64,000 bases of DNA from positions 186,001 through 250,000 of the forward strand of contig NZ_SWKK01000004.1 of the NCBI RefSeq assembly GCF_005144745.1, written 5' to 3'. The position numbers and the translations under genes were made by a program. The notes beneath the pieces were generated by a model. It was not told where the DNA came from. It did not search any database and saw only the letters and a program-made list of their open reading frames with translations. Shown here in pieces: positions 1 to 64,000 of this stretch (the first letter of the stretch is position 1; each line of letters starts with the position of its first letter). The DNA comes from Flavobacterium sp. ASW18X. Its GTDB lineage: Bacteria; Bacteroidota; Bacteroidia; Flavobacteriales; Flavobacteriaceae.

Positions 1-694
1 TTTTATTTGGATTACTATTTTTTAATGTTGAGCCACCTAAATGATACACCGTGCTATGACCATTGTAAAACACCTTATACCCTGCATTTTTGGCTCGCCA
101 GCATAGGTCTATTTCTTCTTGGTGTGCAAAATAATCGGCATCAAACCCTTTAAGTTTCCAAAACACTTCTTTTCTAAAAAACATACAGGCTCCTGTAGCC
201 CAAAAAACTTCTGTAATATCGTTATATTGACCGTGGTCTTTTTCTAAAGTTTGAAAAATTCTACCTCTACAAAATGGGTATCCGTATTTATCAATAAATC
301 CACCAGCAGCTCCAGCGTACTCAAAGTATTCTGGTTGGCGTAGGTCTAAAATTTTAGGTTGAGCTATAGCAATATTGGAATCCTCACTAAACATTTGCAC
401 CATGGGTTTTAACCATTCGGCGCTCACTTTTACATCAGAATTAAGTAAGCAGTATATATCAGCATCAATAGTTTGTAATCCTTCATTATACCCCCCTGCG
501 AATCCGTAGTTTTCTTTATTGATAACTAACCTAACTTCTGGAAATTTTTGTTTTACCATGCTAACCGAATTATCGGTAGAGGCATTATCTATAACGTAAA
601 CATCGGCATTGGGTGAGTGCTCCAATACGTTGGGGAGATAGGCTTCAAGTAAAGCAGCTCCATTCCAATTTAATATGGCAATTGCAATTTTCAA
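1..694 (-). CDS. Family 2 glycosyltransferase, C-terminus beyond the window
   Basis: Predicted to transfer a sugar from a nucleotide-sugar donor during surface polysaccharide or glycolipid synthesis, on the cytoplasmic side. The 231 visible residues begin KIAIAILNWNG, a typical GT2 start, followed by VIDNAST, ENYGFAGGYNEG, the DXD-like LLNSDV and, near the end, the conserved HQEEIDLCWRAK segment of rhamnosyltransferase-like GT2 enzymes. The frame is open to the left edge with no stop, so the 3' end is missing. The likely start is a TTG at 692-694, because the conserved first strand begins there and no ATG lies upstream in frame. It follows the HsdR_N gene after 12 bases and is probably co-transcribed. 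The acceptor is unknown. Confidence 0.9.
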   Translation of the reverse strand, partial: MKIAIAILNWNGAALLEAYLPNVLEHSPNADVYVIDNASTDNSVSMVKQKFPEVRLVINKENYGFAGGYNEGLQTIDADIYCLLNSDVKVSAEWLKPMVQMFSEDSNIAIAQPKILDLRQPEYFEYAGAAGGFIDKYGYPFCRGRIFQTLEKDHGQYNDITEVFWATGACMFFRKEVFWKLKGFDADYFAHQEEIDLCWRAKNAGYKVFYNGHSTVYHLGGSTLKNSNPNK

Positions 695-706
695 AACGGG
701 AGCAAA

Positions 707-1153
707 TTAACGGCTAAAATCAGGAATATCCTTTAGAAATACATATTTTTCCGCTTTGTTATCCATTTGACAGTAGTAGTGCTGCAAACCATTTGTCACC
801 ATTAAATAGTCAGACGCAACATTCATGTTGTAAATAGCTATTTGGTTAAACGTATTTTGTGTAATGTTTACTTCTGGCGCTTTGCACTCCACTAAGATAG
901 AAATACTACCGTTTGGTTTAAATACTACAACATCGTAACGTTTTTTTAATCCGTTGATTATAAGTTGTTTTTCAATATTAATAAGCGTTTTTGGATAGCC
1001 TTTAATTGTAATTAAATTATGCACTACATGTTGCCTTACCCATTCTTCTGGCTGCAATACCACAAATTTTTTTCTGATGATATCAAAGACATGGAGCCGA
1101 TTTTCGGTACTTTTAAACCGAAATTCAAAATTTGGGAATTTCAGATTTTGCAT
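707..1153 (-). CDS. HsdR_N-type nuclease-like domain protein beside holA
   Basis: A 148-residue protein resembling only the N-terminal domain of type I restriction enzyme R subunits (HSDR_N_2 family, PD-(D/E)XK fold). The visible core is YDVVVFKPNG then ILVECKAP, which supplies the D...ExK residues of that nuclease fold. No helicase part follows and no HsdM or HsdS gene is near, so it is not a working type I system. In Bacteroidota this short protein is commonly found head to head with holA, as here (26 bases between starts), which hints at a replication or repair role; that is inference. The ATG at 1153 is preferred over an in-frame TTG at 1159. Confidence 0.85.
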   Translation of the reverse strand: MQNLKFPNFEFRFKSTENRLHVFDIIRKKFVVLQPEEWVRQHVVHNLITIKGYPKTLINIEKQLIINGLKKRYDVVVFKPNGSISILVECKAPEVNITQNTFNQIAIYNMNVASDYLMVTNGLQHYYCQMDNKAEKYVFLKDIPDFSR

Positions 1154-1179
1154 ATGCAAAAATCTAGTTTTTTTTTTAA

Positions 1180-2181
1180 ATGGAAGAAGCCAAAAAAATT
1201 GTAGGGGATATTATAAACAAGAAAATAGCGCCAATCTATTTTCTTATGGGAGAAGAACCCTATTATATAGATAGGATTACGGATTATATTGCTAAAAATG
1301 TATTAACAGAAGAAGAGCAAGGCTTTAATCAGATGACGGTGTATGGTAAAGATACCACCGTGGATGAAATTGTCTCTAATGCTAAACGATTTCCCATGAT
1401 GGCAGAATATCAGGTGGTTATTGTTAAAGAGGCACAACATTTATCTAGAACTATAGAGCAATTAGCAGAATATGCTAAGAATCCCCAGCCTACAACTGTT
1501 TTAGTTTTTAATTACAAGTATAAAAAGCTAGATAAACGCAAAAAGGTTTACAAGGAAATAGCTAAGACAGGAATCATCTTTGAAAGTAAAAAACTTTATG
1601 AAAATCAGGTAGCTGATTGGATAAGGCGTGTTTTATCTGGTAAAGGCTATAAAATTACACCCAAGGCTGCTGCTTTGTTGGTGGAGTTTTTGGGTACGGA
1701 TTTAAGTAAAATTAGCAATGAATTAGAGAAGCTGTATTTAGTATTAAAAAAGAATACAGAAATTACAGCGGATAACATTGAAACCCATATTGGAATTAGT
1801 AAAGACTACAATAATTTTGAATTAAAGAAAGCGGTAGGGGAGCGCAATTTTGAGAAAGCCTCTAGAATAGTTGCTTATTTTGCTCAAAACCCAAAAGACA
1901 ACCCGTTTGTGGTTACAATTTCTCTTTTAAATAATTTCTTTATACAATTATTACAGTATCATGGATTAACAGACCATTCTCAAAGAAATGTGGCAAGTTC
2001 ACTAGGCGTTAGTCCTTATTTTGTAAAAGAATATCAAACGGCTGCTAAAAACTATCCCATGAAAAGTATTAGTGGCATAATCGCGGGTCTAAGAAAATTA
2101 GATTTAATGGGTAAAGGATTGGGAGCGCAAAATTTATCGCAAGCAGATTTACTAAAAGAACTTTTAAACACAGTCTTTTAG
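1180..2181 (+). CDS. holA: DNA polymerase III subunit delta
   Basis: Clamp-loader delta subunit, which opens the beta sliding clamp during replication. The protein has 333 residues, normal for HolA. It starts with the characteristic IAPIYFLMGEEPYYIDR segment of the AAA+-like N-terminal domain, continues through the LVFNYKYKKLDKRKK region and ends with the helical collar domain (SLLNNFFIQLLQ, then LRKLDLMGKGLG). The ATG at 1180 follows a run of T and A without a Shine-Dalgarno sequence, which is usual in this phylum. It is divergent from the HsdR_N gene and convergent with the DoxX gene. Confidence 0.95.
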   Translation: MEEAKKIVGDIINKKIAPIYFLMGEEPYYIDRITDYIAKNVLTEEEQGFNQMTVYGKDTTVDEIVSNAKRFPMMAEYQVVIVKEAQHLSRTIEQLAEYAKNPQPTTVLVFNYKYKKLDKRKKVYKEIAKTGIIFESKKLYENQVADWIRRVLSGKGYKITPKAAALLVEFLGTDLSKISNELEKLYLVLKKNTEITADNIETHIGISKDYNNFELKKAVGERNFEKASRIVAYFAQNPKDNPFVVTISLLNNFFIQLLQYHGLTDHSQRNVASSLGVSPYFVKEYQTAAKNYPMKSISGIIAGLRKLDLMGKGLGAQNLSQADLLKELLNTVF

Positions 2182-2197
2182 CAATCAGGTAGGCATT

Positions 2198-2224
2198 CAT
2201 AGACCGAATTACTTTCGGTCTATG
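2198..2224. other. Perfect hairpin at the holA/DoxX convergent junction
   Basis: CATAGACCGAA at 2198-2208 is the exact reverse complement of TTCGGTCTATG at 2214-2224, an 11-bp stem with a 5-base loop. One arm lies in the last codons of the DoxX gene and the loop holds its stop codon. There is no good T run on either side, so it may be a weak terminator or an mRNA 3'-end stabiliser. Confidence 0.5.
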
Positions 2225-2571
2225 CCAAATTTTCCGGGACCTACTAAACTTATCACAACAAAAATTACAGCATACAACAATGCTAATTCTTTTTTACCTA
2301 AAGGATCCGCACCATGAACAACAAAAGCCGCGACTAACATGGTAAATGCTACAGGCATAGCAGCTATTCTAGACTTAAAACCTAGAATCACTAAAATAGG
2401 GGCAATAAATTCCGCAATCACAGTTAAAAATAAAGAGGGTGCCTCACCGATACCTAATGGATTAGCAAAAGTAAAATCACCAGAAATTAATTTTTGAAAT
2501 TTAGGAAATCCATGAGTCATCATCATTAAGGAAGGTACAATGCGTAATAACGCCAAACCTATGTCTTTCAT
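2209..2571 (-). CDS. DoxX family membrane protein
   Basis: A 120-residue inner-membrane protein with about four hydrophobic segments and the DoxX-family pattern: LRIVPSLMMMTHGFPKF near the start, then APILVILGF and GPGKFGIDRK at the end. Family members are small quinone- or sulfur-metabolism-associated membrane proteins, and most bacterial copies have no proven activity. It stands alone: the upstream E1 gene has its own terminator in between. The ATG at 2571 is clear. Confidence 0.88.
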   Translation of the reverse strand: MKDIGLALLRIVPSLMMMTHGFPKFQKLISGDFTFANPLGIGEAPSLFLTVIAEFIAPILVILGFKSRIAAMPVAFTMLVAAFVVHGADPLGKKELALLYAVIFVVISLVGPGKFGIDRK

Positions 2572-2611
2572 AAGAGCATATATTTTTCAGGGGGATTTAA
2601 CAATACCCTTA

Positions 2612-2654
2612 AAATTATAAAAAGTGAACCGTCTTAAATTAGACCATTCACTTT
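2612..2654 (-). terminator. Terminator of the 2-oxoacid dehydrogenase E1 gene
   Basis: On the minus strand a hairpin (arms 2621-2634 and 2641-2654, 12 pairs interrupted by two mismatches, 6-base loop) is followed by TTTTTATAATTTT. It lies 33 bases past the E1 stop. Confidence 0.7.
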
Positions 2655-2687
2655 AGTAATTAACAATTTTATTAAAAATTATACCGA

Positions 2688-5099
2688 CTAGCGTAGTTTA
2701 GGAAAATTAGTTGGGTTGGCCTCGTGCATAATACTATAGATTTTTTCAAAAATATCTTCTTCATTGGGTTTAGAAAAATAATCGCCATCTGTAGCATAAG
2801 CGGGCCTGTGCGCTTTAGCTGTTAACGTTTGGGGTGCACTATCTAAATATTGATAGGCACCTTGCTTTTCCACAATCTCTTGTGTTAAATAGGCAGAACA
2901 GCCGCCAGGCACATCTTCATCTATTACAAGCAACCTATTAGTTTTCTTAACGCTTTGAATGGTATCATGATTTATATCAAAAGGCAATAAACTTTGTGCA
3001 TCTATCAATTCTACATCTATACCAACAGCAACCAATTCTTTAGCAACTTTTTCTACAATTCTTAAGGTAGAGCCATAAGAAACTACTGTAATATCCTTTC
3101 CTTCTTTTATGGTTTCTACTACACCAATAGGCGTTTTATACTTCCCGAGATTGTTTGGTTTTTTCTCTTTTAAGCGATAACCGTTTAAACTTTCTATGAC
3201 TAGTGCAGGTTCGTTGGTCTCTAACAAGGTGTTATAAAAGCCAGCTGCCTGAGTCATATTTCTTGGGGTAAGTATGTACATGCCGCGCAATAAATGGATA
3301 AGCCCACCCATCTGTGACCCAGAATGCCAAATACCTTCTAAACGGTGCCCTCTAGTTCTTATGATTAAAGGAGCTATTTGCTTACCAACAGTACGGTAAC
3401 TTAAGGTTGCCAAATCATCACTCAAGGTTTGTAATCCGTATAAGATATAATCTAGGTACTGTATTTCTGCAATTGGGCGTAAACCTCGCATGGCCAGACC
3501 AATACCTTGCCCTACAATGGTTGCTTCTCGTATTCCTGTATCAGATATTCTTAAATTACCATATTTGCTCTGCAAACCTTCTAGTCCCTGATTTACATCG
3601 CCAATTTTACCAGCGTCTTCTCCAAAGACCATGGTATTTGGATACTTGCTAAAAAGCTGGTCAAAATTGTCTCTTAGGATAACACGGCCATCTACTTCTT
3701 CTGCATTTTCATCGTAAGTCGGCGCTATTGGAGTAACTGTGGTTGCATTAGTAACAAAACTATTGTGTAAATCACTGCTATATTTTTCTTGGCTCTCTAA
3801 CATAAAGCCATCTAACCATGTATTAAAATTGGTTTTAGCGGTAGAATTTTCACCAATAACATAACGTAACGCTTTGCGTGCCATGCTGGCAATGTCTTTT
3901 TTAATGGGCTCATCAATAGCAATTAAATCATTTTTAATCTTGTTGATAAACACTTTATTGGCACTAGCGTTTGCTAACTGGTCTAAATGCGCTACCAATT
4001 CCTTTTTATTTTGAATGATAGGTGCTAAAAATTCTGCCCAAGCTTCTTTTTTCGCATTTCTAACATCTATTTTACATTGTTTTTCTAATGCTTTTAATGC
4101 GGCATCATCAGCAATATTATTTTCTATAATCCACTCCCGAAAACGCTTGTTACAATCATTTTCTTTTTCCCATTCTAGGCGCTCTGCGCTTTTGTAACGT
4201 TCATGAGAACCAGAGGTGGAATGTCCCTGAGGTTGGGTTAATTCTGTTACGTGAATAAGCACTGGAACATGTTCCTCCCGGGCAATATCAGAAGCGTTTT
4301 CATACGCATGGATAAGGGCAGTATAATCCCAACCTTTTACTTTGATTATTTCGTAACCATTGGCATCCTCATCTCGTTGAAATCCTTTTAAAACTTCAGA
4401 AATATCGCTTTTAGTCGTGTGGTATTCTGCTGGTACAGAGATGCCATAAGCATCATCCCAAACACTTATAACCATTGGTACTTGCATGACTCCCGCAGCG
4501 TTAAGCGCCTCAAAAAAGTGTCCTTCAGAAGTACTGGCGTTACCAATAGTACCCCAAGCAACTTCATTACCATTGTTAGAAAAGTTGGTTTGGTCTATGC
4601 CTGCAACATTCCTGTAGATTTTTGATGCTTGTGCAAGCCCAACTAAACGTGGCATTTGCCCAGCAGTACAAGAAATATCTGCACTACTATTAGTTTGTGC
4701 GGTTAAATTTTTCCATGTACCATCTTCATTGATACTATGGGTTACAAAATGTCCGCCCATTTGCCTACCAGCACTCATAGGTTCTTTTTCTAGGTCCGTG
4801 GTGGCATACAATCCGTGGAAAAACATTTTAGCATTTAAATGCCCCAACGCCATCATAAAGGTTTGGTCTCTGTAGTACCCACTTCTAAAGTCTCCGTTCT
4901 GGAAAGCTCTAGCCATAGCTAGTTGTGGAAGTTCCTTACCATCACCAAATATTCCAAATTTGGCTTTCCCCGTCAATACTTCCCTACGTCCTAGTAAGCT
5001 GCATTCCCTGCTGATTAAGGCGACTTTATAATCACTGAGAATTTGATTTTTAAAGTCATCAAAAGAAATTTCGTTGCTAGTTTTTGGGTCTGTATTCAT
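2688..5099 (-). CDS. Fused 2-oxoacid dehydrogenase E1, alpha and beta subunits
   Basis: Thiamine-diphosphate-dependent E1 that decarboxylates a 2-oxoacid, probably a branched-chain one, and passes the acyl group to a lipoyl E2. The 803 residues join an E1-alpha region (about 1-400) to an E1-beta region (about 460-800) with a transketolase pyrimidine-type domain (VFGEDAGKIGDVNQG) and a transketolase C-terminal domain (VVSYGSTLRIVEKV, LIDAQSLLPFD). Such fusions are common in Bacteroidota. The alpha-half cofactor motif is degenerate: GTIGNASTSEG and SVWDDAYG stand where the usual GDG...NN motif is expected. No E2 or E3 gene is adjacent. Substrate specificity cannot be read from sequence alone. 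Confidence 0.9.
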   Translation of the reverse strand: MNTDPKTSNEISFDDFKNQILSDYKVALISRECSLLGRREVLTGKAKFGIFGDGKELPQLAMARAFQNGDFRSGYYRDQTFMMALGHLNAKMFFHGLYATTDLEKEPMSAGRQMGGHFVTHSINEDGTWKNLTAQTNSSADISCTAGQMPRLVGLAQASKIYRNVAGIDQTNFSNNGNEVAWGTIGNASTSEGHFFEALNAAGVMQVPMVISVWDDAYGISVPAEYHTTKSDISEVLKGFQRDEDANGYEIIKVKGWDYTALIHAYENASDIAREEHVPVLIHVTELTQPQGHSTSGSHERYKSAERLEWEKENDCNKRFREWIIENNIADDAALKALEKQCKIDVRNAKKEAWAEFLAPIIQNKKELVAHLDQLANASANKVFINKIKNDLIAIDEPIKKDIASMARKALRYVIGENSTAKTNFNTWLDGFMLESQEKYSSDLHNSFVTNATTVTPIAPTYDENAEEVDGRVILRDNFDQLFSKYPNTMVFGEDAGKIGDVNQGLEGLQSKYGNLRISDTGIREATIVGQGIGLAMRGLRPIAEIQYLDYILYGLQTLSDDLATLSYRTVGKQIAPLIIRTRGHRLEGIWHSGSQMGGLIHLLRGMYILTPRNMTQAAGFYNTLLETNEPALVIESLNGYRLKEKKPNNLGKYKTPIGVVETIKEGKDITVVSYGSTLRIVEKVAKELVAVGIDVELIDAQSLLPFDINHDTIQSVKKTNRLLVIDEDVPGGCSAYLTQEIVEKQGAYQYLDSAPQTLTAKAHRPAYATDGDYFSKPNEEDIFEKIYSIMHEANPTNFPKLR

Positions 5100-5118
5100 A
5101 AGCTGGACTGATTTTCTG

Positions 5119-5126
5119 CAAAATTA
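5119..5126 (-). promoter_or_regulatory. -7 element of the E1 gene
   Basis: TAATTTTG on the minus strand matches the Bacteroidota -7 consensus TAnnTTTG and ends 19 bases before the ATG. A clear -33 element is not visible. Confidence 0.5.
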
Positions 5127-5256
5127 CTAAAAAAGATGCATTCAACGTAACGACAGAAGTCATAAAATATTTTGAAAATCTTAATTCGATGCAGCTTGAA
5201 TTATGAATAGTTTAAAAAATAATTAAAATATCGCCCTTTGGATGATGATTTATCAA

Positions 5257-8121
5257 TTAAAACCACCTACGAGTGAATAGGCCAGTTAGTGTTTTTGGGC
5301 TAACTGTAATTATAAAACGGATAGACTGGTCATAATTAGGTTGCGCAATTTCCCAGCCTTTATTGGAATAAAGCGGAAAGTACAATTCAAAATAATCTGT
5401 AACTAGATTTAAGCGTACTCCAGAGTCATAGACAAACCTAGAAGACGCACCTCTATCCCCAATAAAACCAATATCACCATATAATTCTATCCATCGCCAT
5501 ACATTAATACTTGCGTTGGTAGTCATAATCCAATCACTGCCAAATTGGTCATCGTAGATAGACTTAAAGCCGCCTTCTGCAATTATAATTTGCTGACTAA
5601 CTAGCCCTGTAGATTCTGACCTGCCCAAGTAATTTAAATCAAACATATAATCAGTGGGTCTATCTAAAGCAAAACTAAAGAAGTCTGAGTTAGTCTTGTT
5701 CCTCAAAAATTTACCTGCATAGAATCTTACATTTAACTGTCTGTTACTTTCAAACAACCTTCTATACTCCAATTCATAAGAAACTTTGGTAAATTGAGCT
5801 GAGTGTTGAAAATCAATTACAGAAGATTTATAATTAATTAGATTGTTGTTGTAATTTAAAAAGCGAGCATTAAAGACGCTATAGTCTGGATTATTTTCTA
5901 AGTCTAAATCTATGGTATTATCATTACGTACATTTTCATCTATACTTCTAAATACATTTCTATATCTAAAAGAGAGTATTTTTCGTTTATTAGAACGTAA
6001 GTCTTCTGGTCGCCAGGCAAAGCTCATAGCAGGGGTTAATGTACTTGCTCTAGAGTTTTCTTGAAAGTGAGAAGTACTACCACCAATAGAATAGTTAGAT
6101 ACATACAATCCGGATTTTCCATGATATTTACGGTACTTTAAACTGGCTCTACCAACCATAGTTTGTTCTCCAAAACTATAAGTAGGGGAGATATCATACA
6201 CAAAAGGGCGCTCTAGAAAGGTTTTATTGTATAAACGGATTCCTGGTGTAACGCCATCATAAATATTAAAATTGGCAATGGGAACAAAAAATACTTGATT
6301 GTAATATGGATTTTCTGTGTCTTTAAAAAACGTAAATTTTAGTTTTTTGTTACTGCTAAAGAAACCGTTTAAGGTTTTCCAGTTATCTCGCTGATTAAAT
6401 TCAGGTATTTTTTTGTCGTAATTTAGTACCAGGCGGTCTTCCCCTGTTCTAGGTATGGTAAATGTTTTGGTGCTATCAATATCTTTGAACCAGTACTTAG
6501 AGATAACAGAGTCTTTATACAATCCAAAGAGTGATATTGGGACGTTAGTGCCTCTTTTATTTTTTAAGGTAAAGGTAATGCTGTCCTCTGTTTTAGCAAT
6601 ATTCTTAATTTTAAAATCAATTTTTTTACGGGTGCTTACGTATTCATCAAAAAACCAATTTACATCTTCGTCAGAACAATCTGTAAGTACATTTTTAAAA
6701 TCTATAACGTGGGTTCTAGGGGTCAATTTATGCACATTATAAAAATCAGCTATCGTACTATCTACTCGCGATTTACCAATATAATCCGCTAAGTAAGATA
6801 AGCCTAAACCTGCTTTATATCTATTAGCTATTTTTTGGTTGAATTTTATGAGGGAATCATTAGGGGTGGTTAACGCTTGGTCAATATTGCTACGTGCAGA
6901 TAACATTTGCAATAAATTAAACTGCTCATTAAAATCCATCTGGGCAACATTAAACCCTTTTAAATACCATTTGTTAGCAAGTTTACCTATTAGTTTCTGG
7001 TCTGGATAATACGTTTCTACATATTTAATAACCAAGTAATTTGCTATAGCATCATTAACCCAACGTTCCTTTCTGGGGTCCATAAATAGAGTCTCATTTA
7101 AAAAGCTATTCAAACTGGTTTTTAAATATGCCAATTCAAATTGAAACTGGTCACTATAAGGCCTTACAAAAGAGGGTAATTGACTAAGACCGTAGATGGG
7201 GTTTTTAGTATAATCAATAGAACTTACCAATAAATTACCGTGTGGATACGGCCCCAGATGAGTGGTGACAAATTCGTTAATACGATTAATACTAACCCCT
7301 TGTGAGATTTCATCGTAACGTACCGCATCTAAATCTGTTGTTACCGTAAGATAAGGGGTTACATGGGTGGTGTATTTTTTTTCAGTAGTAAGAATGATAA
7401 CACAATTCTTACGCTCCTGCGCATTTAGTTGTATGTTTTTCCCTTGCGGAAATTCTGAGTTTTGTTGATATTTAAAATTACTAGCTAAGGATAAATGTTT
7501 AGGGTATGTAAAATTGATAGTTGTATTAGTGACTTCTGTATATAAATCTTCTAAACCTTTATTAGAATACAGATGCCAATTGCCATCGAAAACTGCAGGG
7601 TTTATATACCAATCCCGTAAATAATAACCGCCATTGGGTTGGTGTCCGTAGCCAGTAAATTTACTTTCTGGTAGGCGTACACTGTAATTAAAATATAGGG
7701 TAGTTTTTTCTCCGGGCTTAAGCTCTTTGGGTAACTCTACCTTTATGATATCTCTGGTACTAATGCGTTCCCAAGATAATGTTTTGTTATCTGTACTATT
7801 AATTGCATTTATTTGGGTGTAGCCACGCTCAAAATCCTTTGCTAAATGAAGTCTACGGTCAAAATCTTCGCCAAAACGTTTAGCTAAAGGTGTTTTTTTA
7901 CTTGAATAAGCATGGTTCCAATCATTAAAGTACAGGGTAAATAAGGAAACATCAGCATCGTTTACGTAGGTTAGTTCCTGGCGTATTGAGATGATTTTAG
8001 TAGAATCGTTGAGATGGGCGCTTATTGTATTTGTGTGTTGACCAAAACAGAGTAGGGGTATGGCTCCAATAATAAACCATACCCAATAATATAAAAGTCT
8101 GATATTCTTTGGTCTAATCAA
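5257..8121 (-). CDS. M1 peptidase-like pseudoenzyme fused to an outer-membrane barrel
   Basis: A 954-residue envelope protein with an N-terminal signal peptide ending near CFGQ. Residues about 20-550 resemble M1 (gluzincin) aminopeptidases: a beta-rich N-domain, then PIYGLSQLPSF in the GAMEN region and ERWVNDAIANYL where active enzymes have WLNEG. The HExxH zinc motif is absent (FELAYLKTSL stands near its place) and the third-ligand Glu is replaced by Asp, so peptidase activity is unlikely. Residues about 590-954 are rich in alternating aromatic strands and end in Phe (FTRRWF), like an outer-membrane barrel. The start is a TTG at 8121, three bases after the LOG gene stop; no better start exists. 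It is the last gene of the uvrA-LOG operon. Its function is unknown. Confidence 0.75.
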   Translation of the reverse strand: MIRPKNIRLLYYWVWFIIGAIPLLCFGQHTNTISAHLNDSTKIISIRQELTYVNDADVSLFTLYFNDWNHAYSSKKTPLAKRFGEDFDRRLHLAKDFERGYTQINAINSTDNKTLSWERISTRDIIKVELPKELKPGEKTTLYFNYSVRLPESKFTGYGHQPNGGYYLRDWYINPAVFDGNWHLYSNKGLEDLYTEVTNTTINFTYPKHLSLASNFKYQQNSEFPQGKNIQLNAQERKNCVIILTTEKKYTTHVTPYLTVTTDLDAVRYDEISQGVSINRINEFVTTHLGPYPHGNLLVSSIDYTKNPIYGLSQLPSFVRPYSDQFQFELAYLKTSLNSFLNETLFMDPRKERWVNDAIANYLVIKYVETYYPDQKLIGKLANKWYLKGFNVAQMDFNEQFNLLQMLSARSNIDQALTTPNDSLIKFNQKIANRYKAGLGLSYLADYIGKSRVDSTIADFYNVHKLTPRTHVIDFKNVLTDCSDEDVNWFFDEYVSTRKKIDFKIKNIAKTEDSITFTLKNKRGTNVPISLFGLYKDSVISKYWFKDIDSTKTFTIPRTGEDRLVLNYDKKIPEFNQRDNWKTLNGFFSSNKKLKFTFFKDTENPYYNQVFFVPIANFNIYDGVTPGIRLYNKTFLERPFVYDISPTYSFGEQTMVGRASLKYRKYHGKSGLYVSNYSIGGSTSHFQENSRASTLTPAMSFAWRPEDLRSNKRKILSFRYRNVFRSIDENVRNDNTIDLDLENNPDYSVFNARFLNYNNNLINYKSSVIDFQHSAQFTKVSYELEYRRLFESNRQLNVRFYAGKFLRNKTNSDFFSFALDRPTDYMFDLNYLGRSESTGLVSQQIIIAEGGFKSIYDDQFGSDWIMTTNASINVWRWIELYGDIGFIGDRGASSRFVYDSGVRLNLVTDYFELYFPLYSNKGWEIAQPNYDQSIRFIITVSPKTLTGLFTRRWF

Positions 8122-8124
8122 GAA

Positions 8125-8811
8125 TTAAAAGTTTGGGGTAAGATTGTGTCCTTTGTAAAAGGCATCAATAATTTCCACAACTTCATCCGCGGTATCTACA
8201 ATGCTTATTAAATCTAAATCTTGAGGACTAATATTTTTAACTTCTAGCATGGTATTTTTTACCCAATCCATAAGGCCAGTCCAAAAGGTTTTACCTACTA
8301 AAACGATTGGAAACTTTTGTATTTTATTGGTTTGGATAAGGGTAATAGCTTCAAACAGTTCATCTAAGGTTCCAAAACCACCAGGCATTACAACAAAACC
8401 TTGAGAATATTTAACAAACATCACTTTACGGACAAAAAAGTAATCAAAATCTAAGCTTTTATCGCTGTCTATATATGGATTGTCATGCTGTTCAAAAGGT
8501 AATTCTATATTTAAACCTACAGAAGTACCGCCTGCTAAATGAGCTCCCTTGTTACCAGCTTCCATAATTCCAGGGCCACCACCAGTAATTACGCCATAGC
8601 CAGCCTCTGCTATTTTTTGTGCGGTTTCTACCGTTAATTCATAAAATGGAGCACCGGGTTTAGTTCTGGCAGAACCAAATATGGAAACGCATGGGCCAAT
8701 CTGACTCATTTTTTCAAAACCATTAACAAATTCGCCCATAATCTTGAACAATGCCCAAGAATCATTGGTTTTAATTTCGTTCCAACCTTTATGATGTTTT
8801 TCTGTTCGCAT
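8125..8811 (-). CDS. LOG family protein (cytokinin riboside phosphoribohydrolase-like)
   Basis: A 228-residue Rossmann-fold protein of the TIGR00730/LOG family, formerly called lysine decarboxylase-like. The family motif PGGFGTLDE is at residues 143-151 and the nucleotide-binding GGGPGIMEA at 77-85. Characterised members hydrolyse nucleoside 5'-monophosphates to base and ribose 5-phosphate. It lies 5 bases after the uvrA stop and 3 bases before the next gene, so it is the middle gene of a three-gene operon. Its physiological substrate here is unknown. Confidence 0.9.
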   Translation of the reverse strand: MRTEKHHKGWNEIKTNDSWALFKIMGEFVNGFEKMSQIGPCVSIFGSARTKPGAPFYELTVETAQKIAEAGYGVITGGGPGIMEAGNKGAHLAGGTSVGLNIELPFEQHDNPYIDSDKSLDFDYFFVRKVMFVKYSQGFVVMPGGFGTLDELFEAITLIQTNKIQKFPIVLVGKTFWTGLMDWVKNTMLEVKNISPQDLDLISIVDTADEVVEIIDAFYKGHNLTPNF

Positions 8812-8816
8812 AGGTA

Positions 8817-11678
8817 TTATACTGCTTTTGCTATATTTTTTTTAGCTTCTTCTAATTCGTTTTTTAAAAATCTTGCCGTATGGCTTTTGGTATTTTTTGC
8901 TACCTGTTCTGGGGTACCTTCTGCAACAACTTGTCCGCCACCTTTACCACCTTCGTAGCCAATATCTATAACGTGGTCTACCATTTTAATAACATCTAAA
9001 TTATGTTCTATCACTAAAACAGTATTCCCTTTGTCTACCAATTTATTAAGAACTTCCATTAGTACACGAATATCTTCAAAATGTAATCCCGTGGTAGGTT
9101 CGTCCAAGATATAAAAAGTATTTCCGGTATCCCGTTTAGAAAGTTCTGTAGCTAACTTAACGCGCTGCGCCTCTCCACCGGATAGTGTAGTAGATTGCTG
9201 ACCTAGACTAATATAGCCTAAGCCCACATCTTTAATAGTTTTTAGTTTTCTGTGAATTTTAGGAATATTCTCAAAAAAATCCACCGCTTCGTTAATGGTC
9301 ATTTCTAAAACATCTGCAATAGACTTCCCTTTATAACGTATTTCTAAGGTTTCTCTGTTAAAACGCTTGCCGTGGCACGTTTCACATTCAACATATACAT
9401 CTGGTAAAAAGTTCATTTCTATCACCTTTAATCCACCGCCCATGCAAGTTTCACATCTACCGCCAGCTACGTTAAAACTAAAACGTCCGGGTTTATACCC
9501 TCTTATGGTTGCTTCTGTGGTTTTGGCAAATAAAGAACGTATTTCACTAAAAACACCAGTGTACGTAGCCGGGTTAGACCTTGGAGTACGACCAATTGGA
9601 CTTTGGTTGATATCTATGACCTTATCTATATGTTGCAGCCCTGTTATTTTTTTGTAAGGCATTGGTTTTTTTACGCCATTAAAATAATGAGCATTCATAA
9701 TAGGGTAGAGTGTCTCATTAATTAAAGTAGACTTACCACTGCCAGAAACTCCAGTAACGCCAATCATCTTACCCAAAGGAAATTTCACGGTAATATTTTT
9801 AAGGTTATTACCTGTACAACCACTTAACGTAATGTTTTTCCCAGTTCCTTTCCGTCTATTTTCTGGTACAGCAATTTCTTTACTGCCATTTAAATATTGA
9901 GCTGTTAGCGTTTGGTGTTGGTCTAATTCTGACGGTGGCCCTTCTGATATAATTTCACCACCGTGCTTCCCAGCTCTAGGACCTATGTCTATGACGTGGT
10001 CGGCAGCTAAAATCATATCCTTATCATGCTCAACCACAATAACAGAATTTCCTATATCCCGAAGTGAAACTAAAGAGTTTATAAGGCGTTCATTGTCTCT
10101 TTGATGCAAACCAATACTAGGCTCATCTAGAATATAAAGTACCCCAACCAATTGTGAGCCAATTTGTGTAGCCAAACGTATACGTTGTGCTTCCCCACCA
10201 GATAGTGTTTTAGAGCCTCTGTTTAACGACAAATAGTCTAAGCCAACATCTAACAAAAACTGCAAACGGGTTCTAATTTCTTTTACTATTTCTTCGGCAA
10301 TTTTCTTTTGATTCCCTTCTAAAGTAGCTTCTAGCTCTTTAAAAAATGTTGCAAGCTCAACAATGTCCATATGGGCCAACTCCGCAATATTTTTGCCATT
10401 AACTTTAAAATAAAGAGATTCTTTTTTAAGCCGAGCACCACCACACGTAGGACAGGTTGTTTTATCCATAAAATCCTTGGCCCAACGTTTTATACTGGTA
10501 GAGTTAGCTTCATTAAATTGTGATTTTATAAAATTGGATATTCCTTCATAATCAATCTTATAATCGCGTTTTACTCCTAGGGTTTTAGAATTAACAGAGA
10601 AACTTTCTTTACCGCCGTTTAAAATAATTTCCAAAGCGTTTTTAGGAATATCTGCTATTGGCGTGTCCAATTCAAAATTATACCGCTGAGCAATAGTTTC
10701 TAATTGCTTAAATGCCCAAGAACGTTTGTACTCCCCTAAAGGAGCTATGCCACCACTTTTTATAGATAATTTGTCATTCGGAATTATTTTCTGCTCATTA
10801 ACTTGGTAAACATGCCCAAGACCATTGCATTCTGGACACATTCCTCTGGGTGAATTAAAGCTAAAGGTGTTGGGCTCTGGGGTAGGGTAAGAGATTCCAG
10901 ATTCTGGACACATTAAATCGCGACTAAAATAGCGCGGTTCTTTTTCGCCTTCTTCTAAGACCATCATCACGTTTTCACCACTGTACATGGCCGTGTTGAT
11001 GCTTTCCATTAAACGTTTATCAAAATCGGCACCTTGCCCAACTTTTAAGCGGTCTATAACAATTTCTATATCATGGGTTTTGTAACGGTCTACTTTCATC
11101 CCTTTGGTGATGTCAGTAATTTCTCCGTCTATACGCACCTTTACAAAACCCTGCTTGCCTATTTGTTCAAATAGTTCCCGATAGTGCCCTTTTCTAGATT
11201 TGATTACAGGAGCTAGAATATTTATTTTACTATCTGTATAGGTTTCAAGAATTAACTCCTTTATTTGAGCATCACTATAGCTTACCATTTTTTTACCTGT
11301 AACATAGCTATAAGCATCCCCAGCACGGGCAAACAGTAAACGTAAAAAGTCATAAACCTCCGTAATAGTACCCACAGTGGACCTAGGAGATTTAGAGGTG
11401 GTTTTTTGCTCAATAGCAATCACTGGAGAAAGACCATCAATTTTGTCTACTTCTGGTCTTTCCAAACCACCTAAAAATTGCCTAGCATAGGCAGAAAATG
11501 TTTCTATATAACGTCTTTGGCCTTCTGCATAAATGGTATCGAAAGCCAAAGAAGATTTACCACTACCAGATAAGCCAGTAATAACAACAAGCTTTTCTCT
11601 AGGGATGGTTACGTCTATATTTTTAAGATTGTGTACGCGAGCACCGCGGACTTCAATATTTTCTTCGTAGTTAATCAT
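8817..11678 (-). CDS. uvrA: Excinuclease ABC subunit A
   Basis: Damage-recognition ATPase of nucleotide excision repair, which loads UvrB on DNA. The protein has 953 residues from the ATG at 11678; an in-frame TTG at 11702 would add 8 residues but the family normally begins close to IEVRGARVHNLKN. Two ABC modules are visible: Walker A GLSGSGKSSL near the start and GVSGSGKSTL in the second half, signature motifs LSGGEAQRIRLA and LSGGEAQRVKLA, and zinc-finger cysteine pairs (CPECNGLG, CPTCGGARL, CETCMGGG, CETCHGKRF). First gene of an operon with the LOG and M1-like genes. No TTGGA-N5-TCCAA box is seen upstream. Confidence 0.97.
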   Translation of the reverse strand: MINYEENIEVRGARVHNLKNIDVTIPREKLVVITGLSGSGKSSLAFDTIYAEGQRRYIETFSAYARQFLGGLERPEVDKIDGLSPVIAIEQKTTSKSPRSTVGTITEVYDFLRLLFARAGDAYSYVTGKKMVSYSDAQIKELILETYTDSKINILAPVIKSRKGHYRELFEQIGKQGFVKVRIDGEITDITKGMKVDRYKTHDIEIVIDRLKVGQGADFDKRLMESINTAMYSGENVMMVLEEGEKEPRYFSRDLMCPESGISYPTPEPNTFSFNSPRGMCPECNGLGHVYQVNEQKIIPNDKLSIKSGGIAPLGEYKRSWAFKQLETIAQRYNFELDTPIADIPKNALEIILNGGKESFSVNSKTLGVKRDYKIDYEGISNFIKSQFNEANSTSIKRWAKDFMDKTTCPTCGGARLKKESLYFKVNGKNIAELAHMDIVELATFFKELEATLEGNQKKIAEEIVKEIRTRLQFLLDVGLDYLSLNRGSKTLSGGEAQRIRLATQIGSQLVGVLYILDEPSIGLHQRDNERLINSLVSLRDIGNSVIVVEHDKDMILAADHVIDIGPRAGKHGGEIISEGPPSELDQHQTLTAQYLNGSKEIAVPENRRKGTGKNITLSGCTGNNLKNITVKFPLGKMIGVTGVSGSGKSTLINETLYPIMNAHYFNGVKKPMPYKKITGLQHIDKVIDINQSPIGRTPRSNPATYTGVFSEIRSLFAKTTEATIRGYKPGRFSFNVAGGRCETCMGGGLKVIEMNFLPDVYVECETCHGKRFNRETLEIRYKGKSIADVLEMTINEAVDFFENIPKIHRKLKTIKDVGLGYISLGQQSTTLSGGEAQRVKLATELSKRDTGNTFYILDEPTTGLHFEDIRVLMEVLNKLVDKGNTVLVIEHNLDVIKMVDHVIDIGYEGGKGGGQVVAEGTPEQVAKNTKSHTARFLKNELEEAKKNIAKAV

Positions 11679-11792
11679 AGCACAAGATGCTAAAGTAAAC
11701 AATTGACATTTAAATTGGAAGTGACTTACTGTTGCTAATTTGTTAATTGATGTCTTATTTTTACCCTACAAACCATTTTTTATACTTGATAT

Positions 11793-12317
11793 ATGAAAAT
11801 ACTTGGAATTGGCTCTAGGATAAATCACCCAACACATGGTAAAGGCGTAGTTACTAACGTTACTGCACAACTGTATTGGGTTACCTTTATGGAAATAGGC
11901 TTGGAAACCATTGCAATTGATGATGATTTTGAGGTCATTGAAGCTGTAGAGGATGAAGTAGATACCGTAAGTTTTTTTGAAGTTGAACGCTCCTTGGTTA
12001 AAATTTTACAACGTTGGAGTGATGCTACAGAAAAAGTTGCAATAGCAGATAAGTGGAAAGGCGGTAAGCTTATTCTTGAACCTGGCGATGCTGTAGCCAA
12101 TAAAGAAATGCCTATTGATACCTTTTTTCATAAAATTGTAATGGTTAGAGATAGGCTACGTGTAATGGAACAAAAAATTAATAGTAGCAAAAATCTAGAT
12201 GACCAAGAAAAAGTTGACCTACAACAATACATTACTCGTATTTATGGGTCACTAACGAGTTTTAATGTGCTCTTTAAAAACAAGAGTGACAATTTTGTGG
12301 GTGAAAAAAGTAAATAA
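11793..12317 (+). CDS. Small conserved protein with an SH3-like N-terminus, function unknown
   Basis: A 174-residue soluble acidic protein with no signal peptide. The first 50 residues (GSRINHPTHGKGVVTNV, then YWVTFMEIGLETIAI) look like the small barrel found in CarD- or UvrD-tail-like domains, in which a basic GKG turn can contact nucleic acid or polymerase. The rest is helical (about residues 60-165). It is divergent from uvrA with about 110 bases between starts. I do not recognise a named family, and a link to DNA repair is only suggested by the neighbours. Confidence 0.7.
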   Translation: MKILGIGSRINHPTHGKGVVTNVTAQLYWVTFMEIGLETIAIDDDFEVIEAVEDEVDTVSFFEVERSLVKILQRWSDATEKVAIADKWKGGKLILEPGDAVANKEMPIDTFFHKIVMVRDRLRVMEQKINSSKNLDDQEKVDLQQYITRIYGSLTSFNVLFKNKSDNFVGEKSK

Positions 12318-12328
12318 ATTAGTATAGT

Positions 12329-12361
12329 GCATCGTCCTAAAAGAATAGTACAGGGCGATGC
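12329..12361. other. Hairpin between two convergent genes
   Basis: GCATCGTCCT at 12329-12338 pairs with AGGGCGATGC at 12352-12361 (10 pairs, one of them T-G, 13-base loop). It fills the gap between converging stops. No T run follows directly, so terminator function is uncertain. Confidence 0.4.
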
Positions 12362-12362
12362 G

Positions 12363-13136
12363 CTACACCGCTTTTTTCTCACTCAAATACTTCCAATATC
12401 TTTTGGGTACATGTTGGGTATGTAGTTTTTTATTAATTCTAGATTTAATGTTAGTGCTATTAAAATAATTACCCCATAATTCTTGATATTGATGTTCTTC
12501 ATCTTTTAGTAAATTACTCTTTTTAAGGCTATTGTGTAATTGTGCAGTTAAATCTATAGTAACCATCTCTACTTTATCGCCATGATAGTGTATGCCATAA
12601 CCCCTCTTTCTGTCATATATAAGCCATTCTTGGTCTGCATATCTGTTTCTAAAATGTTTAGAAATAAGGGGTAATACATTAAAATCTGGCTCTACAATAG
12701 CAAAGTAAATAGCGTCTTTTGTTAATTGAAAACGTACAAAGGCTTCCATTCGGTGTTTTTCTCTACCTACTTTTTTCGCCAATTGATTTATGTATAACAC
12801 CAATTTATCACTGTAATCCAAGTGTTCATTTTTCTTACTGTATATAATTTTAGATATATATTGGTATAGCTGTACTTCTATTCCTTCAGTTTCACTTAAA
12901 AAAGCAAAATAAGCAGTATTAAGAGCATTGTTATTTTTAGCCTTTAAACCTTTCCACACCCGATGCGCTTTTTTTACTTCTGTATATACTTCTTCTGTGG
13001 AGGCGAAAAGGCCATTTTGAGCAGCACTTTTTCTTTGGATATCTGCTATTTTAAGTTTTTCATCAAAAGCTTTAAATATGCAGCTAAGGAAGCCGTTAAA
13101 ACTACCGTCGTAAATTAAAGTGGTCATTACAGTCAT
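12363..13136 (-). CDS. TIGR03915 family putative DNA repair protein
   Basis: A 257-residue protein of the TIGR03915/DUF4130 family, recognised from the TLIYDGSFNGFLSCIFKAF start and the FVRFQLTKDAIYFAIVEPDFNVLPLISKHF core. Family members occur beside, or fused to, uracil-DNA-glycosylase-like domains and beside the TIGR03916 radical SAM protein; no activity is proven. It follows that partner after 17 bases on the same strand. Two in-frame ATGs (13136, 13127) are possible; the second gives the usual MTTLIYDG start. Expression is probably controlled by the operator array at 14425-14498 through the shared transcript. Confidence 0.88.
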   Translation of the reverse strand: MTVMTTLIYDGSFNGFLSCIFKAFDEKLKIADIQRKSAAQNGLFASTEEVYTEVKKAHRVWKGLKAKNNNALNTAYFAFLSETEGIEVQLYQYISKIIYSKKNEHLDYSDKLVLYINQLAKKVGREKHRMEAFVRFQLTKDAIYFAIVEPDFNVLPLISKHFRNRYADQEWLIYDRKRGYGIHYHGDKVEMVTIDLTAQLHNSLKKSNLLKDEEHQYQELWGNYFNSTNIKSRINKKLHTQHVPKRYWKYLSEKKAV

Positions 13137-13153
13137 AAACAGGGTGCTTAGAA

Positions 13154-14419
13154 TTAATTTGTAAAAAGAGATAGCTGATTGCTATATTGTGTTCTAAATT
13201 TACTTTGAGAATTACGTAGAATTAAATTTTTAATTCCCTCCGCTTCTATATCCTTTTTATGCCAATCTTTAGAGTTGCATATCAAAAAATATTGTGCACG
13301 GTTAAGTGCTACACCAATTTTTTTTAAGTGTTCCCAGTTTAACTGTCTAAATTTTCTTGCATTTAAAATTTTGTAAACCGATTTAGTTCCCAAACCTGGA
13401 ACACGTAGTAACATGGATTTATCAGCGCTATTAACATCAACTGGAAAATAATGCATATTACGCAATGCCCAAGAAAGCTTAGGGTCTATATCATGGTCTA
13501 AATTGGGGTGAGATTCATCTAAAATTTCATTTACTGAAAAGCCGTAAAACCGAAGCAGCCAATCAGTTTGGTAGAGTCGATTCTCTCTTAACATGGGCAC
13601 TTGAGAAGTGATAGAAGGCAGTCTACTATCTTGTATTACGGGTACGTAGCCAGAATAATATACCCTTTTCATATGGTATTTTTTGTAATAATAGGTAGCA
13701 GAGTACATTATATCCTTGTCAGATTCACCAGAAGCACCCACAATCATTTGAGTGCTTTGCCCAGCAGGAGCGTACTTGGGTGTGCTTTTTATTAGTTTTC
13801 GTTCGTTCTTATACCGTATTAATTCATTTTTAACCTTCAACATAGGTTTTGTAAAGTCTTCATGCTTTTTTTCTGGTGCCAAAAGTTTAAGGCCAGATAC
13901 GGTGGGGACTTCTATATTAACCGATAAACGGTCTGCATACAAACCAGCTTCATACATTAATTCATCACTACAACCAGGAATAGATTTTAAATGAATATAT
14001 CCGTTAAAATTCTCTTCTTGGCGCAGTTTTTTGGCAACTTGCACCAAACGTTCCATAGTGTAATCAGCATTCTTAAAAATGCCTGAGCTTAAAAAAAGAC
14101 CTTCAATATAATTTCTTCGGTAAAAATTTATGGTTAAATCCACTACTTCTTGTATTTTAAAAGCAGCACGTTTAACATCATTACTACGGCGCGTAACACA
14201 ATAAGCACAATCAAAAATGCAGTGGTTAGTTAACAATATTTTCAATAAACTCACACATCTACCATCCTCTGTATAGCTATGGCAAATACCCATGCCAGTG
14301 CTATTTCCTAAGCCTTTATTGGAGTTTTTCCTAGTACTGCCACTACTTGCGCAAGACACATCATACTTAGCAGCATCTGCAAGGATGTTTAACTTCTCTT
14401 TTATTCGTTCAAAGTTCAC
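13154..14419 (-). CDS. Radical SAM putative DNA modification/repair protein (TIGR03916)
   Basis: A 421-residue radical SAM enzyme. The cluster-binding Cys-X3-Cys-X2-Cys is at residues 67, 71 and 74 (CIFDCAYC). Near the C-terminus, residues about 338-355 (LRVPGLGTKSVYKILNAR) form a helix-hairpin-helix DNA-binding motif. Other cysteines (C23, C46, C55) could serve a second site. The family is always linked to TIGR03915 proteins and is thought to act on DNA, but the reaction is not known. The start is a GTG at 14419; the frame is closed by a stop 15 bases upstream. It is divergently transcribed from the S24 repressor, and the gap is packed with repressor-type boxes. Confidence 0.92.
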   Translation of the reverse strand: MNFERIKEKLNILADAAKYDVSCASSGSTRKNSNKGLGNSTGMGICHSYTEDGRCVSLLKILLTNHCIFDCAYCVTRRSNDVKRAAFKIQEVVDLTINFYRRNYIEGLFLSSGIFKNADYTMERLVQVAKKLRQEENFNGYIHLKSIPGCSDELMYEAGLYADRLSVNIEVPTVSGLKLLAPEKKHEDFTKPMLKVKNELIRYKNERKLIKSTPKYAPAGQSTQMIVGASGESDKDIMYSATYYYKKYHMKRVYYSGYVPVIQDSRLPSITSQVPMLRENRLYQTDWLLRFYGFSVNEILDESHPNLDHDIDPKLSWALRNMHYFPVDVNSADKSMLLRVPGLGTKSVYKILNARKFRQLNWEHLKKIGVALNRAQYFLICNSKDWHKKDIEAEGIKNLILRNSQSKFRTQYSNQLSLFTN

Positions 14420-14436
14420 AACAATTGGTTTTTATC

Positions 14437-14444
14437 CAAAAATA
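14437..14444 (-). promoter_or_regulatory. -7 element of the radical SAM operon
   Basis: TATTTTTG on the minus strand fits TAnnTTTG and ends 17 bases before the GTG start. It overlaps operator box 1 at its end and box 2 at its first base. Confidence 0.55.
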
Positions 14445-14478
14445 TGGAAATAATCCAATAATTGGAAATTGTCCAAAA

Positions 14479-14486
14479 TATTTTTG
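14479..14486 (+). promoter_or_regulatory. -7 element of the S24 repressor gene
   Basis: TATTTTTG fits TAnnTTTG, lies between operator boxes 3 and 4 and overlaps the first three bases of box 4. It ends 29 bases before the ATG at 14516. Confidence 0.55.
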
Positions 14487-14515
14487 GAAATTATCCATAA
14501 ATAGTATATTTGACT

Positions 14516-15277
14516 ATGGAAAATGAGCTGACTTTAAAGCGTTTTGTAGAAATTAGAAGGGAATTAGGATATACCCAAGTACAATTTGCTGCACTTTTAG
14601 GTGTCTCTAATACTACGGCAGATATAGAACGGGGACGTACTAAATTATCTGGAAAAGTAATAGCAGAATTATTGAAACAATTTAAGGTGAATCCACTTTG
14701 GTTGTATGGAGATAGTGAAGAGAAATATTTAGAAACAGCAAAAATTAGCGTTATCCCCAAAGTAGTTACGGTAGATAATATGGAAAGGGATAATATGGTT
14801 TTGGTAAATGCGAAAGCAGCAGCGGGTTATCCGCAAAATATTCAAGATACTACCTGGTACCAACAATTACCAGCGTTTGATTTACCTATCCCCGAATTTA
14901 GAAATGCTACGTACCGCGGTTTTCAGGTAGAAGGAGATAGTATGCTCCCTAATTTACGTTCTGGAGAATGGGTTTTAGCAAAAGCTGTAGAACATATAGA
15001 TTATGTTTCTGCCAATAAAATGTACGTTGTGGTGTTGCAAGATTCCGTTATGGTAAAAAAAGTTGAAAAGCGCCCTAATTCTAACAACATCACTTTAATT
15101 TCTTTGAATGAAAATTATCCGCCTTACGAGATAAAACCTTTTCAAATACAAGAGATTTGGGAAGTTAGCAGTAAGCTCACTTTTAATTTAGATGCAACTA
15201 CAGAGACTGGTTTACTAAAACAATTGCAAGCCTCTATGGACGACTTAAAAAAACAATTAGGACAAGTTAAAAACTAG
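14516..15277 (+). CDS. LexA-like self-cleaving repressor (XRE HTH plus S24 peptidase domain)
   Basis: A 253-residue transcription regulator. Residues about 8-66 form an XRE-type helix-turn-helix (YTQVQFAALLGVSNTTADIE). The C-terminal S24/LexA-like domain has a candidate Ala103-Gly104 cleavage bond (AAAGYP), Ser142 in VEGDSM and Lys181 in VMVKKV; the Ser-to-Lys distance (39) is close to that in LexA (37). All elements for RecA-stimulated self-cleavage are therefore present. Beyond the LexA-like domain is a 35-residue tail with a short coiled coil (LLKQLQASMDDLKKQL). The ATG at 14516 is preferred over an in-frame TTG at 14510. It sits divergent from two DNA-repair genes behind four palindromic boxes, so it probably represses itself and them and is inactivated by DNA damage. 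A prophage origin is not supported, because no phage genes are near. Confidence 0.9.
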   Translation: MENELTLKRFVEIRRELGYTQVQFAALLGVSNTTADIERGRTKLSGKVIAELLKQFKVNPLWLYGDSEEKYLETAKISVIPKVVTVDNMERDNMVLVNAKAAAGYPQNIQDTTWYQQLPAFDLPIPEFRNATYRGFQVEGDSMLPNLRSGEWVLAKAVEHIDYVSANKMYVVVLQDSVMVKKVEKRPNSNNITLISLNENYPPYEIKPFQIQEIWEVSSKLTFNLDATTETGLLKQLQASMDDLKKQLGQVKN

Positions 15278-15280
15278 GGT

Positions 15281-15802
15281 TTATTTTATTCGTTCTCCGG
15301 TTGTAACAAAGGATAACCCTTGTTGCCCCTGTGTAGAAATCATTACAGCTTCAAATAGGGGAGGAGTACCTTCTTTGTTTATGGCCCAATCAAATATAAA
15401 ATTGGCCCCAGTGCCACCACTTTCGTCTCGCTCGTCTATTACTATATGTAGTGTTTCCATGGGTTTAAGAGAAATCGGATTTTTTATATACTCATGTAAA
15501 GCTGTACCCTGGGTATCAAAATAAGTTGCTTTGGTAATAAATACTTCATTTTTTGCATCCCTGTTACGTAAGCTTATAGTAGAAGTTAAATTGTGGGTTG
15601 AATGTTCTGAGTAACTGTATACTCCAGAATAAACAGATAAATAGGTCTGTCCTTTTTCTACCAAACTATCTACAGGTATTTTGGCAGCAGGCTTACCAGA
15701 AAAATCTGTGCGTTGCGGATTTTGCTCCTTAGGCGGTAGATTACAACTTGCAAAGCCCAAAACAATGCTTACTATTAAGGCGGTGTAGCGCAATTTAATC
15801 AT
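15281..15802 (-). CDS. DUF3124 lipoprotein
   Basis: A 173-residue predicted lipoprotein: a signal peptide with lipobox GFASC, so Cys is about residue 20 of the ATG form starting at 15802. The body matches DUF3124: TYLSVYSGVYSYSEH, ISLRNRDAKNEVFITKATYFDT, and the conserved VIDERDESGGTGANFIFDW. Function of the family is unknown. A longer frame starting at 15850 would overlap the upstream gene and bury the signal peptide, so the internal ATG is chosen. Last gene of a six-gene minus-strand run. Confidence 0.82.
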   Translation of the reverse strand: MIKLRYTALIVSIVLGFASCNLPPKEQNPQRTDFSGKPAAKIPVDSLVEKGQTYLSVYSGVYSYSEHSTHNLTSTISLRNRDAKNEVFITKATYFDTQGTALHEYIKNPISLKPMETLHIVIDERDESGGTGANFIFDWAINKEGTPPLFEAVMISTQGQQGLSFVTTGERIK

Positions 15803-15827
15803 ACTACAAATATGGCGAAAAAAGCTA

Positions 15828-16529
15828 TTAGTTGTAAGCTTTAATGGCACCCATGTTTAGCGTAATGGGTCCTAGTTGGTGTGTTTTGGGTAAAAATGCA
15901 CCAGAATCCATCACCTGCCAGTCATCCCAAGTAGCTTTAACACCACCAATGGGAATAATTTTTACCCACATTTTAAAGGCGTTAGGAAAACCATTATCGT
16001 TTAGTAACCATAAATAACTATCGCCAGGGGTTGTTCCTCCAGAATTATAGGTAATCAATAAGGCTTTTTCTCCACTGTCTAGCGACACAACTTTACGGGT
16101 AACACCATTATCAAATACTTTGTAGGGGGCAACTAACCAGAACGAGTCATTATTAAAATTGTCAAGAGCCTTGTTTATCAAAGCGGTCTTTTCCTCTTTT
16201 GATAAGCTTATTGAAGCATCTAATACTTCAGATTTTTTTGGGGCATTAAGGTTTAGATGTATTTTGGTATCTTCTAGAGTAACTGTAACCTTACCCATTT
16301 TTTTATCCCATTTGTAACGATTTGCTCCATTTTTAAAAGACCATTCTAAATAACGAGAATTTTGATATTTAGAATAGTTTAAAGATGTAAGCATTTTCAT
16401 TGCTAAGGCATCAGCTTCTGGGCCTGCTTTCCCCTCTGGAAGGGCTTCATTTGTAATAAATCCCCATGTAACCATTGCAATTAGTATAACAATTACAACA
16501 ATCCCCGTCCATTTAAAGAACCTTCTCAT
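15828..16529 (-). CDS. Membrane-anchored protein of unknown function
   Basis: A 233-residue protein with a single N-terminal hydrophobic segment (residues about 7-26, WTGIVVIVILIAMVTWGF) and a beta-rich exported domain. The body has regular strands (YLEWSFKNGANRYKWDK, VTVTLEDTKIHLNLNAP, ALLITYNSGGTTPGDSYLWLL) that suggest a half-barrel of the LolA/LppX type, but I do not recognise a named family. It starts 23 bases after the DUF1338 gene and precedes the DUF3124 lipoprotein, so it is probably an envelope protein of the same transcript. Confidence 0.7.
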   Translation of the reverse strand: MRRFFKWTGIVVIVILIAMVTWGFITNEALPEGKAGPEADALAMKMLTSLNYSKYQNSRYLEWSFKNGANRYKWDKKMGKVTVTLEDTKIHLNLNAPKKSEVLDASISLSKEEKTALINKALDNFNNDSFWLVAPYKVFDNGVTRKVVSLDSGEKALLITYNSGGTTPGDSYLWLLNDNGFPNAFKMWVKIIPIGGVKATWDDWQVMDSGAFLPKTHQLGPITLNMGAIKAYN

Positions 16530-16552
16530 CCTTTTTTGAGCAAAAGTAAAGA

Positions 16553-17458
16553 CTATTTTCCGGTTTGTCCAGAATAGGTGCTTTCAAATATTTTATCCGC
16601 ATTAGCTGCTTCAAAACCTTCTCTCCTCATCGTTGCATCTAATTGCTCTTTAGGTAAATGAGCAAACTCAGCCAAAGGTAAACGTTCAGCAAACTCTACA
16701 TAACTACCAGAAATGGCTAAAGTTTCTCCACCAGCAAAGGTTGCTGGTATCATTTTGGCTACAGAACTACTCTGTTTTAAAAGGCCATCTGCACTTACTT
16801 TAATTTTTGAACCAGAATCATTGAGTTTAATACCATGCTCCTCTAAGAAGGTATTAAAAACAGATAATAAATTAAATGGTTCTGGAAGCTCGTGAACGCT
16901 AATGGTATAATGGTTTAAGTAATACCTATTATAAATAACCCAAGCAGCATATTCACTTTCTGTTGCTAAACTTTGATAATCTTCTAAACTGGGCAATTGC
17001 CATAGTGGTTGATAAAAGAATTTACCTACCATGCTGGGATTATCTAAATCAATAGACGCAATGGGGTCTTCTGTAATAGGATGGGTGTATTTATAAATTA
17101 TATCTTGGGTTGTCTTTGATAAATCGTTCACTCGTAATTCCGAAATAAAAATCCGCGGATATTTTTGTGAGGGAGGTGCATACCAAAACGCATCTAATTT
17201 CTTTTCTTTAAAATGATATGGAGCCATTTTGGTGTAACCGTGATGCAAAAAAATCTTTTCAAAAGAGGATATGCCTAAATTTGGGACGCCTAACGTTCTA
17301 AAGGCAATGTGATCGTTGATAATATCATCTTCTGAAGCAATCATTCCCTTAGAAATCATTGCATTAACAATTTTAGCAACGTCTGGTACACTTTCTTTGT
17401 AGGGAGTAAAAAGCGCTTCTAAAATCTGGTCTAACGGTGCATCACTTTTAAAATTCAT
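16553..17458 (-). CDS. DUF1338 family protein, 2-oxoadipate dioxygenase/decarboxylase-like
   Basis: A 301-residue cytosolic protein of the DUF1338 family. Characterised members (HglS, YdcJ) are Fe(II) enzymes that convert 2-oxoadipate to D-2-hydroxyglutarate in lysine breakdown. The family start DHIAFRTLGVPN supplies the first metal-ligand histidine (His50); NHYTISVHEL and SGSYVEFAERL carry further candidate ligands. The protein is about 150 residues shorter than proteobacterial HglS, so the substrate may differ. It has its own -7 element 24 bases upstream in the short gap after the ATP-grasp gene. Confidence 0.82.
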   Translation of the reverse strand: MNFKSDAPLDQILEALFTPYKESVPDVAKIVNAMISKGMIASEDDIINDHIAFRTLGVPNLGISSFEKIFLHHGYTKMAPYHFKEKKLDAFWYAPPSQKYPRIFISELRVNDLSKTTQDIIYKYTHPITEDPIASIDLDNPSMVGKFFYQPLWQLPSLEDYQSLATESEYAAWVIYNRYYLNHYTISVHELPEPFNLLSVFNTFLEEHGIKLNDSGSKIKVSADGLLKQSSSVAKMIPATFAGGETLAISGSYVEFAERLPLAEFAHLPKEQLDATMRREGFEAANADKIFESTYSGQTGK

Positions 17459-17481
17459 AACATAAGTAGTTTATATTGTTA

Positions 17482-17489
17482 CAAATATA
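17482..17489 (-). promoter_or_regulatory. -7 element of the DUF1338 gene
   Basis: TATATTTG on the minus strand is a full match to TAnnTTTG, ending 23 bases before the ATG. It suggests an internal promoter within the six-gene run. Confidence 0.5.
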
Positions 17490-17492
17490 AAA

Positions 17493-18413
17493 TTATATCG
17501 ATTTGAAATAGTTTTCAACCACAGAATTAGCAAAAATTTGTGCGGCTTTTTTAGATGTTCTAAACCACAGTTCTGGTTCAAACAACTCTAGTTCAGCCAA
17601 TGCAAGTTGATTATCATTATCTTTAAATAGGTCTATTCTACTGTAAACAGGAAGTTCTGGGGCAGCATGTACTGCTTGCAGGGCAAATTGTATTTGTGCT
17701 TTGGTAGGTTGAATATGGTGAACGGAGCCTCCAAAATCATCTTGTACTCTAAAATCACCTGGTTTCGCTTTTTTGAGTATGGCATGACTATAGGTGTCTC
17801 CAAAAAATATCAGCGAAAACTCTCCTTCTTTAATAATATTAGTTTGAAATTCTTGCAACATCATTGCTTCTCTGGCTATCAACTGCAAAAACTGTTTGTT
17901 TAAGTTATGCCAGTCTTTACGTTCAAATTTATAAGTATACCTTGCACCACCTGCAATACAAGGTTTTAAAATTAGGTGCTTGGATTGTATGTCAGCCTCT
18001 ATTGTAGCTTCTTCAATAGCATCCACTAAGCTTTCAACACTTCTTTTTTCTATAAAATACGTTTTAGGAACATGTACTCCGGCATTGGCTAAATCTATAA
18101 AGTAATGCTTGTCTAAATTCCATTCTACTAGATTTTTGCTATTGATAAATTTGGTTTTCTGGGCAGTAGCTTCAAACCATTTTTTAAATTCGGTTATTCT
18201 ATGAAAATAATCCCAAACGGCCCTAAAAATAACATACTTAGTTGAGCCCCAATCAAAATTAGGGTCGTCCCAATAGGTGCGACCAACTTTTAACCCCTTG
18301 TTTTGTAAAGCATCAGCTACCAATTGGTCCTCTAGAATTACATTTTTAGTATATGCATCTTCTTTAGGTTGCAGGTAGCGCTTATCGGTAACTAAAACTA
18401 CATCTAACCTCAT
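17493..18413 (-). CDS. ATP-grasp enzyme, glutathione synthetase/RimK-like
   Basis: A 306-residue protein with an ATP-grasp fold: an N-terminal substrate domain (MRLDVVLVTDKRYL, FRAVWDYFHR), then LVEWNLDKHYFIDLANAGVHVPKTYFI, the ATP-binding LILKPCIAGGARYTYKF and the metal-binding end YSRIDLFKDNDNQLALAELELFEPELWF. It should ligate a carboxylate to an amine or thiol using ATP; the substrates are not known. It lies 4 bases after the gamma-glutamyltransferase gene, which makes a gamma-glutamyl or small-peptide product plausible but unproven. Confidence 0.8.
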   Translation of the reverse strand: MRLDVVLVTDKRYLQPKEDAYTKNVILEDQLVADALQNKGLKVGRTYWDDPNFDWGSTKYVIFRAVWDYFHRITEFKKWFEATAQKTKFINSKNLVEWNLDKHYFIDLANAGVHVPKTYFIEKRSVESLVDAIEEATIEADIQSKHLILKPCIAGGARYTYKFERKDWHNLNKQFLQLIAREAMMLQEFQTNIIKEGEFSLIFFGDTYSHAILKKAKPGDFRVQDDFGGSVHHIQPTKAQIQFALQAVHAAPELPVYSRIDLFKDNDNQLALAELELFEPELWFRTSKKAAQIFANSVVENYFKSI

Positions 18414-18417
18414 AATC

Positions 18418-20112
18418 TTAAAAGCCTACGGCAGTATCATCACCACGTTTATCAGCACCACCTTCTAACTGGCCATTAGGTAAAATTCTTATGGCGTCTA
18501 CTTTACCAATAATAGGATTTTTACCCTCCCTTAGTTTATACCCTTTTTCTTTAAGATTGGTTTTTAGCTCTTGTGTAAATCCTTCTTCCTCAAACATAAT
18601 TAAATCTGGTAGCCATTGGTGGTGAAAACGAGGAGCGTTTACAGCATCTTGCATGCTTAAATTAAATTCATACACATTTAATATGGTTTGTGCTACTGCT
18701 GTAATAATGGTGGAACCACCAGGGGTGCCAACAACCATGTACAACTGACCTTCTTTTTCTACAATAGTTGGCGTCATACTACTAAGCATTCTTTTTTCTG
18801 GGGCAATACTATTGGCCTCAGCTCCAATTAATCCAAACATGTTGGGAACACCAGGCTTGGAACTAAAATCATCCATTTCATTGTTTAAGAAAAATCCCAA
18901 TTCGTCACTATAAAGTTTGGAACCATAAGCGCCATTTAAAGTAGTAGTAACAGAAACGGCATTGCCCTCAGCATCTACAATAGAATAATGTGTGGTTTCA
19001 TTGCTCTCTATAATTTCTATTGCACCATGGCCAACATCATCAGAAGCAGTTGCACTGTCAAAACTAAATGTTTTCATACGTTCTGTAAGGTAAGAATCTG
19101 AGGTTAGTTTGTTGGTTGGAATAGTAACAAAATCAGGGTCTCCCAAAAAGTAATTTCTGTCAGCATACGCACGTCTGGCAGCTTCTGTAAATAGTTGAAT
19201 GGTTTTTTCTGAGTTATGACCAAAAGAAGCAACATCAAAAGGCTCCATCATTTTAAAAATCTGTTGCATAGTGATTCCGCCACTACTGGGAGGACTCATA
19301 GAGATTATTTTTAGGTCTTTATAATTAAAAATAACAGGATTACGCCATTGAGCTTCGTATTTTGCTAAATCTTCTTCAGTAATAAATCCTCCTTTTTCCT
19401 GAATAAAGTTGGCTAATTTCTTTGCTATTTCGCCTTTATAAAATCCATCTTTTCCTTGTAGCATAATGGTGTTTAACGTGTTTGCCAATGCAGGATATTT
19501 TATAGTGTCTCCTTTATAATAAACTTGTGCAAACTTGGTGCTATCACCATTAACCGAAATAAACTTTTCCCTGCTATTTTCTAATCGTTTTGCTTGCTTT
19601 TCTGTAACTATAACACCTTTATTAGCAAGGGCTATAACCGGGGTTAAAATTTGTTCTAGTGGTAGTTTTCCAAATTTTTTGTGCACCGCCATTACGCCAG
19701 CTACGGTACCTGGTACGCCAACCGCAGTGGCTCCAACAGTACTCATCTCTGGCACCACATTGCCTAATGAGTCTAAATACATGTTTTTATGTGCTGCTAA
19801 AGGTGCTTTTTCTCTATAGTCTAAGGCGCCTACACTACCGTCATTTTTTCTATACACCATGAATCCGCCACCGCCTAGATTGCCAGCAAACGGATATGCA
19901 ACTGCTAAAGCCATTTCTGTTGCCACCATAGCATCAAAAGCGTTACCACCTTTTTTTATAACTTCTGCCCCAATACTTGCCGCCTCTTCCCGTGCAGCAA
20001 CCACCATAGCTTTTTTAGTTACTAGTCCCGTTGGATTGGCAGGTTTATGAGGGTTTTGTTTGCAGGCTATTACTAAGAAGAAAAATAGGCAGGCGGTAGT
20101 TATTTTAAGCAT
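18418..20112 (-). CDS. ggt: Gamma-glutamyltransferase, lipoprotein form
   Basis: Breaks the gamma-glutamyl bond of glutathione and related peptides and transfers or hydrolyses the glutamyl group, in the periplasm. The 564-residue precursor has a lipobox (FLVIAC, Cys17) and self-processes before the nucleophile, Thr373 in NETTHYSIVD. Other family motifs are AGNLGGGGFMVYR, SPPSSGGITM (oxyanion and substrate site), DDFSSKPG and the late MLSSMTPTIV and GTPGGSTIIT. It overlaps the end of the upstream acyl carrier protein phosphodiesterase gene by 13 bases, a sign of translational coupling. Confidence 0.93.
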   Translation of the reverse strand: MLKITTACLFFFLVIACKQNPHKPANPTGLVTKKAMVVAAREEAASIGAEVIKKGGNAFDAMVATEMALAVAYPFAGNLGGGGFMVYRKNDGSVGALDYREKAPLAAHKNMYLDSLGNVVPEMSTVGATAVGVPGTVAGVMAVHKKFGKLPLEQILTPVIALANKGVIVTEKQAKRLENSREKFISVNGDSTKFAQVYYKGDTIKYPALANTLNTIMLQGKDGFYKGEIAKKLANFIQEKGGFITEEDLAKYEAQWRNPVIFNYKDLKIISMSPPSSGGITMQQIFKMMEPFDVASFGHNSEKTIQLFTEAARRAYADRNYFLGDPDFVTIPTNKLTSDSYLTERMKTFSFDSATASDDVGHGAIEIIESNETTHYSIVDAEGNAVSVTTTLNGAYGSKLYSDELGFFLNNEMDDFSSKPGVPNMFGLIGAEANSIAPEKRMLSSMTPTIVEKEGQLYMVVGTPGGSTIITAVAQTILNVYEFNLSMQDAVNAPRFHHQWLPDLIMFEEEGFTQELKTNLKEKGYKLREGKNPIIGKVDAIRILPNGQLEGGADKRGDDTAVGF

Positions 20113-20693
20113 ATCTCTTGGTATTTAGTTTTAGAAAAGATAATTAATTCGTCAAAAAAGGTAACAAATTCTTGTTCAAAAGCAGTGTAATGTTCCTCTA
20201 AATCTAGGATAGCAAAATTCATTTTACTTCTATTTTTAGTTCGTCTATTCATTCCATTTAAAACTTTTGCTATACCTGCTAAGTTAGCATAGTTGTAAAG
20301 CCAATTGTCCGCAATCATATAAGGAATCATTCGTTGCGTAGCTTTTGGCAAAATGGTAAAATAATCTTCTAACAGCGAATAGAAATTTTCTACATAATCT
20401 AGCAAAGGTTCATTAGAATACCTATGCCAATTTTTAGCTAGGAAATGGTCGTAATAAATATCTACAATAACCCTGCTGTAATGGCCATAATTTTTATGTA
20501 ATTTTTTACTGCTTTTTTTAGGAATAGGATGCGTATCTGTAAAAGTGTCAATGGCTCTATGCAATAGAATACCTTGTTGTATACGTTCTGGTAAATGTTG
20601 GTATTTATTTGCGCGTATGTGGTCTGCTATAAAATTTCCTACGGTAATTTCAGGCTGGTCAAAAGAAAGGTAAATATGGGCCAAGAAGTTCAT
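20100..20693 (-). CDS. Acyl carrier protein phosphodiesterase (AcpH/DUF479 family)
   Basis: A 197-residue protein matching AcpH: MNFLAHIYLSFDQPEITVGNF at the start, HRAIDTFTDTHP in the middle (the His/Asp metal centre of an HD-like fold), then VDIYYDHFLAKNW. AcpH removes the 4'-phosphopantetheine arm from acyl carrier protein in the cytosol. It is the first gene of the minus-strand run ending at 15281 and is divergent from glmM, with 92 bases between starts. Confidence 0.88.
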   Translation of the reverse strand: MNFLAHIYLSFDQPEITVGNFIADHIRANKYQHLPERIQQGILLHRAIDTFTDTHPIPKKSSKKLHKNYGHYSRVIVDIYYDHFLAKNWHRYSNEPLLDYVENFYSLLEDYFTILPKATQRMIPYMIADNWLYNYANLAGIAKVLNGMNRRTKNRSKMNFAILDLEEHYTAFEQEFVTFFDELIIFSKTKYQEICLK

Positions 20694-20759
20694 ATACCGA
20701 AACTTTGGGGTTAAATACCGAATTTACAAATTAGAAACACCCTTTACACGGCATCATTA

Positions 20760-20767
20760 TATATTTG
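20760..20767 (+). promoter_or_regulatory. -7 element of glmM
   Basis: TATATTTG, a full TAnnTTTG match, ends 18 bases before the ATG at 20786. Confidence 0.55.
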
Positions 20768-20785
20768 CACAAACTTTTTTAACAT

Positions 20786-22174
20786 ATGACACTCATAAAA
20801 TCCATTTCTGGTATACGAGGCACTATAGGCGGTGCCACTAATGATAATTTAACACCTATTGATGCGGTTAAATTCGCAGCAGCCTATGGTACTTGGCTTA
20901 AAGATTATGCAGGCAAGGATAAGCTTAAGGTGGTTATTGGTAGAGATGCCCGTTTATCTGGAGAAATGATACAGAATTTAGTAGTTTCTACCTTGGTGGG
21001 CTTGGGTATAGATGTTATTGATTTAGGGTTGAGTACTACGCCAACCGTAGAAATTGCGGTACCTTTAGAGAAGGCTGATGGTGGTATTATCTTAACTGCA
21101 AGTCATAACCCAAAGCAATGGAACGCTTTAAAGTTGTTGAATGAAAAAGGAGAATTTTTAAATGCAGAGGAAGGGGCTAAAATATTGGAATTAGCAGAGG
21201 AAGAGGATTTTAATTTTGCAGAAGTAGATGATTTAGGGACTATTACTACGAATGATGCTTATATGGATATCCATGTAGATGAAGTTTTAGCATTACCTCT
21301 TGTAGATGCAGAAGTTATAAGAGAAAAGAAATTCAAAGTTGTAGTAGACGGTGTTAATTCTTCTGGAGGTATTGCCATTCCTAAATTATTGGATGCCTTA
21401 GGAGTAGAGGTAGTAAAGCTATATTGTGAGCCAACAGGCCATTTTCCGCACAACCCTGAGCCTTTAAAAGAGCACTTGGGAGATATTTGTAAAAAGGTAG
21501 TAGAAGAACAAGCAGATTTTGGTATTGTAGTAGACCCAGATGTAGACCGTTTAGCGTTTATTAGTAATGATGGCGAAATGTTCGGAGAAGAGTATACATT
21601 GGTGGCCTGCGCAGATTATGTACTGGGTAAAACTAAAGGAAATACAGTTTCTAACCTATCTTCTTCTAGAGCCCTAAGAGATGTTACAGAAAAGCATGGA
21701 GGTACTTATGAAGCTGCTGCTGTAGGAGAGGTGAATGTAGTTACTAAGATGAAAGCCAATAATGCTATAATTGGTGGCGAAGGTAATGGCGGCATTATTT
21801 ATCCAGAAAGCCATTATGGTAGGGATGCTCTAGTAGGAACGGCATTATTTTTAATGTTAATGGCAGAAAAGGGAGGCACGGTTGCAGAATTACGAGCTAG
21901 TTACCCTAGTTATTTTATGAGTAAGAAAAAAATACAATTAACACCAGAATTAGATGTGGATGCGCTTTTAGTAGCTATGCACAATAAGTATAAAAACGAA
22001 GATGTTTCTACCATTGATGGGGTAAAAATTGATTTTGCAGAAAACTGGGTGCACTTGCGTAAATCTAATACAGAACCAATTATTCGTATTTACACAGAAG
22101 CAAAAAGTCAAATAGCGGCGGATGAACTTGCTGACCGAATTATAGGTGAAATAAAAGAAATTGCAGGGTTGTAG
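20786..22174 (+). CDS. glmM: Phosphoglucosamine mutase
   Basis: Converts glucosamine 6-phosphate to glucosamine 1-phosphate for UDP-GlcNAc, peptidoglycan and lipid A synthesis. The 462 residues show the phosphohexomutase motifs in order: the active-site serine Ser106 in TASHNPKQWN, the metal-binding DPDVDRLAF, the sugar-binding GGEGNGGIIYP and the phosphate-binding RKSNTEPIIRIY. Substrate preference among phosphohexomutases is inferred from family resemblance. A single-gene unit with its own promoter and terminator. Confidence 0.92.
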   Translation: MTLIKSISGIRGTIGGATNDNLTPIDAVKFAAAYGTWLKDYAGKDKLKVVIGRDARLSGEMIQNLVVSTLVGLGIDVIDLGLSTTPTVEIAVPLEKADGGIILTASHNPKQWNALKLLNEKGEFLNAEEGAKILELAEEEDFNFAEVDDLGTITTNDAYMDIHVDEVLALPLVDAEVIREKKFKVVVDGVNSSGGIAIPKLLDALGVEVVKLYCEPTGHFPHNPEPLKEHLGDICKKVVEEQADFGIVVDPDVDRLAFISNDGEMFGEEYTLVACADYVLGKTKGNTVSNLSSSRALRDVTEKHGGTYEAAAVGEVNVVTKMKANNAIIGGEGNGGIIYPESHYGRDALVGTALFLMLMAEKGGTVAELRASYPSYFMSKKKIQLTPELDVDALLVAMHNKYKNEDVSTIDGVKIDFAENWVHLRKSNTEPIIRIYTEAKSQIAADELADRIIGEIKEIAGL

Positions 22175-22191
22175 TACAAAAGACTATGAAT

Positions 22192-22217
22192 AAAAAGCCT
22201 CCGAACGGAGGCTTTTT
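22192..22217. terminator. Bidirectional terminator, glmM and acyltransferase
   Basis: A perfect 12-bp stem (arms 22192-22203 and 22206-22217, AA loop) with T runs reading out on both strands, set between convergent stops. Confidence 0.9.
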
Positions 22218-22220
22218 ATT

Positions 22221-23117
22221 TTAAGATACTTTGGCGTAATGTGCAGGTTGCTTGTTTCTGTGTTTCCACCTCCGGTGCGTCCATAGATAATAGGCTGGCT
22301 CTTCTTTAATCTGTTGTTCTGCCAATCTTAAATAGGTATCGGTGATATAGTTTTCTTCGGTTGCTGCACCATTTTCTGCTATGGCTATAAACTCTGCTTT
22401 GTAATACCCACGTTTAACCTTGCTCACTTTTAAAAATACTACCGCTAAATCTAATTTTCTAGCCATAGTTTCTGCTCCGTTAAAAATAGGCACTTTTATC
22501 CCCATAAAATCTGACCAGTATTGCGCTTTACTCACCATAGGGCTCTGGTCGCTAACCATACCAAAGACCCCAATTACGCCATCTCTTTTATCTTTAACCA
22601 CTGTTTTTACGGTCTGTTTTTGTGTAATAAGGGTAGTGTTGAACCTAGCCCTTACTTTACGTACAAAGTCGTCAAAATACTTATTGGCAATTGGCTGGTA
22701 TACAGCGTATCCTTTAGAGTTTACATAATTGTTAATACTCACATTCCACTCCCAATTGGCATAATGCGAGCAAACAACTAGTATGCTTCGTTCTTTTTCT
22801 ATTCGCTTAATAAGTTCTATGTTCTGTACCGCATACCTTTTTTTAACCTCAGCATTGCTTAAACTCATAGTTTTTATCATTTCTAAAAACATATCACACA
22901 GGTGTGCGTAAAACTTCTTCTGGATTTGTTTTAATTCGCTATCCGGTTTATCAGGGAACACTAATTTTAAGTTGCTATAGACTACTTTTTTACGATAGCC
23001 AACAATGTGGTAGAGTAAAACAAAAACAAGGTCAGACAACATATAAAGTAACCTAAATGGCAGTTTAGATACCAACCAGATAAAAGGGTAAGCCAGTAAA
23101 AAAATCAATAATTGCAT
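22221..23117 (-). CDS. Lysophospholipid/lipid A acyltransferase (LpxL/HtrB family)
   Basis: A 298-residue inner-membrane acyltransferase. An N-terminal hydrophobic anchor (LLIFLLAYPFIWLVSKLPF) is followed by the LpxL-family catalytic H-X4-E motif in CSHYANWEWN, then GVFGMVSDQSP and PIFNGAETMARKL. It probably adds a secondary acyl chain to lipid A, as in other Bacteroidota; the acceptor is inferred. The ATG at 23117 gives the usual MQLL start; an upstream extension to 23159 would run through the palindromic promoter. It is divergent from the rhomboid gene. Confidence 0.9.
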   Translation of the reverse strand: MQLLIFLLAYPFIWLVSKLPFRLLYMLSDLVFVLLYHIVGYRKKVVYSNLKLVFPDKPDSELKQIQKKFYAHLCDMFLEMIKTMSLSNAEVKKRYAVQNIELIKRIEKERSILVVCSHYANWEWNVSINNYVNSKGYAVYQPIANKYFDDFVRKVRARFNTTLITQKQTVKTVVKDKRDGVIGVFGMVSDQSPMVSKAQYWSDFMGIKVPIFNGAETMARKLDLAVVFLKVSKVKRGYYKAEFIAIAENGAATEENYITDTYLRLAEQQIKEEPAYYLWTHRRWKHRNKQPAHYAKVS

Positions 23118-23134
23118 GTGGTAAAATCTATCGG

Positions 23135-23152
23135 CAAATATAGCTATATTTG
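23135..23152. promoter_or_regulatory. Palindromic back-to-back -7 elements
   Basis: CAAATATAGCTATATTTG is an exact 18-base palindrome made of two TATATTTG elements, one per strand (minus 23135-23142, plus 23145-23152). They end 17 bases before the acyltransferase ATG and 12 bases before the rhomboid ATG. The two promoters must compete. Confidence 0.65.
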
Positions 23153-23164
23153 AATCCAAACCTT

Positions 23165-23821
23165 ATGCTAATGCTTAATTTACACTGGGCTACAATAGCC
23201 ATAATGGCAGCAAATGTGGTGGTTTCTTTAAGAGGATTTAAAGACAGCTATTTTTTTGACCGTTATAAATTCCAAATAGGAGCTATTAAAACTGGACAAA
23301 AGGAGCGTATGTTAACCTCTGGTTTTTTGCATGTAGATATTCCACACCTCTTCTTTAATATGTTTACGCTGTATTTTTTTTCTGATGTAATCATAAACTG
23401 GTTGGGATATCCCAAATTCTTTATAGTCTATTTTGTTAGCTTATTGGCGGGCAGTTTGTTAGCCCTATTTTTTCATAGAGATGAACCCTATTATAGTGCT
23501 GTCGGTGCAAGTGGCGCTGTAACAGGTGTACTTTATGCAGCCATTTTATTGCAACCAAATATGCGTTTAGGTTTCTTTTTTATTCCTATTCCGCTACCTG
23601 CATATGTAATTGGCATAGCGTATTTGCTCTATTCCATTTATGGAATGAAAAGTAGATTGGGCAATATTGGTCATACCGCTCACTTTGGCGGTGCTATTGG
23701 TGGGTACGTAACAACCCTGCTTTTTGTTCCAAGTTTAATTTTTTCTGAAACCTTGATGGTTTTCTTACTTGCTGTACCTATCATTATTTTATTTGTGCTA
23801 GACAAGATGGGTAAAATTTAG
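23165..23821 (+). CDS. Rhomboid family intramembrane serine protease
   Basis: A 218-residue polytopic membrane protein with about six transmembrane segments. It has the rhomboid catalytic serine in GASGAVTG (Ser116), the catalytic histidine in HTAHFGGAIGGY in a late segment, and the conserved HLFFNM after the first loop. It would cleave membrane-anchored substrates within the bilayer. The ATG at 23165 is chosen; an upstream TTG at 23150 lies inside the -7 element. Substrates are unknown. Confidence 0.9.
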   Translation: MLMLNLHWATIAIMAANVVVSLRGFKDSYFFDRYKFQIGAIKTGQKERMLTSGFLHVDIPHLFFNMFTLYFFSDVIINWLGYPKFFIVYFVSLLAGSLLALFFHRDEPYYSAVGASGAVTGVLYAAILLQPNMRLGFFFIPIPLPAYVIGIAYLLYSIYGMKSRLGNIGHTAHFGGAIGGYVTTLLFVPSLIFSETLMVFLLAVPIIILFVLDKMGKI

Positions 23822-23952
23822 TTCCTTTAAACGATGCTTTTCATCGATTAATCGATAGAAACGCTACACTTTATCGAAAATTCTTACGTGGGTTGAAATA
23901 TTATATTGAACTTGCACGTTGAATTTTTACCAAATTTTTAAACCTACTTATT

Positions 23953-25590
23953 ATGACACGGAAATTACTATTTCCATTGCTAGCAATGGTCGTGGTGTTA
24001 ATTTCATGTTCAGATGAAACCACCGTATTTGAAGAGAATGATGACAACTTAGTCGTAGAACAAGACGCGTCGGTTTTAGAAAACAGCCTTAATTTTGAAG
24101 ATAGCGGAGTTTTGGATTTTTATCCTGACCAATCTGCCTCTAGCAAGTATGCTCGCGAAGGCGAGGAACAAGCTGGGGACTATCCATTGTCTTTAGTGGC
24201 ACAAATTAATCCCCCTTCGTATTCAGGTGCAGAAAACTTAACTGCATCGCACATTCATTTAGTAAATGATTATGTGTACGTATCCTACAACACTGCAGAA
24301 GATGACTATGCAGGAGCTATGGATATTATTTATGTTGGTGATCCTTATCAACCAAGGGTAACCTCTAGATTGTATTATACTAATGCAGACATTAATTCCA
24401 TTAAATATGAAAATGGATTTGTCTATGCAGCAGGTGGTGTAGATGCAGAGCAATCTGCAACCGCAGATGCTAACTCATTTTTAGCTAAAATACCGGTAGC
24501 GAACGGAAGGTTTAATACTGATGCAGGTATATCTTACGCATTCCAAGAAGGATTTAATGCCACAGATGTAGCTTTGACTAATGCAGGTGTTTATGTAACC
24601 TCTGGTAAAGATGGCTACATCCGTTTGTATGATAAGTCGAGCCTAGAAATGATAAATGAAGCGGCTTTTCAAGACTTAAGGTCTTTAGCTATAAATAACG
24701 ATAAAATTGCTGTTCTAGATGCAAGTTATGGTGTTCGAGTGTTGAATTCGGATTTCAGTCAAGCAAGCGATATAGCTATTTCTGGCGATTTTAGAGAGGC
24801 AGATAAGCGTACCTTAGATTATTACGGAGAATTGATTGTTGTTGCCGAAGGTCAAGATGGTGCAGGAGTATATAATGCTGCTACGGGTAATTTAGTACAA
24901 CGTTTGGAGATACCAATCAGTCCTGAAAATGTAGAGCAAGGAGATATTGTGACCAATGCAGCTGCGTTTAATGAGAATATTTTATTAATGGCTAATGGCG
25001 GTGCTGGTCTTTGCTTGTCAGAAGACGATAATGGGGTAGACCTTGTAGGTATTATTGCATTAGATGGCAGTATCAACTACGTTGAGACAAAAGATGATTA
25101 CATATTTGCAGCTTCTGGTAGAGGAGGTTTACAAATTATTAAGATGAATAAACCTTCACAAAGTTTAGAAGAATCTTGTGTAGATACCTCTAGATACTCT
25201 GGGAGCTCTAATTTAACTGTTGCTAGTAATCAAAACTTAGGGTATAATGGCTCTAATAGATTTAATAGTATAACCGTTGAAGGTCAATTACTATTGTGTG
25301 GTACCTGGGCCGTACGTAATGATGTAAAAGTAGACAAAGAAGCAGCTTTTGACATGCGAGGTACTCTTATTGTAGGTAGAAATAGTGATAGAAAAGACGT
25401 AATCGTAGAAGAGAATGCAACCTTACGTATTGAAGGTGATTTTGCTATCTATGGAAATCTAATTTTAAAAAAAGGTGCTAGTTTAGAATTCCTTGGAGAT
25501 GCTAATAGAGCCTACATCACAGGAACGGTAACACAAGAAGAAGGTACTACAGTAACTGGCGAATTTAATGATATGAATAATAGATTCTAG
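23953..25590 (+). CDS. Large surface or periplasmic lipoprotein: LVIVD-like propeller plus beta-helix
   Basis: A 545-residue lipoprotein with signal peptide and lipobox VLISC (Cys19). After an acidic linker, residues about 75-400 contain repeats of the LVIVD type (DYVYVSYNT, GFVYAAGG, AGVYVTSGKDGYIRLYD, DDYIFAASGRGGLQIIKM) that suggest a beta-propeller. Residues about 425-545 are short regular strands (LLLCGTWAVRNDVKV, GTLIVG, ATLRIEGDFAIYGNLILKKGASLEF) that suggest a right-handed beta-helix. No enzyme motif is seen. A binding or surface-display role is inference. It stands alone with its own terminator. Confidence 0.75.
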   Translation: MTRKLLFPLLAMVVVLISCSDETTVFEENDDNLVVEQDASVLENSLNFEDSGVLDFYPDQSASSKYAREGEEQAGDYPLSLVAQINPPSYSGAENLTASHIHLVNDYVYVSYNTAEDDYAGAMDIIYVGDPYQPRVTSRLYYTNADINSIKYENGFVYAAGGVDAEQSATADANSFLAKIPVANGRFNTDAGISYAFQEGFNATDVALTNAGVYVTSGKDGYIRLYDKSSLEMINEAAFQDLRSLAINNDKIAVLDASYGVRVLNSDFSQASDIAISGDFREADKRTLDYYGELIVVAEGQDGAGVYNAATGNLVQRLEIPISPENVEQGDIVTNAAAFNENILLMANGGAGLCLSEDDNGVDLVGIIALDGSINYVETKDDYIFAASGRGGLQIIKMNKPSQSLEESCVDTSRYSGSSNLTVASNQNLGYNGSNRFNSITVEGQLLLCGTWAVRNDVKVDKEAAFDMRGTLIVGRNSDRKDVIVEENATLRIEGDFAIYGNLILKKGASLEFLGDANRAYITGTVTQEEGTTVTGEFNDMNNRF

Positions 25591-25612
25591 AGTGTGCTAG
25601 ATGAGAGTGAGG

Positions 25613-25650
25613 AAGCCCGCTGGATGTATATCTGGCGGGCTTTTCTTTTT
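25613..25650 (+). terminator. Terminator after the propeller lipoprotein gene
   Basis: AAGCCCGC at 25613-25620 pairs with GCGGGCTT at 25635-25642, followed by TTTTCTTTTT. It lies 23 bases past the lipoprotein stop and adjoins the convergent TlpA gene. Confidence 0.8.
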
Positions 25651-26761
25651 AATTAAGTAGTTCTGCTACTTTAGCCTCTAAAGCTGGTCCTCTTAAATCT
25701 TTTGCCACAATAACACCATTCTCGTCTAACAAAAAGGCTGCCGGTATGGCATTAATATTGTAAAGTTGCGCAATTGGGTCCTGAAAACGCTGTAGGTTAG
25801 AAACATGATTCCATGTAAGGCTATCTTTTTCAATTGCATCTAGCCAAACTTCTTTTTTTTGATCTAAAGACACTCCCACTACATTAAAACCTTTGTCTTT
25901 ATATTTATTGTATACGGCTACAATATTGGGGTTTTCCATTCTACATGGCCTACACCATCCTGCCCAAAAGTCAATTAACGTAAGTTTGCCTTTTACCTGA
26001 TTCAAAGCAATTTCTTCCCCGGTTGGAGTAGGCCCACTGAACATGGGAGCTCTTGCTCCTATTTTAGTGTTTTTGTTTTTTGCTAACATTTCACCAAGAC
26101 GTTTTCCAGGTCTTGAGTTTTTTATTTCTTCTGTAAAAGCATTGTACAAAGCCTCTATTTCGTCCTCTGGTAAAGCTTTTGTCGCCATGATTTTATCTAA
26201 AATTAAAGCGGAAATGAGAGCATTTGGGTTCTCCTTTATATAATCTAACTCCATAGTCTTACCGCGCTCTTGTAATTCCTGATATTCATCACGTAAAGAA
26301 CCAATAACAACGGTATCTCCCGTGGCATTTGCTTTCTTAAATTCTTCGTTCATGGATTGTGCCATGTTAGATAATTCGCGTTGGCCATTCAAATAATTCA
26401 TAAACAGTTCGTTTTGTGTTGTACCAGTAATTTCTGCGAATTGTAAACTATCTTTTTGTGCTTTAAAGTTGATGGTTCCATTTTCTAATACAAAAGCAGT
26501 ATTGGCTCTGGTACCGTCTACAAATAGGTAATGTAGCTGCGGGCTATTAGCATTTCCAGTAAATGTAAATACGCCGTTTTCTACAGTAGCTGTATCCACT
26601 TCAATAAGACCACGTCTTAGAGAATCTGTAGTCTTTAAAAATACTTGAGTACCGTCTTTTACATCTCCAGTTAACTCACCATTAATAGTATACCCTTCTG
26701 GGGTGGTAGAACAAGCTATAACCAAAAGTCCTAATGTAACAATAGATAGGATTTTTTTCAT
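25649..26761 (-). CDS. TlpA-like thiol-disulfide oxidoreductase lipoprotein with DUF4369 domain
   Basis: A 370-residue lipoprotein (lipobox VIAC, Cys17). Residues about 24-115 match DUF4369 (YTINGELTGDVKDGTQVFL). A helical linker is followed by a thioredoxin/AhpC-TSA domain (about 235-370) with the redox motif CRPC at 270-273 in FWAGWCRPCRMENP. Such proteins reduce or shuffle disulfides in the periplasm, often for cytochrome maturation or as general thiol redox proteins. A single gene with its own terminator region. Confidence 0.88.
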   Translation of the reverse strand: MKKILSIVTLGLLVIACSTTPEGYTINGELTGDVKDGTQVFLKTTDSLRRGLIEVDTATVENGVFTFTGNANSPQLHYLFVDGTRANTAFVLENGTINFKAQKDSLQFAEITGTTQNELFMNYLNGQRELSNMAQSMNEEFKKANATGDTVVIGSLRDEYQELQERGKTMELDYIKENPNALISALILDKIMATKALPEDEIEALYNAFTEEIKNSRPGKRLGEMLAKNKNTKIGARAPMFSGPTPTGEEIALNQVKGKLTLIDFWAGWCRPCRMENPNIVAVYNKYKDKGFNVVGVSLDQKKEVWLDAIEKDSLTWNHVSNLQRFQDPIAQLYNINAIPAAFLLDENGVIVAKDLRGPALEAKVAELLN

Positions 26762-26806
26762 GTGTGATAATTATTTTGGATAAAGGTACACAAACATGCT
26801 AACAAA

Positions 26807-26830
26807 AAAAGTGCCCCTAAAGGCACTTTT
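26807..26830 (-). terminator. Terminator of the barrel-protein gene
   Basis: AAAAGTGCC at 26807-26815 pairs with GGCACTTTT at 26822-26830. On the minus strand it is followed by TTTTTGTT and lies 26 bases past the stop at 26857. Confidence 0.8.
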
Positions 26831-26856
26831 AAAAATTATCGTTTGTGTGTTATTGT

Positions 26857-27351
26857 TTAGAACTGATATCTGAGTCCTAATGCGATATCAAACAAGAAAT
26901 CATTATCAAACTCGTTAAAACCAACCAAACCTATCTCTGGCCGTATATCCAAGGAGATTAATAAAGGGATATCAAAATCATATTCCACCCCTAGATTACC
27001 AGCAGCAAAAACAAAAAGACCATCATCACGGTCTCTGTCTGGCACACGTTCAAAATCAGAATTTCCTAAACCGCCACCAACGCCGTAATACCAGTTAAAA
27101 TTGCCATCTAGGTTGTGTACCCATTGGTAAACTCCGGCTAATTTAAAAGCATCATATTCGCGACTATCACGCCAACCAAGGTTAAACTCAGCACGGTTGT
27201 ATCTTCCAATAGATTTTTGATAAGAGATTTCCGCTCCAAAGCCATCACTATCTCCTAAACGTAGTCCCAAGGTGTGTTCAGAGATGTTTTGAGCGCTTAC
27301 TAAAGCTGTTACAAAACTGAACAAACCAATTAAAAATGTGGTCATTTTCAT
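26857..27351 (-). CDS. Small outer-membrane beta-barrel protein
   Basis: A 164-residue protein with a signal peptide (MKMTTFLIGLFSFVTALVSAQ) and a body of short amphipathic strands (AEFNLGWRDS, FNWYYGVGGGLG, LFVFAAGNLGVEYDF, LLISLDIRPEIGLVG) ending in the outer-membrane signature GLRYQF with terminal Phe. An eight-stranded barrel is likely. No specific function can be read. The gene is a single unit, divergent from the FAD/Fe-S oxidase. Confidence 0.78.
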   Translation of the reverse strand: MKMTTFLIGLFSFVTALVSAQNISEHTLGLRLGDSDGFGAEISYQKSIGRYNRAEFNLGWRDSREYDAFKLAGVYQWVHNLDGNFNWYYGVGGGLGNSDFERVPDRDRDDGLFVFAAGNLGVEYDFDIPLLISLDIRPEIGLVGFNEFDNDFLFDIALGLRYQF

Positions 27352-27438
27352 AAGTGTCTATTTAAGTTGAATAAATAAAATAGCTTTACATTAGCTATTC
27401 TTTTTTAACCGAAGTTTTAGACCAAAAATTGTTCCAAG

Positions 27439-30342
27439 TTGGATAAAAATATCTTAAAAAAATTCTCAGAATCCTTTATAGGTGATTTTCAATATGATGC
27501 ATTAGTAAAAACTTTATATGCTACTGACGCATCGGTGTACAGAAAACTGCCAACTGCGGTTGCCTTTCCTAAGAATGACGAGGGTTTAATACAATTGTTA
27601 CAGTTTGCGAATACACACAAGATTGGCTTAATACCTAGGACAGCAGGTACTTCTTTGGCAGGGCAGTGTGTTGGGGAAGGTATTGTGGTAGATACCTCTA
27701 GATATTTTACTCAAATTTTGACTTTAGACGTAGCTAATAAAACAGTTACCGTGCAACCTGGCGTGGTTAGGGACGAGTTAAACATGTACCTTAAACCACA
27801 TGGACTGCAATTTGGTCCAAATACGTCTACTTCTAACAGGTGCATGATTGGAGGTATGGTTGGGAACAATTCTTCTGGTACTACCTCCATACAATCTGGA
27901 GTGACTAGAGATACTATTATTAGTATGAAAACCATTTTGGCAGATGGCACAAGGGCAGAATTTAAAGATATTTCGGCAGAAGAATACGAGCAGAAAACAA
28001 AACTAAATACGTTAGAAGGAAAGATTTATGCTGCTCTTAAAACGGAGTTAGGTAATCCGGTTGTCAAAGAAGAAATCCTTAAAGAATTTCCAGAGCCGTC
28101 CATCCACAGAAGAAATACGGGATACGCGGTAGACGAACTCTTGTTTAATTCCGTCTTTGGAAAAGAAGATAAACCTTTTAATCTATGTAAACTGCTTTCA
28201 GGCAGTGAGGGGACCTTGGCATTTACCACAGAAATCACCTTACAGTTAGAAACTTTGCCACCCGCGCATGCCGCTATGGTTTGCACCCATTACAAAACTT
28301 TAGAAGATTGTCTTACAGATGTGGTTCCCGTAATGAAGCACGATTTGTTTTTGTGCGAGATGATGGATAAAACCATATTGGATTGTACTAAAAATAATAG
28401 GCAACAACTAGCTAACCGATTTTTTGTAGAGGGCGACCCAGAAGGCTTGTTAATGCTAGAGGTTAGAGCGCATAGTCCAGAGGAATTAGAGCAAAAGATA
28501 CGTGACCTCGTTACCACGGTAGAAGCGTCTGGATTAAGTTATGCACAACCCGTGTTGTATGGTGCAGATATACAAAAAGCGGTGGAGCTTAGAAAAGCAG
28601 GTCTAGGATTGTTGGGGAATATGGTAGGCGATAAAAAGGCTGTAGCGTGTATTGAAGATACTGCAGTAGCTTTAAACGTTTTAAAACCTTTTATTATGGA
28701 GTTCAGTGCCATAATGGATAAATACAAACAAAGTGCAGTTTACTATGCTCATGCAGGGGCGGGAGAATTGCATTTAAGACCTATTTTAAATTTAAAAGAA
28801 AAGGAAGATGTGGTTTTATTCCGAAAAATAACTACAGATGTAGCCCATCTTACTAAAAAATACAAGGGTAGTTTTAGCGGCGAGCATGGAGATGGTATTG
28901 TACGTGCAGAATTTATACCAATCATGATAGGCGAAAAGAATTATGAGTTATTAAAACGCGTAAAAGCCTATTTTGACCCCAATCATATTTTAAATCCAGG
29001 AAAAATTGTAGATGCTTATCCTATGGATGCTTCGCTACGTTACGAAGTAGATAGAAAAGAACCAGAGATTAGTACGTTACTAGATTTTTCTGATAGTCAA
29101 GGTATTTTAAGAGCCGCAGAAAAATGTAATGGTAGCGGTGATTGCCGAAAAACAGAGTTGAGCAAGGGTGCAATGTGTCCTAGTTACCACGCTACCAAAC
29201 AAGAGAAAGACACGACTAGGGGTAGAGCCAATGTATTACGGGAGTTTCTTACCAATTCTGACAAGCCTAACCGGTTCAATCACATAGAACTTAAAGAGGT
29301 TTTTGATTTATGTCTTAGTTGTAAGGCTTGTTCTAGTGAATGTCCCAGTAATGTAGACGTGGCTACGCTAAAATCAGAGTTTCAATATCAGTATCAAGAA
29401 GCAAATGGGTATTCGTTGCGCTCTAAGTTGTTTGCGCATAATACAAAGATAAATGCTTTTAATAGTAAAATGGCCGCATTGGTCAATGCTACGTATAAGT
29501 CGCCCATTGGAACGCTTGTTAAAAAACTCTCTGGTGTTGCTGTGGAGCGAGAATTGCCCTCAGTATATAAATTTAATTTTGATGCCTTTTTAGCGCTACA
29601 GAAACAAAATCCTGCAGGACAAAAAGTGGTACTATTTATAGACGAGTTTACCAAATACTTGGATGTAACTGTAGGGCAAGACGCCATAGTGTTGCTCACT
29701 AAATTAGGATACCAAGTGGAATTGTTTTACGGCGATAGTGGTAGAACTTATTTGTCTAAGGGGTTTTTAAAACAGGCCAAAGAATTGGCAAATAAAAACA
29801 TTGCCGCTCTTACAGCTTTCACAGACCAAGGCCTAAGTATCGTTGGGATAGAACCATCTTCAATTCTTTCATTTAGAGACGAATACAGTCGTCTTGCGGA
29901 AGATAAACTTCAAGCAAAAAAACTAGCAAACCATTCGTTATTAATTGAGGAGTTTTTAGCGGGGGAAATCGCATTAAATCGTATAACAGCTTCATCCTTC
30001 ACTAAAGAAGCTAAGGAAATTAAAATCCACGGACACTGTCATCAAAAGTCACTTAGCAATCAAAAAGTAACTTTTGATGTGCTTAATTTACCGGAGAACT
30101 ACAAAGTTGCCATAATACCTTCTGGTTGTTGTGGTATGGCAGGTTCTTTTGGTTATGAGAAAGAGCATTACCAGATTAGCATGAAGGTGGGCGAAACAAA
30201 ATTATTCCCCGCTGTAAGGAAAACAGGTAGCAGTACCGTTATAGCGGCAAACGGAACCAGTTGCAGACATCAAATTAAAGATGGAACGGGTAGGCATGCT
30301 TTACACCCCGTCACCATCTTGCGTAGCGCTTTGACTGTCTAA
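27439..30342 (+). CDS. FAD-linked oxidase fused to Fe-S domain, D-lactate/glycolate dehydrogenase-like
   Basis: A 967-residue cytosolic or membrane-associated dehydrogenase that should oxidise a 2-hydroxyacid and pass electrons toward quinone. Domains in order: FAD_binding_4 (about 20-230, RTAGTSLAGQCVGEG and GGMVGNNSSGTTS), FAD-oxidase C (about 270-530, GEHGDGIVRAEF), a ferredoxin-like pair of cysteine motifs (CNGSGDC; CLSCKACSSECP at about residue 630) and a C-terminal CCG domain (HCHQKSLSN; PSGCCGMAGSFG). This is the GlcD-plus-GlpC fusion called Dld/YdiJ-like. The start is probably the TTG at 27439, as no in-frame ATG is near. Its end overlaps the convergent LpxH-like gene by 42 bases. Confidence 0.88.
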   Translation: MDKNILKKFSESFIGDFQYDALVKTLYATDASVYRKLPTAVAFPKNDEGLIQLLQFANTHKIGLIPRTAGTSLAGQCVGEGIVVDTSRYFTQILTLDVANKTVTVQPGVVRDELNMYLKPHGLQFGPNTSTSNRCMIGGMVGNNSSGTTSIQSGVTRDTIISMKTILADGTRAEFKDISAEEYEQKTKLNTLEGKIYAALKTELGNPVVKEEILKEFPEPSIHRRNTGYAVDELLFNSVFGKEDKPFNLCKLLSGSEGTLAFTTEITLQLETLPPAHAAMVCTHYKTLEDCLTDVVPVMKHDLFLCEMMDKTILDCTKNNRQQLANRFFVEGDPEGLLMLEVRAHSPEELEQKIRDLVTTVEASGLSYAQPVLYGADIQKAVELRKAGLGLLGNMVGDKKAVACIEDTAVALNVLKPFIMEFSAIMDKYKQSAVYYAHAGAGELHLRPILNLKEKEDVVLFRKITTDVAHLTKKYKGSFSGEHGDGIVRAEFIPIMIGEKNYELLKRVKAYFDPNHILNPGKIVDAYPMDASLRYEVDRKEPEISTLLDFSDSQGILRAAEKCNGSGDCRKTELSKGAMCPSYHATKQEKDTTRGRANVLREFLTNSDKPNRFNHIELKEVFDLCLSCKACSSECPSNVDVATLKSEFQYQYQEANGYSLRSKLFAHNTKINAFNSKMAALVNATYKSPIGTLVKKLSGVAVERELPSVYKFNFDAFLALQKQNPAGQKVVLFIDEFTKYLDVTVGQDAIVLLTKLGYQVELFYGDSGRTYLSKGFLKQAKELANKNIAALTAFTDQGLSIVGIEPSSILSFRDEYSRLAEDKLQAKKLANHSLLIEEFLAGEIALNRITASSFTKEAKEIKIHGHCHQKSLSNQKVTFDVLNLPENYKVAIIPSGCCGMAGSFGYEKEHYQISMKVGETKLFPAVRKTGSSTVIAANGTSCRHQIKDGTGRHALHPVTILRSALTV

Positions 30343-31254
30343 AAGAGCATCTTTTTTAAATTCTTTTTCGGAAATTTCTTCTGGATAATCTTCTGAAAAT
30401 TCTTTATCTAGACTGTTGTATTTTGGCGTGTCTTTAGCATCCGTAATAGAAGCTATAAGCTCATTAATATCCATTTCTTTTAAGTCTTCATCTACAAAGA
30501 AAGGAGATAGCTTGTCATGATTGTAATGATATATACGCCATCTTTTAAAAGAATATTCTAAGGCGGTTAAGTTTTCTACCCAATCGCCAGAATTTAGATA
30601 GGTTGTACTGCCTTGTTTGTTCTCAAAAACTTCTTTTTTAGGCTGATGAATATGACCACAAATTACATAATCATAGTTATTCTCAATAGCTAACTCTGCT
30701 GCTGTACGTTCAAAATCATTGATATACTTTACGGCACCCTTAACGCTATTTTTTATACGTTTAGAAAGCGAGTATTTCTTTTTACCCATTTTAACTCTAC
30801 ACCAGTTGATGAAACTGTTAATGAGGATAAGCATATCATAACCGTAACCACCAAGCTTAGCTAGCCATTTGGCACGTTGAATGGAGATGTCAAAAACATC
30901 TCCATGAAAAATCCAAGCTTTTTTACCATCGAGGTTTAAAACTAATTTATTGACAATATGAAAGTTACCCATGGATGTAGGGCAAAATTTACGTAGCATT
31001 TCGTCATGATTACCTGTAATATAATACACCTCTGTGCCTTTAGAAGCCATGCCAATTACTTTCTTGAGAACTTTAAGGTGTGCCGGTGGAAAATAACGCT
31101 TGCTAAATTGCCAAATATCTATAATATCTCCATTTAAAATGAGCTTTTTGGGCTTAATGCTATTTAGATACGCAATCAATTCATCTGCATGGCATCCATA
31201 GGTTCCTAAATGTACATCAGAAATTACCGCTAATTCAATTTTACGCTTTTTCAA
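30301..31254 (-). CDS. UDP-2,3-diacylglucosamine diphosphatase-like metallophosphoesterase
   Basis: A 317-residue calcineurin-like hydrolase. Metal-binding motifs run in order: SDVHLGTYG (D-X-H), LNGDIID (GD), ITGNHDEM (GNHD), FHGDVFD and CGHIHQPK (GHxH). This pattern and its length fit the LpxH-type enzymes of Bacteroidota that cleave UDP-2,3-diacylglucosamine in lipid A synthesis. The C-terminal 50 residues are a charged tail. The start is a TTG at 31254 (KKRKIELAVISDVH follows); no ATG is available in frame. The 3' end overlaps the converging oxidase gene. Confidence 0.83.
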   Translation of the reverse strand: MKKRKIELAVISDVHLGTYGCHADELIAYLNSIKPKKLILNGDIIDIWQFSKRYFPPAHLKVLKKVIGMASKGTEVYYITGNHDEMLRKFCPTSMGNFHIVNKLVLNLDGKKAWIFHGDVFDISIQRAKWLAKLGGYGYDMLILINSFINWCRVKMGKKKYSLSKRIKNSVKGAVKYINDFERTAAELAIENNYDYVICGHIHQPKKEVFENKQGSTTYLNSGDWVENLTALEYSFKRWRIYHYNHDKLSPFFVDEDLKEMDINELIASITDAKDTPKYNSLDKEFSEDYPEEISEKEFKKDALLDSQSATQDGDGV

Positions 31255-31442
31255 TACAAAACACTTTGATTACAAAGTAAATAGCCATGTATGAGCTTAC
31301 AATAAAATTGTAATCAAATGATTATAAGCTAATCGTTAAGTTTATATCACCTGTTTTTAAGTAATGTTGCTAAATGTTTAAGTGCAATTCGGTTTTTTTA
31401 AAAGAGCGATAAAAATTACCTTTACGGCTTAATTTTTAGACA

Positions 31443-32507
31443 ATGGCCAGAAATTCTTTTGGAACCTTATTTAGAATTACAACATTTGGAGAATCCCATG
31501 GTAGAGCCCTTGGTGGAATTATAGATGGGTGCCCTGCTGGTATTGAATTAGACGAAAAGGCTATTCAAGAGGAATTAAACCGAAGAAAACCCGGGCAATC
31601 TGCAATTGTAACGCAGCGCAAGGAACCAGATACGGTAGAAATATATTCTGGTGTCTTCGAAGGTAAAACTACTGGTACACCCATTGGTTTTGCTATCCAT
31701 AACACCAATCAAAAGTCTAAAGATTACTCCCACATTAAAGACTCATACCGCCCTAGTCATGCAGATTATGTGTACGACCATAAATATGGTTTTAGAGATT
31801 ATCGTGGTGGCGGGCGTTCTTCGGCTAGGGAAACAGCGAGCAGAGTTGTTGCAGGTGCTGTTGCCAAGCAATTTTTAAAGGATATAAAAATAACTGCTTA
31901 CGTTAGTCAGGTTGGGGGTTTAAAATTGGAAACACCTTATCAGCAATTAGATTTCTCTGAAATAGAGAAAAATCCAGTTCGTTGTCCAGACCCTACAATG
32001 GCAAGCCAAATGGAAGAATACATCAAATCCATTAAAAAAGATGGGGATACCATTGGAGGTGTAATTACTTGTGTGATTCAAAACGTACCAATTGGACTTG
32101 GGGAGCCTGTTTTTGATAAACTCCATGCAGAATTGGGTAAAGCCATGCTATCCATAAATGCGGTAAAGGGCTTTGAATATGGCAGCGGTTTTGAAGGGGT
32201 AACCCAAAAAGGAAGCGAACATAACGACCAGTATAATACTGATGGTACCACTAAAACCAACAAAAGTGGTGGTATACAAGGTGGTATTAGTAATGGTATG
32301 GATATTTACTTTTCTGTAGCGTTTAAACCCGTTGCCACGGTGCTTCAAGGGTACGATACTATAGACAAAGAGGGGAACAAGGTTGCTACCCAAGGCAAAG
32401 GAAGGCATGATCCATGTGTAGTGCCTAGGGCGGTGCCCATTGTAGAAGCAATGGCGGCATTGGTATTGGCAGATTACACTTTGTTGGCCAAAGGCAATAA
32501 AATCTAA
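31443..32507 (+). CDS. aroC: Chorismate synthase
   Basis: Last step of the shikimate pathway: converts 5-enolpyruvylshikimate 3-phosphate to chorismate, using reduced FMN. The 354 residues carry the three signatures: [16 protein letters not shown] at the start, the [22 protein letters not shown] block and the late [18 protein letters not shown]. Length is normal. It lies alone, and the symporter gene follows after 60 bases. Confidence 0.97.
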
Positions 32508-32567
32508 ACCGCATTATTTGGGGCATTTTGGGCAAATTGGTATCTTCCAAGCCAAAACCAACTTTAT

Positions 32568-33893
32568 ATGCGTAAACTGGAACTTCACTGGCAGATTCTT
32601 ATAGGAATGTTGCTGGGTATTGTTTTTGGATTTGTAATGACCAAAGTTCCCGCGGGAAAAGACATTGTGTCTGACTGGATACAGCCTTTAGGGGCAATTT
32701 TTGTAAAGCTACTCAAGCTCATCGCTATTCCGCTTATTATCGCCTCTTTGGTAAAGGGGATTTCTGATTTAAAAGATATTTCTAAGTTTAGAAATATTGG
32801 TTTAAGAACAATTGGTATTTATATTTTAACTACGGTTGTTGCCATTACCATTGGTTTGGTGTTGGTGAACATGCTGAATCCAGGTGCCGGTATTTCTGAA
32901 GAAACGGTTGCTAAACTAACCGAAAACTATGCCAATGATGCTGGGGTTACCTCTAAATTAGAGGAGGCTTCTAGGCAAAAAGATAGCGGACCGTTGCAGT
33001 TTTTGGTAGATATGGTGCCAGATAACGCAATTAATGCCTTGGGGAATAATAGTGCTATGCTTCAAGTTATTTTCTTTACTATTTTTCTTGGAATTTCTAT
33101 GTTATTGATTGGTGAGGAAAAAGCGAGGCCTTTAAAAGACTTTTTTGATTCTTTAAATGATGTAGTCTTAAAAATGGTAGACTTGATCATGTTAACGGCG
33201 CCTTATGCCGTGTTTTCACTTTTGGCCGCTGTTGTGGTTTCGTCTAGTGATCCAGATTTGTTATTGGCACTTTTAAAATATGCCGGTGTAGTTGTGGGTG
33301 GCTTGTTTTTAATGATTGTATTTTATGCTATTTTGGTGGGAACCATCACTAAAAAAAATCCTTTCTGGTTTTTACAGCAAATGAGTCCGGCTCAATTACT
33401 TGCTTTTTCTACCAGTTCTAGTGCCGCAACCTTACCAGTTACTATGGAAAGGGTAGAGGAGCATATTGGAGTAGATAAAGAGGTGTCTAGTTTTGTTTTG
33501 CCGGTTGGTGCTACCATAAATATGGATGGTACCAGTTTATACCAAGGTGTAGCAGCTGTTTTTATAGCTCAGGCATTAGGGTTTGAGTTGACTTTGGCCA
33601 ATCAATTAACTATTGTGCTAACGGCCTTACTAGCCTCCATTGGTTCAGCAGCAGTTCCTGGGGCGGGCATGGTAATGTTGGTAATTGTTCTTGAAGCTAT
33701 TGAGTTTCCTTCAGATAAACTAGCAATTGGTTTGGCCTTAATATTTGCTGTAGATAGGCCTTTAGATATGTGTAGAACGGTTGTTAACGTTACAGGAGAT
33801 GCAACTGTTTCTATGCTAGTTGCTAAATCTGTTGGTAAACTTGGAGAGCCCGATGTAAAAGAATGGGACGATAATTATGAGGACGTAAAATAA
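32568..33893 (+). CDS. Dicarboxylate/amino acid:cation symporter (DAACS family)
   Basis: A 441-residue inner-membrane transporter with about eight hydrophobic segments and two re-entrant hairpins. The family signatures are present: the serine-rich STSSSAATLPVTMERVEEH, then VGATINMDGTSLYQGVAAVFIAQ, PGAGMVML and the substrate-site VDRPLDMCRTVVNVTGD. It imports glutamate, aspartate or C4-dicarboxylates with sodium or protons; which one is not decided by sequence. A terminator follows. Confidence 0.93.
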   Translation: MRKLELHWQILIGMLLGIVFGFVMTKVPAGKDIVSDWIQPLGAIFVKLLKLIAIPLIIASLVKGISDLKDISKFRNIGLRTIGIYILTTVVAITIGLVLVNMLNPGAGISEETVAKLTENYANDAGVTSKLEEASRQKDSGPLQFLVDMVPDNAINALGNNSAMLQVIFFTIFLGISMLLIGEEKARPLKDFFDSLNDVVLKMVDLIMLTAPYAVFSLLAAVVVSSSDPDLLLALLKYAGVVVGGLFLMIVFYAILVGTITKKNPFWFLQQMSPAQLLAFSTSSSAATLPVTMERVEEHIGVDKEVSSFVLPVGATINMDGTSLYQGVAAVFIAQALGFELTLANQLTIVLTALLASIGSAAVPGAGMVMLVIVLEAIEFPSDKLAIGLALIFAVDRPLDMCRTVVNVTGDATVSMLVAKSVGKLGEPDVKEWDDNYEDVK

Positions 33894-33918
33894 GAGTTTA
33901 GTTCTAGATAAGATGATT

Positions 33919-33956
33919 AATATCAGTAGGACCAAGGTTTTGCTGATATTTTTTTT
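33919..33956 (+). terminator. Terminator of the symporter gene
   Basis: AATATCAG at 33919-33926 pairs with CTGATATT at 33943-33950, followed by a run of T. Confidence 0.8.
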
Positions 33957-33986
33957 ACCTAATGTTTTTTAGAGAGAAAGACTTTA

Positions 33987-33994
33987 TACATTTG
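33987..33994 (+). promoter_or_regulatory. -7 element of the DUF1704 gene
   Basis: TACATTTG fits TAnnTTTG and ends 23 bases before the ATG at 34018, just past the upstream terminator. Confidence 0.5.
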
Positions 33995-34017
33995 GCGATT
34001 AATAAAGCATACTTAAG

Positions 34018-35187
34018 ATGAGTTCAGCAGAATTACAGGCGTTACGCAACGACTATCCCAATTTATTCGATATAGACTCCAATTTAGACCGATTGGTACG
34101 AAAAATTGAGTTATTGAGCTATGTAAATCCTGCTAACATAGAAAAAGAGAAGCAACGCTTTTTTAGTTCAAAATATACCGAAGAGCCACAATTTAAGTAT
34201 CCTAAGTTAAAATTCGATGCCTACAAGTTGCAACGCTTGTTCTTTTCACAACGTTTAGAACGTATTAAGGACGAAGAAATTCAGAAAATGTACCGAGATA
34301 TTGTGTATTACTATGCCAATATGATACAGTGTATAGAAACAATAGGGAAAGGGCAATCTTTCTATTACAACTCGCTACGCTTGTATGGTACCCCTAGGGA
34401 AAGAGATGTTCAAAACGCACGATATATTTTACACTTTCAGGATGAAGCGCCGCGAGAAGACATGATTTCTAGCTATTCTGCCTTGGAGGCAAAGGCTTAT
34501 TTTGAAGCGTTCATGTCTCAATACCAGTTTCCCTTGCATATCAAATTCAGTAATCAGATTGCTGCAGAGGCCATGGTACGGAATCGGGATAAAAGTTTAC
34601 TGCTAAAGAGAAATGCAAAGTTCAGTAAGAACAGAATGGAAACCTTGGCCAACCATGAAATTGGCGTGCATTTGGTTACTACTTTTAATGGCAACGATCA
34701 ACCGTTGCGCATTTTTGCCAACGGTTTACCAAAAAATGTAGAAACACAGGAGGGGATGGCGGTTTTGAGTGAATATATGAGTGGAGCTCTTACTTTAGAG
34801 CGATTAAAAACACTGGCTTATAGAGTTTTAGCTAGTGATAGTTTAATTAAAGGTTACAGTTTTGCAGATACCTTTGATTTGATACATGGGCAATATAAAT
34901 TGGACAGGGAAGCTGCGTTTAACATTACACTGCGGGCACACCGTGGAGGTGGGTTTACCAAAGACCGATTGTATTTAAGTGGATTAAGTAAAATGTACAA
35001 ACGGTATAAAAAGCAGCAAAGTTTTGATGTATTTTTAACCGGAAAAGTAGCACAAGAGTTCGAGGACAAAATAGTTTACTTGCAAAAATTAGGCTTAGCA
35101 AAATCAATAACGCATCAAAGCCATTCTTTTGATGCCAACAGAAATACAAATACCACCTTAGACTTTATCCTAAATAATTTAAAATAA
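34018..35187 (+). CDS. DUF1704/MATCAP-like zinc metallopeptidase
   Basis: A 389-residue cytosolic protein of the DUF1704 family (often called flavohemoglobin expression-modulating QEGLA-motif protein). It carries HEIGVH at residues 213-218 (HExxH zinc motif) and QEGMA at 244-248, whose Glu245 should be the third ligand. Eukaryotic relatives (MATCAP) are tyrosine carboxypeptidases acting on tubulin tails; bacterial substrates are unknown. The N-terminal 140 residues are helical and rich in Tyr and Arg. A single-gene unit with its own promoter. Confidence 0.85.
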   Translation: MSSAELQALRNDYPNLFDIDSNLDRLVRKIELLSYVNPANIEKEKQRFFSSKYTEEPQFKYPKLKFDAYKLQRLFFSQRLERIKDEEIQKMYRDIVYYYANMIQCIETIGKGQSFYYNSLRLYGTPRERDVQNARYILHFQDEAPREDMISSYSALEAKAYFEAFMSQYQFPLHIKFSNQIAAEAMVRNRDKSLLLKRNAKFSKNRMETLANHEIGVHLVTTFNGNDQPLRIFANGLPKNVETQEGMAVLSEYMSGALTLERLKTLAYRVLASDSLIKGYSFADTFDLIHGQYKLDREAAFNITLRAHRGGGFTKDRLYLSGLSKMYKRYKKQQSFDVFLTGKVAQEFEDKIVYLQKLGLAKSITHQSHSFDANRNTNTTLDFILNNLK

Positions 35188-35204
35188 GCCGTTTTAAACT
35201 TCCC

Positions 35205-36311
35205 TTATTTGTTTTCGTCGTCTACGGCTTCCTCGGCGTCTTTGAAATCAATATCATCGTCTAAAACGCCTTTATAAGCCTTTATCCAAGCATTTTTAAA
35301 AATATTGGTTACCGTAGGCCATATTTTAGCCCCTGCATTATTTAAATTGCCCTCTATAGGAACTTTGGTGGCAAGCGTATTATGTTTTTGATTTTTAAAT
35401 AAAAATTTAAAAAACCCTACAAATCCTTCCCATAGGCTATTAAGAAAACCATCTTCTTTACCCAGTAACTTGGCATTGGTTAAAATTGGTTTTATACTTC
35501 CTTTTAAATAGCCGTCTGCTATGGCTATTTCGCCAAAAACCTCGAAGGTACCTTTGTTAAAATCAATGCCAGCGTAGTGGTTGGTGAAATCATTGAGTGC
35601 AGTGGCATTGGCGTTGGTGAGTTCAAAAGCAATATCCATATCCGGTATTTGCTTCACAAGATTTAGACGCCCGTCTAGTTCTAAATTACCATCGCCAATA
35701 GATGTGGCGGTGGCATGGACCTCGGAAGGCAGGTTTCGTTCTTTTTGAACCACATTACGCAAGTTGTAGGCAACTAAATCAATGTTTTTTAAATGTAAAT
35801 CTATATTCGGGTCGGCCTGTAACTCAATAAATGCCGCAGTTCCATCTACGAGTTGCAAACGGTTTATATCAATCGGTACAATATCTGTAAGTGCTTTGGT
35901 CCAATCCTCTACTTCGGGGTCAACTCCTTTAGCTTGTTGGTCTTCAAATACATAGATAAACTCGGGCTGGTAGAGTGTAAGTTCGCTCACCACTTCCCCA
36001 TTAAACAAGGCATTCCATTCTATGGAGATATCGGATTTTTTGATGGAAAGAAAAGGAACTTGTGATGTAGCGGCTACTTTGTTCAACTTTAAATCGTGTA
36101 TTACGTAGGCGCCACGGTAAAGCGCAATATCTATAGCTGCTACATGCCCATGATAACCGGGAATCTCAGACAGCACCTTATTTACGTAGTCTTTAACAAT
36201 GTAGGGTAGTGCCAATCTAAAAGCTAAAAGAACAAGGATAATCGTTAACGGTATCCAAGTTCTTTTTCTTTTAAACCAACTCTTTTTATTCTTTTTTTTA
36301 GTCGAATTCAT
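35205..36311 (-). CDS. DUF748 (AsmA-like) envelope protein
   Basis: A 368-residue protein with an N-terminal membrane anchor after a very basic start (KKKNKKSWFKRKRTW, then IPLTIILVLLAFRLALPYIV). The exported part has the AsmA/DUF748 repeating strand pattern (LYRGAYVIHDLKLNKV, VSELTLYQPEFIYVFED, INRLQLVDGTAAFIEL, GTFEVFGEIAIADGYLKGSI). Relatives form bridge-like grooves for lipid transport across the periplasm; this one is short. The C-terminus is acidic. It is convergent with the DUF1704 gene, 17 bases between stops. The 163 bases upstream of it, before the MuiA stop, hold nothing I can identify. Confidence 0.82.
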   Translation of the reverse strand: MNSTKKKNKKSWFKRKRTWIPLTIILVLLAFRLALPYIVKDYVNKVLSEIPGYHGHVAAIDIALYRGAYVIHDLKLNKVAATSQVPFLSIKKSDISIEWNALFNGEVVSELTLYQPEFIYVFEDQQAKGVDPEVEDWTKALTDIVPIDINRLQLVDGTAAFIELQADPNIDLHLKNIDLVAYNLRNVVQKERNLPSEVHATATSIGDGNLELDGRLNLVKQIPDMDIAFELTNANATALNDFTNHYAGIDFNKGTFEVFGEIAIADGYLKGSIKPILTNAKLLGKEDGFLNSLWEGFVGFFKFLFKNQKHNTLATKVPIEGNLNNAGAKIWPTVTNIFKNAWIKAYKGVLDDDIDFKDAEEAVDDENK

Positions 36312-36474
36312 ATTGCAAGTAAGGCCAATTATCTTGCTAAGTTTAATCCAATCACACTAAAAACGAACTCAATTGAATTGCTTATTTTTTAATTTAAGTG
36401 ATGATGTTTATTAATTTGAAATACAATATGTTATTTATTTTGTTTAACGTGTTAAAATTGCGCATTTTATGGAT

Positions 36475-38502
36475 TTATAGCGATATGAATTTCCCTTTTG
36501 GATACTTAATCCTAAAACTAAATTCGTTGGTTGTGGTGGCTTTGGCCTCTATGGAATTGTTCCAGCTTAAAATTCCCTTTTTAGCATCGTATGATGCATC
36601 CCCGGTAACTATATCATCTACCTTAATATCTCTATTCTCAGATAGGGGAATACGGTCCATTACTTTTAGATTGATGGGTATATTTTTGTTGTTTTTTATA
36701 GTGATTCTATATGTTCTATCTACCAATCTGGTTCCGCCAGAAAAGGATTTGGATTTAAAGTTGCGTTCTTGATTACGTTCTATTTGAATGTTGTGGTCTA
36801 TCCCTAATGAAACCGTCATTTCTTTTTTGGTTAGGTAGGGGTCTATCACTGTTTTCCCTTCGTATCGACCATCAAAATAGATGTGAGCTTCTCCAGGTAA
36901 AAGATTAAATTGTTCCCAATCTGTAAAAGAAGCCGTTAAAAATACATTGGTATCAATTACAGGAATCGCCAAATACTGATAGGTAGCTTTTAACTGGTAA
37001 AGGTTGATGTCTACTGAGGTTATTTCCATTTTACTTTTAATCGTATACGATTTTGGAATGCGGAAAACGGTATTTTTTCCATCGGTTTGGGTACTACTTT
37101 TATGCGTGTTGATGATGATAACACCGTCTGCGGCTCTAGAGCCATACAAATCGATAGCATTTTCATTTCTTAAGGTTTCTATAGAAGCAATTTCACTGGC
37201 ATCTAAATCTCCTTCGGTAAAGCCTTCTACCGGAATTCCGTCAATAATATACAAAGGTTCGGGCGTTTGTATTTTTTGTGGCATGGAGCTGGCTCCTCTT
37301 ATTTGTACGCCGGATGCCCTGCCAGCAAGGCCATAACCCGTAACTACAACTTCTTCTAGAGCCTGTGCATCTTCTTCTAGTTGCAAATTCATGATAGAGG
37401 AATAGATGGGTAGGTCAACAGGCTTAAATCCAATGTAGGAAAAGGATAAGCTACGTCCATTAGGGATATCTAAGGTGTAGTTCCCATCAAAATCAGTTTG
37501 GGTACCTTGGTTAGTGCCTTCTATTACTATAGCTACTCCTGGTAGCGGTTCTCCTTCTGGGTCTGTAATAGTGCCAAATACTCGTTTTACCATAGGATTG
37601 TAGCTGTAGCCGTTTTTTCTAGTGGTAGAATTATACTTTTTGGTATAAGAACTAGAAAAGTTTAAATATTTGGTTTCCAATTTTGGTTTACTAATGTTGC
37701 TACTGGGTTTATTGGTAGCTAAAGTTATTTCTACATTCTCCCAATCTTCCGCGGTATTTTGGTATACATGTGCTTTGTATATCAATTGTAAGGGTTTATC
37801 TATACCTGTAGAGCGAATGTCATAAGTGGGTACCCAACCAGCTTTTTCTACCTGATAAGAAATACTAAGATCGGTAGTTAACGTAATAGGCGAGTCTAGT
37901 ATAAGTTTAATTTCGCCTACTGCTTTTTTAGGACTTCCTTGTGATTTAACCAGCTCACTAGTATACAGTTGAATGCTGTCTTTTAATTTATTTGTTTTAA
38001 TAGAATTCGAATAGATTTCATTATAAATTGCCTGCGTTCTTTCCCGGTAATAGGCGCTTATTTCTTTTAAACGATTAAGGTCTAAATTCTCATTGTCACC
38101 AGATATACGTCTGTTCAATTCAATCATTTTTACTTCTTCTTGTAAACCTTGACTTGCGTTTTCTAGATAAGCTTGCTCCTGTTTAAATTGTTCAAGTTTA
38201 TTGGAAAGTGAAGCTATTTGTGGACTTTTTGTTGCTGCATCCAAATAATTGATTTCGTATTTCATACTTCGTATAGCTGCTTGTTTAAGACCAGCAATTT
38301 GTAAGGTGTTTTCATCCAAATCCGCGGATACGCCTTTAATGCTAATCGCATTAGCCCCTTTTTTTAGGGTACATTGAACGTTACGGTGTACTTGGGCACC
38401 ACTCAGGTAAATGGTTATGGATTCAATATTTGATTGTAATTCGTGCTCTTGAGAAAATAGAACAATTGGTATAAAAAATAGAAATAAGCATAGTTTTTTC
38501 AT
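36475..38502 (-). CDS. MuiA/DUF4139 protein with an inserted CarboxypepD_reg and TonB plug domain
   Basis: A 675-residue exported protein (signal peptide MKKLCLFLFFIPIVLFS). Residues about 25-125 match DUF4140 and about 213-300 plus 478-672 match DUF4139, the mucoidy-inhibitor MuiA architecture with a coiled coil between. The DUF4139 region is interrupted at residues about 308-466 by a CarboxypepD_reg-like domain (FGTITDPEGEPLPGVAI) followed by a SusC-style TonB plug (LEEVVVTGYG, PLYIIDGIPV, IASIETLRNENAIDLYGSRA, ADGVIIIN). No beta-barrel follows, so it is not a receptor. Function is unknown; the insert may be a binding or partner module. No operon partner is close. Confidence 0.85.
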   Translation of the reverse strand: MKKLCLFLFFIPIVLFSQEHELQSNIESITIYLSGAQVHRNVQCTLKKGANAISIKGVSADLDENTLQIAGLKQAAIRSMKYEINYLDAATKSPQIASLSNKLEQFKQEQAYLENASQGLQEEVKMIELNRRISGDNENLDLNRLKEISAYYRERTQAIYNEIYSNSIKTNKLKDSIQLYTSELVKSQGSPKKAVGEIKLILDSPITLTTDLSISYQVEKAGWVPTYDIRSTGIDKPLQLIYKAHVYQNTAEDWENVEITLATNKPSSNISKPKLETKYLNFSSSYTKKYNSTTRKNGYSYNPMVKRVFGTITDPEGEPLPGVAIVIEGTNQGTQTDFDGNYTLDIPNGRSLSFSYIGFKPVDLPIYSSIMNLQLEEDAQALEEVVVTGYGLAGRASGVQIRGASSMPQKIQTPEPLYIIDGIPVEGFTEGDLDASEIASIETLRNENAIDLYGSRAADGVIIINTHKSSTQTDGKNTVFRIPKSYTIKSKMEITSVDINLYQLKATYQYLAIPVIDTNVFLTASFTDWEQFNLLPGEAHIYFDGRYEGKTVIDPYLTKKEMTVSLGIDHNIQIERNQERNFKSKSFSGGTRLVDRTYRITIKNNKNIPINLKVMDRIPLSENRDIKVDDIVTGDASYDAKKGILSWNNSIEAKATTTNEFSFRIKYPKGKFISL

Positions 38503-38609
38503 GATTGGTAATTTAAAAGTTGCTTAAACCTAATGGTAGTAAGTGACTTTTAAAACCAAAAATGAGTCATGTGGTGGTTAAGCGTGAGGGAAAACTGGGT
38601 TTGGATGAG

Positions 38610-39014
38610 TTAATCTAAAAATCGGGATTGTAACTCAGGTGTTGGAATCATACAAGCATCCTTTTTACCAAACCATTTATATCTATTCTTAGCGATAAAA
38701 TCGTATACGATATCTCTAAAACCTTCCGGAAGTACTGTAAATAGGCGAGTTAGGTTCCAAATACCTCCAAAAGATTTCATAATCTGCAAAGCAGCTGTAG
38801 ATTTGCTGTAATAGGCAATGCCCGGCTCTATTAAGATGATGGAATCTAGTAATTCGGTATCTATTCCGCGCTCTTTTGTTAGCCGTTTGCCAATTTCACT
38901 TTGAAGCGAAGCGAATTTAAATACAGAACGTTTATCCCGTTTGATGATAAATTGCACCGCACCATTGCATAAGTTGCAGACGCCATCAAAAAGAATAATT
39001 TTTTTTGCTTCCAT
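38610..39014 (-). CDS. DCC family thiol-disulfide oxidoreductase (DUF393)
   Basis: A 134-residue cytosolic protein of the DCC family. The signature is ILFDGVCNLC, with Asp10 and the CxxC pair Cys13-Cys16, followed by FIIKRDKRSVFKFASLQSEIG and the late YDFIAKNRYKWFGK. The family has a thioredoxin-like fold and a presumed redox role. It starts 4 bases after the mutS2 stop, so the two are co-transcribed. Confidence 0.9.
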   Translation of the reverse strand: MEAKKIILFDGVCNLCNGAVQFIIKRDKRSVFKFASLQSEIGKRLTKERGIDTELLDSIILIEPGIAYYSKSTAALQIMKSFGGIWNLTRLFTVLPEGFRDIVYDFIAKNRYKWFGKKDACMIPTPELQSRFLD

Positions 39015-39018
39015 CTGC

Positions 39019-41190
39019 TTATTTTTTTCGTTCTACCAACTCCAATTGGTCTACACTTACATTGGTGGTAAATAGGCCGTAATTTACCACGGCTTTGCCT
39101 TTTTCTAAAGTATCTATGGTGCCCACGGCTTTGCCATCTTGCATACGCACGCGGTCTCCTAGTTTTAGGATTGCTTTTGGTTTGGCTTTTTCTTGCTTAA
39201 CCGCTTTTGCTTTTAGTTCTTTTTTCTCTTCACGAACCTTCACAATTTTTTGCTCTAGTTCCTTAGCGGTTTGTTTTTTAATTGCCTTTTTTGCTTTAGC
39301 CTCTTTTGCGGTCGCTTTTTTACGCTTGCTATTTTCTGTTTCCACTATACGGAGCATTTCAGATATGAGCGCACGTTTCTTTTTATCATGAAAATAACGC
39401 TCGGCAGCATCGTTGAGCTTGTTACCTAGATAAATCATACGCTGATTATGATCGTACAATTCTTGGTAGTTTTCTAGCTTATTCTTGATTTTTGCATTCA
39501 GTTTTTCAAGTCGTTCTGCTTCTTCCTTGGCTTTGGCTTCTTTATCCTGTAAACGGGATTCCGTTTTAGACATTTTAGAACGCTCTTTCTGGAGTTTGGA
39601 AATGGTGGCGTCAAAGCGCACCTTGCCCCGGTCAATTTTCTTTTTCGCTTTATTAATTAGACTGTATGGAATACCATTTTTTTGGGCTACCTCAAACGTA
39701 AAGGAGCTCCCCGCTTCGCCCATAATCAATTTAAAGGTGGGTTCTAAGGTTTTATTGTCAAATTGCATATTGGCATTGGTCATATGCGGTAATTCGTTAG
39801 CCAATAGTTTTAAATTAGCGTAATGGGTTGTAATAACCCCGAATGCCTCTCTTTCATAAAACACCTCTAAAAACGATTCTGCCAAAGCACCACCTAGTTC
39901 TGGGTCCGACCCTGTTCCAAACTCATCAATCAGAAAAAGAGTTTGTGAGTTGCATCGCTTTAAAAATTGATTCATGTTCTTTAAGCGATAGCTATAGGTA
40001 CTTAAATGATTTTCAATGGATTGGTTATCACCGATATCTGTTAGGACTTTATCAAACAAACACATGCTACTGCGCTCGTGTACCGGAACCATAAATCCAG
40101 ATTGTAGCATAAGTTGTAGCAAACCAATAGTTTTAAGGGTAATACTTTTACCGCCGGCGTTAGGTCCAGAAATTACAATGATTCTATTGTCTTGACTTAA
40201 AGATATGGTTTGCGGCCATGTCTTTTCTTGTTTGTTTTTATTGTTAAGGTAGAGTAGTGGGTGGTAGGCGTCCCTTAAATATAGTGTTCGTTCTTCATTA
40301 ATGATGGGTAAAATACCATTCATCTCATTAGCATACTTCGCTTTAGCTGCAGTTAAATCAATTTCGGTTAAAAAATACTGATAGGTTTTTATTAAAACTG
40401 CCTCGGGTCTAATGGTGTTGGTTAAAACCAAAAGTATACGTCTAATTTCTTCTTTTTCTTCGTATTCTAAATTGCTAAGTTCTGTACTGTATTGGAGTGT
40501 GGCTTCTGGAACAATGTAAACGATACTTCCTGTTTTAGAATTTCCCATTACCGTACCCCTTACCTTTCTTCGGTACATGGCTTTTACGGCTAAAACCCTT
40601 CTGTTTTCTACAATGGATTCTTTTATTTCATCCAAATAATCCATGCCTTGGTAGCGACTTAAAGCAGTACCAAAACTCGAATTTATTTTTCCGCGAACCA
40701 CATTCATATCCATTCGGATTCGCTTAAGCTCTACAGAAGCGTTGTCTTTTATCTCTCCAAAACGGTCTACAACATCATTAATAGCGTTTGGTATAAACGT
40801 ATTTTCTTCTATCTGGTCAATACCCGCAAATAGCAAAGGGTAGTATTCTTTAAATTTTTTAAAGAACTTCTTGTGTAAGCTTATGGTGGTACATAAGTGC
40901 GCAATTTTCCTAAAACTAGGCACCTCTAGAACCGTATTTTCTATAGCTAACAATTGCAATTCTTTATCTACCGCATCAAATCCGTGGTTGGGAATTCGAT
41001 TTTCGTTGGTAAAAGAAGCTACGTATTCTGATGTTTTCCCTAGAGTAGCCAATAGGTGGTCTTTGTCTGCTATTGGTACAACCGTTAACGCGGCTGCTTT
41101 GCCTTTTTCAGTAGTGCAACGTGCCGCTAGTTGCTGCAGAACGGTTGGGAATTCTAGGTCTTGTAATGTTTTTGTTTGTACGCCTTGCAT
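39019..41190 (-). CDS. MutS2-like DNA-binding ATPase without a visible Smr domain
   Basis: A 723-residue MutS2-type protein. The MutS-family core and clamp are followed by the ATPase: Walker A GPNAGGKS at 342-349, Walker B LFLIDEFGTGSDP near 418-430 and TTHYANLK. A long charged coiled coil (about 510-665) ends in a small KOW/SH3-like domain (LGDRVRMQDGKAVGTI). Firmicute MutS2 (about 785 residues) ends with an Smr nuclease domain, which I do not see here. Family members act on branched DNA or on collided ribosomes rather than in mismatch repair. First gene of an operon with the DCC protein. Confidence 0.9.
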   Translation of the reverse strand: MQGVQTKTLQDLEFPTVLQQLAARCTTEKGKAAALTVVPIADKDHLLATLGKTSEYVASFTNENRIPNHGFDAVDKELQLLAIENTVLEVPSFRKIAHLCTTISLHKKFFKKFKEYYPLLFAGIDQIEENTFIPNAINDVVDRFGEIKDNASVELKRIRMDMNVVRGKINSSFGTALSRYQGMDYLDEIKESIVENRRVLAVKAMYRRKVRGTVMGNSKTGSIVYIVPEATLQYSTELSNLEYEEKEEIRRILLVLTNTIRPEAVLIKTYQYFLTEIDLTAAKAKYANEMNGILPIINEERTLYLRDAYHPLLYLNNKNKQEKTWPQTISLSQDNRIIVISGPNAGGKSITLKTIGLLQLMLQSGFMVPVHERSSMCLFDKVLTDIGDNQSIENHLSTYSYRLKNMNQFLKRCNSQTLFLIDEFGTGSDPELGGALAESFLEVFYEREAFGVITTHYANLKLLANELPHMTNANMQFDNKTLEPTFKLIMGEAGSSFTFEVAQKNGIPYSLINKAKKKIDRGKVRFDATISKLQKERSKMSKTESRLQDKEAKAKEEAERLEKLNAKIKNKLENYQELYDHNQRMIYLGNKLNDAAERYFHDKKKRALISEMLRIVETENSKRKKATAKEAKAKKAIKKQTAKELEQKIVKVREEKKELKAKAVKQEKAKPKAILKLGDRVRMQDGKAVGTIDTLEKGKAVVNYGLFTTNVSVDQLELVERKK

Positions 41191-41208
41191 ATTCTTTTTC
41201 TAGCGCAG

Positions 41209-41216
41209 CAAAGATA
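41209..41216 (-). promoter_or_regulatory. -7 element of the mutS2-like gene
   Basis: TATCTTTG on the minus strand fits TAnnTTTG and ends 18 bases before the ATG. Confidence 0.5.
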
Positions 41217-41256
41217 GCGTATTTGCATCAGTTGCTTTGCTAGCTACCGGTTTGGT

Positions 41257-42288
41257 TCATGCCAATAAAGCTTCTACTAAAGGTTCGGCACCATACCTAA
41301 CGGTATCTGTTGTGGGTAATTTGGTTAGAATAGTAGTATCCTTAATTTTTTGTTGTGCTTCTTCTTCTGTTAATCCAACCGTATTTAATGCAATACCGAT
41401 TGTTTTTGTTTCTTGTAGCGTACCACAAACATGGGCAACAGCTTCATTTAACTGTACAAATTGGTCTAAAGGAGGAATAGCGATGTGTTCTACTGGTGGC
41501 CTTAAATGGGTATGAGCAGCCTTATGACACAAAATTAAATGTGTAGTTTGCGAACCGCGCATTAGGGGTAAAGTAGCCGTGCTACCAGGGTGTGCTAAGG
41601 AACCTTGCCCCTCTATTATGATGATTTCTTTATCCGATTGCTCTAATACTGCCTCCTCTACAGCGCCTGCCGCTTGGTCTACTTTTATTGCATCTAATGG
41701 AATACCATTACCCATCAATGTGATTCCTATTTGCCCTGTAGGTACAAAGCCTACCTTTATCCCTTTGTCTAATAAAGCGGCATAAAGTTCTAATCCTGCA
41801 GTCATTTTGCCAGCAGCCATATCGGTGCCGACCATGAGCACCCGCTTTGCTTTTAATTTTGACGCCTTGCCAGAGGCGATAGGATAATGAGCTTTTGGTT
41901 TACGAACATCCCAGATAGTGTTTGTGGTCAAGAGATTGCCAAAACGCGCATTCAAGTCATCATGAAGCCCATTGATAAGGTGTAGACCACTTTGTAAAGC
42001 TTCTGCTATTGGAGCATCCCATTTATCCGGAAATTTACCACCGCTAGGGGCTATACCAAGTACCATAATTTCTGGCTGGTAAGTTAACGCTTCTTTTACC
42101 GTAGCTACTACTGGGATATCATAGGGTAGGTCTACGCTTTCTTTAACCGATTTGCCAGCAAAATTTGAATCGATTATGCATACTATAGGGTGTTTAGAAA
42201 AACGCATGAGGCCGTAGCCCATTTTACCAGCATCTTTGTCTAAAGCACCTTCCATAAAGATGCATAAAGGTTGATTGGTAGTAAACAT
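41257..42288 (-). CDS. DUF1611 family protein, DgcN-like N-acetyltransferase
   Basis: A 343-residue cytosolic protein of the DUF1611 family. Visible features are an N-terminal Rossmann-like half (CIFMEGALDKDAGKMGYGLM, VLGIAPSGGKFPDKW) and a P-loop-like GTDMAAGKMT in the second half, then IIIEGQGSLAHPG. In marine Proteobacteria and haloarchaea a relative, DgcN, acetylates D-glutamate, and the product is racemised by the enolase-superfamily partner DgcA. Exactly such a partner precedes this gene by 25 bases, so the same pathway is likely. The ATG at 42288 is chosen over a TTG at 42294. Confidence 0.85.
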   Translation of the reverse strand: MFTTNQPLCIFMEGALDKDAGKMGYGLMRFSKHPIVCIIDSNFAGKSVKESVDLPYDIPVVATVKEALTYQPEIMVLGIAPSGGKFPDKWDAPIAEALQSGLHLINGLHDDLNARFGNLLTTNTIWDVRKPKAHYPIASGKASKLKAKRVLMVGTDMAAGKMTAGLELYAALLDKGIKVGFVPTGQIGITLMGNGIPLDAIKVDQAAGAVEEAVLEQSDKEIIIIEGQGSLAHPGSTATLPLMRGSQTTHLILCHKAAHTHLRPPVEHIAIPPLDQFVQLNEAVAHVCGTLQETKTIGIALNTVGLTEEEAQQKIKDTTILTKLPTTDTVRYGAEPLVEALLA

Positions 42289-42313
42289 TTTCAAATAAAT
42301 TTTAGGGTTAAGT

Positions 42314-43354
42314 TTAACTTTTAAATTGTCCCCCGTGGCCCGGAAGGGATAAAGGCATTATAATTTGATTTACCAAAGGAGCCCCCGAGCAAGGGTCTGG
42401 ATTTAAATTTAAATGTGAGTCAAGGTCTATATGGTCTAACATGCCAGATACCGCTGCACCGGCAGCGATAGATACAGAACTTTCTCCCATACAACCTATC
42501 ATGGTTTTTAATCCGAAGGCATAGGCAGTATGGATAATTCGCAGCGCACCTGTAATGCCTCCGCATTTCATTAATTTCATATTAACGCCATCTACAGTAT
42601 GCGCCCATTTAGGAATGGAGCTCGCAAAGCGACAAGATTCATCCAAAAAGATGGGTAGGGGGCGGTTTTTATAAAGATAAGGCAATTCAGATTCTAGCCC
42701 TTCTTGTAACGGTTGTTCTACGTATTCACAGTGGCGCTCTGCCAACCATTGCATCATATGTTTTGCATCCTTGGGAGACCAACCACCGTTGGCATCTACT
42801 CTAATACTTATGGGGTATGCTTTATTGTAGTAAAGAACCTCTGTGTACATAGCCTTGTCAGCTTCTATACCTTCAGGATTACCTAATTTTACTTTAAGTG
42901 TACGTATGCCATCTTGCTCTAAAATAATGGGTAAACGTTCCTTAGCTTCTTCCGGAGTCATAATCCCTAACGTAATGGAGGTGGCTACCTTTGGTTTTGC
43001 AATCCCTAATAATTGATATAGCGGCAAACCTGCTTTTTTTGCCTTTAAATCCCATAATGCCATGTCTAAAGCTGCTAATGCACATGGGGCTATGTTTTCT
43101 GCCAAAGCCTGGTCGTACACATTGTAAATAGCATCTGGGTTAAAAGATTGTTGTACAAATTTTTCTAATTGTAATTGTGCTTCTTCTGCGGTAGCTGCGC
43201 CTTCTGATATCCCTGGAGAAGTTTCGCCCAAGCCTACAAAACCATCATCTTCTACTTCTACGTAGAGATTATATTGTCCGTCTCGCACGCCTCTACTTAT
43301 CCTAAGTGGAAATCTCTTTTTTAGGTAAACAATTTTGAATCGTACTTCCATCAT
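42314..43354 (-). CDS. Enolase-superfamily epimerase, dipeptide epimerase/DgcA-like
   Basis: A 346-residue muconate-cycloisomerase-type enzyme. The catalytic residues are all visible: the K-x-K pair Lys154/Lys156 (LKVKLG), metal ligands Asp187 (RVDANGG), Glu213 (YVEQPL) and Asp238 (FLDES), and the opposite-face Lys260 (VNMKLMKCGG). This is the L-Ala-D/L-Glu epimerase subgroup; relatives epimerise dipeptides or, as DgcA, N-acetyl-glutamate. The DUF1611 partner just downstream favours the second role. ATGs at 43354 and 43351 are both possible. First gene of the two-gene operon. Confidence 0.9.
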   Translation of the reverse strand: MMEVRFKIVYLKKRFPLRISRGVRDGQYNLYVEVEDDGFVGLGETSPGISEGAATAEEAQLQLEKFVQQSFNPDAIYNVYDQALAENIAPCALAALDMALWDLKAKKAGLPLYQLLGIAKPKVATSITLGIMTPEEAKERLPIILEQDGIRTLKVKLGNPEGIEADKAMYTEVLYYNKAYPISIRVDANGGWSPKDAKHMMQWLAERHCEYVEQPLQEGLESELPYLYKNRPLPIFLDESCRFASSIPKWAHTVDGVNMKLMKCGGITGALRIIHTAYAFGLKTMIGCMGESSVSIAAGAAVSGMLDHIDLDSHLNLNPDPCSGAPLVNQIIMPLSLPGHGGQFKS

Positions 43355-43459
43355 TTGTAGTTTGAATAGTTAAATGTAGTAGATATTGGTAAATTTGAAG
43401 TTTGATTGTTCAATCTTATATCATCTTTAACATAAGACCTTTAAAAGGGATACATTGCT

Positions 43460-44125
43460 ATGGAAGTTACAATAGAAAAAAGCTGGAAGACTGCTTTAAA
43501 AAAAGAATTTGAAGCCCCTTATTTTAAAGCGTTAACTGCTTTTGTAAAAGAAGAATATCAACAAAATACCTGTTATCCTCAAGGCAAAGATATTTTTGCG
43601 GCTTTTGATTTTTGCCCACTACCCAAAGTTAAGGTGGTATTAATAGGCCAAGATCCCTATCACGGACCTAACCAAGCGCATGGCTTATGTTTTTCTGTAA
43701 ATGAAGGAATACCGCACCCACCTTCTTTAATTAATATTTTTAAAGAGTTGGAACAAGATGTTGGCAAACCGTATCCTACTTCTGGGAATCTAGTATCTTG
43801 GGCAAGGCAAGGGGTGTTATTGCTCAATGCGACACTTACCGTGCGCAGGGGAGAAGCTGGTAGTCACCAAAAAAAGGGATGGGAAACGTTCACAGATGCT
43901 GTAATCAAAACCATATCTGACAAGAGAGAAGGTGTAATTTTTCTGTTATGGGGCGGTTACGCAAAGAAAAAATCTAAGCTAATAGACCAAAATAAGCATC
44001 ATATTCTATCTTCTGGGCACCCATCGCCCTTAAGTGCAAATCGAGGCTATTGGTTTGGAAATAAGCATTTTAGTAAAGCAAATGAACTTTTAACAGTTCT
44101 AAATAAGGAAGAAATTAGTTGGTAG
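43460..44125 (+). CDS. ung: Uracil-DNA glycosylase, family 1
   Basis: Removes uracil from DNA to start base-excision repair. The 221 residues show the family-1 motifs: GQDPYHG with the catalytic Asp65 and Tyr67, GLCFSV, and the DNA-inserting loop GHPSPLS with the catalytic His. Length is normal. It is divergent from the epimerase gene and appears to be a single unit. Confidence 0.97.
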   Translation: MEVTIEKSWKTALKKEFEAPYFKALTAFVKEEYQQNTCYPQGKDIFAAFDFCPLPKVKVVLIGQDPYHGPNQAHGLCFSVNEGIPHPPSLINIFKELEQDVGKPYPTSGNLVSWARQGVLLLNATLTVRRGEAGSHQKKGWETFTDAVIKTISDKREGVIFLLWGGYAKKKSKLIDQNKHHILSSGHPSPLSANRGYWFGNKHFSKANELLTVLNKEEISW

Positions 44126-44170
44126 AACCTAAAAAAAAATAGATTCTTTTAAAAACATCCAGAAAAATAT

Positions 44171-44178
44171 TACGTTTG
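44171..44178 (+). promoter_or_regulatory. -7 element of the receiver gene
   Basis: TACGTTTG fits TAnnTTTG and ends 36 bases before the GTG at 44215; a T run about 20 bases upstream could act as a weak -33. Confidence 0.5.
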
Positions 44179-44214
44179 TAACTTACAACCAACTAAGAAA
44201 ATTCCTATATAAAG

Positions 44215-44619
44215 GTGGGTAAATTGAAATCTGTTTTATTGGTAGATGATGATGAAACCACGAATTTTTTAAATAAATTCTTCATTAAGCAAATAGATTC
44301 TACAATAGAAATCCATTCCGTAGTAAACGGTTTGGAAGCCTTAGAATTTTTACGAAACGCAGATAACAACCAATTAGATTTTCCATGTTTGTTAATTTTA
44401 GATACCAACATGCCTGTGATGAATGGCTGGGACTTTCTAAATTCTTATGAGGAATATTTTGATGCCAAGTTTAAGGAGAACATTACCATAGTCATGATAA
44501 CAGCTCTAGAAAATGAAGAGACTGTAAGGCGTACTTTAGCGGACCCAAATGTTAGAGATATTGCTCAAAAACCCTTGTCTGACCGAATTTTTAGAAAAAT
44601 GTTCACCAAACATTTTTAA
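44215..44619 (+). CDS. Single-domain response regulator (receiver only)
   Basis: A 134-residue protein that is a receiver domain and nothing else. The acidic pocket is Asp11-Asp13 (LLVDDDE), the phosphoacceptor Asp63 (LILDTNMPVMNGW), the switch residue is in MITAL and the conserved Lys in AQKPL. There is no output domain, so it would act through protein contacts or a phosphorelay. No kinase gene is adjacent. Start choice is open: a GTG at 44215 or a TTG at 44224. Its last 4 bases overlap the converging binding-protein gene. Confidence 0.88.
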   Translation: MGKLKSVLLVDDDETTNFLNKFFIKQIDSTIEIHSVVNGLEALEFLRNADNNQLDFPCLLILDTNMPVMNGWDFLNSYEEYFDAKFKENITIVMITALENEETVRRTLADPNVRDIAQKPLSDRIFRKMFTKHF

Positions 44620-45467
44620 TCTTGGTGCAAAAACAAATCCTTATCTTTTAATTCTTCAATTATTTCTAGTTGATGTAATGTGTTCTGTACCTTTTGTAAG
44701 GTTTCTACACTTAATTGTTGCTGACTCCATTTAGTTTTACTTAACCAGCTTGTAATATCTTCTAATTTTTGCCCGTATCTGTTAGCCAGAGTTCTATCAA
44801 TGCTTGGTATACTCTTAAATTCTTTAGTATAGGTATTAATAACGTCTAAAATATGCTTAAGAATGGTAGCATTTTCAGTAATGAATTTTGTTGTAGCAGC
44901 TATTACAAAACAGGGCCACGGGGTTGGGCAATCTCCCAAACGTCTAAAAGTATTGTTATCTACTAATGGTTTTGTCGTAAAATGTTCCCACATAAAATAG
45001 TGTGCCTGCTGTTCTTGTAATCCTTGGACTGCGCCATCTAGATTGTTAATTACTTCAAATAGAAGTTTAGTGGTGTCCCAACCTTGCTTTTGTGCGTTTA
45101 CATAGGCCATTAAGTGGCTTCCGCTACCATAGCGACTAATTGCTGCTTTGGTGTGTTCTAACTCTGATAGATTTGTAAAAGAACTATGGTGTGCCACATG
45201 TATACCCCATAAAAGTGGACTTTCAACATATATTTGCACTATTTTAGAGTTGTTACCTTCCGTAATGCTTTTTACCAAACCTTCTGTTAAAATAATTGCC
45301 AAGTCTGTCTGCTCATCGGCTAACAACTTAGCCATCCTACCTGTGCCTTCTGGAATATCTTCCCAATGTAAATCGATTCCTCTTTCTTCAAAAGCACCAT
45401 CTTCTATGGCCAAATGCCAGGGCAAATTAAAATGTTCTGGTACGCCTATAATTTTAACTGTTTGCAT
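44616..45467 (-). CDS. Cytosolic periplasmic-binding-protein-like protein (NMT1/THI5-like)
   Basis: A 283-residue protein with the type 2 binding-protein fold of ABC substrate-binding or THI5-like proteins: VPEHFNLPWHLAIEDGAFEERGIDL at the start, LLADEQTDLAIILTEGLV and the late WPCFVIAATTKFI. It has no signal peptide or lipobox and no ABC permease or ATPase is near, so it is probably cytosolic. Close relatives occur as stand-alone proteins in yeasts and bacteria; the ligand is unknown. Its start lies inside the end of ppk1 (14-base overlap), which indicates translational coupling. Confidence 0.8.
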   Translation of the reverse strand: MQTVKIIGVPEHFNLPWHLAIEDGAFEERGIDLHWEDIPEGTGRMAKLLADEQTDLAIILTEGLVKSITEGNNSKIVQIYVESPLLWGIHVAHHSSFTNLSELEHTKAAISRYGSGSHLMAYVNAQKQGWDTTKLLFEVINNLDGAVQGLQEQQAHYFMWEHFTTKPLVDNNTFRRLGDCPTPWPCFVIAATTKFITENATILKHILDVINTYTKEFKSIPSIDRTLANRYGQKLEDITSWLSKTKWSQQQLSVETLQKVQNTLHQLEIIEELKDKDLFLHQD

Positions 45468-47487
45468 GGTATTTTTCTTTTAGGTAATCGTAAATGGCAT
45501 ATTGGGAACGGATGTTATTGCGGTTAGATTTAACCTTGTGGTTATTATCTTCCGCGTCTAGCACACGTGCTTTTACCGTGTCGTTTAATTGTAAAGTTAG
45601 GATGTCTTTTAATTCAGTAAAAATTGTTGGGTCTAAAATTGGAGTTAATACTTCAATTCTGCGGTCTAAATTTCTCGTCATCCAATCAGCAGAGCCAATA
45701 AACATTTGTTCATCACCTCCATTGTGGAATAAGTAAATTCTTCCATGTTCTAAATATCGGTCAATTATACTGGTGATATAAATAGGTTTTTCATTGGGCT
45801 TTAACTCATGCTCTGCCTTAGGTACTAGTCTACAAAATCCTCTTACGATTAACCGGACGCTAACACCAGCTTCGCTAGCATCTTGTATGGCTTTTATCAT
45901 TTTGCGGTCTTCCAAGCTATTCATCTTAGCCGTAATTTTTGCAGTCTTACCAGCTTTTGCAAAACGAATTTCTTGCTGTATCAACTCTAAAAATTTATTT
46001 CTTGTATTGAAAGGACTAATCATTAACTGCTTGCTTTTGGGTATGATTAATGTCCGTTCTAACACCTGAAATACCTGTGCTAGTTCTTTGGTAATTTTTT
46101 TATGTGCAGTGAATAAACCGTGGTCCGAATAAATTTTAGCGGTTTTAGCATTAAAGTTCCCAGTACCAATATAAACATACCGTTTAGGACCTTCTGTAAC
46201 GGCTCTTTCTACCAATGCTATTTTAGAATGCACTTTAATGTTGGGAACACTATATAGAACTGTTGCTCCGTGTTCTTCAAAAATACGGCCCCATTTAATA
46301 TTGTTCTGCTCATCAAAACGGGCTTGTGCTTCCACAAATAGAAGTACTTTTTTACCATTTTTTAGAGCGGTTAAAAGGGCGTCTGTTAATGCTGATTCTT
46401 TAGCAATGCGATAGAGCGACATTTTAATGGTGGTCACCTTTAAATCATTGGCAGCTTGTTGAATAAACTTTTCTATTACCTTAAAATCCTGATAGGGAAA
46501 ATGCACAATTTGGTCTTTCTCTGCAATGGTTTTAAAGATATCATTAGAATTAGATAAGGCAAAATGCGGTAGGGGAGGTCGCTGGTCATATACTAAGTGG
46601 GGTTTATTTTTCGGAGCGGGAAAAGAAAAAAAATCCGATAAATTATGGTATTTACCACCTTTAACCATATCTACCTTGCCCAATTGTAGAAGTTCTTTTA
46701 GTTGAGATACTAAAGTGGTTGGCATGGCAGCATCATACAACAACCGGGTTGGCTGGCCAGATTTACGTTGTCCAAGACTTTGGTAAATTTTATCTACTAA
46801 ATCCATATCCGTATAATCATCATCCAGATATAATTCAGCATCTCTAGACAATTTGATGGCATAGAGTTGTTGTACTGGCATTAGTGACAAGGATGCGGAT
46901 TTTAATCGGATTACATCATCTATAAACATATAATGATGTCCTTCTCCAGGTAAACTAACAAAACGACCAACTTCGTTACTTGGAATTTTCAATAATTGTA
47001 ATTTTTCATCCTCATTTTGGCAAACAAAATACAGTTGTCCGTCTTTTATCTTAGAAGGATTGTCTAAAGCAATTTGCTCACAATGCTTTGCAACTTCTTT
47101 ATTAAAATAAGTATCAATAAACTGCAATTGATTTTGGGATAGCGTATTGTCTGTGTGGATAAAAACCTGTTCAGTTTTTAATTCCTCTACTATCGCTGAT
47201 AGGGTTTTGCCAAAAACGGTTTGCTGCTCCGCTATGAGTTCAAGTATACTTTTAAGTGTTTTATTTCCTTTTAAATCAAGTTTTTTTCTTAATGATTTGT
47301 CAACCTTTTTTAATTGCCGTAATTGCGAAATTCGCACCTTAAAATATTCGTCTAGATTAGACGAGAAAATAGCTAAAAATTTTAATCTTTCTAACAAAGG
47401 AGTGTCTTGGCATTGCGCTTCTAGTAGTACACGTTCGTTAAAAAACAACCAATTATGGTCTCTATGTTTTAGCGGAATTTCTTTCAT
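45454..47487 (-). CDS. ppk1: Polyphosphate kinase 1
   Basis: Makes polyphosphate from ATP reversibly, at the inner membrane. The 677 residues follow the PPK1 domain order: N domain (HRDHNWLFFNERVL), middle domain, and two phospholipase-D-like catalytic domains. The autophosphorylated His is in KVHSKIALVER and the second catalytic His in YLEHGRIYLFHNGG; also visible are IGTGNFNAKTAKIYSDHGL and MFIGSADWMTRNLDRRIEV. It is translationally coupled to the downstream binding-protein gene. Confidence 0.96.
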   Translation of the reverse strand: MKEIPLKHRDHNWLFFNERVLLEAQCQDTPLLERLKFLAIFSSNLDEYFKVRISQLRQLKKVDKSLRKKLDLKGNKTLKSILELIAEQQTVFGKTLSAIVEELKTEQVFIHTDNTLSQNQLQFIDTYFNKEVAKHCEQIALDNPSKIKDGQLYFVCQNEDEKLQLLKIPSNEVGRFVSLPGEGHHYMFIDDVIRLKSASLSLMPVQQLYAIKLSRDAELYLDDDYTDMDLVDKIYQSLGQRKSGQPTRLLYDAAMPTTLVSQLKELLQLGKVDMVKGGKYHNLSDFFSFPAPKNKPHLVYDQRPPLPHFALSNSNDIFKTIAEKDQIVHFPYQDFKVIEKFIQQAANDLKVTTIKMSLYRIAKESALTDALLTALKNGKKVLLFVEAQARFDEQNNIKWGRIFEEHGATVLYSVPNIKVHSKIALVERAVTEGPKRYVYIGTGNFNAKTAKIYSDHGLFTAHKKITKELAQVFQVLERTLIIPKSKQLMISPFNTRNKFLELIQQEIRFAKAGKTAKITAKMNSLEDRKMIKAIQDASEAGVSVRLIVRGFCRLVPKAEHELKPNEKPIYITSIIDRYLEHGRIYLFHNGGDEQMFIGSADWMTRNLDRRIEVLTPILDPTIFTELKDILTLQLNDTVKARVLDAEDNNHKVKSNRNNIRSQYAIYDYLKEKYHANS

Positions 47488-47500
47488 CTACAAATTTTAC

Positions 47501-47508
47501 CAAAAGTA
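47501..47508 (-). promoter_or_regulatory. -7 element of ppk1
   Basis: TACTTTTG on the minus strand fits TAnnTTTG and ends 13 bases before the ATG. Confidence 0.45.
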
Positions 47509-47541
47509 AGTATTTGCCTCTTTTTTTAGATGATACAAATG

Positions 47542-48408
47542 TTAAGTAAGTTGACTCAAACAATACTGAATAAGCTCCGCAACCGTTTCAGTGGGTTTGT
47601 TAGAAAATTCTCCCGTAGCTCTATTGGCTAAAATGGCATTCATAGATAATGCATTGTGGCCTAGTAATTTAGATAAGCCATAAATGCCCGCCGTTTCCAT
47701 TTCTAAATTGGTAATTAAATCTGAACCTAGTTGAAAGGACTTTAATTTAGAATGAAAATCTTTCAGTTGAGGGCGTAATCTAAGTTGTCTTCCTTGCGGT
47801 GCGTAGAAACCGGCGTTGGTTACGGTAATCCCTTGAAAAATAGTATCGCTTTTAAACTGTTCTAATGTTTTAGGAGCTGCTGAGTAAGCATAGGGGATTA
47901 TTCCGTACTCTTGCCAATTACAATGACTGGTTAAAGCTTGTTCTAATGCTAACTCATTAAGGTTATTGTGCTCATAAAAGTGCATTAAACCATCTAAGCC
48001 AACCGCTTTTGTTGATACTAAAAAGCTGTCTATGGGAATATGGGGTTGTATGGCCCCAGAGGTGCCAATTCTTATAATGGTTAGGGCGGTCTTCTGTTCC
48101 TTAATAGCTCTGGTAGCAAAATCTATGTTTACCAAAGCATCTAATTCATTAAAAACAATATCTATGTTGTCTGTTCCGATACCTGTAGAAATAACAGAGA
48201 TACGTTTGTTCTTGTAATACCCAGTATGGGTAATAAATTCTCGTTTACCTTTTTTTATTTCTACGGCATCAAAAAAATCAGAAACCATGCTCACCCTATC
48301 AGGGTCACCTACAGTAATAATAGTTTCCGCAAGGTCTTCTGGCATTAAATTTAAATGATAGATACTCCCGTCTGGGTTGATTATCAGTTCCGAGTCCGCT
48401 ATGGGCAT
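47542..48408 (-). CDS. Nucleoside phosphorylase, uridine phosphorylase-like
   Basis: A 288-residue member of the PNP/UDP phosphorylase family, which splits nucleosides with phosphate to base and ribose 1-phosphate. Family motifs: TVGDPDRVSMVSDFFD at the start, ISTGIGTDNIDIVFNEL, IRIGTSGAIQP (phosphate site) and the late LITNLEMETAGIYGLS (ribose-binding Glu and Met). Whether it prefers uridine or purine nucleosides is not settled. It follows the DUF1835 gene after 9 bases. Confidence 0.9.
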   Translation of the reverse strand: MPIADSELIINPDGSIYHLNLMPEDLAETIITVGDPDRVSMVSDFFDAVEIKKGKREFITHTGYYKNKRISVISTGIGTDNIDIVFNELDALVNIDFATRAIKEQKTALTIIRIGTSGAIQPHIPIDSFLVSTKAVGLDGLMHFYEHNNLNELALEQALTSHCNWQEYGIIPYAYSAAPKTLEQFKSDTIFQGITVTNAGFYAPQGRQLRLRPQLKDFHSKLKSFQLGSDLITNLEMETAGIYGLSKLLGHNALSMNAILANRATGEFSNKPTETVAELIQYCLSQLT

Positions 48409-48417
48409 TCGCTATAA

Positions 48418-49350
48418 TTAAAGTTTAAGAATACGTTCGCTCTCTGTATTGTATAGAAAATTGTATTTAAGTGCACCACCTAAATAATCGTTCCCTTCTC
48501 TAAGATTTGCATAAAAATTGGTTTGGTGAGCTAGCACTTCCTTGCCAACTTTTGTTAATCTTACTGGGTTAAAAGAGGAAAATAATGGTTTTAGTTTTGT
48601 TAATACTCTATCGTATTGAGAGTCTCCAAAACCATAACCTTCTTGGGTTTTTAAAAGTGTACCTACAAAGGCTTTTTTGGATTTTGGTTTTGCTTCTATT
48701 GCGGTGTTTAACACCTTGTTTTCTAAAGCATTTAATCCATTTCTAATAGAAGGAAAACGCTGTAAATGCATCTGTAAAGCGTCTGCAAGGTAAGTGAATT
48801 GGTAATTTTCAAAGTCCCCTAGATTTTCTAATCGTATGGGATTGTCACTACAATATAATTGCCAAACATAGTCTGCAAATTCTATATCGTCTTGGGTAAG
48901 TACTTTTCTGTTTTCGTATAATTCTGCCAGACGTTCATCGGTCAGTTCATTTAACGCCTTTAATTTACTAGACCCTTTTTCCTTGCCACTGCATACTAAG
49001 GAAATTTCTGCATGCCTTCTGTGCGTTTTTAGCCAACTAATTACAGCTAACATATTAATCTGGCAAAACAAATCATACTCAAACCAAAGTACTATTTGGT
49101 CTTGTTGTTTATGGTTGCAAAGAGAGCGGTATTCTTTTAAGGTTTTTTCTATAAACCAAGATTTACTCACTTTATAATTTTCGTTTAAAAATTCAAAACG
49201 CGTTTTCCAAAACGTTTCACTACCCACAGTACTGATAGTTTTGCCTTCGCAAAGCATTTCTCTCCAGGTAATAATGTCTCCTTTGTATGGGAGGGATTTT
49301 AAACGGTCCGTAAAGGCATCACCGTTTGTAATGTGTAATAAAGAATTCAT
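48418..49350 (-). CDS. DUF1835 domain protein
   Basis: A 310-residue cytosolic protein with the DUF1835 start HITNGDAFTDRLK and the conserved ITWREMLCEGKT, followed by VLWFEYDLFCQINMLAVI and a C-terminal helical part (residues about 190-305) that ends in a winged-helix-like segment (RVLTKLKPLFSSFNPVRLTKVGKEVL). The family is uncharacterised. It is the first gene of a pair with the nucleoside phosphorylase. The 136 bases upstream show nothing recognisable. Confidence 0.8.
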   Translation of the reverse strand: MNSLLHITNGDAFTDRLKSLPYKGDIITWREMLCEGKTISTVGSETFWKTRFEFLNENYKVSKSWFIEKTLKEYRSLCNHKQQDQIVLWFEYDLFCQINMLAVISWLKTHRRHAEISLVCSGKEKGSSKLKALNELTDERLAELYENRKVLTQDDIEFADYVWQLYCSDNPIRLENLGDFENYQFTYLADALQMHLQRFPSIRNGLNALENKVLNTAIEAKPKSKKAFVGTLLKTQEGYGFGDSQYDRVLTKLKPLFSSFNPVRLTKVGKEVLAHQTNFYANLREGNDYLGGALKYNFLYNTESERILKL

Positions 49351-49486
49351 TTTTAGGTAGTAGTTTTCGTTGGTTAGACTTGTTAAAAATAAGGCTTACA
49401 GCAAGAAAAGCAAAACAAACGCCACAAAAGATAGACCATTGGTCGGTAAATTTAACAGTTTATCGATAGGGGTAGTTAATGCTTGG

Positions 49487-49819
49487 TTAGCCCCCAACAC
49501 GTTTTACAGTGAAACCACTCTCCTTTAAAAAAGTCATGATTTTATCGCGGTAATCTCCTTGTATAATAATGGTGTCATTTTTATGACTGCCACCTACACT
49601 GAGTAACTGCTTAAGCGCTTTGGTTAACTTTTTAAAATCGTCAGTAGCCCCGTTATATCCTTCAATAATAGTGATAGGTTTACCTTTTCTTTTTTCGTAC
49701 TTACAGATAAGAGGAGAATCCTGAATCCAAAATTCAGAATGTTCCTTTTTCTCTTCTGTTTTATCAGTTTCTGGCTCGTGCTCTGGGAAAAGATTTTTTA
49801 ACTGGTCCTGTAAATCCAT
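49487..49819 (-). CDS. SUI1/YciH family translation initiation factor-like protein
   Basis: A 110-residue protein whose C-terminal 75 residues match the SUI1 (eIF1-like) fold: KRKGKPITIIEGYNGATDD, LKQLLSVGGSHKNDTIIIQGD and FLKESGFTVKRVGG. The N-terminal 35 residues are acidic. Bacterial YciH proteins can check initiation complexes but are non-essential. It starts 2 bases after the 2OG oxygenase stop, so it is the second gene of that operon. Confidence 0.88.
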   Translation of the reverse strand: MDLQDQLKNLFPEHEPETDKTEEKKEHSEFWIQDSPLICKYEKRKGKPITIIEGYNGATDDFKKLTKALKQLLSVGGSHKNDTIIIQGDYRDKIMTFLKESGFTVKRVGG

Positions 49820-49821
49820 CC

Positions 49822-50772
49822 TTACTTTTTAATTAAGCCTAATTCTATAAGACGTTCATGCAAATAAGCCCCAGCAGTAATGTCTTCAAATTGTTTTGGA
49901 TAATTTTCATCTATACAGTTTTCCAGACAATTTAAAGGCATATTGCTCACTGGATGCATAAAAAATGGAATGGAATATCTAGAGGTTCCCCATAATTCTC
50001 TTGGCGGGTTCACTACTTGGTGGATAGTAGATTTTAATTTATTGTTAGATAAGCGTGATAGCATATCCCCAACATTAATCATTAATTCATCTTCTTGAGC
50101 AATAGCGTCTACCCAATTACCTTCATGGTCTTTTACTTGCAAACCCTTACCATGTGCACCCATTAATAGTGTAATTAGGTTAATATCACCATGTGCGGCT
50201 GCTCTAACTGCATTTTTAGGTTCTTCTTTTATTGGGGGGTAATGAATAGGACGTAGAATGGAGTTACCATTTTTAATATAATCATCAAAATAAGTTTCTT
50301 TTAGACCTAAATGTAAAGCCAAGGCTCTAAGTACATATTTTGCTGTTTTCTCTAGCATTTGGTAAGTTTCTTTCCCAACAGTATTAAACTTGGGCAACTC
50401 CTTTACCATAACATTTACAGGATACTCTTCTTCTAATTTTGGATTATCCTCTACGTATTGCCCAAAATGCCAAAATTCTTTTAAATCGCCCTCTTTTTTA
50501 CCTTTAGCATGTTCTTTACCAAAGCTTGTATAGCCACGTTGCCCACCAATACCTTCTATTTCGTAACTATCTTTTACTTCTTGTGGTAGCGCAAAAAACT
50601 TTTTAATTTCAGAATACAAATCTTCTACCAAATCATCGGACAAGAAATGTCCGCGTAACGCAACAAAACCAATATTTTCAAAAGCTGCACCAATTTCCTT
50701 TATAAATTTCTCCTTTCTATTCGGTTCTTCTGATAAGAAGTCCCTTAAATCCACGCTTGGAATAGCACTCAT
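49822..50772 (-). CDS. Isopenicillin N synthase-family 2-oxoglutarate/Fe(II) oxygenase
   Basis: A 316-residue non-haem iron oxygenase. The facial triad is His194-X-Asp196 (AAHGDINLITLL) and His251 (STIHQVV), with the 2-oxoglutarate-binding Arg265 in RYSIPFF. The N-terminal DIOX_N part (IPSVDLRDFL, GFVALRGHFL) is intact. The substrate is unknown. The ATG at 50772 is chosen; a TTG 36 bases upstream would run through the -7 element. First gene of an operon with the SUI1-like protein. Confidence 0.9.
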   Translation of the reverse strand: MSAIPSVDLRDFLSEEPNRKEKFIKEIGAAFENIGFVALRGHFLSDDLVEDLYSEIKKFFALPQEVKDSYEIEGIGGQRGYTSFGKEHAKGKKEGDLKEFWHFGQYVEDNPKLEEEYPVNVMVKELPKFNTVGKETYQMLEKTAKYVLRALALHLGLKETYFDDYIKNGNSILRPIHYPPIKEEPKNAVRAAAHGDINLITLLMGAHGKGLQVKDHEGNWVDAIAQEDELMINVGDMLSRLSNNKLKSTIHQVVNPPRELWGTSRYSIPFFMHPVSNMPLNCLENCIDENYPKQFEDITAGAYLHERLIELGLIKK

Positions 50773-50795
50773 GTGTTCATTTTTATTAGTTAAAT

Positions 50796-50803
50796 CAAAA
50801 ATA
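50796..50803 (-). promoter_or_regulatory. -7 element of the 2OG oxygenase gene
   Basis: TATTTTTG on the minus strand fits TAnnTTTG and ends 23 bases before the ATG. The rest of the roughly 200-base gap up to 51001 shows only an imperfect inverted repeat (50933-50938 with 50959-50964) near the next gene. Confidence 0.45.
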
Positions 50804-51001
50804 AGCAAAGTTGTGCATTAGTATTACTAACTGTTAATAACTAAGCTAGAATGGGATTGTGAGCCAATAAAGCTAAGAATGGAATGTATTGCACTAAAAC
50901 TATTTTATGGTCTTTAGTTTCTTTGCCAGGTGACTGTTCAACGACTTTAACATTTGTTAACAGTGACGTAAATCTTAAAATACGTTTCTAAGCGTATATA
51001 C

Positions 51002-51505
51002 ATGGAACAAATAAAAACTATTATGAAATCAGCTAAATTATTAAGTGCGTTACTCATGGTAACAGTGCTTTTTTCTTGTTCAGTATCCAAATCGTCCAGA
51101 CAACAGCAAAACATACTTAGCGGTACTTGGATATTGAGTGATGTTTCTTATGAAGGTAATCAAGGAGCATTTAAATCGGTATTATTCAATGATTCTAAAG
51201 ACATTTGTTTTGAGGGAAGCCAGTGGTTTTTCCGTGATAATAATAATACTGGACGCTATACTATACAAGGTGGGAGCTTATGCCAAGGTGGTGATAGGTT
51301 TATAAAATGGACTATTGTGGAGCCCACTAATAGTGTTAGCCAATTGCAATTTAAATTCATAGATGAGAAAAATAAAGATGTATCGGGAGGTTTAGGATAC
51401 CGATTAGATATTACAAATCTAACTGAGCAAAATATGACACTTAAATCTAGAGTCAGTGTAGATGGTGAACCCGTTACTGTAGTATACAATTTTAATAAAC
51501 AATAG
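51002..51505 (+). CDS. Lipocalin-like lipoprotein
   Basis: A predicted lipoprotein of up to 167 residues with a lipobox VLFSC. The body is a small beta-barrel-like domain: LSGTWILSDVSYEGN, CFEGSQWFFRDNNNTGRYTI, and LTEQNMTLKSRV, the pattern of Bacteroidota lipocalin-family lipoproteins. The first ATG is at 51002; the second at 51023 gives a more typical 19-residue signal peptide and may be the true start. It is followed after 4 bases by an OmpA-family gene, so the two envelope proteins are made together. Confidence 0.8.
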   Translation: MEQIKTIMKSAKLLSALLMVTVLFSCSVSKSSRQQQNILSGTWILSDVSYEGNQGAFKSVLFNDSKDICFEGSQWFFRDNNNTGRYTIQGGSLCQGGDRFIKWTIVEPTNSVSQLQFKFIDEKNKDVSGGLGYRLDITNLTEQNMTLKSRVSVDGEPVTVVYNFNKQ

Positions 51506-51509
51506 TACA

Positions 51510-52202
51510 ATGAAAAAGATAAACGTAAAATTAGCTACTGTACTTATGACTTTCGCAATTTTGGCAAGTTGTAGTACAGTAAAGAATGCAAATAATAAAC
51601 AAAAAGGTGCGGTGATTGGTGCCTCAGGAGGCGCTGCCATAGGCGGTGTAATCGGTAATAATGTAGGTAAAGGTAATACTGCATTAGGTGCTATAATTGG
51701 TGCTGTTGTAGGTGGTGCTGCAGGTGGATACATTGGCGACCGTATGGATAGACAAGCAGAACGTATTGAAGAGGAAATTCCAGGTGCAGAGGTAGAACGA
51801 GTTGGCGAAGGTATTAATGTAACATTTACGCAAGATGCTGGTGTTTATTTTGACACGAATAAATCTGATGTTAAAGGAGATGCAGCCACTACTTTAAATA
51901 AATTGGCGGAAATTTTAAAAGAGTATCCAGATACCAACATTTTAGTAGAGGGCCATACAGATAGTGCTGGTGCAGAAGATTACAATATGCAACTGTCTCA
52001 GAAAAGAGCTAGCTCCGTGACTGACTATTTAGTTGCCACAGGTATAAGTTCATCTAGATTTACTACCAAGTGGTATGGGGAAACCCAGCCAAGAGCCACC
52101 AACGATACCGCAGAAGGGAAAGCTAAAAATAGGAGAGTTGAGTTGGCAATTGTGGCGAGTGATGCCTTAAAGCAAGAGGCTATGCAACAAACAAAAGGAT
52201 AA
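51510..52202 (+). CDS. OmpA family lipoprotein with glycine-zipper segment
   Basis: A 230-residue outer-membrane lipoprotein (lipobox ILASC). Residues about 32-75 are a glycine-zipper segment (GAVIGASGGAAIGGVIGNNVG, shortened here to its core GASGGAAIGG). Residues about 108-220 are an OmpA C-terminal peptidoglycan-binding domain: YFDTNKSDVKGDA, ILVEGHTDSAGAEDYNMQLS, KRASSVTDYL, and KNRRVELAI with the conserved Asp and Arg. It should tie the outer membrane to the wall, like YiaD/Pal. Second gene of the pair, with a strong terminator after it. Confidence 0.93.
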   Translation: MKKINVKLATVLMTFAILASCSTVKNANNKQKGAVIGASGGAAIGGVIGNNVGKGNTALGAIIGAVVGGAAGGYIGDRMDRQAERIEEEIPGAEVERVGEGINVTFTQDAGVYFDTNKSDVKGDAATTLNKLAEILKEYPDTNILVEGHTDSAGAEDYNMQLSQKRASSVTDYLVATGISSSRFTTKWYGETQPRATNDTAEGKAKNRRVELAIVASDALKQEAMQQTKG

Positions 52203-52225
52203 GGAAAAGCCTTTCTAAATATTAA

Positions 52226-52251
52226 AAAAGCCCGGTGTAACCCGGGCTTTT
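52226..52251. terminator. Bidirectional terminator, OmpA lipoprotein and hpf
   Basis: AAAAGCCCGG at 52226-52235 pairs with CCGGGCTTTT at 52242-52251, 6-base loop, with T runs on both strands, between convergent stops. Confidence 0.9.
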
Positions 52252-52258
52252 CTATTTT

Positions 52259-52564
52259 TTAATAATGTGCTTTCATCTTTTCTTTCTTCTTACTCAACTG
52301 CTTATCCAATTCATGGATTGTTTTATGTATCGCATTCTCATAATTTTCTTCGCTTGCCTCTGCAAACAATCTAGGTCCAGGAACACTTAACTGAATACCG
52401 CATATTTTGCCTGTTAATGGTGACGAGGTGTTCTCATGCTTTAAGAAAACTTGAGCTTGTACAATAAAATCGAATTTCTCTTGTAAATGCTCTAACTTTT
52501 TAGTGATAAGTTCTTCTAATCTTTCACTTGCTTTAATGTCATGATATTCAAATGTAATGTTCAT
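52259..52564 (-). CDS. hpf: Ribosome hibernation promoting factor, short form
   Basis: A 101-residue HPF/RaiA-type protein that binds the 30S decoding region and silences ribosomes in slow growth. The fold is visible as NITFEYHDIKASERLEELITKKLEHL, VQAQVFLKHEN, KICGIQLSVPGPRLFAEAS and YENAIHKTIHELDKQLSKKKE. It lacks the C-terminal dimerisation domain of long HPF, so it belongs to the short class. A single gene with its own promoter. Confidence 0.92.
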   Translation of the reverse strand: MNITFEYHDIKASERLEELITKKLEHLQEKFDFIVQAQVFLKHENTSSPLTGKICGIQLSVPGPRLFAEASEENYENAIHKTIHELDKQLSKKKEKMKAHY

Positions 52565-52600
52565 ATACTTTTTTTTAAGTTAAACTTAAAGCTATCTATT

Positions 52601-52608
52601 CAAATGTA
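52601..52608 (-). promoter_or_regulatory. -7 element of hpf
   Basis: TACATTTG on the minus strand fits TAnnTTTG; it ends 36 bases before the ATG, leaving a leader of about 30 bases. Confidence 0.5.
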
Positions 52609-52753
52609 AAAATGCTGTTAGTGCATTGTTAGTTTATTTATAAATGCAAGGTAGGGTGTGTTAAAGTTTTAAAATATGATATTTATCATTTAAATAAATG
52701 TAAGATATTTCTTAACTTTATTACTTGGATGACTCCCTTAAAACTAAGCTGTT

Positions 52754-53071
52754 ATGAATACTTCTGCCACGATAAATGACACAGACCAATTGGTCATGAG
52801 ATTAGAGCGAAACCACAGATGTGTTTTGCGCATGGTACGTAAATTAAACTCGTATCAATTTGAACCTAAGAATTATGATGGATTTGTAAAATTACAAGAC
52901 ATCAAATCTGGTTTTGAAAATCTTGCCAAGGAACAGATGTTATTGTTTAACGAGTTGCAAAATCAAAATCTACATTTTTACCCTGCCTTAGACAAAGTAA
53001 AAGCGTCTTTAAAAAAATTTAATGTTTTAGAACAAAAGGTAGCGGCGTACATTTTAGATTCACATCATTAA
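52754..53071 (+). CDS. Small helical protein of unknown function
   Basis: A 105-residue protein predicted almost wholly helical (NHRCVLRMVRKLNSYQF, DIKSGFENLAKEQMLLFNELQNQ, LKKFNVLEQKVAAYIL). There is no signal peptide, no cysteine cluster and no motif I recognise. It precedes the Crp/Fnr gene by 52 bases and could be co-transcribed with it. A real gene is supported by the clean ATG, codon use like its neighbours and a gap otherwise without coding potential. Confidence 0.6.
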   Translation: MNTSATINDTDQLVMRLERNHRCVLRMVRKLNSYQFEPKNYDGFVKLQDIKSGFENLAKEQMLLFNELQNQNLHFYPALDKVKASLKKFNVLEQKVAAYILDSHH

Positions 53072-53123
53072 AAAAAAAATAAAATCTTTGGTATAGGTTT
53101 AAAATAATGAGCAATTTTACCAC

Positions 53124-53705
53124 ATGTACCAAGGATTAAAAGCGCATGTATCCCGTATTATTTCCCCTACCGCGGAGGAGATGGCTTTTTTTTGTACTAA
53201 GTTTAAGACACTAAACTTTCCTAAAAAATCAAATATAATTCACCCAGGGCAATATACAGACCACGAGTATTTTGTGGTAAAGGGTTGTCTAACTTCCTAC
53301 TATCTAGATAAGAAAGGGCATAAACATATTATTCAATTTGCTATAGAAGATTGGTGGATTGGCGATTTTGACGCTTTTTATAACCATAAGCCTTCTAAAT
53401 TATATGTAGAAGCACTTGAACCAGCAGAATTGTTAGCCATTAGTTATAAAGATTTGGAAGAAGTCTACCAAGAAGCACCTTTATTTGAACGGTATTTTAG
53501 GATTTTAGTTACAAGAGGTTTTATAACGCAGCAAGGACGTGTTTTAAGTACCTTAGAAAAATCTGCCCAAGAGCGTTATGAGGAGTTCTGCCAACGGTAT
53601 CCTACCATAGAAAAGAGAGTTCCCAATTATCAAATAGCTAATTATCTAGGTATCTCTGCAGAGAGTCTAAGTAGAATTAGGAAAAGATTAACGACTACCC
53701 ATTAA
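53124..53705 (+). CDS. Crp/Fnr family transcription regulator
   Basis: A 193-residue regulator with an N-terminal cyclic-nucleotide-binding-type barrel (FPKKSNIIHPGQYTDHEYFVVKGCLTSYYL, DWWIGDFDAFYNH) and a C-terminal winged helix. The recognition helix GISAESLSRIRKRL has the E-x-x-S-R pattern that in FNR and CRP reads TTGA/TGTGA half-sites. The N-terminal cysteines of an FNR-type Fe-S cluster are missing, so the signal is not oxygen through a cluster. An FNR-type box lies just 5 bases beyond its stop, before the old yellow enzyme gene, which suggests that operon is a target. Confidence 0.9.
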   Translation: MYQGLKAHVSRIISPTAEEMAFFCTKFKTLNFPKKSNIIHPGQYTDHEYFVVKGCLTSYYLDKKGHKHIIQFAIEDWWIGDFDAFYNHKPSKLYVEALEPAELLAISYKDLEEVYQEAPLFERYFRILVTRGFITQQGRVLSTLEKSAQERYEEFCQRYPTIEKRVPNYQIANYLGISAESLSRIRKRLTTTH

Positions 53706-53709
53706 GTTA

Positions 53710-53723
53710 TTGATGTAGGTCAA
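53710..53723 (+). promoter_or_regulatory. FNR-type binding site upstream of the old yellow enzyme operon
   Basis: TTGATGTAGGTCAA matches the FNR consensus TTGAT-N4-ATCAA at 9 of 10 bases. Its centre is about 41 bases before the start of transcription expected from the -7 element at 53746-53753, the class II activator position. Confidence 0.6.
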
Positions 53724-53745
53724 TATTTACCGTATAGCGTCTATC

Positions 53746-53753
53746 TAATTTTG
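53746..53753 (+). promoter_or_regulatory. -7 element of the old yellow enzyme operon
   Basis: TAATTTTG fits TAnnTTTG and ends 44 bases before the ATG at 53798. No good -33 is seen, as expected for an activator-dependent promoter. Confidence 0.55.
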
Positions 53754-53797
53754 AAACTATTGCCAACTTGGGCAAAACATCAAAAAAAAGCGCTACT

Positions 53798-54913
53798 ATG
53801 AAAAATACACAACCTCTTTTACAACCTTTAAAGCAAAACGGACTCTATTTAAATAATAGAGTGGTCATGGCTCCTATGACTAGGAGTAGAGCAGATAACC
53901 CCGAACTTAAACCAACAGCGGATTTACACGTGCCCTATTACAAACAACGTTCTGGTGCCGGTCTAATTATTACGGAGGGTTCTCCCGTTTCTAAAGAGGC
54001 TATAGGATACGTATTTACACCAGGTATTTTTACTCAAGAGCAGGTAAATGGTTGGAGAAAAGTTACTGCCGGGGTACATGAAAATGGAGGTAAAATTTTT
54101 ATTCAATTGTGGCACGTAGGGCGTATTTCTCATCCAGACTTTCACGAAGGTCAATTGCCTTTAGCGCCATCTGCTATTAATCCAGAAGCACAAGTGTATA
54201 CTCCAGAAGGTTTTAAGGATACTGTAACACCAAAGGCAATGACAAAAGAAGATATAGACAAAACGATATCTGATTTTAAAAAGGCAGCTGAAAATGCTAT
54301 GTTGGCTGGTTTTGATGGTGTGGAAATACATTCATCCAACGGCTATCTTTTCCATCAATTTTTCAACAAATGCTCTAATGTAAGAACAGATGAGTATGGC
54401 GGTAGTATAGAAAATAGAGTAAGATTCTTTTTTGAAGTTTTAGAGGCGGTAAAAAGTGTAATGCCTGCATCCAAGATAGGAGTACGTTTTAATCCTTCTA
54501 TGCATGGTATGATGGGAATGTCTGTTGACGAAGAAACCATACCTACTTTTGAGTATATCATTAATAGATTGAGTAAATACAACTTGGCTTATGTGCATTT
54601 ATCAGAACCGTTCACAGATGTTTCTGATGTACCTTTTGCGGTGACACAGATTGCCAAACATTTTAGGCCGATGTATAGCGGTAACCTAATTATTAATGCC
54701 GGATTTGACCAAGAAAAAGGAAATGAAGTTATTGAGACAGGAGAGGCAGATATGGTTGCTTTTGGTAAACCTTATATCAGTAATCCAGATTTAGTAGATA
54801 GATTTAAAAATAATATAGCATTGGCAGATTGGGATAAGGATACTTTTTACACTCAAGGAAAAGAGGGTTACTTAGATTATCCAACATATAAAGAGGAAAA
54901 ACAAGAAGCGTGA
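53798..54913 (+). CDS. Alkene reductase, old yellow enzyme family
   Basis: FMN enzyme that reduces activated C=C bonds of enones, maleimides or nitro compounds with NAD(P)H. The 371 residues form a TIM barrel with family motifs NRVVMAPMTRSRA, WHVGRISHP, the active-site VEIHSSNGYLFHQF (His-x-x-Asn pair and catalytic Tyr), RTDEYGGSIENR, and VAFGKPYISNPDL. The ATG at 53798 is chosen over a TTG at 53768. It is followed by an alcohol dehydrogenase gene after 23 bases, a pair suited to detoxifying reactive aldehydes and enones. Probably activated through the FNR-type box upstream. Confidence 0.93.
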   Translation: MKNTQPLLQPLKQNGLYLNNRVVMAPMTRSRADNPELKPTADLHVPYYKQRSGAGLIITEGSPVSKEAIGYVFTPGIFTQEQVNGWRKVTAGVHENGGKIFIQLWHVGRISHPDFHEGQLPLAPSAINPEAQVYTPEGFKDTVTPKAMTKEDIDKTISDFKKAAENAMLAGFDGVEIHSSNGYLFHQFFNKCSNVRTDEYGGSIENRVRFFFEVLEAVKSVMPASKIGVRFNPSMHGMMGMSVDEETIPTFEYIINRLSKYNLAYVHLSEPFTDVSDVPFAVTQIAKHFRPMYSGNLIINAGFDQEKGNEVIETGEADMVAFGKPYISNPDLVDRFKNNIALADWDKDTFYTQGKEGYLDYPTYKEEKQEA

Positions 54914-54936
54914 AACACGTATATTAAAAATTATAT

Positions 54937-55992
54937 ATGAATACAGAAACACATAAAGCGTACGGTGCAAGCAGTAATACAGCGGCATTGGAACCTATGC
55001 ATATAGAGAGAAGAGCAACGGGCGCAGAAGATGTAAAAATAGATATTTTATACTGTGGCATTTGCCATAGTGATATTCATCAAGTACGTAACGACTGGAA
55101 AAATTCTAAATACCCTGTAGTTCCAGGACATGAAATTATTGGCCGAGTGGTTGCCACAGGAGCTAATGTTACCAAATTTAAAGAAGGTGATTTAGTAGGA
55201 GTAGGTTGTATGGTAGATTCTTGTCAAGATTGTCCTTCTTGTCATAATCACTTAGAGCAATTTTGTGAAAATGGAACAATTTACACCTATAATAGCCCAG
55301 ATAAACACTTAGGAGGTTACACGTATGGAGGTTATTCCACAGGCGTAACGGTGCAACAAGATTTTGTGTTAAAGGTGCCAGACAATATAGATGCCAAGGG
55401 TGCCGCACCACTTTTATGTGCGGGTATTACCACATGGTCTCCTTTAAGTCACTGGAAAGTGAAAAAGGGGGATAAAGTAGGGATTATTGGTCTGGGAGGC
55501 CTGGGTCATATGGGGGTTAAGTTTGCCAATGCTCTAGGAGCGCATGTAGTTATGATAACCACATCGCCAGCAAAAGCAGAAGATGCCAAAACATTAGGCG
55601 CACATGAGGTGCTAATTAGCAAAGATGCTGAGGCTATGAAAGCACATGCAAATAGTTTTGATTTTATTTTAAACACAGTCCCGGTAGGGCATGATGTTAA
55701 CCCATATCTTTCTCTATTAAAAATAGATGCTACTATGGTTATGGTTGGTGCAGTAGAACCATTAGAAGCTGTTAACGGTGCTGGTTTAATTAGAGGTAGA
55801 AAACGTATTGCAGGGTCTTTAATCGGTGGTATTAAAGAAACACAAGAGATGTTAGATTTTTGTGGAGAGCATAACATTACAGCAGATGTAGAAATGGTTA
55901 ATATGCAAGATGTAAACAACGCCTTTGAACGTGTAATAAAGGCAGATGTTAAATATCGTTTTGTGATAGATATGGAATCACTTAAAAATTAG
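54937..55992 (+). CDS. Zinc-dependent NAD(P) alcohol dehydrogenase, cinnamyl alcohol/YahK type
   Basis: A 351-residue medium-chain dehydrogenase. Catalytic zinc ligands are Cys40 (CGICHSD) and His65-Glu66 (PGHEIIGR); the structural zinc has four cysteines within CMVDSCQDCPSCHNHLEQFC. The cofactor site is GLGGLGHMGVKFA. This is the CAD/YahK subgroup of broad aldehyde reductases, usually NADPH-linked. Second gene of the operon with the old yellow enzyme; a terminator follows. Confidence 0.93.
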   Translation: MNTETHKAYGASSNTAALEPMHIERRATGAEDVKIDILYCGICHSDIHQVRNDWKNSKYPVVPGHEIIGRVVATGANVTKFKEGDLVGVGCMVDSCQDCPSCHNHLEQFCENGTIYTYNSPDKHLGGYTYGGYSTGVTVQQDFVLKVPDNIDAKGAAPLLCAGITTWSPLSHWKVKKGDKVGIIGLGGLGHMGVKFANALGAHVVMITTSPAKAEDAKTLGAHEVLISKDAEAMKAHANSFDFILNTVPVGHDVNPYLSLLKIDATMVMVGAVEPLEAVNGAGLIRGRKRIAGSLIGGIKETQEMLDFCGEHNITADVEMVNMQDVNNAFERVIKADVKYRFVIDMESLKN

Positions 55993-56017
55993 GTGATTCT
56001 ACTTTTTGATTGATGGG

Positions 56018-56049
56018 AAACGGTCCTTTTTATAAGGGCCGTTTTTTTG
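56018..56049 (+). terminator. Terminator after the alcohol dehydrogenase gene
   Basis: AAACGGTCC pairs with GGGCCGTTT (one G-T pair), followed by a run of seven T. Confidence 0.85.
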
Positions 56050-56086
56050 TTTGGTAAATTAATGAGTTATCCTTTTGAAGATTAAT

Positions 56087-56094
56087 TATATTTG
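56087..56094 (+). promoter_or_regulatory. -7 element of the PQQ-type dehydrogenase gene
   Basis: TATATTTG, full TAnnTTTG match, ending 24 bases before the ATG at 56119. Confidence 0.55.
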
Positions 56095-56118
56095 AAAACC
56101 ACATTTAATACAGAGAAC

Positions 56119-57297
56119 ATGTTTCTAAAAAATTTTAAGCTATTAACCATAGTAGCATTACTAGCCTCAAGCTTTGCCTGTAAAAATCAAAATAAAAAAG
56201 CTACAGAGGTAGCTGTGGAAGAAAAGCCAGTTTACACCTCAAGTTTACCTTTGGATAGTTTGGTGATGCCAGAAGGTTTTAAAGTACACACTTTTGTAGA
56301 AAATTTAGATGGCGCACGTTCTATGGCAATGGGGGATAAAGGCACTTTATTTGTGGGTACCCGTACAGAGAATAAATTATATGCTGTAATAGATAGTGAT
56401 AATGATTTTGTTGCAGACAGAACCATAGTTTTAGACACCACCTTAGAAGTGCCTAATGGCATCGCTTTTAAAAACGGTGCATTGTATGTGGCAGAAGTAA
56501 ATAGGTTGCTGCGTTACGATAATATAGAAGAGCGTTTAGATAACCCACCCAAACCAGTTGTGATTTATGACGATTATCCAGATAAATTTCATCACGGGTG
56601 GAAGTATATAGCCTTTGGTCCTGATGATAAGTTATATGTACCCGTAGGTGCACCATGTAATATTTGTGATGATACAGATAAAGACGAACGGTTCGCAACC
56701 ATCACTCGTATGGACCTGGATGGAAGTAATAGAGAGATTGTGGCACGTGGGGTGCGTAATACCGTTGGGTTCACTTGGCACCCAGATACAGACCAACTGT
56801 GGTTTACAGATAATGGTAGAGATATGATGGGGGATGATGTGCCTCCTTGTGAATTAAATAAAGTCACAGAAATTGGTGCTCATTTTGGCTATCCATTTTG
56901 TCATGGCGGTACTATTGCAGACCCAGAATTTGGAGCAAAGCGTTCTTGTGATGAGTTTGTGCCACCAGTACAAAATCTTGGAGCCCATGTTGCGCCATTA
57001 GCGGTCAAATTTGTAGAAGGAACAATGTTCCCAGAAAAATACCAAAAGCAAATACTAATTGCAGAACATGGCAGCTGGAATCGGAGTGAAAAATCGGGTT
57101 ACCGTATAACTAAGGTAACACTAGAAGGGGATAAGGCCCTCAAGTATGAGCCTTTTATAGAAGGCTGGTTAAATCATGAAAACCAAACAAGATGGGGTAG
57201 ACCTGTAGATATGCTATTCTTAAAAGATGGTTCTTTACTAATTTCGGATGATTATGGGGACGCTGTTTACCGTATTTATGTAGAAGAACAATCTTAA
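56119..57297 (+). CDS. PQQ-dependent sugar dehydrogenase-like lipoprotein (sorbosone dehydrogenase family)
   Basis: A 392-residue exported lipoprotein (lipobox ASSFAC) with a six-bladed beta-propeller of the soluble glucose/sorbosone dehydrogenase family. Family signatures: VPNGIAFKNGALYVAEV, KFHHGWKYIAFGPDDKLYVPVGAPCN, GVRNTVGFTWHPDTDQLWFTDNG, LIAEHGSWNRSEKSGYR and GSLLISDDYGDAVYRI. It would oxidise sugars or aldehydes in the periplasm if PQQ is available; no PQQ synthesis gene is in the window. The ATG at 56119 is chosen because an upstream TTG lies within the -7 element. It overlaps the converging gene by 4 bases. Confidence 0.88.
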   Translation: MFLKNFKLLTIVALLASSFACKNQNKKATEVAVEEKPVYTSSLPLDSLVMPEGFKVHTFVENLDGARSMAMGDKGTLFVGTRTENKLYAVIDSDNDFVADRTIVLDTTLEVPNGIAFKNGALYVAEVNRLLRYDNIEERLDNPPKPVVIYDDYPDKFHHGWKYIAFGPDDKLYVPVGAPCNICDDTDKDERFATITRMDLDGSNREIVARGVRNTVGFTWHPDTDQLWFTDNGRDMMGDDVPPCELNKVTEIGAHFGYPFCHGGTIADPEFGAKRSCDEFVPPVQNLGAHVAPLAVKFVEGTMFPEKYQKQILIAEHGSWNRSEKSGYRITKVTLEGDKALKYEPFIEGWLNHENQTRWGRPVDMLFLKDGSLLISDDYGDAVYRIYVEEQS

Positions 57298-57962
57298 TTT
57301 TGTAGGGTTGCAGCGGTATTTATTTCTTCACCTTCTAAATGTTTATTAGGTTGTGGATTGGCATAAATATTTAACATAGCCTTACCTATTTTTGTGGTTG
57401 TAGTTACACTTTTAAGCTTTTCTAGAATTGGGAATATAGGTTTTGCTATTACATAAAACCAGTGGTATAGTTTGGTGCTAGAACGAATACCTTTTTCTGG
57501 TAGAATTATACCAGGCCTAAACATATAAGCATCTTTAAATCCTTTACCAAGTAAATAATTCTCGGTTTTGCCTTTTACACGGGCCCACATAACGCGTCCT
57601 TTTTCTGAGCTATCAGTACCTTGCCCACTAATATAGGTAAAGACCATATTAGGATTGTATACAAATAATGCATCTGCTAAAGCTTTGGTCATGGTATAGG
57701 TATAATGGGTAAATTCTTTTTCTGACTTTCCAGCAGAAGAAACCCCCATACAATGACAACATAAGTCAAAACCCTTTAAATGTGTTGCTATTGTAGAGAA
57801 ATCTGTAAAATCTTGATGCAACACTTCAGAAACTTTTGGGTAAGATTGTCCAATAGTACGTCTGCTAAGTAATAAAATGGCAGATACCTTAGGGTCTTTT
57901 ACGGCCTCTAAAAGCACCGCTTTACCAACCATTCCTGTAGCCCCTGTAATAATTACTTTCAT
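57294..57962 (-). CDS. NAD(P)-binding Rossmann-fold protein, epimerase-like
   Basis: A 222-residue protein with the dinucleotide-binding motif GATGMVGKAVLLEA at the start, then LLLSRRTIGQ, CHCMGVSSAGKSE, FTYISGQGTD and MFRPGIILPEKG. This is the NAD(P)H-binding/atypical short-chain dehydrogenase group related to HTATIP2-like proteins. No complete Tyr-x-x-x-Lys active site is evident, so it may be a redox sensor or reductase of unknown substrate. The only minus-strand gene of the redox block. The 169 bases between it and the next gene show nothing clear. Confidence 0.85.
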   Translation of the reverse strand: MKVIITGATGMVGKAVLLEAVKDPKVSAILLLSRRTIGQSYPKVSEVLHQDFTDFSTIATHLKGFDLCCHCMGVSSAGKSEKEFTHYTYTMTKALADALFVYNPNMVFTYISGQGTDSSEKGRVMWARVKGKTENYLLGKGFKDAYMFRPGIILPEKGIRSSTKLYHWFYVIAKPIFPILEKLKSVTTTTKIGKAMLNIYANPQPNKHLEGEEINTAATLQN

Positions 57963-58131
57963 TATTTTTTTGGATTAACTTCAATTTCAAAGTACGGATA
58001 GCGTATTTAATCTACAAGCCTTTTTAACAGAAATAAAAAAATCTAATTACGTAAATAGGAAATGGGTTAAGGATAAATTTAAAGTGGTCAAAGAGCAAAT
58101 AACAGTAGTGCTACCTTGTAGCTGCTATTAA

Positions 58132-58818
58132 ATGAAAAAGATTAAACAAATGGAATACACAGTAAATATTCAAGAAACAGGTTTCATTACGCATGATGTT
58201 TTGCAGATAAAAACAGACAGGCCTGCAAATTTTGATTTTACACCTGGCCAAGCTACAGAAGTAGCATTAAATAAAGAAGGCTATAAAAGCAAGAAGAGAC
58301 CGTTTACGTTTACCAGTTTGCCAAGTGATGGATTTTTACAATTCACTATTAAAATTTATCCAGAACACAATGGGGTTACGGATAAGTTGCAAACCTTAGA
58401 GGCTGGCGATGAGTTGATAATAAGTGATGCGTGGGGAGCAATTTCGTACAAAGGGCCAGGAACTTTTATAGCAGGTGGCGCAGGCATTACACCTTTCATA
58501 TCCATATTCAAGGATTTGGCGGCACAAAATCAATTGGAAGAAAATAGGCTTCTTTTTGCAAATAAGCGTGAAAGAGACATTGTTTTAGATTCGCAATTTA
58601 ATCAATGGTTAGGAGCAGATTTTATCAATATTCTATCAGAAGAGCAAAATCCAAAACATGCTCACGGACGTATAGACCAATCGTTTATTAAAGAGAATGC
58701 TGGTGACCTAGATAAAAACTTTTACGTCTGTGGTCCAGTACCGATGATTAATTCGGTTAAAGAAGACTTACAGGCCTTAGGTGTAACGAACAAACAAATA
58801 ATAACAGAAGATTTATAA
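58132..58818 (+). CDS. FAD-dependent flavodoxin/ferredoxin reductase-like protein
   Basis: A 228-residue reductase with an FAD domain (FTPGQATEVALNKEG, KRPFTFTSLP) and a pyridine-nucleotide domain (FIAGGAGITPFISIFKDL, FYVCGPVPMINSVKEDLQ). It lacks the C-terminal 2Fe-2S domain of vanillate-type reductases, so it should pass electrons to a separate partner. ATGs at 58132 and 58150 are both possible. First gene of a three-gene operon with an NAD(P)-binding protein and a peroxiredoxin-like protein. Confidence 0.88.
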   Translation: MKKIKQMEYTVNIQETGFITHDVLQIKTDRPANFDFTPGQATEVALNKEGYKSKKRPFTFTSLPSDGFLQFTIKIYPEHNGVTDKLQTLEAGDELIISDAWGAISYKGPGTFIAGGAGITPFISIFKDLAAQNQLEENRLLFANKRERDIVLDSQFNQWLGADFINILSEEQNPKHAHGRIDQSFIKENAGDLDKNFYVCGPVPMINSVKEDLQALGVTNKQIITEDL

Positions 58819-58825
58819 TAAAACT

Positions 58826-59452
58826 ATGGAAAGGATATTAGTGGCGGGAGCCAATGGAACAACAGGTAAACAAGTGGTAGAAATTTTAAATAATACAGAA
58901 GGATATGCGCCTGTGGCTATGGTGCGCAAGGAATCCCAAATGGAACAATTTAAGTCCAAAAATATTGATACGGTGTTGGGAGATTTGGAGAATGATTTAA
59001 GCCATGCGGTTCAAAACATTGATAAAGTCATATTCGCAGCGGGTTCTGGAGGTAAAAAAGTAGTTGCTGTGGATCAAGAAGGAGCCAAAAACCTTATAAG
59101 AGAAGCAGAAAAAGCTAACGTTAAAAAATTTGTTATGCTTAGTTCTATGGGGGCAGACGCACCTGAAAAGGCCGAAAAGTTACAGGATTATTTGAAAGCA
59201 AAACACAACGCGGACGAATTTTTGAAACAGAGTAAAGTACCCTATGCAATAGTAAGACCGGGTACTTTAAATAATGAAAGTGCTAAGGGGACTATCAAAA
59301 TTGGTGATTCTCTTGAAAAAAAGGGTGAAATTACGCGTGCAGATGTCGCAAATACGCTTGTAAGTTCTCTGAGAGAAAGCACGACTACCAATAAAACTTA
59401 CGAAATTTTACAAGGCGATTTAAAAATTGATGAAGCATTAAAACAGATATAA
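58826..59452 (+). CDS. NAD(P)-binding SDR-type protein (YwnB/NmrA-like)
   Basis: A 208-residue atypical short-chain dehydrogenase. The cofactor motif GANGTTGKQVVEIL is at the start, followed by VLGDLENDLSHAV, DKVIFAAGSGG, KFVMLSSMGAD and YAIVRPGTLN. Members of this group bind NADPH and often act as quinone or flavin reductases or as redox sensors. It starts 7 bases after the flavin reductase gene and ends 4 bases before the peroxiredoxin-like gene. Confidence 0.88.
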   Translation: MERILVAGANGTTGKQVVEILNNTEGYAPVAMVRKESQMEQFKSKNIDTVLGDLENDLSHAVQNIDKVIFAAGSGGKKVVAVDQEGAKNLIREAEKANVKKFVMLSSMGADAPEKAEKLQDYLKAKHNADEFLKQSKVPYAIVRPGTLNNESAKGTIKIGDSLEKKGEITRADVANTLVSSLRESTTTNKTYEILQGDLKIDEALKQI

Positions 59453-59456
59453 TAAC

Positions 59457-59966
59457 ATGTTAAAACCAAGAACAAAAGTACCAGAGTTAAATTTAAAACT
59501 AGTGAATGGTACAAGTTGGACTTTAAGCGAACAAACCCCTGACAATTTTACTATGGTAATTTTTTACCGTGGGTTGCATTGTCCTATTTGTAAAACATAT
59601 TTAGAAGAATTACAGACTAAATTAAAGGATTTTACAGCTAAAGGGGTTAATGTAATCGCTATAAGTTCTGATAGCGAAGAAAGGGCTAAAGAACAATACG
59701 ATAAATGGAAAATAGCAGACATTCCTTTGGGTTATAATTTTAGTATACAGAATGCCCGTGAATGGGGACTTTATGTGTCTAAAGGCATAAAAGATAAAGA
59801 GCCAGATATGTTTATTGAGCCAGGCTTGTTTTTGATTAAACCAGATGGTACACTATACAGTGCTTCTATACAAACAATGCCTTTTGCACGTCCAGAATTT
59901 GATGATTTACTTAATGCTATTGGCTACATTACTAAGAATGATTATCCTGCAAGAGGAGAAGCTTAA
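59457..59966 (+). CDS. Peroxiredoxin-like protein (AhpC/TSA-type)
   Basis: A 169-residue thioredoxin-fold protein. The active-site region is IFYRGLHCPICKTYLEEL, a C-x-x-C pair in the peroxiredoxin position, followed by VNVIAISSDSEERAKEQ and LFLIKPDGTLYSASIQTMPF. It probably reduces peroxides or disulfides; the C-x-x-C in place of the usual T-x-x-C makes the chemistry uncertain. Last gene of the three-gene operon, with a strong terminator after it. Confidence 0.87.
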   Translation: MLKPRTKVPELNLKLVNGTSWTLSEQTPDNFTMVIFYRGLHCPICKTYLEELQTKLKDFTAKGVNVIAISSDSEERAKEQYDKWKIADIPLGYNFSIQNAREWGLYVSKGIKDKEPDMFIEPGLFLIKPDGTLYSASIQTMPFARPEFDDLLNAIGYITKNDYPARGEA

Positions 59967-59986
59967 TTGAATAATTTAATACAAAG

Positions 59987-60012
59987 AAAAGCCCATGAAA
60001 ATGGGCTTTTTT
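59987..60012 (+). terminator. Terminator of the flavin reductase-peroxiredoxin operon
   Basis: AAAAGCCCAT at 59987-59996 pairs with ATGGGCTTTT at 60001-60010, closed by a GAAA tetraloop and followed by more T. The remaining 180 bases before 60197 show no further signal I can support. Confidence 0.92.
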
Positions 60013-60196
60013 AATAGCAGCTTGGCAATTTTGTTTAATTATTGATAAGCTAGTGAGGAATACGTTATTGATTCCAAAATTTTAACCATCATCTTTTACC
60101 TAGTCTGTAAATGTTGGGCCTATATAATCTATAAAAAGGTTTTTAACGTATATGTAATAATTGCCGTAAAATTGCGGAACCAAACTACGTGTAATA

Positions 60197-62143
60197 ATGA
60201 TTTTTTGTAAAAAGACGTATGTTCTTTCCTTAGCGCTACTCATGGCCTTTTTTGGTCAAGAAAAACTATTGGCGCAAGAACTAGAAAAATACAATGGCCC
60301 CTACAAAACAAAGAGCTATGCAGGTAAAGCTGCTTTTAGCTATACCGTGACGGAAAAAGACACTATTTTTAATGGGCCATTTAGCTTGCAGCGTTCTAGC
60401 TTAGATGCACTTGTTGCTAAAGAAGACAATTCTTTTTTAATAAAAGGTAATTTTAATCAAGGAACACCAGAAGGTAAATGGTTGTTTCAATTTGGAGAGT
60501 TTAAATCCAATCGCGAATCTGAGGTGGTAGATTACCAATATCGGGTTTTAATAAGTGGCATTCAAGAAGAAGCTAAAGGTTTGATTGCTAATGGCGAGCC
60601 AGATGGCGAATGGACTATAACTGTGCAAGAAATAGAAAATTCTGAGCAGATAGCCACCCTTTTTGAAAGTGCTATTAACTTTGAGGCAGGAATACCACAG
60701 CAAGGGTTTAGTATTTCTGATAAAAACAGCACCTTGGTGGGCCGCTTTTTAAGAGATGGATTGGCTCATGATGATTGGTCTTTGTTCTCTTCACAAAGTA
60801 GTTTAGGGGAAGAAACTTGGAAGTTTAAAGACGGAGTTCTTGCAACCATAGATAAAACAACCAAAAACGGAAATGAAACGATTCCAATTTTTGACTTTAA
60901 ACAAGGTGACTTTAAGACCATCAATTTGGATAAAAACTACCTGAAGTTGGTCGCACTTTATGAGGCACAACATGCCACATCATCTTCTCAAGTTCATGGC
61001 ATGGAAAAACTTTTAGCAAAAAATGCCGACTACTATGCCAAAATAGACGGAATTCTCACAGATTTGGGGAACGCAAATTTTAAACCAGACTTTAAAGTTA
61101 AAGTCCCATATTTCAAAATGGATTCTACCCAACAGGAAAAGTTAGATAATACATTTGCTGTAGTAGATTCACTTCTAATTTCCACAGCGGCTTTATTGGC
61201 AGATTCACATTTAAATATTCTAAAACGCTCCAATGAAGACGCTATGTTCCACTATAATGTATTAGAACGTTTGCAGCAGGAATACCTACTACCATTAAAG
61301 GAGCTTTCAAAACTAAATGGGCAGGGTTTACTCAATTATATATCTCCAAAGGAACTTTACGGCTATTTGTTTTCTGCAGATGCACCTCAGAAAGAATTTT
61401 TGGTCATGGTAGACTCTAAGGAAGAGAAAAAAGAGAAAGCCTTTGCGTTGAATAATGCTGACGATTTTGATTTTAATGGAGAGAATTTAGAAGCCATATT
61501 TAATATGTATGGTTTTGCAAAAGAAGGTGTAAATCTTACCCTCCTGGAGCTACAAAAAATTCTGCGTATAGAAAAAGGAGAACAAGAGTTAGTAGCTTTA
61601 GAAGAAGGGCTTATTGCCCAACAACAACAAATAGAAGGTTTATTAGATAGTTTGCCAAAAGACAAGTGGACTAGAGCTATAGAAGATATCAACAAAAAAA
61701 TGGAGCAAGGCCTTACGGATTATGCCAAACTACGGACTAATAAGGCGAAGCTTTCTTTCGCACAAAACCAAAAGGAATGTAATAATCAACTATTACTACT
61801 GGCCAATCAATTAGCGGCAATACCAATGCGACAACAAATTGTTGAAAAAGCGTATCTGGATCCTGTTTGGAATCCATTTATGGCTACGGTAATGGAAGAA
61901 GAGGTAAAAAAGCGGATTACCGCCGCCTATAAAAAGGTGTTGTTGCCATATTTTATTGAAACCACCAAAGCTTCTATGGATTGCAATACAGCAGCGCAAT
62001 TGGCGCAAGACCTAGAATTTACCCACAAAAGTATGCTTCAGTTACGCGAAAAAGAGACAAAGAAATTAGAGAAGAAACTCAAACGAGAGAATAATCCTAA
62101 AACCGTCCTCCAATTGTTTCATCAATTTACCAACGCCAAATAA
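60197..62143 (+). CDS. Large exported protein with MORN-like strands and coiled coil, function unknown
   Basis: A 648-residue protein with a signal peptide ending near LLAQE. Residues about 35-215 contain repeated G-x-F/W turns (GPFSLQRSS, GNFNQGTPEGKWLFQFGEF, GLIANGEPDGEWTI, GRFLRDGLAHDDWSLF), like YwqK/MORN variants. The remaining 400 residues are helical and highly charged (LEEGLIAQQQQIEGLLDSL, LREKETKKLEKKLKREN). No enzyme motif and no named family is recognised. First gene of a run that continues with DUF2490 and MORN proteins at 8- and 5-base gaps. Confidence 0.7.
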   Translation: MIFCKKTYVLSLALLMAFFGQEKLLAQELEKYNGPYKTKSYAGKAAFSYTVTEKDTIFNGPFSLQRSSLDALVAKEDNSFLIKGNFNQGTPEGKWLFQFGEFKSNRESEVVDYQYRVLISGIQEEAKGLIANGEPDGEWTITVQEIENSEQIATLFESAINFEAGIPQQGFSISDKNSTLVGRFLRDGLAHDDWSLFSSQSSLGEETWKFKDGVLATIDKTTKNGNETIPIFDFKQGDFKTINLDKNYLKLVALYEAQHATSSSQVHGMEKLLAKNADYYAKIDGILTDLGNANFKPDFKVKVPYFKMDSTQQEKLDNTFAVVDSLLISTAALLADSHLNILKRSNEDAMFHYNVLERLQQEYLLPLKELSKLNGQGLLNYISPKELYGYLFSADAPQKEFLVMVDSKEEKKEKAFALNNADDFDFNGENLEAIFNMYGFAKEGVNLTLLELQKILRIEKGEQELVALEEGLIAQQQQIEGLLDSLPKDKWTRAIEDINKKMEQGLTDYAKLRTNKAKLSFAQNQKECNNQLLLLANQLAAIPMRQQIVEKAYLDPVWNPFMATVMEEEVKKRITAAYKKVLLPYFIETTKASMDCNTAAQLAQDLEFTHKSMLQLREKETKKLEKKLKRENNPKTVLQLFHQFTNAK

Positions 62144-62151
62144 TCGCATCT

Positions 62152-62979
62152 ATGAAAAAGTGGAAAGTTATTGGTTTTTGGTTATTAGTTAACGGTCTAT
62201 GCTTAGGACAGCTTTCAGCACAAGTAGAAGAAAAGGAATATTTGCCCGTTGAGTCCAAATATAATGACCCTACTTCTAAAGTATGGATAAATACATACGG
62301 CAAAATAAGAATTGGTAAACGTTTGTTTTGGGATGCTCAAACACATTTTAGATTTCAAGAAACAGAGGCTACACCTTTTGTTGGGCAAATAGCTCAAGTG
62401 TATAATAGGCATGCTATTGGGTATATCTACAATAAAAAAGTCAATTTTAGTTTGGGCGGTGTGCTACGTGTGAATTTTAATACTGATGAGGACTCTGAAG
62501 ATAGAAATGTAGTTCCAGAATGGCGTATTTGGCACCAATACCAATTTGCAATGCCATTGTACAGCGCAATGATATATCATAGACTACGTATAGAACACCG
62601 CTGGACACAAGGTTTTGCAGAAGATAGTGAGTATATCTTCAGAAACCGTTGGCGCTATATGTTTAGAGCTAAGATTCCTTTAAACAGTCATAAATTAAAA
62701 CCCAAAACATTGTACGTATCACCAGAGGCTGAGTTAATAATGCAAAGTGGTAAGGCTGTGGTTGCAAGCCCTATGGAAGATTTGCGTTTAACAACCACCT
62801 TAGGGTATATTTTAACCCCTAGATTAACTGTTGCGGCGGGCTTAATGTATTCTCAAGGGCAAGATTTAGGTAATGGAGGTATTTACAAACAATCTTGGAC
62901 TATGCGCTTTCATATGTACTATTCTCCAGATTTCAGAAGAGTTAAAAACAAATTACCAGACATTCATTTAGACGATTAA
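62152..62979 (+). CDS. DUF2490 outer-membrane barrel protein
   Basis: A 275-residue protein with a signal peptide (GFWLLVNGLCLGQLSAQ). The body is DUF2490-like: KVWINTYGKIRIGKRLFWDAQ, FRFQETEATPFVGQ, RHAIGYIYNKKVNFSLGG, YHRLRIEHRWTQGF and RNRWRYMFRAKIPL, all alternating barrel strands. The family is uncharacterised and lies in the outer membrane. Second gene of the envelope operon. Confidence 0.82.
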   Translation: MKKWKVIGFWLLVNGLCLGQLSAQVEEKEYLPVESKYNDPTSKVWINTYGKIRIGKRLFWDAQTHFRFQETEATPFVGQIAQVYNRHAIGYIYNKKVNFSLGGVLRVNFNTDEDSEDRNVVPEWRIWHQYQFAMPLYSAMIYHRLRIEHRWTQGFAEDSEYIFRNRWRYMFRAKIPLNSHKLKPKTLYVSPEAELIMQSGKAVVASPMEDLRLTTTLGYILTPRLTVAAGLMYSQGQDLGNGGIYKQSWTMRFHMYYSPDFRRVKNKLPDIHLDD

Positions 62980-62984
62980 TCGTG

Positions 62985-63848
62985 ATGGAAAAAATATCTA
63001 AAAGAGCATTGGGGATAGTAGCAGGCGTTGGGGTAGTTGCCGCGATTTACTTTATAGTTAAGGCGTATAACTTAACCCAAAAGTTAGAAGAAGAAACTGC
63101 TACTACTACAGAATTAGAAAATGCGTTGAATGAAAGAGATGCCTATTTAACTATTGATTCTATGGTGGTTATGGGGGATTATGATAGTGCGATAAAAGCA
63201 TATAGTGACCAACTAGCTACAGGGTCCAAAACATATGACAAAGACCTACGTATGCGTATTGCTTTAACTCAAAAATTAAGATCCTTAGGTGGAAGTTCTA
63301 TACATCCTAAAAGAGATAGTCTAAAAGCAGAATTAGATAGTTTAAAAGAATTACCTACGATTGCTACTTCTGATATCCGTGCGGTAGATTCTTTGGCATT
63401 TGCGTTGCAGAAAGCAAAGGTGCAAGTAAGCAGATTGCAAGAACAGCTCAAAAACCGTTCGCAAGGGGAATATTTAAAGTTTAAAAGCAAGAAGGGTAAT
63501 CTCTTGCATTATGTAGGGCAGGTAGACCAAGGTAAGGCTAACGGTTATGGCATTGCATTATTGGAGACAGGTAGCAGGTACGAGGGACAATGGCTAAACA
63601 ACCAACGCCATGGGCAAGGCGCATTTTATTGGATAGATGGAGAATACTACATTGGCGCTTATAAGGAAGACAAACGTTTTGGGGAAGGAACTTATTTTTG
63701 GCCAAATGGGGAAAAATATGTGGGACAGTGGAAAGAGGATAAGCGTAATGGAAAAGGAGTATTTTACTCAGAAAAAGGAAAAGTAGTAACCAGCGGTGTT
63801 TGGAAAAATGATAAACTAGTAAGCCCTGATAAGAAAAAAGAAAAGTAG
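62985..63848 (+). CDS. Membrane-anchored MORN-repeat protein
   Basis: A 287-residue protein with one N-terminal transmembrane segment (ALGIVAGVGVVAAIYFIV), a coiled-coil region (about 30-155) and four MORN repeats at the C-terminus, each of the form Y-x-G-x-(W/Y)-x(4-5)-G-x-G: YVGQVDQGKANGYG, YEGQWLNNQRHGQG, YIGAYKEDKRFGEG and YVGQWKEDKRNGKG. MORN repeats bind partners or lipids; the anchor puts them in the periplasm or cytosol depending on topology. The ATG at 62985 is chosen over a GTG at 62982. Third gene of the operon. Confidence 0.85.
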   Translation: MEKISKRALGIVAGVGVVAAIYFIVKAYNLTQKLEEETATTTELENALNERDAYLTIDSMVVMGDYDSAIKAYSDQLATGSKTYDKDLRMRIALTQKLRSLGGSSIHPKRDSLKAELDSLKELPTIATSDIRAVDSLAFALQKAKVQVSRLQEQLKNRSQGEYLKFKSKKGNLLHYVGQVDQGKANGYGIALLETGSRYEGQWLNNQRHGQGAFYWIDGEYYIGAYKEDKRFGEGTYFWPNGEKYVGQWKEDKRNGKGVFYSEKGKVVTSGVWKNDKLVSPDKKKEK

Positions 63849-63887
63849 CCAATGATAATTGACTACCTTTAAACAAATGGAGATGCA

Positions 63888-64000
63888 TTGAAGGGATGGT
63901 ATAAAGGTTGGGTAAAATCACTATTAGCAATTGTATTAATTGCCGCTTTAGTTTATGTAGGCGTATTAATAGGGGTAAAGTATCGATTAAATCAATATTT
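63888..64000 (+). CDS. Start of a membrane-anchored protein, cut by the window edge
   Basis: An open frame of 37 residues to the right edge that begins with a TTG at 63888, 39 bases after the MORN gene. The visible part is basic (KGWYKGWVKS), then one hydrophobic segment (LLAIVLIAALVYVGVLIGV), then KYRLNQY, a type II anchor or signal-anchor. No family can be assigned from so little. The frame is closed upstream at 63870 and has no ATG. The same spacing and anchor type as the preceding gene suggest it continues the operon. Confidence 0.5.
   Translation, partial: MKGWYKGWVKSLLAIVLIAALVYVGVLIGVKYRLNQY

Follow-up and report, generated by a model that had tools for sequence, protein, structure and literature searches.

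A probable SOS-type operator array between a non-canonical LexA-type repressor gene and the TIGR03916–TIGR03915 operon of Flavobacterium sp. ASW18X

The DNA analysed here is a stretch of 64,000 nucleotides from Flavobacterium sp. ASW18X (hereafter, the window), in which a repressor gene and a two-gene operon diverge from a common gap (Table 1). In the Pfam profile search, the repressor matched PF01381 (35.2 bits) and PF00717 (53.7 bits), each above the gathering score. No match to the LexA DNA-binding Pfam domain or to LexA NCBIfam models was obtained at E ≤ 1, the HTH_3 domain being found there instead. A sequence-only reading of the locus had described an XRE-S24 protein with the alanine–glycine bond and serine/lysine dyad of self-cleaving repressors, and all of these residues were found, numbered from the ATG at 14516. 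This start is favoured over the TTG at 14510, which falls within the −7 element. At E ≤ 0.001, the repressor protein has no other match in its own genome. A UvrA-like gene adjoins the repressor gene, and the other neighbours, judged by eye, are also non-phage in appearance.

Both proteins of the divergent operon belong to families recognized by curated profiles: the first scored 677.1 bits against a TIGR03916 cut-off of 343.5, and the second 268.5 bits against a TIGR03915 cut-off of 112.25. The CX3CX2C motif (C67, C71, and C74) and the helix–hairpin–helix (HhH) read earlier from the letters are present, and the Pfam matches for the radical SAM and HhH regions lie under their gathering scores. 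The structure model of the TIGR03916 protein was too poor for use (pLDDT 51), and the radical SAM profile gave only weak RuvA matches in the PDB, which were set aside. We take TIGR03916 to be the same family as COG4277. To our knowledge, no reaction has been defined for the TIGR03916–TIGR03915 pair; a literature search with thin coverage of subscription journals found neither a reaction nor further work on the pair or the repressor. The one paper found to mention DUF4130, PMC3765255, does so as a remark within a figure legend.

Table 1. Genes, operator boxes, and promoter elements at the divergent locus (positions within the window)
Feature	Position	Strand	Basis or remarks
TIGR03915/DUF4130 protein	12363..13136	-	Residues 1-234 (approximate) predicted to form a DHH (RecJ/Cdc45)-like core; conserved tail, about 232-255
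TIGR03916 radical SAM protein, C-terminal HhH region, GTG start	13154..14419	-	NCBIfam score
Box 1, degenerate: TTGGTTTTTATCCAA	14425..14439	.	GGT-N5-TCC, half-site broken; overlaps minus -7 element
Minus -7 element of the radical SAM operon: TATTTTTG	14437..14444	-	Sequence and fixed offset in relatives
Box 2: ATGGAAATAATCCAA	14444..14458	.	Strict GGA-N5-TCC; abuts minus -7 element
Box 3: TTGGAAATTGTCCAA	14462..14476	.	Exact TTGGA-N5-TCCAA palindrome
Box 4: TTGGAAATTATCCAT	14484..14498	.	Occupies spacer of plus promoter
Plus -7 element: TATATTTG (TAnnTTTG)	14505..14512	+	18 bp after the TTTG on the edge of box 4 (14483-14486)
Non-canonical LexA-type repressor	14516..15277	+	HTH_3 and Peptidase_S24; A103-G104, S142, K181

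The gap holds four 15-bp palindromes whose starts (14425, 14444, 14462, and 14484) are spaced by 19, 18, and 22 bp. All four had been described as TTGGA-N5-TCCAA; the positions and spacing stand, and exactness holds only at 14462, the other three carrying one mismatch each. By the strict published motif, GGA-N5-TCC, there are three exact operators in the gap, and box 1 is excluded. The window array, with a total of 3 mismatches in 40, lies far beyond chance: the minimum was 9 in 5000 dinucleotide shuffles, and the array was recovered in none of 1600 shuffles. A lone GGA-N5-TCC site means little, because at least one was present in 259 of 2000 random 341-bp stretches drawn from the loci. The exact site at 14321, internal to the radical SAM gene, has no counterpart at this position in the other 29 loci compared and was taken as chance.

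The boxes are registered to a −7 element in each direction. On the minus strand, the element proposed earlier was borne out, with CAAAnnTA at a constant offset in all 79 relatives scanned, and no good −33 element could be read from the sequence of this promoter. On the plus strand, an element had been placed at 14479–14486; the letters exist, and by eye the match is kept in just 8 of the 24 loci where a repair gene diverges from the repressor. The equivalent of a TATATTTG-like element at 14505–14512, which we assign instead, is kept in 22 of these 24. Measured from box 4 in the 79 relatives, it lies at exactly +21 in 75 and at +22 in three more, and one lacks it. The repressor ATG stands four bases past this element, and the mRNA may therefore be leaderless.

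The array is conserved well beyond the window. It recurs in all 80 named relatives, in which only the three proteins of the window and uvrA were looked for: in 79 it lies inside the 330 bp scanned, and in the last one (L199) it is farther upstream. Among 29 repressor relatives, about 54–86% identical, every one has at least one exact GGA-N5-TCC upstream. Of the 24 loci that have a divergent repair gene, 22 showed the array (score ≤ 8), which was weak or not found in the other two, versus none of the six loci without such a gene. The 119 relatives contain 27 radical SAM genes. Within 160 bp of each of the 18 that adjoin the repressor there are two to four exact GGA-N5-TCC sites; the nine away from the repressor have none within 330 bp. 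In one genome (G020), about 6 kb separate the repressor from the radical SAM gene, which is without a box.

Tandem boxes also occur elsewhere. In all 11 genus genomes, dinB-dnaE is preceded by tandem boxes 19 bp apart, those of the window's own genome carrying one dyad mismatch; a PHP domain was found in the dnaE-type neighbour of dinB in that genome. In the 17 genomes where the repressor was strongly matched, tandem boxes stand upstream of dinB in 14 and are missing there in three; none of the 10 genomes without such a match has them. Two genus genomes have further tandem boxes ahead of a different type of radical SAM gene. The sequence-only reading had called the switch self-contained, and the claim that it controls just the two sides of the gap can draw on two observations: within the window's own genome, tandem TGGA-N5-TCCA is confined to the gap, and the four other exact TTGGA-N5-TCCAA matches (L001, L003, L004, and L005) all fall inside long open reading frames. 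The boxes that precede dinB-dnaE in the 11 genus genomes, the other radical SAM genes in two of them, and a small orphan gene of the window's own genome make a purely local switch highly improbable.

Other candidate targets gave no sites. recA was ruled out, with an exact site in 0 of 11 genus genomes and one stray two-mismatch match in each of four. Exact GGA-N5-TCC was likewise absent upstream of uvrA and of the genome's two UDG-family genes, which are sited away from the operon. Genome-wide, TTGGA-N5-TCCAA with one mismatch occurred 193 times versus 153 in the reversed control, and single WTGGA-N5-TCCAW 23 times versus 28, without enrichment. The evidence is therefore limited to tandem boxes and their conservation. 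The tandem-site search gave 36 forward places; those examined were the ones that were AT-rich, looked palindromic, and lay away from both the repressor and dinB. One tandem site (L152, in G005) lies inside an open reading frame, and another (L147, in G004) has no convincing target.

At 13 of 16 places, tandem boxes precede the gene for a protein of about 90 residues with no Pfam or NCBIfam family. SRAP is often its neighbour, and one of these places is in the window's own genome. Two of the 16 lack boxes (L257, which contains stops, and L258). No relatives of the small orphan were found in a plasmid collection.

Taken together, these observations very probably describe an SOS-type switch in which the LexA-type repressor controls itself, the TIGR03916–TIGR03915 pair, dinB-dnaE, and the small orphan gene. 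Repressor dimers would sit on boxes 2–4 and perhaps, weakly, on the half-broken box 1. Box 4 fills the space between −33 and −7 of the repressor's own promoter, and boxes 1 and 2 flank and overlap the −7 element from which the radical SAM operon is read; once occupied, the boxes would thus shut off both directions. Upon DNA damage, RecA filaments would promote cleavage at Ala103-Gly104, as the residues and the published family suggest, and release of the repressor would switch on all of these genes. We infer that RecA-dependent cleavage and damage induction also take place in Flavobacterium sp. ASW18X itself. The earlier proposal of an SOS-like switch acting on both sides of the gap is well supported by the conservation of the operators, by their constant register with the −7 element of each direction, and by the gel-shift and mitomycin C data for a homologous system in PMC8565304.

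Two other roles for the protein were weighed. It might activate its targets after damage, a reading that, according to PMC8565304, cannot be discarded without non-cleavable mutants; box 4 within a promoter spacer and box 2 abutting a −7 element occupy positions typical of repression, and activation is very unlikely. It might also be a domesticated or resident prophage repressor, the array controlling phage-like or mobile functions rather than SOS genes, as its N-terminal domain of the phage-repressor HTH_3 type would allow. The UvrA-like and other non-phage-looking neighbours, the presence of the UvrA-like gene downstream on the same strand in all 40 relatives with a long enough stretch, and the publication of the family as an SOS regulator (PMC8565304) argue against a phage origin of this kind, which is the least probable of the readings considered.

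For the pair itself, relatives offer clues on the TIGR03915 protein, which is predicted to adopt a RecJ/Cdc45-like DHH fold. Its model matched known structures with a best Foldseek E of 1.5e-4 (prob 1.00), and in the fold search most of the 50 matches listed were RecJ, Cdc45, and DHH phosphodiesterases, with Z up to 9.2 over residues 1–234, values of 8–9 being in the range where chance similarity is possible. None of 56 TIGR03915 members matched the Pfam DHH family, and the TIGR03915 profile had no match in the PDB. By eye, DGSFNG appears to stand where DxDG is expected, with Ser12 and Asn14 in place of the motif-I aspartates, and a DHH motif was likewise not seen. The C-terminal tail is predicted to be disordered and yet is near-invariant in all 65 paired proteins. 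In the 15 TIGR03915 loci without a radical SAM gene, the tail is decayed in 10–12, lost outright in five of the 15, and retained in full in three; the 7–10 changes on the tree are best read as losses.

The tail is probably a docking motif, and the pair would then probably form one repair unit, in which a DNA-binding and probably non-catalytic TIGR03915 docks the radical SAM enzyme through its flexible tail; for this docking and fold part of the explanation, our confidence runs from tentative to about even. Relaxed selection on the whole protein once the radical SAM gene is absent, with no specific docking motif, is a possible rival account. The body decays too: the 10 most decayed proteins keep 77–136 of 184 consensus residues, and no paired protein keeps fewer than 123. 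Omega was 0.07–0.14 in unpaired comparisons (six of 10 measurable) versus 0.01–0.08 in paired comparisons (10 of 18 measurable), dS being mostly near saturation. Against general relaxation, 35 positions kept in at least 95% of paired proteins show no change in any of the 15 unpaired ones, while five of these lose the tail outright, and the tail, though predicted to be disordered, is near-invariant in all 65 paired proteins; a sign test gave p of only 0.06–0.13. Returning to docking, we tentatively suggest that TIGR03915/DUF4130 is a non-catalytic RecJ/Cdc45-like clamp on damaged or single-stranded DNA in the SOS response that recruits TIGR03916 via the tail, that it has a second, radical-SAM-independent role, which stays under control of the SOS operator where the enzyme has been lost, and that the same repressor controls an unnamed, possibly mobile small protein.

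The switch itself was already known; what is new are the relatives' clues on the TIGR03915 fold and tail and the small orphan under the same control. A published, thinly tested SOS system of a large marine family is confirmed and sharpened, its operators being registered to both −7 elements and its genus regulon leaving out recA. These operators also point to genes without a defined chemistry. The small orphan family, for its part, supplies a new and compact candidate for an SOS protein. With a predicted RecJ/Cdc45-like partner bearing a docking tail, and with lineages that naturally lack the radical SAM half, the division of labour in the pair becomes directly testable.

Elsewhere, TIGR03916 and TIGR03915/DUF4130 are presumably linked with a UdgX-type UDG, as the NCBIfam model name rSAM_link_UDG implies; compared with such pairs, both proteins here exceed the curated cut-offs, the proposed SOS control is as predicted for the published COG1573–COG4277 operon, and the operon is without a UDG. 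Relative to the DHH phosphoesterase superfamily (RecJ, Cdc45, NrnA, and PAP phosphatase), the identity of TIGR03915 is 12% or less in the matches to that superfamily. The repressor resembles canonical LexA in its S24 self-cleavage residues and in the SOS genes beneath palindromic operators, and differs from it in the phage-type HTH_3 that replaces the winged LexA domain and in the operator. The operator had been thought unlike known LexA boxes, which is true of the classical ones; as a novelty the claim falls, the GGA-N5-TCC motif of a non-canonical LexA of Bacteroidetes/Flavobacteriaceae having been published by Sanchez-Osuna et al. in 2021 (PMC8565304). That paper reports gel shifts with dyad mutations, in which the substitutions abolished binding, and mitomycin C induction; the tested protein of the GGA-N5-TCC group was S. 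agarivorans WP_075324850.1. The predicted regulon there includes the regulator's own gene, COG4277, SRAP (COG2135), and dinB together with a gene for DNA polymerase III alpha, and SOS control was also predicted for a COG1573–COG4277 operon. Our repressor is like that group in its HTH_3-S24 architecture, Ala-Gly bond, Ser/Lys dyad, and occurrence in Flavobacteriaceae, in the GGA-N5-TCC sites of its own promoter and before dinB-dnaE, and in the association with COG4277, presumed to be our TIGR03916; the genus here has no box before recA. To the description of that system, the window locus adds a divergent order of the genes, a conserved array of four boxes in register with both −7 elements, and a degenerate box 1.

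In terms of operator sequence, the gap between the divergent genes is filled by four 15-bp palindromes, as the sequence-only reading had claimed, although its consensus, TTGGA-N5-TCCAA, was matched exactly only by the third box. The strict published motif, GGA-N5-TCC, was present in boxes 2, 3, and 4 and absent from box 1. The whole array carried mismatches at 3 of 40 positions, whereas the lowest value among 5000 dinucleotide shuffles was 9. The residues earlier assigned to LexA-type self-cleavage, Ala103-Gly104, Ser142, and Lys181, were all found in the repressor when counted from the ATG at 14516. This protein matched only itself in the window's genome (3.61 Mb, 74 contigs; E ≤ 0.001). The closest named protein found for the locus, from the flavobacterium Croceivirga radicis, was 86–87% identical.

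Features of the locus and of the small orphan gene (window coordinates unless a contig or locus is given)
Feature	Position	Strand	Remarks
TIGR03915 gene	12363-13136	-	above curated cut-off
TIGR03916 (radical SAM) gene	13154-14419	-	above curated cut-off
Plus -7 element TATATTTG	14505-14512	+	lies 18 bp past a TTTG that sits on the box 4 edge
Repressor gene	14516-15277	+	HTH_3 and Peptidase_S24 domains
UvrA-like gene	8817-11702	-	no exact box upstream in the window
Small orphan gene	G000:C7:15564-15845 (L150:2165-2446; L259)		94 residues; family of about 90 amino acids; tandem site upstream

Relatives of the repressor were found in 42 of 119 related genomes (E ≤ 1e-20), and 30 of these 42 loci, including the best-scoring and the window's own, were examined. 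Where the divergent gene encoded the radical SAM protein or TIGR03915, the array (score ≤8) was detected in 22 of 24 loci; it was detected in none of the six with an unrelated neighbor, which had just one or two exact sites. In a second sample, 80 named relatives that were the best of 481, the array lay within 330 bp in 79 and 650–710 bp upstream of the aligned start in the remaining one (L199); an array score of this kind was reached in 0 of 1600 shuffles. The spacings in these 80 relatives were 19 or 23, then 17–18, then 22–23. Box 1 was kept half-broken in the 19-spaced class, mostly as TTGTA-N5-TCCAA, and was mostly intact in the 23-spaced class.

The promoter elements, TAnnTTTG, which we take to be the Bacteroidetes -7 element, were similarly fixed in position. 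The minus -7 element, CAAAnnTA, occupied an unchanged position relative to box 2 in all 79 scanned relatives, and the plus element, TAnnTTTG, started exactly 21 bp past box 4 in 75 of the 79 and 22 bp past it in three. The plus element had first been placed at 14479–14486, but, counted by eye, that position was occupied in 8 of 24 loci, versus 22 of 24 for the downstream element. The repressor ATG starts 4 bases past the latter, suggesting that the window's transcript may lack a leader; the aligned repressor start of many relatives was further downstream.

The description of the switch as self-contained does not survive the genome-wide comparison: two boxes 19 bp apart were found upstream of dinB-dnaE in 11 of 11 genomes of the genus, the second having one dyad mismatch in the window's genome. 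Among 27 dinB genes from 40 genomes, tandem boxes occurred in 14 of the 17 genomes with a strong repressor match versus 0 of the other 10 (Fisher p = 3e-5, uncorrected for relatedness). A tandem-box search of the 11 genus genomes returned 36 forward-strand places, the repressor and dinB sites among them, versus 4 in the reversed control. Tandem boxes also preceded another type of radical SAM gene, presumably PA0069-like, in two genus genomes, with a Pfam radical SAM match for one. No exact site was found at recA in any of the 11 genus genomes. In the window's genome, uvrA and the two UDG-family genes had no exact site. A UvrA-like gene followed TIGR03915 in the same orientation, 0.6–3.5 kb away, in all 40 named loci with sequence extending that far, out of 79 with TIGR03915. 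The dinB proteins of the window's genome and of G007, a related genome (L018/L088, L089), shared 99.8–100% identity, though the repressors of these two genomes were 86% identical, so a recent exchange of dinB-dnaE is possible.

TIGR03916, which we take to be COG4277, was found in 27 of 119 relatives (E ≤ 1e-60). Eighteen of these genes were divergent to the repressor, and the number of exact GGA-N5-TCC sites within 160 bp of each was two to four; the other nine, located elsewhere, had none in 330 bp, and one of them (L079) had a TTGGA-N5-TCCAA match with two mismatches. The radical SAM gene was absent within the approximately 5-kb stretch at 16 of 80 named loci, 15 of which retained TIGR03915 behind the array. 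On the repressor tree, this absence required 10 changes, seven forced by well-supported branches, which we read as losses. In six relatives with TIGR03915 adjoining the repressor (L034, L038, L044, L048, L049, and L057), a whole-genome search found no TIGR03916 (E ≤ 1e-60). In the radical SAM protein, Cys23, Cys46, and Cys55 were invariant in 24 of 24 sequences, as were C67 and C74, making a second cluster site possible; Maribacter arcticus (L175), one of the relatives, had Ser in place of C71 of the CX3CX2C motif.

The C-terminal tail of TIGR03915 (residues 232–255) matched the consensus at 21–24 of 24 positions in 65 paired proteins, including the window's, whereas the 15 unpaired proteins matched at 0–12 positions in ten cases, 19–20 in two, and 23 in three. 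In six independent pairs, the tail tracked the partner in four to five and never the opposite (p = 0.06–0.13). Residues including Y9-D10-G11, F13-N14-G15, W61, D175, and G181 were retained in all 15 unpaired proteins. The body evolved faster without the partner, with purifying selection persisting (omega 0.07–0.14 unpaired, 6 of 10 comparisons measurable, versus 0.01–0.08 paired, 10 of 18, with dS often near saturation). Among loci without the radical SAM gene, TIGR03915 had 200 residues and no tail in four that are related to one another (L186, L195, L196, and L217); in L044, it was shortened to 219 residues and separated from the repressor by about 300 bp.

A structural model of TIGR03915 built from 56 sequences had a pLDDT of 80, with residues 239–257 below 50. 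The top Foldseek match was a PAP phosphatase (E = 1.5e-4), presumably a DHH protein, with RecJ and Cdc45 weaker; in VIA-align (Z up to 9.2), most of 50 rows were RecJ, Cdc45, and DHH phosphodiesterases, over residues 1–234. Inspection by eye places Ser12 and Asn14 where motif I would have its metal-binding aspartates, and with these substitutions, a non-catalytic, Cdc45-like role would be expected. The DHH-like fold is a prediction, because sequence profiles gave it no support. The candidate docking tail and the predicted fold of the pair are worth following.

The small orphan protein matched no Pfam or NCBIfam family at cut-off. In the window's genome, its neighbors on contig C7 are, by eye, ParA-like and replication-protein-like, the second without a Pfam match, and this contig may be mobile. 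Relatives were found in 12 of 299 genomes of the family, the window's counted, plus G003, a further genome, at 41% identity. At 13 of 16 places, the 45 bp upstream of the gene contained a pair of exact GGA-N5-TCC sites; one other place had a near pair, and two had none. SRAP-type genes, recognized by their start, adjoined the orphan at 8 of 14 places (one, L263, Pfam-confirmed), and umuDC with Ku lay beside it at one other place. Judged from its sequence context, this family is a candidate new SOS gene and is also worth following.

PMC8565304 covers this regulator family, its motif, and its distribution in the Flavobacteriaceae, as well as dyad mutants in gel shifts and induction by mitomycin C. 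The regulon predicted there comprises dinB, DNA polymerase III alpha, SRAP, COG1573-COG4277, and the regulator gene. Because the family, motif, and predicted regulon are covered there, the locus belongs to an already known kind, and the switch is both conserved and already known.
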